Positions 1-34,727 of a stretch of DNA of 34,727 nucleotides are shown here, in pieces. Each line of letters opens with the position of its first letter. The stretch's first letter is position 1. A program made the position numbers and the translations under genes. Source of the DNA: Pseudomonadota bacterium (GTDB lineage: Bacteria; Pseudomonadota; Gammaproteobacteria; Steroidobacterales; Steroidobacteraceae); the NCBI GenBank assembly GCA_947453065.1, contig CANGFJ010000007.1, forward strand, positions 1 to 34,727, in the 5' to 3' direction. A model generated the notes under the pieces. It had not been told where the DNA came from and did not search any database. It saw only the letters and a program-made list of their open reading frames with translations.

Positions 1-1224
1 CACTACCAGGAAACACCGGGCGACATCTGGGACTACGACTCGGTCGCCGACATGATCCTGGCCGACCTCACGCTCAACGGGCAGGCGCGCAAAGTGCTCA
101 TGCACACGCCCAAGAACGGCTTCTTCTACAACCTCGACCGCAAGACCGGTGAACTGTTGTCGGCAGAGCCTTACGTGACAGGGATCAATTGGGCCCGTGG
201 CATCGACAAGAAGACAGGCCGCCCGATCATGAACCCGGCGGCCTGGTACGACTCGCTCAAACAGCCCTACACCGTGAGTCCCGGAACACCCGGCGGCCAT
301 GCCTGGCAGCCCACGGCCTACAGCCCGAAAACCGGCCTGGTCTACCTGCAGGCCACAGACAATTCGAGCACGCGCCTGATTCCGCGGCCCCGCTACGAGT
401 ATGTAAAGGGCCTCGACAACATCGGCATCTATCACTTCGCTGACCATGCGCCGGGTCAGGCTGCACCGACTCCGGATCCCAAAGCGCCGAAGCCCGCCCA
501 CCACCTGTTGGCCTGGGACCCGGTTGCACAGAAGGCCGTGTGGAAGACCCCCGGCATGGGCGGCGCGGTGCTGGCCACCGCCAGTGGCTTGGTGTTCCAG
601 GGCCACTCGCGCAATGTCGTCATGGGCGAACTGTCTGCCTATCGCGCCGACACCGGCGAGAAGATCTGGACGCATGAGACGCCCAATGCCATTGCAGGCG
701 GCGTCATCAGCTATGCCATCGACGGCGAGCAGTACATCCTCGCGACGACCGGCCAGGGCGGTAGCGGAATCATGGCCAGCACGCCGGATGTGCGTGCGCG
801 GCAGGTCGGTCGCCTGGTGGCCTTCAAACTCGGCGGTACCGCCACGCTGCCGGCCGATCCGCCACAGGCCGGTGCGCCGGTCATCGTGGCAGAAGCCTTC
901 ACGGCAGCCTCCGTCGAGCAGGGTAAGAACCTGTACCTCCTGCGCTGTGGCCGCTGCCATGGCCTCAACACGATGTCGGCCAACATCCTGCCCGACCTGC
1001 GCCGCTCGCCGACCCTGGCCAGCAAGGACACGTGGAGCGCCATCGTCGAAGACGGCGTGTTGCAGGGGAACGGCATGATTGCCTGGAAGCAGTACCTGCC
1101 TGCCGGCGGCGCAGAGTCGATCCGCGGCTACGTGGCAGGCCAGGCAAAGGTCGAAGCCGCGGCACTGGCTGCGCGCGTACCCCAGACAACTCCCGCCGTC
1201 GCACCGGCGCAGGCAAGCCGTTAA
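1..1224 (+). CDS. PQQ-dependent quinohemoprotein alcohol dehydrogenase, 3' part (5' end outside window)
   Basis: The frame is open from base 1, so the gene begins upstream; 407 codons remain. It encodes the second half of a type II quinohemoprotein alcohol dehydrogenase: an eight-bladed PQQ propeller fused to a cytochrome c domain, which oxidises alcohols in the periplasm and passes electrons to the haem. Visible signs are the active-site segment W-D-Y-D at bases 28-39, the segment AEPYVTGINWARGIDKKTG, and a haem c motif C-G-R-C-H at 946-960, followed by a short Ala/Pro-rich tail. The first Asp of W-D-Y-D corresponds to the catalytic base of the family. The Asp two residues later is the residue associated with lanthanide use in XoxF and PedH enzymes; calcium enzymes usually have Ala, Ser or Thr there. 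It is clearly homologous to the dehydrogenase at 16487-18640. The substrate cannot be deduced. Confidence 0.93.
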   Translation, partial: HYQETPGDIWDYDSVADMILADLTLNGQARKVLMHTPKNGFFYNLDRKTGELLSAEPYVTGINWARGIDKKTGRPIMNPAAWYDSLKQPYTVSPGTPGGHAWQPTAYSPKTGLVYLQATDNSSTRLIPRPRYEYVKGLDNIGIYHFADHAPGQAAPTPDPKAPKPAHHLLAWDPVAQKAVWKTPGMGGAVLATASGLVFQGHSRNVVMGELSAYRADTGEKIWTHETPNAIAGGVISYAIDGEQYILATTGQGGSGIMASTPDVRARQVGRLVAFKLGGTATLPADPPQAGAPVIVAEAFTAASVEQGKNLYLLRCGRCHGLNTMSANILPDLRRSPTLASKDTWSAIVEDGVLQGNGMIAWKQYLPAGGAESIRGYVAGQAKVEAAALAARVPQTTPAVAPAQASR

Positions 1225-1343
1225 CCCGGACACAGCCAGAACACACAGAACGGCAACAGCGCGCGCAGACTGCCTGAAAAACCGTCCCCCTGTTCACTCA
1301 GCCCCATAACGCAGCGTCAGCCTGGAAGTCATACACTACCCCG

Positions 1344-2882
1344 ATGCTGCCCACCCCTCCTGATACAGAATCCCTGCTGACTGAAGCCGACATTGCCACC
1401 TGCATCCGCATATTGAAGTGCATTGAGGCCGATCGTGGACTGCTCACTCAACTGACCCAGTTGCAACGACGCGACCTGCTCACCGCCGCCGGGCTGGTCG
1501 CCAAGCCAGAAAAGCAGGACAGGGTGAAAATGGCCAAGGCCTTTCGCCGTGCAGAACGGGAGACCGAGAAAGCGCAGGACCGGCAGGTGATCGAGCAAAC
1601 GGCGCTGCGCCGCCAGCGTCAAGCGCCGGTGTATGCACCCTTGTGGATTGCGCCCACGGAAGCCGACGTAGCCGCCGAACGACCAACGCTGAACCAGGAG
1701 CTTTCCTGCTACGTCTGCAAGCAGCCCTTTGTGAAACTGCACCGCTACTATGACTCGCTGTGCGAATCTTGCGGTGACTTCAACTATGCCAAGCGCACAC
1801 AAACCGCAGACCTTAGCGGCCACTACGCGCTGGTCACCGGCGCGCGGGTCAAGATCGGCTTCAATGCCTCGCTGAAGCTTCTGCGGGCTGGCGCACACGT
1901 CATTGTCACGACGCGCTTCCCGGTCGATGCCGCAGACCGCTATGCGCAGGAGCCTGACTTCCCGGCGTTTGCCGACCGACTTCAGATCCATGGACTGGAC
2001 CTGCGCCACACACCCAGCGTAGAGATCTTCTCCCGCTTCCTGCTGGAGCGACTGCCGCGACTGGACTACATCCTGAACAACGCCTGCCAGACCGTGCGGC
2101 GCCCCCCGGGATTCTTCCAGCATCTCATCAGCCGGGAAGAGCAGGCCTTCGGCGGGCTGTCCGAACCACTGCGCCATGTGCTGGCCCACCACCATGAATT
2201 GGTTCAGGCCGTCGAGGGACCCGCGGGTCACCGCGCGCAGCACCTGGTGACCGCGGCCCACCCCACGCCCGGCGATGGCCTCGTGCACAGCGCGGCGCTG
2301 TCACAGCGGCAGTATCTGGATGAGGATTTTCAGGAGAGTGCTGGCCTGTTCCCCAGCGGCCACTACGACGAAGACCGGCAGCAGGTGGACCTGCGCCAGA
2401 CCAACAGCTGGCGACTACGCATGCACGAGGTGGCCACCGCGGAATTGCTGGAAGTTCAGCTCATCAACGCGATCGCCCCCTACATCCTCAATGCGCGCCT
2501 GAAGCCGCTGATGCTCCGCACGCCAGGGCAGCACAAACACATCGTCAACGTCAGCGCCATGGAAGGCCAGTTCTACCGCGCCACCAAGACCGACAAACAT
2601 CCGCACACCAACATGGCCAAAGCCGCCTTGAACATGATGACGCGAACCAGCGCCGTGGATTTCGTGAAGGATGGCATCCACATGAACGCCGTGGACACCG
2701 GCTGGGTCACCGACGAGGATCCGGCCGTTCATGCTGCGCGCAAGGCCGAACAGGGTTTCGCGCCACCGCTGGATATCATCGACGGCGCCGCGCGCATTGT
2801 GGATCCCATTTTCGAGGGACAGCGCACGGGAACGCAGGTCTGGGGACAGTTCCTCAAGGATTACAAACCCGCACCGTGGTAG
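1344..2882 (+). CDS. SDR-family oxidoreductase with N-terminal extension and CxxC-CxxC zinc ribbon
   Basis: This 512-residue protein is about twice the length of a classical short-chain dehydrogenase. Residues 1-115 are mostly charged and helical. Residues 122-143 carry two CxxC pairs (C122/C125 and C140/C143), probably one zinc site. A Rossmann domain follows from about 155, with the nucleotide motif T-G-A-R-V-K-I-G at 165-172 and the N-N-A element of SDRs (LNNACQ). The active-site Ser is plausible at S404, but the usual Y-x3-K is replaced by T422-N-M-A-K426, so the catalytic Tyr is missing from its normal place. There may also be an insertion between the N-N-A strand and S404. It could be a dehydrogenase with a different proton donor or a non-catalytic NAD(P)-binding protein. 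It is not overlapped with its neighbours, and a TACACT hexamer lies only a few bases before the ATG, which could mean a leaderless transcript (weak). Substrate unknown. Confidence 0.85.
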   Translation: MLPTPPDTESLLTEADIATCIRILKCIEADRGLLTQLTQLQRRDLLTAAGLVAKPEKQDRVKMAKAFRRAERETEKAQDRQVIEQTALRRQRQAPVYAPLWIAPTEADVAAERPTLNQELSCYVCKQPFVKLHRYYDSLCESCGDFNYAKRTQTADLSGHYALVTGARVKIGFNASLKLLRAGAHVIVTTRFPVDAADRYAQEPDFPAFADRLQIHGLDLRHTPSVEIFSRFLLERLPRLDYILNNACQTVRRPPGFFQHLISREEQAFGGLSEPLRHVLAHHHELVQAVEGPAGHRAQHLVTAAHPTPGDGLVHSAALSQRQYLDEDFQESAGLFPSGHYDEDRQQVDLRQTNSWRLRMHEVATAELLEVQLINAIAPYILNARLKPLMLRTPGQHKHIVNVSAMEGQFYRATKTDKHPHTNMAKAALNMMTRTSAVDFVKDGIHMNAVDTGWVTDEDPAVHAARKAEQGFAPPLDIIDGAARIVDPIFEGQRTGTQVWGQFLKDYKPAPW

Positions 2883-3005
2883 CCAGAGCAAGTCTCACAG
2901 GCCACACGGCCACCGTCCAGCCAGGCCAGGCCACGCTGCCTGCCTACGCTGGCAGCATCTTGGGCGATGGCGGCTACTGCAAGCATCAATCCGAAGTGCG
3001 GGGCC

Positions 3006-4226
3006 TCATGACACTCCTGATGGAGCCAGTGACTTGCGCTCGCCGGTCCTGATCGCCATCAGCGATGCCACCGCCAGCAGCGCAGGAAGGGCGAACAGCG
3101 ACAAGATCGTCGCCCCTCGCATACCAGCGCCCAGCGCAAGGCCGATCAGCACTGGCGCGACGAGCGTGCCGACGCGGCCGATGCTTTTCGCCCACCCGAT
3201 ACCCGTCGCACGCAACGATGCGGGGTAATACGTCGCCAGCACGACATTGACGCCCCCATAGGCACCCAGCACGAAGAAGCCGCAGGCGGCCAGCAGCAGC
3301 ATCAGGACCGATTCCGAAGCCGTTGCCATCACCTGTCCGATGGCATAGAGCAGGACCGCGGACATCGCCATGAAACCGAGCAGCGTCGGTCGGGTCCCGA
3401 AACGGTCGATGAGCAGGCCCACGCCGAGCGCAGCGATGATCCCGCCGAAGGAAAATATCGTCACCGACAGCGAGGCGAACTGCTTGTCGCGCCCCACTTC
3501 CAACAGCAACGTGGGGAGCCACGAATTCAGGCAATAGCTGATCGTGAGCAGCGAGATGAACAGCAGCCACAGCAGGAGCGTGCCGATCGCGTAGCGGCGG
3601 GAGAGGATGTCCAGGGTGCGCAATCTGGGCCCTGCGGCCGATGGCGATTCGTCGTTGCCTGCAGGGGAAGGCGCCTCGCGCAGTCCGGCCCACGCGAACA
3701 CCAGGGTGACCAGGCAGGCCCCGCCCACTGCGACCATGGCCGCTCGCCAGCCACCATGGGCGGCAAACCCGGTGGCGACCAGTCCGGCAAGGGCGGCACC
3801 CAGGCCATAGCCTGTGAACAGCACCATGATCGCCAGTCCGCGGCGCGCCACCGGCGCAGCCGCAGTCACCATCGCCAGGCAGCTGGGCAGACAGCCCCCG
3901 AGGAAGAAGCCGGTAACGAGGCGCCAGGCGATCAGGCTGGCCGGTCCGTCGGCCAGTGCCGTGGCGGCCTGCGCGAGACCGAAACCCGCCAGCGACAGCA
4001 GCACAATGCGACGCTGACTGAGGCGATCCGCGAGCAAGGGCAGCAGCACCAGCCCCAGGCACTGGCCGGCGAGATTGGCGGAGAAGATCGGTCCCAGCTG
4101 TGCGTTGCCCAGGTGCAGCGAAGCGGCCATGTCCGGGGCGAGCGGCCCGAGCAGCGAGTGGATCAGGCCGTCGAGCAGGTAGATCAGCGCGCAGAGGCCG
4201 GTAAGCAGGACAGCGGGTGCCGGCAT
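3006..4226 (-). CDS. MFS transporter, probably organic/aromatic acid carrier
   Basis: This is a 406-residue, strongly hydrophobic protein with about 12 membrane segments. The first loop has D-G-x6-G-x-L-A-P, reminiscent of the aromatic acid:H+ symporter family, and loop 2-3 has the MFS motif A variant LLADRLSQRR. The ATG at 4226 was chosen because it lies 7 bases after the stop of the BKACE gene and directly before the first membrane helix; the longer reading to 4367 would add an arginine-rich stretch antisense-like in composition and overlapping that gene. Close spacing implies co-transcription with the cleavage enzyme, so it probably imports that enzyme's keto acid or a precursor (inference). 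The C-terminus is short and polar (RTGERKSLAPSGVS). Confidence 0.88.
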   Translation of the reverse strand: MPAPAVLLTGLCALIYLLDGLIHSLLGPLAPDMAASLHLGNAQLGPIFSANLAGQCLGLVLLPLLADRLSQRRIVLLSLAGFGLAQAATALADGPASLIAWRLVTGFFLGGCLPSCLAMVTAAAPVARRGLAIMVLFTGYGLGAALAGLVATGFAAHGGWRAAMVAVGGACLVTLVFAWAGLREAPSPAGNDESPSAAGPRLRTLDILSRRYAIGTLLLWLLFISLLTISYCLNSWLPTLLLEVGRDKQFASLSVTIFSFGGIIAALGVGLLIDRFGTRPTLLGFMAMSAVLLYAIGQVMATASESVLMLLLAACGFFVLGAYGGVNVVLATYYPASLRATGIGWAKSIGRVGTLVAPVLIGLALGAGMRGATILSLFALPALLAVASLMAIRTGERKSLAPSGVS

Positions 4227-4233
4227 GATGCGT

Positions 4234-5130
4234 TCAGATCCGGAACCGCTCGCGAGCCTCGTCAACCGTCGCCGGCGTGAGGCCATAGAGCGCAGCGATC
4301 TGCGCGGCGGCGCGCACCATGTCGCTGTTGTCGCGCGCAACGCTGCCATCCGGCAGGTGCACGCCATCCTCGAACCCGACCCGCACCAGATCGGCGCCGA
4401 GCGAAAGACCCAGTGTCACGATGGGCCACATATTGCGGCCCGTGGCGGTCACGCCCCAGATGGCCCGCGGGAACATTCGCAGGCCTTCGTCGATATTGAA
4501 CAACACGTTGCGTGCAAAAGGCGGGGTCGCGCCAAAGCCACCCCCGTGCAGCAGCCAGACATTGTCGCGAGCCGCTTCGAAAAGGCCCTCGCTGGCATAG
4601 CGGGCCAGTCGATGCAGCGAACTGGCTTCGACAATTTCGTATTCCAGCGCGGACCCTTTTGCATACACGGCCTGGATGGTCTGCCGCAACAGCGCTGGTG
4701 AATTAACGTAAGGCACTTCTTCCGGATAACCCCCCTCGGGGTTGTAGAAGTCGGCAGAGCCGCCTGCGATGCCGAACAGATCCTGCGGCGGATCCAACTC
4801 CAGCAAGCCCAGGCGCTCGGCGTCCGTCGGCCAGATGAACTGACCCGTAGCCGGATCGCGACGTACGCCGATGCCGTTGGTGGTCTGGATCAGGATGGGC
4901 GAGCGTGAACGGATCTGCCGGATGATTTCGCCGTAGACCTGACGCTCACCGGTGTTGCGGCCATCCGGACCCCGTGCATGCACATGCACCATGGCCGCGC
5001 CCGCCGCATAACAACGGGCGGCCGCCTCGCCGATCTCCTCGGGCTGCTTGGGAATGACTGCGCCGTCGCGGTCCATCTGCATGCCGCCGTTGAGCGCGAC
5101 AGTGATGATGACCTTGTTGCCAGGGAGCAT
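4234..5130 (-). CDS. BKACE family (3-keto-5-aminohexanoate cleavage enzyme-like) beta-keto acid cleavage enzyme
   Basis: It belongs to the family of Zn-dependent TIM-barrel enzymes that condense a beta-keto acid with acetyl-CoA, giving acetoacetate and a new CoA ester. Family marks are the N-terminal KVIITVALNGG strand and the metal-binding H-V-H at residues 49-51 (AAMVHVHARGPDG), with a third acidic ligand likely in VRVGFEDGVHLPDGS near the C-terminal side. Length (298 residues) is normal. The ATG at 5130 was chosen because family members begin just before the KVIITVALNG strand. In-frame ATG 5175 and GTG 5193 would add 15 or 21 residues, and none of the three has a convincing Shine-Dalgarno. 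The family includes enzymes for lysine fermentation, carnitine and other keto acids, and the substrate here cannot be told. The downstream carrier is 7 bases away; the upstream neighbour is a same-strand tRNA. Confidence 0.9.
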   Translation of the reverse strand: MLPGNKVIITVALNGGMQMDRDGAVIPKQPEEIGEAAARCYAAGAAMVHVHARGPDGRNTGERQVYGEIIRQIRSRSPILIQTTNGIGVRRDPATGQFIWPTDAERLGLLELDPPQDLFGIAGGSADFYNPEGGYPEEVPYVNSPALLRQTIQAVYAKGSALEYEIVEASSLHRLARYASEGLFEAARDNVWLLHGGGFGATPPFARNVLFNIDEGLRMFPRAIWGVTATGRNMWPIVTLGLSLGADLVRVGFEDGVHLPDGSVARDNSDMVRAAAQIAALYGLTPATVDEARERFRI

Positions 5131-5203
5131 GGGTGGCCTGCCGAGTAAAGGGGTCGGGGCCTCAATGTATCGCATCGTCGGGTGTGCTGACACGATGCGG
5201 GTC

Positions 5204-5279
5204 TGGTGCCCCGGGCAGGAGTTGAACCTGCGACCCCTCGCTTAGGAGGCGAGTGCTCTATCCACTGAGCTACCGGGGC
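5204..5279 (-). tRNA. tRNA-Arg (anticodon CCT)
   Basis: The minus strand folds into a complete cloverleaf. The acceptor stem is GCCCCGG pairing with CCGGGGC, the D-arm contains GCTCAGTGGATAGAGC, the anticodon stem CTCGC/GCGAG encloses the loop CTCCTAA (anticodon CCT, reading AGG), and the T-arm is GCAGG-TTCAACT-CCTGC. A discriminator A and an encoded CCA follow (5204-5207). The 3' end is 73 bases from the chosen BKACE start and 11 bases from the farthest alternative start, with no terminator visible between them. Confidence 0.97.
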
Positions 5280-5312
5280 AACGACCGAGGCGCAATGATA
5301 CCCTCAACCGCC

Positions 5313-5696
5313 ATGAGTATGACCGCCCTGATCAGTGTGTTTGTGGGTGCAGGCCTGGGTGCCTGCCTGCGTTATGGGCTCAGCCTGGCGCTCAATCCGC
5401 TCTTCCCGGCGGTGCCGATGGGCACGTTAAGCGCCAACCTCTTGGGTGCCTATCTAGCGGGTGCCGCGGCCACCTTTTTCGTGCTGCGCGCCGGCCTGCC
5501 GCCGGAATACAAGCTGCTGGTGATTACCGGCTTTCTGGGCGGTCTCACGACCTTCTCGACGTTCTCGCTGGAAATCATGAGCCTGCTGGAATCGGGTCGC
5601 GGCGCCCTGGCCCTGGGCACGGCGAGCGCCCATGTGCTGGGCTCGCTCACCCTCGCCTTCCTGGGCGCCTGGTCCGTGCGCAGTCTGCTGCACTGA
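5313..5696 (+). CDS. crcB: Fluoride ion channel/exporter CrcB (Fluc)
   Basis: A 127-residue inner-membrane protein with four hydrophobic segments, forming a dual-topology homodimeric channel that expels fluoride. Family signatures are [14 protein letters not shown] (with the conserved Asn) and [15 protein letters not shown], the phenylalanine/threonine track that lines the fluoride pore and the central sodium site. The ATG at 5313 gives the usual length and starts just before the first helix; an ATG six codons upstream (5295) is possible, and the open frame before that runs into the tRNA. I see no fluoride riboswitch in the 33 bases between tRNA and start. It converges on the beta-propeller gene with a 24-base gap. 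Confidence 0.96.
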
Positions 5697-5720
5697 TCCG
5701 GCGCCCACAGGCTCACTGCC

Positions 5721-6785
5721 TCAGCGCAGTGGCCAGCGTCCAACCACGGCGCCCCACGGCGCCTCGCCCACGGCGATCTTCGTCTCGACTTTCAGCGTCG
5801 CCGCGTCGACCACGGTGACGTCGTTGGACGACCCGTTGGCGGTGTAAAGCGTGCGGCCATCCGGACTCATGGTCAGACCCCAGGGCCGCGGGCCCACGGC
5901 CACCTGGCCCAGCGACTTGCCCGTGACAGCATCGAGCGCGACCAGCATCGTGCCGCGACCGGTGGCCACGTACAGCCGGCTGCCATCGGGCGAGACGAGC
6001 AGACCCACGGGGCGGATGAGCGGCCCACCTTCCAGCTTGAAGGTGCCCGTGACGACATGCGCCACGGCGTCGATGACGCGGATGCTGCCGTCGTTCTCGC
6101 AGCTGACATAGGCATGCTTGCTGTCGGGAGAAAACGCGGTGAAGCGCGGACGCTCGCCGACTTCCAGTTGTTTGATGACGGCGTTGCTGGCCACATCGAT
6201 GACCGACACGCGATGCTCGGCCTCAGAGGTTACGTAGACCACCTTGCCGTCGGGACTGGTGGTGACGCCTTCGGGCTCGCCGCCCACGCGCAATGCCGCC
6301 AGCTGTTTGCCCTCTTTGACATCGAGGACGATGGCCGAGCCGGTGTCTTCGCTGGCCACGAACAGGCGCTTGCCGTCATGGCTGACCGCCAGTTGCTCCG
6401 GGTCGGACACGCCGCGGATCTTGCGCACCAGCGTCAGGGTCTTCAGGTCGAGCACGCCGATGCCATCGGCGGCCTTGTCGGCAGCGGGCAACGTGCTTTC
6501 ATCGACGCCGGGGCCGGCCACGGGCGAACCGCTCAGCGCCACATAGAGCTGCTTGCCGTCGGGTGAGAACTTGAGCCCGCGCGGCCGCTTACCCAGCGCC
6601 ACCGTGGCCACCACTTTGCGGGTTTCGCCATCGATGACGCTCAGCGTGCCGCCGCGCTCATTGGTCACATAGACGCGATAGCCCGCACGCGCTGCGGCCA
6701 GCAACGGCACCGCGGGTAGCAGGGCCACCACAGCCGCCAGGCAGACCTGCACGACAAGTCGGCGCGAACTAGACACTCGATGCAT
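5721..6785 (-). CDS. Exported YVTN-family beta-propeller protein (PQQ-catabolism-associated type)
   Basis: A 354-residue protein with a signal peptide (basic start, hydrophobic core, cleavage near AAARA-GYRVYVTN) followed by about seven repeats of the YVTN type, each with S-P-D-G-K/R-x-L/V-Y followed by a strand and a V-I-D or V-V-D element. These form a periplasmic beta-propeller. It resembles the propeller proteins often found beside PQQ-dependent alcohol dehydrogenase systems, which are thought to assist them, but no enzymatic residues can be named. The ATG at 6785 shares its A with the stop of the upstream metallo-beta-lactamase gene (TGATG), so it is the last gene of a translationally coupled three-gene operon. 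Its function in that operon is not evident. Confidence 0.88.
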   Translation of the reverse strand: MHRVSSSRRLVVQVCLAAVVALLPAVPLLAAARAGYRVYVTNERGGTLSVIDGETRKVVATVALGKRPRGLKFSPDGKQLYVALSGSPVAGPGVDESTLPAADKAADGIGVLDLKTLTLVRKIRGVSDPEQLAVSHDGKRLFVASEDTGSAIVLDVKEGKQLAALRVGGEPEGVTTSPDGKVVYVTSEAEHRVSVIDVASNAVIKQLEVGERPRFTAFSPDSKHAYVSCENDGSIRVIDAVAHVVTGTFKLEGGPLIRPVGLLVSPDGSRLYVATGRGTMLVALDAVTGKSLGQVAVGPRPWGLTMSPDGRTLYTANGSSNDVTVVDAATLKVETKIAVGEAPWGAVVGRWPLR

Positions 6786-8158
6786 CAGACAGACTCCTGA
6801 ACACTCAGATTAATGACCTGGCCCAGACGTGGGACCTCTGCGGCCCAGCCCAGTTCCGATTCGATGCGCTGACGCAGCAGATCCGCAGGCGCAGGCTCAC
6901 CGTGGGTCAAAAAGACCCGCTTCGGCGCACGGGGTGCGGTACGCAGCCAGTCCACCAACTGCCCGGCATCGGCATGGGCCGACATGCCCTGCAGCGACAC
7001 CACTTCGGCGTTGACGGCCACGTCCTGACCGAAAATACGGATCGTGCGTTCACCGGCCACCAGTCGCGCGCCGCGCGTGCCGCCGGCCTGATAGCCCGCA
7101 AACACAATGCTGTTGCGCGGATCCGGCGCCAGTGCTTTCAGGTGATGGAGCACGCGCCCACCCGTGGCCATGCCACTGGCCGACACAATGACGGCCGGCT
7201 CGCGCAACGCGCTCAGCACGCGCGACTCGTCGGTCGTGCGCACCATCCGGGCCATGCGGCACATCGCAGCACACTCATCGGGCGTCAGCCGGTGCTGCGC
7301 GCGATGCCGCAGGTAGATGTCCGTCATGTCGATGGCCATCGGACTGTTGAGGTACACCGGCACATCGGCCATGGCACCGCGCGCCTTGAGCCGCGACAGC
7401 AGGTACAGCAGCGTCTGCGCCCGACCCACGGCAAAGGCCGGGATCACCACGATGCCACCGCGCGCCACCGTGCGCGCGATCACCTCGGCCAGCTGCACCT
7501 CCGCCGCGTCGGTGGGGTGCTGGCGGTCACCATAGGTGGACTCCAGCACGATGTAATCGACCTCCGGCAGGCTCACCGGCGGGAACATGATGGCGTCATC
7601 CGGGCGACCTACATCACCGGAAAACAGCACGCGCACGCCACCACAGCGCAGCTCCACGGAACTGGCGCCCAGGATGTGCCCGGCAGGCCGCAGCTGCACT
7701 TCGATGCCGGGCGCCACCCGATGCGTCACCCCGAAGTCCAGCGGTTCCAGCTGGTCCAGCGCGTTGCGGGCATCGTCCTCGGTGTAGAGCGGCAAGGCGG
7801 GCTTGTGGCGCGAACTGCCATGCCGGTTCGCGTACTCCGCATCCTCTTCCTGCAGGCGCGCGCTGTCTGGCAACAACAAGCCACACAACTCGATGCTGGC
7901 CGGTGTGGCGTGAATGCGCCCGCCATAACCCTGCTGCACCAGCCGCGGCACCGCGCCGGAATGGTCGAGGTGGGCATGGGTGAGCACCACGCCGTCGAGC
8001 TTGCGCGGATCAAACGGCAGGGGTTCCCAGTTCAGCAGCCGCAGGTTCTTGTAGCCCTGGAACAGCCCGCAATCGATGAGCACGCGGCGCCCCTCGTGCT
8101 CTACCAGGTATTTGGAGCCGGTGACGGTGCCCGCGGCACCCAGGAAGCTGAGTTTCAT
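6785..8158 (-). CDS. Metallo-beta-lactamase/beta-CASP fold nuclease-like protein
   Basis: A 457-residue cytoplasmic protein of the CPSF/RNase J-like branch. The metal motif H-A-H-L-D-H lies at residues 61-66, further ligands are visible in RPAGHILGAS and LFSGDVGRPDD, and the region with ESTYGDRQH followed by VIPAFAVGRAQ and IVSASGMATGGRVLHHL is the beta-CASP insertion. The late FLTHGEP motif belongs to the RMMBL segment. Relatives are RNA-processing endo/exonucleases, so an RNA substrate is likely but unproven. The start overlaps the stop of the pheC-aroQ fusion (ATGA) and its own stop overlaps the next start (TGATG). A nuclease between an exported aromatic biosynthesis fusion and an exported propeller is an odd combination. 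Confidence 0.93.
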   Translation of the reverse strand: MKLSFLGAAGTVTGSKYLVEHEGRRVLIDCGLFQGYKNLRLLNWEPLPFDPRKLDGVVLTHAHLDHSGAVPRLVQQGYGGRIHATPASIELCGLLLPDSARLQEEDAEYANRHGSSRHKPALPLYTEDDARNALDQLEPLDFGVTHRVAPGIEVQLRPAGHILGASSVELRCGGVRVLFSGDVGRPDDAIMFPPVSLPEVDYIVLESTYGDRQHPTDAAEVQLAEVIARTVARGGIVVIPAFAVGRAQTLLYLLSRLKARGAMADVPVYLNSPMAIDMTDIYLRHRAQHRLTPDECAAMCRMARMVRTTDESRVLSALREPAVIVSASGMATGGRVLHHLKALAPDPRNSIVFAGYQAGGTRGARLVAGERTIRIFGQDVAVNAEVVSLQGMSAHADAGQLVDWLRTAPRAPKRVFLTHGEPAPADLLRQRIESELGWAAEVPRLGQVINLSVQESV

Positions 8159-9411
8159 CGCTGACCGTCCGTGAGTGGTGCGACCGCGGTCTGTACAGCG
8201 GAAGGACTGAAGGCACTGGCCTTGAACTCCCCCAACTGCACCCGTGCAACGGGCCCCGGCACGGCAGCGAGCCCCTCCAGCAGGCTGGGGTTCAGCGCGT
8301 CCAGTCGCGGACGGATCTGCGTGGCGAGGTCAACCACGGTCTCGAATCGGCCCTGGCCAGCGGCCTGCCACTGTGCAAAGAGCTCGCGCTGTATGACTTT
8401 GGAGGCCTCGATCTGTGCTTCGAAAAACGCCGCCGCACGATCCGGCGACAGGCCGCGCGCGGCCGCCAGCCCCCGCACCGACTCGATCAGCGCCCGCTCA
8501 CGTGGCAGGTCCTCGATGGCGGCCTGCTGGTTCCATTTGTAGCGCGCCACGTCGGGCATGAGCGACAGACGCTCATCCACCAGCAGCGCCAGCTTGCGCG
8601 CCGGCCCTTCGGGCCACGGGTAGACCAGCCACTGCTCCAGTGTGGCCGCAGCCTGCCCGCTGGCCAACGAGCGACGCAGCCAGTGGTCCACGTCCCGCTT
8701 CAGCGGCGACCCGGGGGCCAGCCAATAGGCTTTTTGCGAGCGCTCAAAAGGCTTGTCCGGATGGATGGCGCACAGTCCTGGCCGCAACTGCTGCTGCAGC
8801 CGGGTTTCGATCGCGTCGGTGACCATGACATCGGCGCGGCCGGCCGTGATCTCATCAAAGATGGTGATGTTGTCCGGGTGCATCACCAGCGTGGCGGCCG
8901 GCAGCAACGCGCGCACATAGCGCTCGTTCGAGCCACCCGGGTTCACCACCAGCCGCACCTGGGGCCGGTTGAGCTGCTCAACCGTCTGGTACCGATCGAC
9001 CTCGCCGCAGCGGGCAATCGGCGTCTTGCCGTCCTGCAGGTACGGCAGCGAGAAGGCGCCTTGCGCCTGCCGATCGGCCAGAATCGAGATACCGCCCATC
9101 GCGATATCGAAGCGGCCCGCTGCCTGGTCGGCCAGCAGGGACTTCCAGGTGGTCGGCACGAATGCCACGCGCCGACCGAGGGCTGTGGCCAGGCGGCCGG
9201 CCTGGTCGATGTCCGAGCCCTGGTACTGCCCGCTGGCCGGGTCGCGGTAGCTGAACGGCGGGTAATCGCCGGTCGTGCCAACCCGCAGAACGCCCACGGC
9301 CCAGGCCGGGAGCGTCACCCCCCCTGCAAGCAGGAGGACCAGTGCCAGCCCGGCCAGCCGCCCCACTGCCCGGTCCGGGGCGCCAGTCCCTTGCCTCTTC
9401 CTGTTTGTCAT
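8155..9411 (-). CDS. pheC: Exported cyclohexadienyl dehydratase (PheC)-chorismate mutase (AroQ gamma) fusion
   Basis: Residue numbers here count from the in-frame GTG at 9414; the ATG at 9411 is taken as start. An N-terminal signal peptide ends near PAWA. Residues 41-268 match the periplasmic-binding-protein-like cyclohexadienyl dehydratase PheC, which turns prephenate into phenylpyruvate or arogenate into phenylalanine (VLRVGTTGDYPPFSYR, FDIAMGGISI, VVNPGGSNE, HPDNITIFDEI, TDAIETRLQ). N158 and E203 line up with the catalytic Asn and Glu I recall for the Pseudomonas aeruginosa enzyme. Residues 275-400 form a gamma-class secreted chorismate mutase: ARYKW (K293), EDLPRERAL and FFEAQIEASKVIQ. 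One exported chain could therefore carry chorismate to phenylpyruvate or phenylalanine in the periplasm. The stop overlaps the next gene (ATGA). It is divergent from the pilin operon. Confidence 0.93.
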   Translation of the reverse strand: MTNRKRQGTGAPDRAVGRLAGLALVLLLAGGVTLPAWAVGVLRVGTTGDYPPFSYRDPASGQYQGSDIDQAGRLATALGRRVAFVPTTWKSLLADQAAGRFDIAMGGISILADRQAQGAFSLPYLQDGKTPIARCGEVDRYQTVEQLNRPQVRLVVNPGGSNERYVRALLPAATLVMHPDNITIFDEITAGRADVMVTDAIETRLQQQLRPGLCAIHPDKPFERSQKAYWLAPGSPLKRDVDHWLRRSLASGQAAATLEQWLVYPWPEGPARKLALLVDERLSLMPDVARYKWNQQAAIEDLPRERALIESVRGLAAARGLSPDRAAAFFEAQIEASKVIQRELFAQWQAAGQGRFETVVDLATQIRPRLDALNPSLLEGLAAVPGPVARVQLGEFKASAFSPSAVQTAVAPLTDGQR

Positions 9412-9518
9412 CACGTGATCTCGCTGCTGTGCAATGCGCGGTCAGTCACACACTTTCTGTGGCGTACGTCACACGACGCCGTGGGCCAGAGGCCTATAGT
9501 TTAAAATAATCAGGACTC

Positions 9519-9542
9519 CCGGAAGGACCCGCGAGCTTCCGG
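9519..9542 (+). promoter_or_regulatory. Inverted repeat in the presumed pilin-operon leader
   Basis: CCGGAAG (9519-9525) and CTTCCGG (9536-9542) form a perfect 7-bp stem with a 10-base loop, 28 bases before the first pilin ATG. It follows a rare A/T-rich patch (9495-9510, containing TATAGT and TTAAAATAAT) that is a plausible -10 region in this GC-rich DNA; no good -35 or sigma-54 match is evident. There is no T-run, so it is not a classical terminator. It may be a transcript leader hairpin or an operator. Confidence 0.35.
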
Positions 9543-9570
9543 TTCGGCCACACCACAGGCGGTTCGCTCG

Positions 9571-9981
9571 ATGCACCAGACTACCCATCACCAGACCCAT
9601 CAGGGCGGTTTCTCGCTCATCGAGCTGTTGGTCACCATCGGGATCATCGGCCTGCTGGCTGCTATTGCCATCCCCAGCTACCGGGAACACGTGCGCCGCG
9701 GCTACGTCGAGGAGGCCACCGGCGTCCTCGGCAGCGGCCGCGTGGCCGTCGAACAGTATTTCCTCGACAACCGCACCTACGTCAACGTGCCCTGCCCGGC
9801 CAGCACCTCGCGCTTCGCAATCACCTGCGCCGCCACAGCCACCACCTACACGATCACTGCCACCGGCTCCGGCGGCGCCGCGGGTTTCGTCTATACCGTC
9901 AACCAGGCCGACCTGCGCACCACGGCCGGCCCCTGGGGCGCGGCCAACTGCTGGCTCGTGCAAAAGGGGGGCAGTTGCTGA
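9571..9981 (+). CDS. pilE: Type IV pilin, PilE-type minor pilin
   Basis: A 136-residue prepilin with a short leader of the form MHQTTHHQTHQGG followed by FSLIELLVTIGIIGLLAAIAIPSY. This gives the prepilin peptidase (PilD) site G/F with Glu at +5, then the hydrophobic alpha1 helix. The C-terminal part has a Cys pair near the end (CWLVQKGGSC) and the GPWGAANCW region typical of PilE-like minor pilins. It is the first gene of a pilus-tip operon; in many genomes pilE is the last gene of such a cluster. Its stop codon shares its A with the start of the FimT gene (TGATG). No strong Shine-Dalgarno precedes the ATG. It could also be annotated simply as a type IV pilin. Confidence 0.88.
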   Translation: MHQTTHHQTHQGGFSLIELLVTIGIIGLLAAIAIPSYREHVRRGYVEEATGVLGSGRVAVEQYFLDNRTYVNVPCPASTSRFAITCAATATTYTITATGSGGAAGFVYTVNQADLRTTAGPWGAANCWLVQKGGSC

Positions 9982-10499
9982 TGCAGCGCGCCCGCGGATT
10001 CACCCTGGTCGAACTGCTGATCGCGGTTGGCATCGTGGCGCTCCTGTCTGCGCTGGCGGCGCCCGCGCTGCGCGGCGTCATCGAAAATGCCCGCATCCGC
10101 GCGGTCAGCGAGTCGTGGCAGAACGGCATGGCCCTGGCGCGCACCGCGTCCGTTCGCCTCAATACCAACGTGGAGTTCACCGTGATCTCGGGCGGCTGGC
10201 AGGTCAACCGCCTCGACACAGGCGAAACCCTGCACCGTGGGGCCGGCAAAGAAGGCACCAGCGGCCTCAGCCTCACCTACACCCCGACCGGCGCCGACTC
10301 GGTCACCTTCGACTCCTTTGGGCGCGCGCTGCCTGCCAACCCGGACGGCACCGCCACCCTGACTCGCATCGACCTGCGCTCTGCCGTGGCGCCCAACTCA
10401 GCCACCTACAAGCCCCTGGCGATCCAGATCCAGGCCTCGGGCATGTCGCGCGTCTGCGACCCGGCCGAGACCAGCACTACGGCGCGAGGTTGCCTGTGA
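9981..10499 (+). CDS. fimT: FimT/GspH-family pseudopilin
   Basis: A 172-residue prepilin with the processing site RARG/FTLVELLIAVGIVALLSALAAP, Glu at +5 and a GspH/FimT-like body. FimT/FimU proteins are minor pilins that help prime assembly of the type IV pilus and, in some species, bind DNA for uptake. The ATG at 9981 overlaps the preceding stop; an in-frame TTG two codons earlier is less likely. The single C-terminal Cys pair (RVCDPAETSTTARGCL) could form a disulfide. The stop overlaps the next start (GTGA at 10496-10499). FimU is an equally acceptable name. Confidence 0.88.
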   Translation: MQRARGFTLVELLIAVGIVALLSALAAPALRGVIENARIRAVSESWQNGMALARTASVRLNTNVEFTVISGGWQVNRLDTGETLHRGAGKEGTSGLSLTYTPTGADSVTFDSFGRALPANPDGTATLTRIDLRSAVAPNSATYKPLAIQIQASGMSRVCDPAETSTTARGCL

Positions 10500-10882
10500 C
10501 CCCCCTGCCCCAACCTTTCCGCCGTCGCCGCGCCCTGCAGGGCGGCTCCACCCTGATCGAAGTGCTGGTGTCGGTCGTGCTGTTTTCCGTGGCCATCATT
10601 GGCCTGCTGCGCGTGCTGGGCACCTCGGTACGCAATTCCGGCGAGATCGAATACCGCTCGGTGGCCTCCACGCTCGCCGATGCCCGCATCGGCCAGATGT
10701 GGGTCGACCGGAGCAACCTGGCCAACTACGTCGAGAACAACACCGCGCTGACGGAACTGCCCAATGGCCTGCGCACCGTCACGGTTGTGGGCAATGTCGT
10801 CACCGTGCAGATCAGCTGGCAGGCGCCAGGCGCCGATCGCGCCGGTACGCACCGCATCTCTGCCACGCTGGCGGGTAACTGA
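10496..10882 (+). CDS. pilV: Minor pilin PilV
   Basis: A 128-residue prepilin starting with GTG at 10496, overlapping the fimT stop as GTGA. After a basic leader (PFRRRRALQGG) comes the processing site G/STLIEVLVSVVLFSVAIIGLL with Glu at +5, then a short body (TSVRNSGEIEYRSVAS) of the PilV/GspI type. A long open frame extends upstream of 10496, but it overlaps pilE and fimT entirely and is not coding. PilV is part of the minor-pilin priming complex at the pilus tip. Position between fimT and pilW matches the canonical order. Confidence 0.87.
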   Translation: MTPLPQPFRRRRALQGGSTLIEVLVSVVLFSVAIIGLLRVLGTSVRNSGEIEYRSVASTLADARIGQMWVDRSNLANYVENNTALTELPNGLRTVTVVGNVVTVQISWQAPGADRAGTHRISATLAGN

Positions 10883-10885
10883 ACC

Positions 10886-11974
10886 ATGCGCCACCGTCAT
10901 ACCGGCTTTTCGCTCATCGAACTCATGGTCGCCGTCACGCTGGCCATGATCACCGGCCTGGTCGTGCTGCAGGTGCTGGCCAACTTCCAGACCCGCAAGC
11001 TCACCACTGCCGGGCGCAACGATGCCCAGGTCAACGCCGCCCTGGGCATGTACACCATCGAGCGCGAGGTACGCATGGCCGGCGCCGGGCTCACGGCCCC
11101 CAGCGGCATGCTGTGCGAAGTCGGCATCAACATGGCCTACAACAGTGTGGTCAAGATGAACGGCGCGACCGTGCTGCCGCTGCGCATCGTGGACGGCGGC
11201 GCGCTGCCGGACAAACTGGAAATCCTGCGCAGCAACTCCAACTTTGGCGCAGCACCGACGACCCTCTTGCAGGCGATGATCAGCACCACCTCGACGCTGA
11301 CAGTCGATGGTTCGGCGGGCTTTTCCCGCGGCGACATCATGTTGCTCGGGTCAGCCGATGGCACCAAGGTCTGCACGATCATGCAGCTGTCGGCCGACCC
11401 GGTGGCCAATGGCTCCGGCTGGGATCTGGCCCATGCCTCCGGCGCCTATCCCTACAACCCGGTCGACCCCTCGGCCGTGTTCACGACGCCCATCAAGTAC
11501 GACGTCCGCGACCTTGTCGTGAACCTCGGCACACAGGGCGTACGCAGCTTCGCCGTGGTCTGCAGTGACGGCGCGGCGCCCAGCACCACCAACCGCTGCG
11601 ACCTGGGCTGGTACGACCGCTATGCGACCGTGACCACCCCGACGCTGGCCCAGATCGAATCCATCGTGCCGCAGGTCATCGAGATGCAGGCCCAATATGG
11701 CGTCGCCCCCGTCGGCACCCAGACGGTCGACACCTGGGTCGATGCCACCGGCAGCACCTGGAGCGCCCCATCCTTCAGCAACGCACTGCGCATCAAGGCC
11801 GTCCGCATTGCCCTGATCACGCGAGGCAGCCGCGAAGCCACCCAGGTCAGCCCTGCCACGCTCACCCTGTGGCCTGGCACGACCCGCGCACTCACTTCCG
11901 CCGAGCGTTATTACCGCTACCAGGTCCTCAGTGCCGTGATTCCCCTCATCAACGTCATCTGGGCCGGCGTATGA
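10886..11974 (+). CDS. pilW: Minor pilin PilW
   Basis: A 362-residue prepilin beginning with the leader MRHRHTG and the site G/FSLIELMVAVTLAMITGLVVLQVL with Glu at +5. The large C-terminal body, with conserved Asn/Arg-rich early segment (NFQTRKLTTAGRNDAQVN) and IEREVRMAGAGL, is characteristic of PilW/GspJ-type minor pilins. It starts 3 bases after the pilV stop, and its own stop overlaps the pilX start (ATGA at 11971-11974). It probably works in the tip complex that presents PilY1. Confidence 0.9.
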   Translation: MRHRHTGFSLIELMVAVTLAMITGLVVLQVLANFQTRKLTTAGRNDAQVNAALGMYTIEREVRMAGAGLTAPSGMLCEVGINMAYNSVVKMNGATVLPLRIVDGGALPDKLEILRSNSNFGAAPTTLLQAMISTTSTLTVDGSAGFSRGDIMLLGSADGTKVCTIMQLSADPVANGSGWDLAHASGAYPYNPVDPSAVFTTPIKYDVRDLVVNLGTQGVRSFAVVCSDGAAPSTTNRCDLGWYDRYATVTTPTLAQIESIVPQVIEMQAQYGVAPVGTQTVDTWVDATGSTWSAPSFSNALRIKAVRIALITRGSREATQVSPATLTLWPGTTRALTSAERYYRYQVLSAVIPLINVIWAGV

Positions 11975-12621
11975 CTCCCCTGACGCGCCGTGACGAAGCC
12001 GGCATCTCGCTGATCGTGGTGCTGATCGCGCTGGTCATCATCAGCTTCGCGGCGCTGTCGCTGCTGCGCTCCACCGACACCGCCACGCTGATCGCCGGCA
12101 ACCTCGGCTTCAAGAAGGCGGCGCTGGGCTCCGGCGACGCCAGCAACGAAGCCGCAGCCACCTGGCTGGGCGCAGCCGTCGCTGCCGACCTGTTCGCCGA
12201 CGCGGCCGGCAGCGGCTATTACGCCACGTCGCGCGATGGCTGCGACCTCACGGGCACGCGCACGTCCACCGTGGCCAATGACGACGTGGACTGGACCGGC
12301 AGCGGCGCCAAGGCCAACTGCGGCCTGATTGGTCTTGCCGTTACACCGGTAGGCCTTGAAGCCGGGTATACCGCGCGCTATGTCATCACCCGCATGTGCA
12401 ACGTGGCGGGCGACCCCAACGCCCTGTATGGCAGCGACGGCGTCACGCCCATGATCTGTTCACGCGTCATCGGCACCAGCAGCGAAGGCAGCACCAAGAG
12501 TGGTGGCCTCTACGGCAACACCCCCTTGGCAGGCAGCACCCAGATTTACTACCGAATCACGACCCAGATAACGGGGCCCCGCAACACGGTGCGCTTCGTG
12601 CAGTCCTTCGTGGTGTTGTGA
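11971..12621 (+). CDS. pilX: Minor pilin PilX
   Basis: A 216-residue protein starting at the ATG that overlaps the pilW stop. The leader ends in EAG/ISLIVVLIALVIISFAALSLLRSTDTATLIAGNLGFKKAAL. A prepilin-like Gly is present, but position +5 is Val rather than Glu, as expected for PilX/GspK-like pilins, which sit at the very tip and need no partner in front. The longer reading from 11869 overlaps pilW and is rejected. Several Cys residues in the body (DGCDLTG, KANCGLIG, MCNVAG, MICSRVIG) suggest disulfides. It is followed by a 14-base gap with a good ribosome binding site for pilY1. Confidence 0.88.
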   Translation: MTPLTRRDEAGISLIVVLIALVIISFAALSLLRSTDTATLIAGNLGFKKAALGSGDASNEAAATWLGAAVAADLFADAAGSGYYATSRDGCDLTGTRTSTVANDDVDWTGSGAKANCGLIGLAVTPVGLEAGYTARYVITRMCNVAGDPNALYGSDGVTPMICSRVIGTSSEGSTKSGGLYGNTPLAGSTQIYYRITTQITGPRNTVRFVQSFVVL

Positions 12622-12635
12622 CAGGAGCAGCGAGC

Positions 12636-15600
12636 ATGAAACCTACCCGCCTGATGCGTCTTACCCTCTGGGCCACGCTGGTCGCCTTTTGCTCGACCAC
12701 CGTGCCAGCCGCCACCGTGGACCTGGCCACCACGCCCATGGTCTCGGGCCTGAGCAAGGTGGTGGCCCCGAACATCTATTTCATCCTCGACGACTCGGGC
12801 AGCATGGCCTGGGATTACCTGCCCGACTCCGTGGGCGCAGACAGCGCCAAGAACTGCTACGACAACTTCGGCTACAACAAGCTGGCCTACAACCCCAGCG
12901 TCGTCTACCAGGCGCCCAAGACCAGCACAGGCACGTCGTATGCCGACTCGTCGTACACGGGCGCTCTGATCGACGGCTACAAAACGACCTCGACCAGCAC
13001 GACCAACCTGTCATTGGGCACGACCAAGACCAGCACCAGCACAGGCACCAAGACGCTAGATGCGCTCTCGTACACGACGACCAACGGCTCGAACACCGTC
13101 ATCATCAACCACACGAACCACGGTTTCGCCACCAACGATGACGTGTCGTTCCCGAACTTCAAGAACAAGATCGGCGGCGGCAAGCTGGACCTCAGCAACG
13201 GCCCCTACAACATCACTGTCATCGACGCCAACCACTACAGCGTACCGGTGGGCGGAAAGTCCAAGGCCAGCACCACAGAGACGACCAACAGTGGTGCCAC
13301 CGGCCAAACGGTGACCTACACGATCACCATCACGACCACCATTCCCACGACGACCTACTCGGTCTATACCGCCAACCCGACCTCGCCGCCCTCGACCTGC
13401 CAGGCCGACAGCGCCTATACGTTGGCCTACCCGACCACGACTACCGAGAAGACCAACTACGCCAACTGGTACAGCTACTACCGCACGCGCATCCTGATGG
13501 CCAAGACCGCCACGACCCTGGCATTTTCCGGCGTATCTGACAAATTCAGGGTCGGCTTTTCGACCATCACCGAGACCGGCGTGTCAGCCACCTCGAGCAA
13601 GTTCCTGAAGTTCGGCAAGTTCGACACGACTCAGAAGAGCAACTGGTTCAACAAGCTGACAGCCATCAACCCCAGCGGCAGCACGCCGCTGCGCGGCGCA
13701 CTGGCCAAGGCCGGCCGCCTCTATGGCGGCAAACTGCTCACCGGCAACGACGACCCCGTCCAGTATTCCTGCCAGCAGAACTACACCATCCTGACAACGG
13801 ACGGCTATTGGAACACCGGCCTTGAGACCGACACCTATGGCCCTGACAGCCTGGACGGCATCAACGACATACCCGACGTCGATGGTGTTGCCGGCACCGC
13901 GCGGCCCATGCTCGACTCGATCAAGGCCCCCAGCACGCTGGCCGACATTGCGATGTACTACTACAACACCGACCTGCGCACGACCAGTACGCCGGGCGGC
14001 CTGCTCGACGATGGCGTAACGCGGCTGGACGTGTCCAAGAACAACGTCAATGTCACCACCACCGACCCGGCCAATTGGCAGCACATGACCACCTTCACGG
14101 TCGGCCTGGGCGTCAACGGCGTGCTCACCTATGACAAGGACTACCTGATCCCGGGCAAATCGGCCGACTACACGGCCCTGATCAATGGCACCAAGAACTG
14201 GCCCGACCCGCTGACCAACCCACTCTCCACGAGCAACACCGTAACGGCCCGCATCGACGACCTCTGGCACGCCGCCGTCAACGGCCATGGCAAGTACCTC
14301 AGCGCGCAGGATCCGCAGAACCTCATCACCTCGCTGCAATCCACGCTGGCCACGATCTCGGCGGCCAACGGCTCGGCGGCGTCCGCCGCCACCAGCAACC
14401 TGGAGCCTGTTGCCGGCGACAACTACGCCTACACGGCCGCCTACACGACCGCCGAATGGTATGGCGACGTCCTGAAAAAGAGCGTGGATGTCAGCACCGG
14501 TGCGGTGAGTGACGCGACCGCCTGGTCGGCCCGTGACCAGCTCGACACAACCGTTGCCGCCGCCACTGACACGCGCACGATCTACACCTTCAGCAGCAGC
14601 GGCACCAACAAGCTGCGGACCTTCACCAGCGCCAACCTGGCCACCGAAATCGGCAAGAGCTACTTCAAGTCCAGCAGCAGTAATCCGGGCGGGCCGCTGA
14701 CCCAGTATTCCGCCTGGACTTCGACCCAGCAGGCCACGGCCACCGATGCGACGATGATCAACTACCTGCGCGGCCAGACCGCCCAGGAAACCACCGGGCT
14801 GTTCCGTGACCGCTCGCACGTGCTGGGTGACATCGTCAACAGCGCCCCGATCTACGTGCAGAAGGCACCGTTCAAATACGCCGACAGCGGCTACACCGCC
14901 TTTGCCACGACGCAGAAAACCCGCGGCGGCACGGTGTATGTGGGTGCCAACGACGGCATGTTGCACGCCATCAACACCGACACGGGTGCAGAACGCTGGG
15001 CCTACGTCCCGTCAGCGGTCATTCCCAACCTCTACAAGCTCGCCGACTCGGCCTACGCCAACAACCACCAGTTCTATGTCGATGGCCCGCTCACGGTTGG
15101 CGACATTTACGATGGCACGCAGTGGCGCACCATCCTGGTGGGTGGCCTGGGCGATGGTGGCAAAGCCTACTTCGCGCTCGACATCACCGACCCTACAGCG
15201 CCCAAGGCACTGTGGGAATTCAGCAATGCCGAAGACTCGGACCTGGGCTACACCTACGGCAACCCCATCGTCACCAAGCGGGCGTCCGACGGTAAATGGG
15301 TGACGCTGTTCGCCTCCGGCTACAACAACACCACCGGTGACGCCAAAGGCCGGCTGTATGTGCTGGATGCCCTGACGGGGGCCAAGCTCAGCGAAATCAT
15401 CACCAGCACCACCAACACAGACGCCAACCAGAGCGGCATCGGCAAGGTGACCAACTACGTGCTCGACACCTTGGTCGACAACAGCACGCAGTATGTCTAT
15501 GGCGGCGACCTGGGTGGATCGCTGTGGCGCTTTGACCTCAGTGCCCAGACTTCCCAGAAGCTCGGCTCGACGTCGGCCACGGCGGGCAACAACCCCATCA

Positions 15601-16235
15601 CGGCCAAGCCCGAGGTGGCACGCATCAAGGACAGCGCCGGCAACTACTACCGCGTGGTCTTCTTTGGCACCGGCCGTTACCTGGGCTTTAACGACCTGTC
15701 GTCCAGCTCAACCTCCGCGACCGTGCCGCAGATGATCCTGGCCGTCAAAGACACGGGCGCCGACCTGGGCATCCTCACAACGGCGGCGGCGAACCTGGTG
15801 CCACAGACGCTCGCCACGAACGTTTCGCCGCGCACGATCCCCAACCCGCAGCCGGTGGACTGGTACAGCAAGAACGGCTGGTATGTGACCCTGCCCGCCG
15901 GTGAACGCATCAACATCGACCTCAAGCTGCAACTCGGCACGCTGGTGGCGCTGTCCAGCATTCCGATCGATGACTATTGCAGTGTCAGCGGCACCAGCTA
16001 CCTGTATGCCTTCGACTACCTGAGCGGCACGGCCATCACGGCGCAGAACGGCAAGTACGTGGGTTTTGAGATCAGTTCCGCACTGGGCACCGGCCTGACC
16101 TTGGTCCGCCTGGCCAACGGCAAGCTCGTGGCCATCGTCACCAAGGCCAATGCCACGATCGAGCCCGATTCAGTGCCGGCGGCACCTGCGGGTGGCACCG
16201 GCGTACGCCGGGTCGGCTGGCGCGAGATCTACTGA
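12636..16235 (+). CDS. pilY1: Type IV pilus tip adhesin/assembly factor PilY1
   Basis: A 1199-residue exported protein. The ATG at 12636 is preceded by AGGAG at 12623-12627 and begins a signal peptide ending near TVPAA. A vWA-like domain starts soon after, with the metal-ion (MIDAS) motif D-D-S-G-S at residues 52-56. Residues about 100-240 are very rich in Thr/Ser/Asn. From about 720 to 970 lies the Neisseria PilC-type beta-propeller (LGDIVNSAPIYV, VYVGANDGMLHAINTDTG, VGGLGDGGKAYFALDI, VYGGDLGGSLWRFDL). The calcium loop seen in P. aeruginosa PilY1 (DxDxDGxxD just before the GDL strand) is not evident; the corresponding stretch reads LDTLVDNSTQYVYGGDL. PilY1 proteins promote pilus extension, adhesion and surface sensing. 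It ends the pilin operon and is followed by a terminator. Confidence 0.93.
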   Translation: MKPTRLMRLTLWATLVAFCSTTVPAATVDLATTPMVSGLSKVVAPNIYFILDDSGSMAWDYLPDSVGADSAKNCYDNFGYNKLAYNPSVVYQAPKTSTGTSYADSSYTGALIDGYKTTSTSTTNLSLGTTKTSTSTGTKTLDALSYTTTNGSNTVIINHTNHGFATNDDVSFPNFKNKIGGGKLDLSNGPYNITVIDANHYSVPVGGKSKASTTETTNSGATGQTVTYTITITTTIPTTTYSVYTANPTSPPSTCQADSAYTLAYPTTTTEKTNYANWYSYYRTRILMAKTATTLAFSGVSDKFRVGFSTITETGVSATSSKFLKFGKFDTTQKSNWFNKLTAINPSGSTPLRGALAKAGRLYGGKLLTGNDDPVQYSCQQNYTILTTDGYWNTGLETDTYGPDSLDGINDIPDVDGVAGTARPMLDSIKAPSTLADIAMYYYNTDLRTTSTPGGLLDDGVTRLDVSKNNVNVTTTDPANWQHMTTFTVGLGVNGVLTYDKDYLIPGKSADYTALINGTKNWPDPLTNPLSTSNTVTARIDDLWHAAVNGHGKYLSAQDPQNLITSLQSTLATISAANGSAASAATSNLEPVAGDNYAYTAAYTTAEWYGDVLKKSVDVSTGAVSDATAWSARDQLDTTVAAATDTRTIYTFSSSGTNKLRTFTSANLATEIGKSYFKSSSSNPGGPLTQYSAWTSTQQATATDATMINYLRGQTAQETTGLFRDRSHVLGDIVNSAPIYVQKAPFKYADSGYTAFATTQKTRGGTVYVGANDGMLHAINTDTGAERWAYVPSAVIPNLYKLADSAYANNHQFYVDGPLTVGDIYDGTQWRTILVGGLGDGGKAYFALDITDPTAPKALWEFSNAEDSDLGYTYGNPIVTKRASDGKWVTLFASGYNNTTGDAKGRLYVLDALTGAKLSEIITSTTNTDANQSGIGKVTNYVLDTLVDNSTQYVYGGDLGGSLWRFDLSAQTSQKLGSTSATAGNNPITAKPEVARIKDSAGNYYRVVFFGTGRYLGFNDLSSSSTSATVPQMILAVKDTGADLGILTTAAANLVPQTLATNVSPRTIPNPQPVDWYSKNGWYVTLPAGERINIDLKLQLGTLVALSSIPIDDYCSVSGTSYLYAFDYLSGTAITAQNGKYVGFEISSALGTGLTLVRLANGKLVAIVTKANATIEPDSVPAAPAGGTGVRRVGWREIY

Positions 16236-16246
16236 CCGCGCCAATG

Positions 16247-16282
16247 AAAAAGCCCCTGGTTCCGCGAGGAGCCAGGGGCTTT
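16247..16282. terminator. Bidirectional terminator between pilY1 and tRNA-Ala
   Basis: AAAGCCCCTGG (16249-16259) pairs perfectly with CCAGGGGCTTT (16272-16282) around the loop TTCCGCGAGGAG. Read on the plus strand it follows pilY1 by 13 bases but has only a TTT tail. Read on the minus strand it follows the tRNA-Ala 3' end by 7 bases and has a five-T tail, so it is best supported as the tRNA terminator and plausibly serves both. The loop recurs in the terminator at 16411-16448. Confidence 0.85.
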
Positions 16283-16289
16283 GAAGAAG

Positions 16290-16365
<76 letters not shown>

Positions 16366-16410
16366 ACATCAAGCCGCGTATTGTAGCAGCGAGTTTTCAC
16401 AGGGCAAGAA

Positions 16411-16448
16411 AAAACGGCACGCTCTCCTCGCGGAAAGCGTGCCGTTTT
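16411..16448 (-). terminator. Rho-independent terminator of the PQQ alcohol dehydrogenase gene
   Basis: A perfect 13-bp stem, AAAACGGCACGCT (16411-16423) with AGCGTGCCGTTTT (16436-16448), encloses a 12-base loop. On the minus strand it lies about 40 bases after the dehydrogenase stop and ends in a run of six T. Read in that direction the loop is TTCCGCGAGGAG, identical to the loop of the terminator at 16247-16282 read in the pilY1 direction. The plus-strand reading also ends in TTTT but no plus-strand gene stops nearby. Confidence 0.9.
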
Positions 16449-16486
16449 AGTGGGGGCCCGTTACAGGCCCCGGCGGTGACTGCCTG

Positions 16487-18640
16487 TCAGCCGCCGTGCG
16501 GCGCAGGCACCGCGGCGGCCGGCGCGCGGGCCGGTGTCGCGCGCGGAGTCGGCGGGTGCTCCTTGGCATAGATGGCCTTGGACACCACATAGGCGCGGAT
16601 CGCCTCGGCGTCTTCCGGCTTGATCGCCTTGGCGAAGGACACCATGCCGTTCTTCGCCAGCGCACCATCGAGGACGATGGTCTTGAAGGCCTCGGCACTG
16701 TTGATGGCCCCGGCATAGCGCAGGTCAGGGAACATGCTGCTGCCACGCCCTTCGCCACCGTGACAGGTGCTGCAGAAGCGACCGTAGGTCTCTTCGCCGT
16801 GCTTGATCACCTCGGCCGAGCCAAAGGCCGCAGGCGGGTTGAGCACCTGCGCCGGGAACTCAACAACGTCCGGCAGCTTGGCCGTACCGCCGAGCTTGTA
16901 CACCAGCAAACGCGAGTAATTGGGCGCCCAGTAGCTGCCCGTCTGCCGGAAGCCACCCACCACGGCGACGAACTGCTCGCCATCGACTTCATACGTGACA
17001 GGCCCTGCCAGGGCACCGGTCTGCGTGTCGGTGCGCCACAGCTTCTCGCCCGTCTCGGCCTTGTAGGCCGCAAACTCATTCAGGGTATTGCCCGCGAACA
17101 CCAGGCCACCTGCCGTGGACATGGCACCGCCCGAACGACCGCCTTCCACCGGTGCCCGCCAGACTTCCTTGTTCGTGACCGGGTCAAAGGCCTGCAGGTA
17201 GCCAATGCTGATCTTCGGGGCATCCGGCCGCTGCGACATCTCGGCGCTCTTGGCAAAGCTGATCGACAGCTTCTGCCCCATCGGGTTGTCATCCTGCTTC
17301 GCAGCCACAAAGGCGTAGCTGCTCTGCGTCGTTGGAATGTAGGCAAAACCGGTGTTCGGGCTGAACGAGATCGGCTGCCAGGTGTGTGCGCCACCGTAGT
17401 ACGGGCTGACGAACGCGCCCTTGCCCGTCTTGCTGTAGTTGGCTTCGGGGTTCTTGATCGGCCGCCCGGTCTTCTTGTCGATGCCCTTGGCCCAGTTGAT
17501 GCCCTGCACGTACGGCTCGGCCGACAGCAGTTCGCCGGAGGCGGCATCGAGCACATAGAAGAAGCCGTTCTTCGGGGCCTGCATCAGTACATGGCGCGTG
17601 GTACCGCCGATGGGCAGGTCGGCCGTCATGATCTGGCTGACGTTGTCGTAGTCCCAGCTCTCGTTGGGCGTGGTCTGGTAGTGCCAGGCGTATTCGCCCG
17701 TGTCGATCTTCAGCGCCACGATCGAGGAGAGGAACAGGTGGTCGCCACCACCCGGCGCGCGGATCTCAGACGGCCACGGCGCACCGTTGCCCGTGCCGAC
17801 ATAGACCAGGTTGGTCTTCGGATCGAAGACGATGGAGTCCCAGGGGGCGCCGCCGCCGCCGGTCTTCCACCACTCGCCGCTCCAGGTCTTGGCGGCCATC
17901 TCCATCTGCTTGTTCTCGAAGCCATTGGCCGGGTTGCCCGGCACCACGAACCAGCGCCAGTCCAGCTTGCCCGTCTCGGCGTCATAGGCCGACAGGTAAC
18001 CGCGCTGCTCGAACTCCGAACCGCCCTGCCCGATCAGCACCTTGCCCTTGGCAATGCGCGGGGCGCCCGTGATGGCGTAGGGCTTGTCCTTCTCGATGGT
18101 GGAGACGTCCCACACGCTCTTGCCCGTGGCGGCATCGATGGCAATCAGGCGACCATCGATGGTGGCCAGGTAGACCTTGCCGTTCCAGGCCGCCACGCCG
18201 CGGTTCACGACGTCACAGCAGGCGTTGACGGCCCATTCGCCTGGCACCTGCGGGTCAAAGGCCCAGAGCGGCTTGCCGGTCTTGGCCTCGTAGGCGTAGA
18301 GCTTGCTCCAGGCCGTGGTGACATACAGCACGCCATCAACGATGACCGGTGTGGATTCCTGCCCGCGGCGCGTATCGAAGTCCGCAAACCAGGTCAGGCC
18401 GAGCTGGCTCACGTTGGCAGCCGTGACTTTGGTCAGCGGGCTGAAGCGCTGTTCGCTGTAGTCGCGGCCGTGGGACATCCACTGACCGACGTTGGCGGGT
18501 TCGTTAGCGGCCAGCAGGCGCGCCTCGTTGACCTGTGCGGCGGGCGCGGCCTTGGCGGCACTGGCCGCCTTGTCGGCGGACTTGCCGCAGGCTGACAGCA
18601 GCAGCACGGCACAGACAGAAGAAGCGATCAGACTACGCAT
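16487..18640 (-). CDS. PQQ-dependent quinohemoprotein alcohol dehydrogenase, lipoprotein
   Basis: A complete 717-residue type II quinohemoprotein dehydrogenase. The N-terminus is a lipoprotein signal (LLLSAC, lipid on C18), so it is probably membrane-anchored in the periplasm. The propeller has the repeated A-x-x-x-x-T-G-K-x-x-W tryptophan docking motifs and the vicinal pair C141-C142 (NACCDVV) that sits against PQQ. The active site W329-D330-Y331-D332 has an Asp two residues after the catalytic D330, the signature of lanthanide-type enzymes. The C-terminal cytochrome domain has C623-S-T-C626-H627 and ends in an Ala/Pro-rich tail. The ATG at 18640 has a GGGGG element about 8 bases upstream. 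It is transcribed alone, divergent from the flavin reductase operon (80-base gap), and ends at a strong terminator. It oxidises an alcohol or aldehyde; the substrate is unknown. Confidence 0.96.
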   Translation of the reverse strand: MRSLIASSVCAVLLLSACGKSADKAASAAKAAPAAQVNEARLLAANEPANVGQWMSHGRDYSEQRFSPLTKVTAANVSQLGLTWFADFDTRRGQESTPVIVDGVLYVTTAWSKLYAYEAKTGKPLWAFDPQVPGEWAVNACCDVVNRGVAAWNGKVYLATIDGRLIAIDAATGKSVWDVSTIEKDKPYAITGAPRIAKGKVLIGQGGSEFEQRGYLSAYDAETGKLDWRWFVVPGNPANGFENKQMEMAAKTWSGEWWKTGGGGAPWDSIVFDPKTNLVYVGTGNGAPWPSEIRAPGGGDHLFLSSIVALKIDTGEYAWHYQTTPNESWDYDNVSQIMTADLPIGGTTRHVLMQAPKNGFFYVLDAASGELLSAEPYVQGINWAKGIDKKTGRPIKNPEANYSKTGKGAFVSPYYGGAHTWQPISFSPNTGFAYIPTTQSSYAFVAAKQDDNPMGQKLSISFAKSAEMSQRPDAPKISIGYLQAFDPVTNKEVWRAPVEGGRSGGAMSTAGGLVFAGNTLNEFAAYKAETGEKLWRTDTQTGALAGPVTYEVDGEQFVAVVGGFRQTGSYWAPNYSRLLVYKLGGTAKLPDVVEFPAQVLNPPAAFGSAEVIKHGEETYGRFCSTCHGGEGRGSSMFPDLRYAGAINSAEAFKTIVLDGALAKNGMVSFAKAIKPEDAEAIRAYVVSKAIYAKEHPPTPRATPARAPAAAVPAPHGG

Positions 18641-18720
18641 GGAGAACCCCCACCCTATTGATCGGCCTATTCTGCGGCCGGGACAGGCAAAACACTACCC
18701 AGCCCCTGTACCATGCGCCC

Positions 18721-19416
18721 ATGTACTACGAACCCGGCAAAACAGCCCACGGGCTGCCGTTTGATCCCTTCAAGTCCTGTGTCGTGCCCCGGCCGATTGG
18801 GTGGATTTCCACCACCAGCGCCGATGGGATCGACAACCTGGCCCCCTACAGCCAGTTCCAGAACCTCGGCTTCAATCCGCCGATGGTCATGTTCAGTGCC
18901 AACCAGACCACCCGCGGCACCCGCAAGGATTCGGTCGTCAACGCCGAATCCACGGGGCAGTTCGTGTGGAACATGGCCACTTGGGCGCAGCGCGAGGCGG
19001 TCAACAAGACCTCCGAAGAAATCACTTCGGAGCGCGACGAGTTCGAGTATGCGGGCCTGGCCAAACTGCCCTCGCGCCTGGTGCGCCCACCGCGCGTGGC
19101 CGGCTCGCCGATCCAGTTCGAGTGCGCGTACCTGCAGACGGTGCGCCTGCCCGGCAACGGGCCGATGGGCACCATCGACGTGGTCTTCGGACGCGTGCTG
19201 GCCGTGCACATTGATGATGCCGCGATAACGGCCGACGGCCGCATCGACATCGTGAAGCTGCGGCCGCTGGCCCGCATGGGCTACCACGACTACACCTCGG
19301 TGCAGGAGGTGTTCACCCTGCGGCCTGAAGGCAGTGCAGCGCGGGCTGCGGGGCTGGAAGGATCCCCCGAAAAGGTCGCCGCCGGCCTCCTGCAAGATAA
19401 CAAGGGCGTGCGTTGA
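18721..19416 (+). CDS. Flavin reductase-like, FMN-binding split-barrel protein
   Basis: A 231-residue cytoplasmic protein of the flavin reductase-like (DIM6/NTAB) family. Signs are SCVVPRPIGWISTTSADGIDNLAPYSQFQNLGFNPPMVMFS near the N-terminus, the region GQFVWNMATWAQREAVNKTSEE, and a late GYHDYTSVQEVFTLRP. Members bind FMN and use NAD(P)H, often supplying reduced flavin to a monooxygenase, although some act directly on a substrate. The ATG at 18721 starts the conserved region; a longer open frame upstream overlaps the divergent dehydrogenase and is rejected. Its stop shares its A with the next start (TGATG at 19414-19418), coupling it to the TMEM165-like gene. Confidence 0.9.
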   Translation: MYYEPGKTAHGLPFDPFKSCVVPRPIGWISTTSADGIDNLAPYSQFQNLGFNPPMVMFSANQTTRGTRKDSVVNAESTGQFVWNMATWAQREAVNKTSEEITSERDEFEYAGLAKLPSRLVRPPRVAGSPIQFECAYLQTVRLPGNGPMGTIDVVFGRVLAVHIDDAAITADGRIDIVKLRPLARMGYHDYTSVQEVFTLRPEGSAARAAGLEGSPEKVAAGLLQDNKGVR

Positions 19417-19997
19417 TGGAAGCGTTCCTGGTCTCGACCGGCATCGTCGCACTCGCCGAAATCGGCGACAAAACACAGCTGCTGGCTCTCGTGCTGGCCG
19501 CCCGCTTCCGTCGTCCGCTGCCGATTATTCTGGGCATTCTCGTCGCCACGATCGTGAACCATGGGCTGGCCGGCTACGTCGGCGCCTGGGTGTCGGCGCA
19601 GGTTGGACCGCAGGTCATGCGCTGGATCCTGGGCGCCTCGTTCCTGGCCATGGCCGCCTGGATCCTGGTGCCGGACAAGATCGAGGACGAGCCCGACCAG
19701 AAGACCCGCTTCGGCGTGTTTGGCACCACGGTGATCGCCTTCTTCCTGCTGGAAATGGGCGACAAAACGCAGATCGCCACCGTGGCGCTGGCCGCGCGCT
19801 ATGCCTCGCTGGTGGCCGTGGTCGCCGGCACGACGCTGGGCATGATGCTGGCCAATGTGCCGGCCGTGCTGCTGGGTGAAGTGGCGGCCCGCAAGCTGCC
19901 GATGAAGCTGGTGCACAGCATTGCAGCAGGCATTTTTGCGCTGCTGGGCCTGCTGGTGCTGCTGGGCGTGGGTATGCCCAGCGCCATCGCGGGTTGA
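19416..19997 (+). CDS. TMEM165/GDT1 (UPF0016) family cation exporter
   Basis: A 193-residue inner-membrane protein with six hydrophobic segments arranged as two homologous halves. Each half carries the family's E-x-G-D-K-T motif: E15-I-G-D-K-T20 in the first helix and L-E-M-G-D-K-T-Q in the second half (about residue 110). These acidic motifs form the cation path in GDT1/TMEM165 proteins, which exchange Mn2+ or Ca2+ for protons; bacterial members such as MneA export Mn2+. The start at 19416 overlaps the preceding stop, and the next gene begins 3 bases after its stop, so it is inside an operon. No yybP-ykoY (manganese) riboswitch is visible upstream. Confidence 0.93.
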   Translation: MEAFLVSTGIVALAEIGDKTQLLALVLAARFRRPLPIILGILVATIVNHGLAGYVGAWVSAQVGPQVMRWILGASFLAMAAWILVPDKIEDEPDQKTRFGVFGTTVIAFFLLEMGDKTQIATVALAARYASLVAVVAGTTLGMMLANVPAVLLGEVAARKLPMKLVHSIAAGIFALLGLLVLLGVGMPSAIAG

Positions 19998-20000
19998 ACC

Positions 20001-22010
20001 GTGCGAAAGGCAGCCCTGACGATGGTGGCTGCCCTGCTGCTGGCGGCCTGTTCAGGCAACAAGCAGGCTGCCACCACCCCGGCTGCCAGCTGTGACCGGG
20101 CCTGTCTGGAATCTCTGATCGACCGCGTGTTGGCGGGCATGCTCGCCCACGATGCCGGCACGCTGCCCACCACGGCCAACTTCCGTTACATCGAGAACAA
20201 CCAGCCGCTCCGGGCAGGGGAAGGCAGCTGGAAGACGCTGCAGTCCTTTGGCACGTACCGCCACTATTTTGCCGACCCGGAATCCGGCAACGCCGCCCTG
20301 ATCACGACGATGCAGGAAAACGACGGCCAAGGGCTCTTCACGCTGCGCATCAAGGCAGTGGGCGGCAAGCTGGCCGAGGCCGAGGCCATCGTCACCCACG
20401 ACCCGCTCGGGGCTGCCCGCTACGCCAGGCTGGGAAAGCCTGCCGATGCCTGGCTGGAGTCCGTACCCGAAGACGAGCGGATGACGCGCGAGGCCCTCGC
20501 GGCGACGGCCAACAAGTATTTCGGATCGATCGAAAACAACGACGGCAAGGGCGACTATTCGTTTTTCGACGACGACTGCAACCGACTCGAACATGGCCTG
20601 AAGACCACCAACACTGCGCCGCAGAAGTACGGCCATTCCAGCGACACGACGTTTGTCACCCTCGGCTGCCGCGGGCAGTTTGAAACCGGCTTTCTGGGCT
20701 TCGTCACACGGGTCCGCGATCGTCGTTACGAGGTCATCGATGGAGAACGAGGCGTGGTGTTCAGCATCGCCCCGCTCGACCACGACGGCACGACCCGCAG
20801 CCTGCCGCTCACCAACGGCAAGACCTTCAAGGTCCCGACGTACTTCTCGGCCTCACGCACTTTGCAGGTCGGCGAAGCCTTCCGCGCCCGCGACGGCCGT
20901 ATCACCGACATCGAAATGACGCTGCATGAGTTCCCCTACGGCATGCGTACCGGGTTCCGCTCGACCTTCGATCCCCCGCTGGATGTGCCGGGTGGCGAGG
21001 CACCGGAACCCGGCAAGGCCTGCGACAGCAGCTGCCTGGAAAGCCACATCGACCAAGTGGCCGGCGCCATGGCAGCGCATGATCCGAAGCGCGCGCTGTT
21101 GGCCGATCGGCTTCGCTATACCGAGAACGATCAGCTGCTCGCCGTGGGTGATGGCCTTTGGGGCACGCTCACCGACCTGGGCAGCTATCGCATCCACGTC
21201 GCCGACGCGACCAGCGGCCAGGTCAGCCTGCTTGCCCGCGTCACCGAAACAGACCTACCGGGCCTGTTGTGGTTGCGGGCGCGCGTCGTGGGTGGTCGTG
21301 TGACGGAGGTCGAGGCCACCGTGGTCCGTGAGGAGCGACCCAGCGCCGAGGAGCTGTTCCGTCCCCGCCAGCCCGTGGAAGCAGAGCCAGCCGCGCTGAA
21401 CAGGGCCGAGCCCTTGCTGACACAGCCTGTGCCGCCTGCGCAGCGCGCCGAGCGCGAGCAGCTGCTCACGATCGTGAACCGCTATTTCGATGCGCTGGAA
21501 CAAGGCCAGGGCGGCGATGTGCCCTTTACCGCCGATTGCCTCCGCCGTGAGAACGGCGTCACCGTGACACAGAACCCGGACCTGCCGCGTCCGACTGCCA
21601 AGGGTCGCGATCCCGGCGAAATGCAGTGGGAGATCGCCGCCTCTGGCGAAGTGCCCAGACAGACCTTCAAACCCTATGCGCTGGACTGCGGCACGCAGCT
21701 CAACAGCGGCTACTCGGCCTACATCGGCCGCATCCGCGACCGGCGCGCCCGGGTCACCGATGAAGAACGCGGGCTGATCAGCGTCACCGCCTATTACGAC
21801 ATTCCCGGAACGGTACGGACGTTCACCAGCAAGTCGGGGGTGGTGACCACGCTTCCGCCCGTGCTGGGACGCCCCTACACGCTGGCCACCCAGCAACTGT
21901 TCCGGATCGTTGGCGGAGAAATCCAGCGCATCGAAGCGCTAAACAAGGTGCAGCCCTACGGCGCGCGCCCGGCCTGGGTCAGTAACCACAACGCCCTGCT
22001 TCCTCATTGA
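20001..22010 (+). CDS. Lipoprotein with two tandem copies of an uncharacterised domain (DUF8021-like)
   Basis: This 669-residue protein starts with GTG and a lipoprotein signal (LLLAAC, lipid on C17). The mature part consists of two homologous halves, residues about 31-333 and 341-669. Each begins with CDxxCLESxID and continues with HD, RYTEN/RYIENN, GxGxWxTL, a Tyr-rich ADPxSG or ADATSG strand, an L-R-x-K/R-V-x-G-G element and an aromatic-rich N-R/K-Y-F start of a second subdomain, then IRDRR or VRDRR, D-E/G-E-R-G, and PYG near the end. The same domain occurs once in the protein at 25139-26056. From memory it resembles the domain catalogued as DUF8021, known in fungi and bacteria without assigned function; the second part of each unit looks like an NTF2/SnoaL cone. 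The stop overlaps the TonB receptor start (TTGA), suggesting a lipoprotein working with that receptor. Confidence 0.85.
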   Translation: MRKAALTMVAALLLAACSGNKQAATTPAASCDRACLESLIDRVLAGMLAHDAGTLPTTANFRYIENNQPLRAGEGSWKTLQSFGTYRHYFADPESGNAALITTMQENDGQGLFTLRIKAVGGKLAEAEAIVTHDPLGAARYARLGKPADAWLESVPEDERMTREALAATANKYFGSIENNDGKGDYSFFDDDCNRLEHGLKTTNTAPQKYGHSSDTTFVTLGCRGQFETGFLGFVTRVRDRRYEVIDGERGVVFSIAPLDHDGTTRSLPLTNGKTFKVPTYFSASRTLQVGEAFRARDGRITDIEMTLHEFPYGMRTGFRSTFDPPLDVPGGEAPEPGKACDSSCLESHIDQVAGAMAAHDPKRALLADRLRYTENDQLLAVGDGLWGTLTDLGSYRIHVADATSGQVSLLARVTETDLPGLLWLRARVVGGRVTEVEATVVREERPSAEELFRPRQPVEAEPAALNRAEPLLTQPVPPAQRAEREQLLTIVNRYFDALEQGQGGDVPFTADCLRRENGVTVTQNPDLPRPTAKGRDPGEMQWEIAASGEVPRQTFKPYALDCGTQLNSGYSAYIGRIRDRRARVTDEERGLISVTAYYDIPGTVRTFTSKSGVVTTLPPVLGRPYTLATQQLFRIVGGEIQRIEALNKVQPYGARPAWVSNHNALLPH

Positions 22011-24436
22011 GCAAACGCCGCGTGCCCCGCTTCTTGCCTGCCCTCCTGCTGCCGATCGGCGCCACGCTTTGCTTCGCGGCACTCGCGCAGACCGCAGCCC
22101 CGGCCGACGAACTGACCCAGGTCACGGTTGTCGGCGCCACGCCTTATGGCACGATCGACCAGCCCGCCGCCCAGATCGCCGGTGCGGTGCAGGGCGCCTC
22201 GTCAGCGCAGATCGAAGGCAGCCATGCCGCAGACCTCACCGCTTTCCTCAACCGGCGTCTGGGCGGCGTCTACGTCAACGACCTGCAGAACAACCCGCTG
22301 CAGCCGGACGTGAACTACCGCGGCTACACGGCCTCGCCCCTGCTGGGCACGCCACAAGGTCTTTCGGTGTATGTGGATGGCCTGCGACTGAACCAGCCCT
22401 TCGGGGATGTCGTGAGCTGGGACCTCATCCCGCGTGCCGCTATCCAGCGGCTGGAACTGGTGTCCGGTGCCAGCCCGCTGTTCGGCACCAACAGCCTGGG
22501 TGGCGCCCTGTCGCTGCATACGAAAGATGGCTACTCGGCCCCGGGCACTGTGCTGCAGCTGACCGCTGGCAGCCACGATCGTCGGCAACTGGAAGCCCAG
22601 ATCGGGGGTCACACCGACGCCGGCCTCTATTGGTACGCGACGGCCAACCGCTTCCGTGACGCAGGCTGGCGGGTCAGCTCGCCGTCTGACGCCACACAGG
22701 CCTTCGGAAAGCTGGGCTGGCGCGATGCGGCGACCGACGTGTCGCTGAGTGCCGCTGCGGCCGACACCGACCTCAACGGCAACGGCCTGCAGGATTTCCG
22801 TTTGCTGGCCCAGGACCCGGCCAGCGCCTATACCAAGCCGGACAACACCCGCAACCGCTCTGGCCTGCTGAATGTCAGTGCCCGACATGACCTGGACAAC
22901 GGACTGAACCTGTCGGGCAACGCCTGGTACCGCAACCTCAATACGACCACCTATAACGGCGACATCAACGAGGCCGCGCTGGGCGGGAACGTCTACGCAG
23001 CCGGCGAGACGGCGCTGGATACGCCGTTTCCCTCGGCAAGCTGCCTCACCCAGGCCCTGCTTAATGAGGCGCCCAACGAAACGTGCAACGGCCTGATCAA
23101 CCGGACAACGCTGTCCCAGCACAACAGCGGCATTGCGCTGCAACTGCAGCTGCAGGGAGAGTGGGGTGGGCGTGAGAACCGCCTGACGGCAGGCCTGGTG
23201 ATCGACGAGAGCCGCTCCCACTTCCAGCAAGACTCGCAGTTCGCCTACCTGACACCGGACCACGGCGTCGTGGGCGTGACCGGTGCCGGCGCCTTTGCCG
23301 ACGGCTCGCGCGTCGACCTGGGCGGGCGCACGCGTAGCCAGGGTCTGTTCGTGGCCGACGCCTATGCCCTCAGCCCGGCCCTGCGTCTCAACCTGGCAGC
23401 ACGTTACGACCAGGCCCAGACACGCACCCGCGACGCGGTCACGCCCGGCGGGGGACCTGGCTCCCTGGACGGCAACCAGCGCTTCAGCCGGCTGAATCCG
23501 GCCCTGGGGCTGATCGCGCAGGCCAACCCTGCCCTGTCTGTCTACGGCAGCTATAGCCAGGCCAGCCGCGCCCCCTCGGCCATCGAACTGGGTTGCGCGG
23601 ATCCGGCCAACCCCTGCCGGCTTCCCAATGCCATGGCTGGGGATCCTCCGCTTCGCCAGGTCGTGACAACCACCTGGGAAGCGGGCGCGCGCGGCACCCT
23701 GGGGGCAGCCACAGCGTGGACCGCTGCGCTGTTCCGCGCGAGCAACCGCGACGACATCCTGTTTATCGCCGATGACCAGGCCGGGTACGGGTATTTCCAC
23801 AATGTCGGCCAGACCCGGCGCGAAGGACTCGAACTGGGGGGCAAAAGCCACCTCGGCCACCTGGAAGTGGGTGTGAACTACACTTTCCTGAGTGCCACCT
23901 ATCGGAGCGCTGAAACGCTCCATGGCGCTGCCAACAGCAGCAACGATGCGGTGGCACCGGGCTTCGAGGGCAACATCCAGGTGGAGCCAGGCCAGCACCT
24001 CCCACTGATCCCGCAGCATCTGTTCAAGGCCTACGCCCACTGGGACGTGAACACGCGCCTGACGCTGGATGCAGACCTGATGGTCGTGGGGGGCAGCTAT
24101 GCCCGTGGCAACGAAAACAACCAACACCAGCCCGATGGCCTGTACTACCTCGGAACCGGCCGGAGCGGCGGCTATGGGGTGCTGAACGTGGGCGCAGAAT
24201 GGCGGGCCACGACACAGATAGAGCTCTTCCTGCAGGTCAGTAACCTGACCGACCGGCGCTACGCCACGGCGGCCCAGTTGGGCGCCACCGCCTTCAACGC
24301 GAACCGGGGATTTGTGGCCAGACCGTTCGCCGATCCGGTGATCGACGGCGAACGCCCGCTGCTGCACAGCACCTTCCTGGCACCCGGGGCGCCGCGGTCA
24401 CTGCTGCTGGGACTGCGCCTGCGGCTGGATCCCTAG
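22007..24436 (+). CDS. TonB-dependent outer-membrane receptor
   Basis: An 809-residue outer-membrane protein with a signal peptide (cleavage near AALAQ), a probable TonB box within ELTQVTVVGA, a plug domain (LNRRLGGVYVNDLQ, NYRGYTASPLLGTPQGLSVY, RLELVSGASPLFGTNSLGGALS) and a 22-strand barrel with many aromatic-bounded strands (LFVADAYALSPALRLNLAARYD, VGVNYTFLSATY, LQVSNLTDRRYAT). It ends in LRLRLDP rather than the usual terminal Phe or Trp. Start is TTG at 22007, overlapping the lipoprotein stop; GTG at 22022 is an alternative. Such receptors import siderophores, metals, vitamins or organic ligands with TonB energy. Ligand unknown; the adjacent lipoprotein may be a surface or periplasmic partner. 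The 3' end overlaps the convergent DUF167 gene by 39 bases. Confidence 0.93.
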   Translation: MSKRRVPRFLPALLLPIGATLCFAALAQTAAPADELTQVTVVGATPYGTIDQPAAQIAGAVQGASSAQIEGSHAADLTAFLNRRLGGVYVNDLQNNPLQPDVNYRGYTASPLLGTPQGLSVYVDGLRLNQPFGDVVSWDLIPRAAIQRLELVSGASPLFGTNSLGGALSLHTKDGYSAPGTVLQLTAGSHDRRQLEAQIGGHTDAGLYWYATANRFRDAGWRVSSPSDATQAFGKLGWRDAATDVSLSAAAADTDLNGNGLQDFRLLAQDPASAYTKPDNTRNRSGLLNVSARHDLDNGLNLSGNAWYRNLNTTTYNGDINEAALGGNVYAAGETALDTPFPSASCLTQALLNEAPNETCNGLINRTTLSQHNSGIALQLQLQGEWGGRENRLTAGLVIDESRSHFQQDSQFAYLTPDHGVVGVTGAGAFADGSRVDLGGRTRSQGLFVADAYALSPALRLNLAARYDQAQTRTRDAVTPGGGPGSLDGNQRFSRLNPALGLIAQANPALSVYGSYSQASRAPSAIELGCADPANPCRLPNAMAGDPPLRQVVTTTWEAGARGTLGAATAWTAALFRASNRDDILFIADDQAGYGYFHNVGQTRREGLELGGKSHLGHLEVGVNYTFLSATYRSAETLHGAANSSNDAVAPGFEGNIQVEPGQHLPLIPQHLFKAYAHWDVNTRLTLDADLMVVGGSYARGNENNQHQPDGLYYLGTGRSGGYGVLNVGAEWRATTQIELFLQVSNLTDRRYATAAQLGATAFNANRGFVARPFADPVIDGERPLLHSTFLAPGAPRSLLLGLRLRLDP

Positions 24437-24661
24437 GCGGGCCAGCGCCGTGGGCGAGGCGCCCTCGATCTCCAGGATCTTGCGCCGCCCGCTACTGCCC
24501 GCCACGACCGTCACCTGCCGCCGCGGCAGGCCCAGTGCTTCCGCAATGAAGCGGGTCAAGGCCTCATTGGCGGCGCCCTCCACGGGCGGGGCAGTCAGGC
24601 GCACCTTCAGCACGCCGTCGTGCAGCCCAACGAACTCGTTCTTCGAGGCCCGGGGCTGCAC
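24398..24661 (-). CDS. DUF167 (YggU-like) family protein, start uncertain
   Basis: The visible frame gives 87 residues with the family core V-Q-P-R-A-S-K-N-E, LKVRLTAPPVEGAANEAL and RRQVTVVAGSSGRRKILEI. YggU proteins are small, highly conserved and of unknown function. The only ordinary start after the preceding in-frame stop is GTG at 24661, but homology appears to continue upstream (QRLSVYV), so the first beta-strand would be lost. An ATC codon at 24685 preceded by GGGAG with a 7-base gap, or read-through from ridA, are other possibilities. The last residues (GIQPQAQSQQQ) are encoded antisense to the end of the TonB receptor. It probably shares a transcript with ridA. Confidence 0.8.
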   Translation of the reverse strand: MQPRASKNEFVGLHDGVLKVRLTAPPVEGAANEALTRFIAEALGLPRRQVTVVAGSSGRRKILEIEGASPTALARLGIQPQAQSQQQ

Positions 24662-24709
24662 ATAGACACTGAGTCGCTGCTTGATCTCAGGACTCCCGTG
24701 CCCTGCAGG

Positions 24710-25057
24710 TCACAGCAGCGCAGTAACCTGGATCTCGACACGGTATTCCGGGGCTGCCAGCTTGGCCTGCACCGTGGCGCGGGCGGGTTTGGCGTCCTGC
24801 GGCACCCACGCGTCCCAGGCCTTGTTCATCTGGGCAAAGGTCGTGATGTCGGCCAGGTAGACGTTGGCCGTGAGGATGCGCGACTTGTCCGTGCCGGCCG
24901 CTGCCAGCAGGCGATCGATTTCGCCCAGCACCTGGCGGGTCTGGCCTTCGACGTCGGCGGTCGGGTCGGTGGCCACCTGTCCGGCCAGGAAGGCGAAACC
25001 ATTGGCAATCGTGGCCTGCGACATGCGCGCGCCGGATTCGAGTCTCTTGATGGTCAT
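24710..25057 (-). CDS. RidA/YjgF family protein (enamine/imine deaminase)
   Basis: A 115-residue cytoplasmic protein with the RidA pattern: GFAFLAGQVATDPTADVEGQTRQVLGEIDRLLAAAG, then ILTANVYLADITTFAQMNKAWDAWV, and PARATVQAKLAAPEYRVEIQVTAL. The Arg of PARATV and the late Glu are the residues used by the trimeric enzymes that hydrolyse reactive enamines/imines, although many members act in catabolic pathways. The ATG at 25057 was chosen by homology; the longer reading to 25126 is unlike the family. The same reading frame continues beyond its TGA into the DUF167 gene. It follows the DUF8021-like gene by 81 bases. Confidence 0.92.
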   Translation of the reverse strand: MTIKRLESGARMSQATIANGFAFLAGQVATDPTADVEGQTRQVLGEIDRLLAAAGTDKSRILTANVYLADITTFAQMNKAWDAWVPQDAKPARATVQAKLAAPEYRVEIQVTALL

Positions 25058-25138
25058 GTGCGGGTCTTCTTTAAGCCGCCGGAATGGCGGGGTCGCGATT
25101 CTGGCAGTGCCAGGGCGCCCCGCCAAGACCCCGCGCCG

Positions 25139-26056
25139 TCAGCGCTTGTCGGGCTTCGTGGTCCAGGGCGACAGGTTGTAGTACGGCGCCCCGATAAAGG
25201 TTGCCTGCACGCTGACGATGCTGTCGTTGCGGACCTTGAAGCTCTCGAGGAACGACCAGGTGTGCGGCTCGCGGAACACCGACCGCTGCGGCGTGCCATC
25301 GGTCAGCGTGTATTCGTCCAGGACGCCCTTGTGGTCGATGTGGCCGCGGGCCATGACGACCTGACGCTCTTCGTCGACCAGGAAAAAATCGCGGTCGCGC
25401 ACGCGCTCGTTGAAGCGATAACGGCCCGATTTGAAGCCCTTTTCAATCTCGGCGAACTTCAGCCCATTCTCGTAACGAAGGGCCTCTGGCGTGAAGCGCG
25501 TACCACGGATCTCGCCATCGTTGTGCTGCAGGGTCGAGAAATAGCCGTTCGCATGGGCAATCAGCCGTGCCCGCGAAATGCGTTCTGCCACCGGCACGAT
25601 GCGGGCGAAATCCGGGTCGGGCTTGAACTCGCGCACGTCGCCGATCGGGGTCGGCGGCGCGCTCAGGTTCCGCTTGGTCGAAATAATGTGCTCGACTTCG
25701 GTGATCTGCCCGCCCTGCACTTTCAGCCGCACCGCCAGGAAACCCGGCGTGTCCTTTTGCAGGATCGAGGTATAGATGCCGACGTTGCCCGTCTTCGTGT
25801 CCGACAGCGTCAGCGCCGGCCCGACCTCTTCGGTGACGGTGTCCCAGGTGGCGTCCGGGAACGACATCTCGACGTTGTTTTCGGTGAAGCGCACGTGCCG
25901 GGCAAACGGCGCGAGCTTCGGGTCGTGCTTGACGTAGGCGGCACGGTACTGGTCAGCGATGCCTTCCAGACAGGCCTTGTCGCAGGCGGGGGCCGCCTGC
26001 AACGAGGAGATCGAGGCCAGTAGCGCAAGCGGAATGAACTTGAACAGCTGTTGCAT
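25139..26056 (-). CDS. Exported single-domain relative of the duplicated lipoprotein (DUF8021-like)
   Basis: This 305-residue protein has a classical signal peptide (cleavage near SLQAA) without a lipobox. The mature part matches one unit of the duplicated lipoprotein at 20001-22010: CDKACLEGIADQYRAAYVKHDPKL, VRFTENN, TWDTVTEEVG, FLAVRLKVQGGQITEVEHII, then LIAHANGYFSTLQHNDGE, VRDRDFFLVDEERQVVMARGHIDHKG and a closing TFIGAPYY. It is probably a periplasmic binding or catalytic protein; no function is known to me. It starts 27 bases after the stop of the MFS carrier gene, with GGGGA before the ATG, so the two are probably co-transcribed. That context suggests a role with small aromatic or organic acids (inference). 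Confidence 0.82.
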   Translation of the reverse strand: MQQLFKFIPLALLASISSLQAAPACDKACLEGIADQYRAAYVKHDPKLAPFARHVRFTENNVEMSFPDATWDTVTEEVGPALTLSDTKTGNVGIYTSILQKDTPGFLAVRLKVQGGQITEVEHIISTKRNLSAPPTPIGDVREFKPDPDFARIVPVAERISRARLIAHANGYFSTLQHNDGEIRGTRFTPEALRYENGLKFAEIEKGFKSGRYRFNERVRDRDFFLVDEERQVVMARGHIDHKGVLDEYTLTDGTPQRSVFREPHTWSFLESFKVRNDSIVSVQATFIGAPYYNLSPWTTKPDKR

Positions 26057-26083
26057 GAACTCGATCCCCTGGCCTAAGGGCCA

Positions 26084-27403
26084 CTAGTAGTTGGTCTCGC
26101 CCTTCTTCGGATAGACCACGAAGTAGACCGCGATCGCGGCCAGCACCGAGCCGACCGACAGGTACATCGACACCGTCGTCAGGCTATTGCCGGCCTGGAA
26201 CAGGTAGCCCGCGATGATCGGCGCGATGACCGAACCGCCACGGCCGATGCCGATGCCGAAACCGGTGCCGGAGGCGCGCATGTGGCTCGGGAACACCTGC
26301 GCGAAGGTCGCGTACAGGCCGTTGATGGCACCGTTGGTGAAGAACCCGGCGCAGGCACAGACCAGAGACAGGGTGGCCAGGTCGCTATAGCCGCGACCAA
26401 ACACATTGACCATGACCGTGGAGCACACGAGCACAAACATCGTGACGGCCTTCAGGTTGAGCTTGTGGGACACGAAGCCGACCACGGCACCACCCAGGGC
26501 ACCGCCCACGTTGGCCCAGACGAGCACGCCAGCAGCTGCCGACGGGGCAAAGCCCATGTCGACGACGATCTTCGGCACCCACTTGATGATGTAGTAGAAA
26601 GTCGTGATGTGGAGGAAATAGGACGCGGCGACGAGCAGCGTGGTGCGGATCATGAACGGGGAGAAGATGTTCCCCGCCTGCAGCGTGGCATTGGCGCTAC
26701 CGACTTCCAGCGACGGCAGTGCGTTGACCGCGGCATGGCCCATGCGCTTGAGCGCGATGTTGACCTTGGCGAGGGCGTTGCTGGGCTGCTTGTTGGTCAG
26801 CCAGGCCACCGATTCGGGCACGAAGAAATACACCAGCGGAATGAAGCAGGCCGTCACGACAGCGCCAAAATGGAACACCGGACGCCAGTCGCCGCCCTTG
26901 AGCAGCTGCGAAGCGATGATGCCGCCAATGACCGCTCCCAGCGGGTAGCCCATCGACATCAGCGACACGTTGAGGTTGCGGTTCTTGCTGTTCGAAAACT
27001 CCGCTGCCACCGCGTTGATGGCTGCCAGCACACCACCGATGCCCAGGCCCGTGAACACGCGCCACAGCGATAGGTTGACCACGCCGGTGGCCATGGACGC
27101 CATGTACATGCCAACGGCCATGAACACGAGGCAACCCAGCACAGTGGGACGACGACCGATGCGATCAGCCAGGCTGCCCAGGACCAGGGACCCCACGGCC
27201 ATGCCGATGAGTTCCATCGACAGCACGATACCCAGGGCACCGCGCTCTATCCCCCACTCCTTGGCAATGCCCGGCGAGGCGAAGCTGATCGACATGACGT
27301 CGAAGCCATCGAGCGCATTAAGGCCAACCGTCAGGGCGACGGCGATGATCTGGAGAAGGCTCATAGGCGAATTGGCTATGAGCTGGCGCGGATCGTTATT
27401 CAC
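26084..27403 (-). CDS. MFS transporter, aromatic acid:H+ symporter (AAHS) type
   Basis: A 12-helix carrier with the AAHS signature L-D-G-F-D in helix 1, needed for substrate and proton coupling in PcaK-like proteins, and motif A as GSLADRIGRRP between helices 2 and 3. The family imports 4-hydroxybenzoate, vanillate, protocatechuate and similar acids. The chosen start is GTG at 27403 (439 residues), which has a GGGGG element 9 bases upstream; a TTG at 27454 would add 17 polar residues but has no ribosome binding site. It is followed by the exported DUF8021-like gene and preceded by a terminator that separates it from the VOC gene, so a promoter is expected within 27404-27465. Confidence 0.9.
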   Translation of the reverse strand: MNNDPRQLIANSPMSLLQIIAVALTVGLNALDGFDVMSISFASPGIAKEWGIERGALGIVLSMELIGMAVGSLVLGSLADRIGRRPTVLGCLVFMAVGMYMASMATGVVNLSLWRVFTGLGIGGVLAAINAVAAEFSNSKNRNLNVSLMSMGYPLGAVIGGIIASQLLKGGDWRPVFHFGAVVTACFIPLVYFFVPESVAWLTNKQPSNALAKVNIALKRMGHAAVNALPSLEVGSANATLQAGNIFSPFMIRTTLLVAASYFLHITTFYYIIKWVPKIVVDMGFAPSAAAGVLVWANVGGALGGAVVGFVSHKLNLKAVTMFVLVCSTVMVNVFGRGYSDLATLSLVCACAGFFTNGAINGLYATFAQVFPSHMRASGTGFGIGIGRGGSVIAPIIAGYLFQAGNSLTTVSMYLSVGSVLAAIAVYFVVYPKKGETNY

Positions 27404-27465
27404 TGGAGGTGCCCCCGGACGTTGGCTGTTGTTGTCGCTTTTAGCGCTCGGCAAAGGATACTAAC

Positions 27466-27495
27466 AAAAGAAAAACGGGCCCGCAGAGGCCCGTT
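27466..27495 (-). terminator. Rho-independent terminator after the VOC gene
   Basis: On the minus strand AACGGGCC (27488-27495) and GGCCCGTT (27474-27481) form an 8-bp stem with a 6-base loop, followed by TTTCTTTT. It lies 38 bases after the stop of the VOC gene and before the MFS carrier. Confidence 0.85.
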
Positions 27496-27532
27496 CTTCT
27501 TGCGGCACCGGCGTCAGAAGCGCCGGCTTGCC

Positions 27533-27916
27533 TTACTCGGCGGCGAAGCAGTACGCGCAGAGCTTGTTGCCGTCCGGATCACGCAGGTAGGCGGCATAGG
27601 CCGTCGGCGTGAAAGAGCGCGGGCCCGGCTGGCCTTCATCGGTGCCGCCATTGGCCAGACCGGCCGCATGGAAGGCGTGGACGGCCGCGCGCGTCGGCGC
27701 GGCGAACCCGATCGTGCCGCCGTTGCCGACCGTGGCCGGCTGGCCATTGGCAGGCTTGGTGATCAGGAATTCCGGGGCCTGCACGCCATAGAGGTACGCG
27801 TTCTCGCCAAACGAGCCCAGGTTGTTGATGCCCAGGGCGCCAAGGGCGGCGTCGTAGAAGGCGCGGGCCTTGGCGGTGTCATTCGTGCCAGCACAAATAT
27901 GCGTGAAAATCGCCAT
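27533..27916 (-). CDS. VOC (glyoxalase/dioxygenase superfamily) protein
   Basis: A 127-residue protein with the beta-alpha-beta-beta-beta pattern of the vicinal oxygen chelate fold: an N-terminal THICAGTNDTAKARAFYDAALGALG, a middle GGTIGFAAPTRAAVHAFHAAGLANGG, and a C-terminal YAAYLRDPDGNKLCAYCF. This type is related to glyoxalases, but the exact metal ligands are incomplete (His6 is present; the usual late Glu is not evident, with Cys residues there instead), so the activity is uncertain. A good ribosome binding site (AGGAGAG, 27921-27927) precedes the ATG. It is followed by its own terminator. Confidence 0.85.
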   Translation of the reverse strand: MAIFTHICAGTNDTAKARAFYDAALGALGINNLGSFGENAYLYGVQAPEFLITKPANGQPATVGNGGTIGFAAPTRAAVHAFHAAGLANGGTDEGQPGPRSFTPTAYAAYLRDPDGNKLCAYCFAAE

Positions 27917-28053
27917 CGTGAACTCTCCTGTTGGGGACGCTGATCGACTGGAAGGCGCAGGGAGCGGGGACGTCGTGGCGTCCTATCGCGCTCCAGCTTG
28001 AAACCTGAACGGGCAGTTTGCGGCCAGCGTGCCCATTCAGCAACCACCGTCCG

Positions 28054-30417
28054 TCAGGGACGACGGGCCTTGGCGAAGGCCTCGGCCATCGCATCGTTAC
28101 CCGCGGGTGCTGCGGGCCGCGGCTTGCCGCCCTGGCCACCCGCACCACCGCCGCCACTGGGGCGGCGCTGTTCGCCACCGCCACGACTGGCTCCCCCGCC
28201 CTGACCACCCTGGCCACGCTGCTCGGGCGTGTCGGTAAGCCGGCAGGTCAGCGCAATGCGCTTGCGCAGCAGATCGACCTCCAGGACTTTGACCCGAACG
28301 ATGTCGCCGGCCTTTACCACGTCGCGCGGATCCTTTACGAAGGTCTGCGACAACGCCGAGATATGCACGAGTCCGTCCTGGTGAACGCCGATATCCACGA
28401 AGGCGCCGAAAGCAGCCACGTTGCTGACCACGCCTTCGAGGATCATGCCGACCTTCAGGTCCTTGAGCTCCTCGACGCCGTCGGCGAACACGGCGGCCTT
28501 GAACTCCGGCCGCGGATCCCGGCCTGGCTTTTCCAGTTCCTTGAGGATGTCGCGCACAGTCGGCAAGCCAAACTGCTCGTCGGTGAATTGCTCGGCACGC
28601 AGGCCACGCAGGAAGCTGCTGTCGCCGACGAGCTGGCGGATGTCCCGGCCACAGCTCTTCACGATGCGCTCGACCACCGGATAGGCCTCCGGATGCACCG
28701 AGGAGGCATCGAGCGGCTGCTCGCTGTCGGCAATGCGCAGGAAGCCCGCGCACTGCTCAAAGGTCTTCTCGCCCAGCCGCGGCACCTTCATGAGGGCCTT
28801 GCGGTTGCGGTAGGGGCCGTTCTCGTCGCGGTACGTCACGATGCCTTCGGCCACCGCCTGAGAAAGTCCGGAAACCCGCGCCAGCAGCGCAGCGGACGCC
28901 GTGTTGACGTGCACGCCCACGGCATTCACGCAGTCCTCGACGCGGGCTTCCAGGGCCTTGGCCATGCGACCCTGGTCCACGTCGTGCTGGTACTGTCCCA
29001 CACCGATGGCCTTGGGCTCGATCTTGACCAGTTCGGCCAGCGGATCCTGCAGGCGACGCGCAATCGACACGGCGCCGCGCAGCGTCACGTCCAGGTTAGG
29101 AAATTCCTTGGCAGCCAGTTCAGAGGCGGAATACACCGAGGCGCCCGCCTCGCTGACCAGCACCTTCAGCATGCCCAGCTCGGGCAGCTTCTTGATGAGG
29201 TCAGCGGCCAGCTTGTCGGTCTCACGCGAGGCAGTGCCATTGCCGATCGCGATCAGTTCGACGCCATGCTTTACGCACAGCGCGCCGAGCGTGAAGAGCG
29301 AGGCATCCCACTGGTTGCGCGGCTGGTGCGGGAACACCGCCTCGGTGGCCACCACCTTGCCGGTGCGGTCGACGACCGCCACCTTCACGCCCGTGCGCAG
29401 TCCCGGGTCCAGGCCCAGCACCACGCGCTGACCAGCCGGCGCGGCCAGCAGCAGGTCTTTGAGGTTGTCGCCGAACACGGTGATGGCGGCCGCATCCGCC
29501 CGCTCGCGCGCCTGCATGAAGAGTTCGATCTGCAGGTTGGTGTGCAGCTTGGCGCGCCAGGTCAGGCGACAGGCATCCAGCAACCACTTGTCGGCGGGCC
29601 GGTTGCGATCGGCGATGCCGGCCTGGACCGCGATGCGGCTCTCGGCATGGGCATTGCCGGCATCCACATCCGGGCCGGCCTGCAGCTCCAGCAGCAGGAT
29701 TTCCTCGCGCCGGGCGCGGAACAGGGCCAGCAGACGGTGTGAAGGAATAGCGGCCAGGGATTCCATGTGATCAAAGTAGTCGCGGTATTTGACGCCCTCG
29801 ACCTCCTTGCCCTCGACCAGGCGGGCGCGAATCAGGCCCACCTCCCCCATCCAGTTGCGCAGGTCCCCCAGCAGCGCCGCATCCTCGCCCCAGCGCTCCA
29901 TCAGGATTGCGCGCGCGCCTTCCAGGGCGGCCTTGGTGTCGGCGACGCCCTTCTCGGCGTCCACGAAACCGGCGGCAAAAACATCGGGCACCTGGGTCGG
30001 GTCGGCCAGCAGGCCATCGGCCAGCGGCTCCAGCCCCGCTTCGCGCGCGATCTGCGCCCGCGTGCGGCGCTTGGGCTTGTACGGCAGATAGAGGTCTTCC
30101 AGGCGGGCCTTGCTGTCGGCGCCTTCGATGTCCGTGCGCAACGCATCGGTGAGTTTGCCCTGCTCCTGGATGCTCAACAGAATCGCACCGCGGCGATCTT
30201 CCATCTCGCGCAGATACAGCAATCGCGTTTCCAGGTTACGCAACTGCGTGTCGTCCAGGCCATCGGTGGCTTCCTTGCGGTAGCGCGCGATGAACGGCAC
30301 CGTCGACCCCTCATCCAGCAGCGCCACGGCAGCGCGCACCTGGGCGGGCTGAGCCCCGATCTCTGCCGCGATGGTCTGGGCGATCTTCAGGGCGATCTTC
30401 GGATCCTGATCTTTCAT
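28054..30417 (-). CDS. tex: Tex-family RNA-binding transcription accessory protein
   Basis: A 787-residue protein with the full Tex layout: N-terminal helical domain ([47 protein letters not shown]), an RNase H-like YqgF domain ([18 protein letters not shown]), helix-hairpin-helix region ([22 protein letters not shown]) and a C-terminal S1 RNA-binding domain ([28 protein letters not shown]). A Gly-rich basic tail of about 50 residues follows. Tex proteins bind nucleic acids and influence transcription and stress responses. The ATG at 30417 fits the family start; the frame is open to 30471 but lacks homology there. It is a lone gene, divergent from the Tat-protein operon. Confidence 0.97.
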
Positions 30418-30612
30418 GAACTCACAGTGCAGTGGAGCGCGGGGACCCGCGAGGGGCGGCGATTGTGGCAACGAAGCACCGACGGGGGAAGCCGTTGACA
30501 GGCGGGCCGTAAGGGCTGCGGATTCCGGACAGCCGACTGTGGGTTGCCCCGGCGTCCGGGCCTGTGCTATCCCCTCTCCTCATAACGAAAAATAAACCCT
30601 TGGGGGAAAAGC

Positions 30613-31014
30613 ATGGGTTCCACGTCGACGCTCGACCGCCGCACCTTCCTTGCTGCCACCGCATCGCTGACAGTAGGCAGCTGCCTGCCAGCCAGCGTGC
30701 TGGCTGCCATGCCCCTGTCCCCGGCACTCTTTGTCTGCGACCGCCGTTTCACTGGCAGTCTGGCGCGGGCCGACGTACACGCCACAGTGACCTACATCGA
30801 CGGCGACGTCACTGCGCTCTGGCGCGACCAACTGAGTGGGTTGTGGCAGAACGGCACCGCCAGCGTCAGCGGCCTGACCCAACCCGCTGCCCTGTTCTGC
30901 CTGGAGCAACTGGCCCGAGGCCACGGACGCAGCGTTTCGGCACGCCACACAGTGGCCGGCACCGACGCCATTGCCTGGGTCATCTCACCCGTTTCACCGC
31001 GAGGGTTCCTCTGA
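30613..31014 (+). CDS. Small Tat-signal exported protein preceding the flavoprotein
   Basis: A 133-residue protein with a twin-arginine leader, L-D-R-R-T-F-L-A, and a hydrophobic stretch ending near SVLAA. The mature part is about 100 residues with no family I recognise, containing FVCDRRFTGS, VTYIDGDVTALWRDQLSGLW and FCLEQLARGHGRSVSARHTVAG. A GGGGG ribosome binding site lies 7 bases before the ATG, and the stop shares its A with the flavoprotein start (TGATG). P. putida p-cresol operons also contain a small extra gene, pchX; similarity to it is not shown here. Because the flavoprotein has no export signal, this protein may be its export partner (inference) or an assembly factor. Confidence 0.7.
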   Translation: MGSTSTLDRRTFLAATASLTVGSCLPASVLAAMPLSPALFVCDRRFTGSLARADVHATVTYIDGDVTALWRDQLSGLWQNGTASVSGLTQPAALFCLEQLARGHGRSVSARHTVAGTDAIAWVISPVSPRGFL

Positions 31015-32669
31015 TGCGCATTCCCACCGGCGTCAGCGCTGCTGATTTTTCCGCCGCCCTGACCGCGTTCACGCGGGTCGTCGGGGCCGAATGGGTCTTT
31101 ACCAGCGATGCGGACGTGGACCTGTACCGCGATGCCTATTCACCGCTGGCTGGCCAGCCGGATGAACGCCGTGCCTCGGCGGCCGTGGCCCCTGCGAATG
31201 CGGAACAGGTGCAGGCCGTCGTGCGCATCGCCAACCAGTACCGCATTCCGCTGTATGCGATTTCCACCGGCAAGAACCTGGGCTATGGCGGCTCTGCACC
31301 GGCCTATACCGGCAGTGTCGTGGTCGACCTCAAGCGCATGAACCGCATCATCGAGGTGGACGAGGCCAACGCCAGCGTGCTGGTAGAGCCCGGTGTCAGC
31401 TACTTCGACCTCTACAACCACCTGCGCGCCATCGGCTCGAAGCTGTGGATCGATTGCCCGGATCCGGGCTGGGGCAGCGTCGTGGGCAACGCCATTGATC
31501 GCGGTGGTGGCTACACGATGGCCAACTACCGCAATCACTTTGAATCCCATTGCGGCATGGAGGTGGTGTTGCCCGATGGCGAGCTGCTGCGCACTGGCAT
31601 GGGCGCCATCCCGGGATCCAAGACCTGGCAGCAGTACAAGTCGGGCTGCGGCCCCTGGGTCGATGGCCTCTTCTCGCAGGGCAATTACGGCATCGTCACC
31701 AAGATGGGCTTCTGGCTCATGCCCGAGCCCGAGGCCTTCCTGCGCTGCACTGTCCGCGTGCCGCGCTACAAGGACCTGATCCCGCTGGTCGACACGCTGA
31801 ACTACCTGGAAAACAGCCGCATCGTCACCGGCTTTCCGGATCTGGCCACGCCGCTGCTGGGCTACCCGCCCACGGGCCAGGTGCAGCTGTACATCGAAGG
31901 CACGGCCGCCTATCCGATGACCGATGAACACAAGGCGCTGCTTGCCAAGGCGGACCAGGGCTACTCACCGGAGCTTGAGGCCTATGGCCTGGCGCACGAC
32001 ATCCCGTACTGGGAGTTGTGGGTGTCGTACTACGGACCACCGGAGGTCATCGACGCGCAGTGGCAGGCCTCCCAGCGCCGCTTTGCGAAGATTGCGGGTG
32101 CGCAGTTCAAGGTCATCGACCGGCTGACCATGCCGGTGGACCTGACGAAGATCGATGACTACCACGAGCCGGAGCTGGGCGTGCCTTCGCTGCGCGCCTT
32201 CTCGATCGGCGCGCGCACGCCCTACAACCCCAGCCCGTCCAAGGGACACATGTGGTTTTCTCCGATCATCCCCCGCACGGGCGAGGCGATCTTCGAGGCC
32301 AACCGGGTGTTCAGCGCGGCGGCCAAAGAGCTGGGCATGCCCTTGTTCCAGACCTTTTCGATGCCGGCCTGTTTCTGGGAACGCTCGTTTATCTTCATTT
32401 TGGCCACGCCGGTCACCACCGACCCGGCCACTAACCGCAAGTACCTCGCCGGCTTCAAGAAGCTGATCGAGATTGGCGGGCAGCATGGCTGGGGCGAGTA
32501 CCGCACGGCCCCGGTGTTCCAGGAATCGGTCATGGACGTGTATTCGTTCAACAACCACGCGCTGCACCGGTTCCACGAGACGCTGAAAGACGCCATTGAC
32601 CCGAAGGGCATCCTCTCCCCCGGTCGTTACGACATCTGGCCGCGCCACCTGCGCAAGAAGGCACCATGA
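31014..32669 (+). CDS. 4-cresol dehydrogenase/vanillyl-alcohol-oxidase family flavoprotein subunit
   Basis: A 551-residue FAD enzyme of the VAO/PCMH family, which oxidises para-substituted phenols (p-cresol, eugenol, vanillyl alcohol). The FAD-binding loop ISTGKNLGYGGSAP (about residues 81-95) is near-diagnostic. Also seen are VLVEPGVSYFDLYNHL, GSVVGNAIDRGGGYT, KGHMWFSPIIPRTG and the ending ALHRFHETLKDAIDPKGILSPGRYDIWP, as in p-cresol methylhydroxylase and eugenol hydroxylase. I cannot assign the covalent FAD residue. There is no signal peptide, although related flavocytochromes are periplasmic. It overlaps the Tat-protein stop and its own stop overlaps the cytochrome start (ATGA). The exact phenolic substrate is unknown. 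Confidence 0.95.
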   Translation: MRIPTGVSAADFSAALTAFTRVVGAEWVFTSDADVDLYRDAYSPLAGQPDERRASAAVAPANAEQVQAVVRIANQYRIPLYAISTGKNLGYGGSAPAYTGSVVVDLKRMNRIIEVDEANASVLVEPGVSYFDLYNHLRAIGSKLWIDCPDPGWGSVVGNAIDRGGGYTMANYRNHFESHCGMEVVLPDGELLRTGMGAIPGSKTWQQYKSGCGPWVDGLFSQGNYGIVTKMGFWLMPEPEAFLRCTVRVPRYKDLIPLVDTLNYLENSRIVTGFPDLATPLLGYPPTGQVQLYIEGTAAYPMTDEHKALLAKADQGYSPELEAYGLAHDIPYWELWVSYYGPPEVIDAQWQASQRRFAKIAGAQFKVIDRLTMPVDLTKIDDYHEPELGVPSLRAFSIGARTPYNPSPSKGHMWFSPIIPRTGEAIFEANRVFSAAAKELGMPLFQTFSMPACFWERSFIFILATPVTTDPATNRKYLAGFKKLIEIGGQHGWGEYRTAPVFQESVMDVYSFNNHALHRFHETLKDAIDPKGILSPGRYDIWPRHLRKKAP

Positions 32670-32989
32670 GACAGTCCGTGCTGTTGCTCGCCATGGCGAT
32701 CGTCCCGACAATGGCCGCCTCGGCGGCGAGCCCCGATGGGGCAGCCGTCTATGACAAATGGTGTGCCCCCTGCCATGCCCCCGGAATCTCGCATCCCGGC
32801 ACCCAGGCGCTGAAAGCCAAGTACCCGGGCGAGTGGCAGGGTGTGCTGCGTGACTGGAAGGAACTGACCCCGGACTATGTGCGACTGACCGTCCGACAAG
32901 GCATCTCGGTGATGCCGCATTTTCGCAAGACCGAGATCAGTGACGCCGAACTCGACGCACTGGCCCGCTACATCGCAAGGAAGCCCTGA
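32666..32989 (+). CDS. Cytochrome c subunit of the flavocytochrome (PchC-like)
   Basis: A 107-residue protein with a signal peptide (cleavage near AASA) and one haem c motif C33-A-P-C36-H37. M83 in the segment ISVMPHFRK is the likely axial ligand. This is the size and pattern of the small cytochrome that accepts electrons from p-cresol methylhydroxylase or eugenol hydroxylase flavoproteins. It starts within the flavoprotein stop, so equal production by translational coupling is likely, and its stop overlaps the following gene (TGATG). A separate soluble acceptor role is also possible. Confidence 0.93.
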   Translation: MRQSVLLLAMAIVPTMAASAASPDGAAVYDKWCAPCHAPGISHPGTQALKAKYPGEWQGVLRDWKELTPDYVRLTVRQGISVMPHFRKTEISDAELDALARYIARKP

Positions 32990-33426
32990 TGACTCCCGAA
33001 CAGCACCGCGGCATAGAAGCCGACATCCATCGATTACTCACGCTCTACGCCAACCTCAACGACACACGGCAATGGCCTGATGTGGCAGCGCTGTACGCGG
33101 AAGACGGCGTGATGGTCAGGCCGGTGGCCAACACGCCGCCCATTGTCGGTCGCGCGGCCATCCTCGCGTCCTTCCTGGCACGGCCTGCTGACCGACGCAC
33201 CAAGCATTTCTGCAACAACGTGGCGATCAGTGTCTCCTCAGCGACGCAGGCCACGGCCTACAGCGCCTACCTGATCTATTACGGGACGCAGGACGACAGT
33301 CATCCACTGCCGCTGCTCGACAAGACCCCGCCGGTCCTGTGTGAGTTCCGGGACGAACTGGTGTTCACCGATGCGGGATGGCGATTTGCGCGGCGAGAAG
33401 GCGCTGCGCTGTTCAGGACTGCCTAA
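32989..33426 (+). CDS. SnoaL-like (NTF2-fold) protein
   Basis: A 145-residue protein with the NTF2-like cone: N-terminal helices (IEADIHRLLTLYANLNDTRQWPDVAALYAEDGVMV), a beta-region (VGRAAILASF, KHFCNNVAISVSSATQATAYSAYLIYY) and a final CEFRDELVFTDAGWRFARREG. SnoaL-like proteins are isomerases, dehydratases, hydrolases or small-ligand binders; no specific activity can be inferred here, as catalytic residues vary. It sits between the cytochrome and the carrier in an overlapping operon, which suggests it acts on the product of the phenol oxidation or a precursor. Confidence 0.87.
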   Translation: MTPEQHRGIEADIHRLLTLYANLNDTRQWPDVAALYAEDGVMVRPVANTPPIVGRAAILASFLARPADRRTKHFCNNVAISVSSATQATAYSAYLIYYGTQDDSHPLPLLDKTPPVLCEFRDELVFTDAGWRFARREGAALFRTA

Positions 33427-33429
33427 ACC

Positions 33430-34707
33430 TTGGAACAAGAAGAAACCGCCGTCTACCGCAAGGTAAGCTGGCGCATCGTGCCGTTCCTGATGCTCTGCTA
33501 CGTCGCGGCGTACCTGGACCGCGTCAACATCGGCTTTGCCAAGCTGCAGATGCAGGGTGACCTGCAGTTCAGCGAAACCGTCTACGGCCTGGGTGCGGGC
33601 GTGTTTTTCATCGCCTATTTCCTGTTCGAGGTGCCCAGCAACATCATCCTGCACAAGGTGGGCGCGCGGCGATGGATCGCCCGCATCATGCTCACCTGGG
33701 CCTTGGTATCTGCCGCGTTCATCTTTGTGCGGACACCGACCTCGTTTTACGTCTTGCGCTTCCTGCTGGGCATTGCGGAGGCCGGGTTCTTCCCCGGCAT
33801 CATCCTGTACCTCACCTACTGGTACCCGGCCGAGCGCAGGTCCCGCATGGTCTGCACCTTCATGACGGCGGTGCCCCTGGCTGGACTGCTCGGCGGCCCG
33901 CTCTCCGGCTGGATCATGCAATCGCTGGCCGGTGCCCGGGGTTTGACGGGTTGGCAGTGGCTGTTCCTGCTCGAGGCACTGCCCGCCGCACTGCTGGGGG
34001 TTGCCACGCTGCTGTACCTGGATGACGGCATCCGTTCCGCCCGCTGGTTGAAAGAGTCCGAAAAGCAGTTGCTCGAGGCAGGCATTGCCCGGGAGACACA
34101 GCACAAGGCAGCCCATGCTTCGCTCCGCGCCGTGTTTGCAGATCGGCGCATCTGGCTCGTGACGCTGATCTATTTCTGCTGCGTCATGGGGCAGTACGGA
34201 TTGACCTTCTGGTTGCCCACCCTGGTCAAGACGGCCGGCATCAGTGGGGTCTTCAACATCGGTGTCTACACCGCCATTCCGTACCTGGCTGCAGCGATCT
34301 GCATGCCGCTGCTCGGCCGCAGCGCCGACCTGCGGCGCGAACGTCGCTGGCACCTGGCCGTTCCCATGGCACTGGGCGCTGTGGGCCTGCTGGGCAGCGC
34401 CCTGGCCGGTACCACGCACACCGACCTGGCCATCGCGTTCCTGTCGTTGGCCGCCATCGGCATCCTGGCTTGCGCGCCCTTGTTCTGGAGTCTGCCGACC
34501 ACCTTTCTGCATGGCGTCTCGGCCGCGGCGGGCATCGCGGCCATCAATGCCGTCGGCAACCTGGCAGGCTTTGCGGCGCCCTATCTCGTCGGGGCGATCA
34601 AGGACATCACACAATCCACCAACTTGGGTCTGACCGTGATCGCGGCCTTCCTGCTGGTGGGGGCCGTCATCGTGATCCGCATCCCGGCCAAACTGGTCAG
34701 TCAATGA
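33430..34707 (+). CDS. MFS transporter, anion:cation symporter (ACS) type
   Basis: A 425-residue carrier starting with TTG at 33430, 3 bases after the preceding stop. The first helix ends in AAYLDRVNIGFAKLQMQ, a signature of the ACS family (phthalate, 4-hydroxyphenylacetate, tartrate and glucarate carriers), followed by FLFEVPSNIILHKVGARRWIARIM, and RFLLGIAEAGFFPGIILYLTYWYP in helices 4-5. Twelve membrane segments are visible. The neighbouring phenol-oxidising enzyme suggests uptake of an aromatic acid or its product. Its stop overlaps the next gene start (ATGA at 34704-34707). Confidence 0.93.
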   Translation: MEQEETAVYRKVSWRIVPFLMLCYVAAYLDRVNIGFAKLQMQGDLQFSETVYGLGAGVFFIAYFLFEVPSNIILHKVGARRWIARIMLTWALVSAAFIFVRTPTSFYVLRFLLGIAEAGFFPGIILYLTYWYPAERRSRMVCTFMTAVPLAGLLGGPLSGWIMQSLAGARGLTGWQWLFLLEALPAALLGVATLLYLDDGIRSARWLKESEKQLLEAGIARETQHKAAHASLRAVFADRRIWLVTLIYFCCVMGQYGLTFWLPTLVKTAGISGVFNIGVYTAIPYLAAAICMPLLGRSADLRRERRWHLAVPMALGAVGLLGSALAGTTHTDLAIAFLSLAAIGILACAPLFWSLPTTFLHGVSAAAGIAAINAVGNLAGFAAPYLVGAIKDITQSTNLGLTVIAAFLLVGAVIVIRIPAKLVSQ

Positions 34708-34727
34708 AAGTCCTCATCACCGGTGGA
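34704..34727 (+). CDS. Start of a Rossmann-fold NAD(P)-binding protein (cut by window end)
   Basis: ATG at 34704 overlaps the stop of the carrier gene. The eight visible codons read M-K-V-L-I-T-G-G, the beginning of a Rossmann nucleotide-binding fold found in extended SDRs, epimerases and related reductases. Too little is present to say more. Confidence 0.6.

Follow-up and report, generated by a model that had tools for sequence, protein, structure and literature searches.

How a flavoprotein that carries no leader can come to stand beside an exported c-type cytochrome is the question raised by this locus. C-type cytochromes receive their haem in the periplasm, where the flavoprotein would meet its partner. 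Among related enzymes, PchCF was given as periplasmic although PchF has no predicted signal peptide, and for the pair BpfAB a predicted Sec/SPII signal was described on BpfB and none on BpfA, with PchCF and PcmIG alike (PMC12724174, citing Hopper, 1985). No explanation of PchF export to the periplasm was found in the open literature searched. The window analyzed here, i.e., the whole stretch of 34,727 nucleotides from a genome of the Steroidobacteraceae, features a small gene, hereafter X, directly before the flavoprotein gene. With a probability of roughly 80%, X is regarded as a dedicated Tat hitch-hiker, or escort, for PCMH-type flavoproteins, which is probably released afterwards.

The Locus and Its Gene Products

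The features of the window on which the argument is based are the following:

30613 to 31014, forward strand: X, small Tat-leader protein of 133 aa, proposed flavoprotein export escort (PchX-type family)
30613 to 30705, forward strand: predicted Tat leader of X, residues 1–31, DRRTFLA plus hydrophobic stretch (from sequence)
30706 to 31011, forward strand: X body, predicted small alpha/beta domain (AF2)
31012 to 31016, forward strand: TGATG overlap of X stop and flavoprotein start (from sequence)
31014 to 32669, forward strand: leaderless PCMH/VAO-type flavoprotein (FAD_binding_4, E 9e-34; PDB matches)
32666 to 32989, forward strand: partner cytochrome of the c-type, N-terminus signal-like, haem motif CAPCH (by reading)

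The X reading frame starts with ATG, 5 nt downstream of GGGGGA. Its N-terminus, MGSTSTLDRRTFLAATASLTVGSCLPASVLAA, presents a twin-arginine motif, after which D, E, K, R, H, N and Q are absent for 32 residues. Searches with X returned a sub-threshold TAT_signal match only in Pfam (E 0.11), no match in NCBIfam and a top match of only E 0.4 among PDB sequences. Together with the reading frame and the motif, this bears out the sequence-only reading of an unrecognized 133-residue Tat-leader protein with overlapping stop and start codons. The body is modeled confidently by AF2, with pLDDT of 84–97 (ten-residue means, residues 41–130). The fold was considered as a clue to function and set aside, as the best Foldseek match (E 6e-3) and the best match via VIA (Z 7.1; IF3-C/Alba/TusA-like arrangements) are below a telling level.

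The flavoprotein begins with MRIPTGVSAADFSAALTAF, in which no leader is seen and the longest run free of D, E, K, R, H, N and Q counts 9 residues (in 45 residues); the earlier assignment as a protein without signal peptide agrees with this N-terminal reading. It is similar over its full length to solved PCMH/VAO enzymes, since residues 3–549 match 9h40, the pinoresinol hydroxylase of Pseudomonas sp. and closest solved relative by sequence (E 2e-210), while 1dii follows at E 6e-77. Likewise, the cytochrome had been taken as an exported partner, and its N-terminus does read as signal-like. The genes are ordered X-flavoprotein-cytochrome with overlapping stop and start codons. The TGA of X (31012–31014) and the ATG of the flavoprotein (31014) have one base in common, an overlap that suggests translational coupling. 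The genome of the window contains two further X genes, each adjoining another PCMH flavoprotein; a flavoprotein on contig C80 has no X adjoining, and those on C1 and C99 are located at contig ends.

X Proteins as One Divergent Family

According to their sequences, the X proteins form one divergent family, for which neither Pfam nor NCBIfam has a dedicated model. A motif [RK]R-x before a hydrophobic stretch is kept in all 49 members taken from relatives by homology alone, i.e., 57 matches minus eight weaker or doubtful ones, the latter including two own-leader flavoproteins of L061 and two matches without leader (L124, L125). The stricter RR-x-[FLIVMYW] occurs in 108 of 114 X proteins, 65 of which were chosen partly by their leader, and 21 of 64 members match the Pfam TAT_signal model at E ≤ 0.1. 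The leader as the only common feature of the family was ruled out by an iterated profile which was seeded with the window protein and from which leaders were removed: it was joined by 108 of 123 X proteins, the P. putida protein of L178 included, and matched none of 615 shuffled decoys. On 13,036 ORF segments of the first two sets, this leader-free profile gave 104 matches, 101 of them to known X proteins and the other three to remnants of X or to X genes truncated at a contig end. When the leaders were retained, 121 of the 123 joined, so that 15 are placed outside the leader-free profile and two outside even the full one. The profile set left out the spurious candidates of L138, L211, L214 and L203 as well as L157 (no readable leader) and L148 (contig end); those of L138, L211 and L214 were rejected on reading, the automatic pick having taken ORFs inside the flavoproteins.

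The family diverges fast. The window X is 43% identical to its counterpart in genome G006, compared to 85% for their flavoproteins. In Pfam and NCBIfam searches with 64 members, Tat-leader models matched many of them, other families were matched weakly by one or two members, and no cofactor-binding family was found.

Co-occurrence and Linkage With Flavoproteins

Among 98 relatives, X was found with a 64-row profile in 25 of 28 genomes with a flavoprotein and in none of the 70 others (Fisher p 2.4e-20, a value which ignores kinship), the profile having been built partly from X genes of these same genomes. The three exceptions comprise G007, whose flavoprotein carries its own Tat leader, G034, a draft of 82% completeness in 610 contigs, and G042, with the flavoprotein at a contig end. 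When the 98 relatives were searched with the single sequence, 24 genomes yielded a total of 43 X-like places, 35 of which are no more than 1.2 kb away from a flavoprotein. No flavoprotein is present in four of these genomes (G068, G080, G081, and G093), and their matches (E 0.003–0.007) were not confirmed by the profile. Linkage and co-occurrence together rule out a chance neighborhood of X and flavoprotein.

As a control, 398 genomes were drawn across the phylum, that of the window included. Thirteen match P. putida PchF at E ≤ 1e-40 and nine match the X profile; one profile match, in G125, was rejected as X, being a leader match only in a protein that reads like an alpha/beta hydrolase, with no flavoprotein. 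All eight genomes with full-length PchF matches, that of the window being one of them, have X adjoining at least one flavoprotein; within these eight, the flavoprotein of L239 has its own leader, and L242 has neither X nor cytochrome nearby. In the five genomes with partial PchF matches only, neither X nor a CxxCH ORF was found on either strand of the surrounding stretches.

An alignment scan of genome contigs for PchF-type loci yielded 537 confirmed loci, the best 80 of which were evaluated. X adjoins the flavoprotein in 68 of these best 80 of 537, mostly in the order cytochrome-X-flavoprotein, e.g., in P. putida 31753 (L178), Aromatoleum, Halomonas, Nitrosomonas, and one Geobacter draft. Among the 68, L148 and L183 are truncated at contig ends, and L157 features a body without readable leader; these three incomplete loci were counted after X bodies had been found, and L204 and L217 by leader and position only. 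Nine flavoproteins of the best 80 carry leaders of their own (L138, L205, L207, L209, L211, L212, L214, L215, and L216), and no X was found within about 3.5 kb on each side of them. Neither X nor a leader on the flavoprotein was found in L203 and L206, and L213 runs into the end of its contig. Both features together occur in none of the best 80 of 537 loci (Fisher p 3e-10, which ignores kinship); the nine own-leader loci are not independent events, since eight of them belong to the Sphingomonadales.

Plasmids provided 33 matching records, of which 21 were read; the other 12 are seven further Roseomonas records, equal in identity to the Roseomonas record that was read, and five that closely resemble others in the set. 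X adjoins the flavoprotein in 14 plasmid loci (L126–L132, L134–L136, L218, L219, L222, and L226), with X of L128, L131 and L135 joining the profile only with the leader kept and X of L219 and L222 called by leader and position. The flavoprotein of L224 has its own leader. Loci L133 and L220 contain a cytochrome and neither X nor own leader; the actinobacterial L137, L221 and L225 likewise have neither, and no cytochrome is annotated beside them. An N-terminally short flavoprotein gene is immediately preceded by an IS5 transposase gene in L223 (Paraburkholderia aromaticivorans pBN3), and the sister plasmid pBN2 has X at the place of this transposase gene. In L102 and L112, X is divergent from the flavoprotein gene instead of running in the same direction. 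No cytochrome gene was found near the X-linked L129, L132, L234 and L235, the latter two being without a CxxCH ORF; the association of X with the cytochrome is thus a loose one.

Flavoproteins Without Adjoining X

The relatives contain 83 flavoprotein segments, comprising 46 that adjoin X (two of them divergently), two with their own leader and 35 with neither. Of the last group, 12 are near contig ends, one has its full context and no cytochrome, and 22 have their full context and a cytochrome. A survey of whether the small gene always accompanies leaderless flavoproteins had been proposed in the sequence-only reading. X usually does adjoin them, but the 22 cytochrome-linked flavoproteins without it count against the escort reading. 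As 21 of these 22 reside in genomes with X elsewhere, and as orphan X genes exist for which the stretch read holds no flavoprotein gene (L243–L250, L119–L122), X may serve in trans. Most of the orphan-X genomes also hold flavoproteins without neighboring X. A broader role can be put forward tentatively, at somewhat less than even odds: X as a general, released Tat escort of VAO/PCMH proteins which recognizes the folded flavoprotein, so that export depends on assembly, with one X, orphans included, serving several paralogues in trans. Besides, the X-less flavoprotein-cytochrome pairs of L018, L057 and L059 have nearby a gene for a Tat-leader protein, which from its sequence looks like a carotenoid/lignostilbene oxygenase.

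Own Leader Versus X

The relation of both features was followed on a FastTree tree of 181 flavoproteins, from whose alignment the leaders were left out (not included: L213, L223, L133, L220, L227–L231, L242, pieces with fewer than 380 aligned residues). X adjoins 133 of these flavoproteins, 13 have their own leader and 35 have neither; no X adjoins any of the 13. The own leader corresponds to four parsimony changes, or three if the rows with neither feature are ignored. In independent pairs, X never changed in the same direction as the own leader; the sign test (median p 0.25), and with it the relatedness-corrected comparison, is not significant because there are only four pairs. In the aligned N-termini of the 133 X-linked flavoproteins, the longest stretch free of D, E, K, R, H, N and Q measures 6 residues at the median and 20 at most, compared to at least 16 in 12 own leaders. 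Upstream of the aligned flavoprotein starts, own leaders were found only at the named own-leader loci.

The closest view of a switch is offered by L061, whose own-leader flavoprotein is 78.5% identical to the leaderless one of L014, which has X. The leader of the L061 flavoprotein and that of the L014 X are 49% identical, and the X profile has no match in the genome to which L061 belongs (G007). Two genomes with own-leader flavoproteins, G058 and G398, possess X elsewhere. Since X adjoins leaderless enzymes and is absent beside those with their own leader, its most likely function is the export of the flavoprotein. Such switches, in which nature has exchanged a trans-acting escort and a cis leader, represent ready-made swap experiments.

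Predicted Contact of X and Flavoprotein

The X and flavoprotein genes of L090 share a reading frame. With the stop codon translated as glycine, they yield a chain of 756 residues with a linker of about 15 residues, which was modeled by AF2 with a fused alignment (A7) whose X rows were shortened at the C-terminus; a previous alignment (A6) was dropped because the C-termini of X-only rows slid into flavoprotein columns. The model reached a pTM of 0.85, a value for a single chain with no control pairing, compared to own estimates of 0.67–0.75 for an unplaced and 0.84–0.90 for a placed X. The read-through model would thus place X on the flavoprotein, in support of a predicted contact.

Proposed Export Mechanism and Alternatives

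Read from sequence, the proposed escort function is based on the Tat-type leader of X, the leaderless flavoprotein, the unity of the X family, its linkage to and co-occurrence with flavoproteins, and the lack of X beside own-leader flavoproteins. According to the proposed mechanism, X would be synthesized beside the flavoprotein, the stop and start codons of the two overlapping in the window, and its alpha/beta body would bind the folded flavoprotein in the cytoplasm. The twin-arginine leader of X could then take the pair through the Tat translocase, and in the periplasm the flavoprotein would meet its separately arriving cytochrome. X would probably be released thereafter, as PCMH is described as consisting of flavoprotein and cytochrome subunits only. 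Piggyback transport by Tat had already been suggested in the sequence-only reading and gains support from co-occurrence, adjacency and the exclusion with own leaders; the co-translocation itself, the folded state in transport and the release of X can be inferred from these.

A different function, which appears improbable though worth weighing, is that of a periplasmic assembly or maturation factor, e.g., in flavin attachment or cytochrome docking; X would then pass through Tat by itself, and the flavoprotein would cross the membrane otherwise. Covalent flavin attachment in PCMH needs the cytochrome, and X is linked to the genes of both subunits in varying order, which is in line with such a factor. 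Nevertheless, own-leader loci keep the cytochrome gene (9/9 in the best 80 of 537) and have no X beside the flavoprotein (13/13), which would be expected with export, and not with assembly, as the task of X. Moreover, the leaderless flavoproteins showed no export signal of another kind.

It is less probable still that X, instead of being a released escort, remains bound to the flavocytochrome, be it as third subunit or as membrane anchor. The precedent is the small subunit of bacterial FAD-glucose dehydrogenase (FADGDH), a Tat hitch-hiker that stays in the complex (PMC9727119), and the body of X, for which a folded state and a place on the flavoprotein are predicted, would suit such a role. 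By contrast, an alpha2beta2 composition, with flavoprotein and cytochrome as the subunits, has been described for the P. putida enzyme (PMC13416013), and PDB sequences gave leader-like or weak matches only to the X profile (best E 0.005). The own-leader loci, too, manage without adjoining X.

A folded flavoprotein could hardly ride with a cytochrome that has a Sec-type signal and receives its haem in the periplasm. Guidance of the flavoprotein by the cytochrome signal peptide, with X being incidental, is therefore very improbable, even though it was proposed for BpfA and BpfB on the basis of a signal peptide predicted on the cytochrome only (PMC12724174); the signal predicted there is of the Sec type. 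On the matching plasmid of S. yanoikuyae SJTF8, moreover, the cytochrome gene is immediately followed by a gene that encodes a Tat leader.

Relation to Known Systems

The escort function proposed for X would concern the gene pchX, positioned between pchC and pchF of Pseudomonas putida and without known function. In P. putida 31753, the gene at this position (L178:2773–3459), between cytochrome and flavoprotein, encodes an RR leader, and its product joins the X profile with the leader removed. It differs from the window in the gene order, which is X-flavoprotein-cytochrome in the latter, and in length (229 aa versus 133 aa of the window X).

The hitch-hiker principle as such is known. In Escherichia coli PaoABC and HybOC, leaderless subunits are exported piggyback by a Tat-leader subunit, which was demonstrated for PaoABC with deletions of tatC and of subunits (PMC4273604). 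PaoA, however, is an Fe-S subunit of the finished enzyme, whereas X members match no cofactor-binding family. The small subunit of FADGDH (PMC9727119) resembles the proposed escort in that it is small, is required for Tat export and accompanies an FAD dehydrogenase with a c-type cytochrome partner, but it stays in the enzyme, while X is proposed to be released. The Pfam family of this small subunit was matched by none of 64 X proteins. Its cargo belongs to the GMC family and not to VAO/PCMH.

The flavoprotein on plasmid pF1 of S. yanoikuyae SJTF8 is called identical to BpfA in PMC12724174. The Tat-leader gene that follows the cytochrome gene on pF1 should, by synteny, correspond to orf5017, which is part of the complementing cluster but not of the E. 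coli construct; orf5017 was not found mentioned in the main text of that paper. The body of its product does not join the leader-free X profile.

No paper on both pchX and pchF was found in the open literature, papers with the word pchX being on other subjects by their titles, and none of the titles found there points to Tat export of PCMH. As far as this search extends, the X family, its breadth and the answer to PchF export appear to be new. A definite escort would settle how PchF, without a predicted signal peptide, reaches the periplasm. In addition, expression of flavoprotein and cytochrome alone may miss a needed gene, which matters for enzymes acting on lignin phenols, cresol, and bisphenol.

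Other Genes in the Window

Two PQQ dehydrogenases with C-terminal cytochrome c domains are encoded at 1–1224 (forward strand) and 16487–18640 (reverse strand); they fit a periplasmic oxidation cluster. The products of 20001–22010 (forward strand) and 25139–26056 (reverse strand) have no Pfam match and read like repeats of one domain starting with CDxxCLE. The former contains two copies of this domain, and its gene overlaps the next one, encoding a TonB-dependent receptor, by 4 nt.
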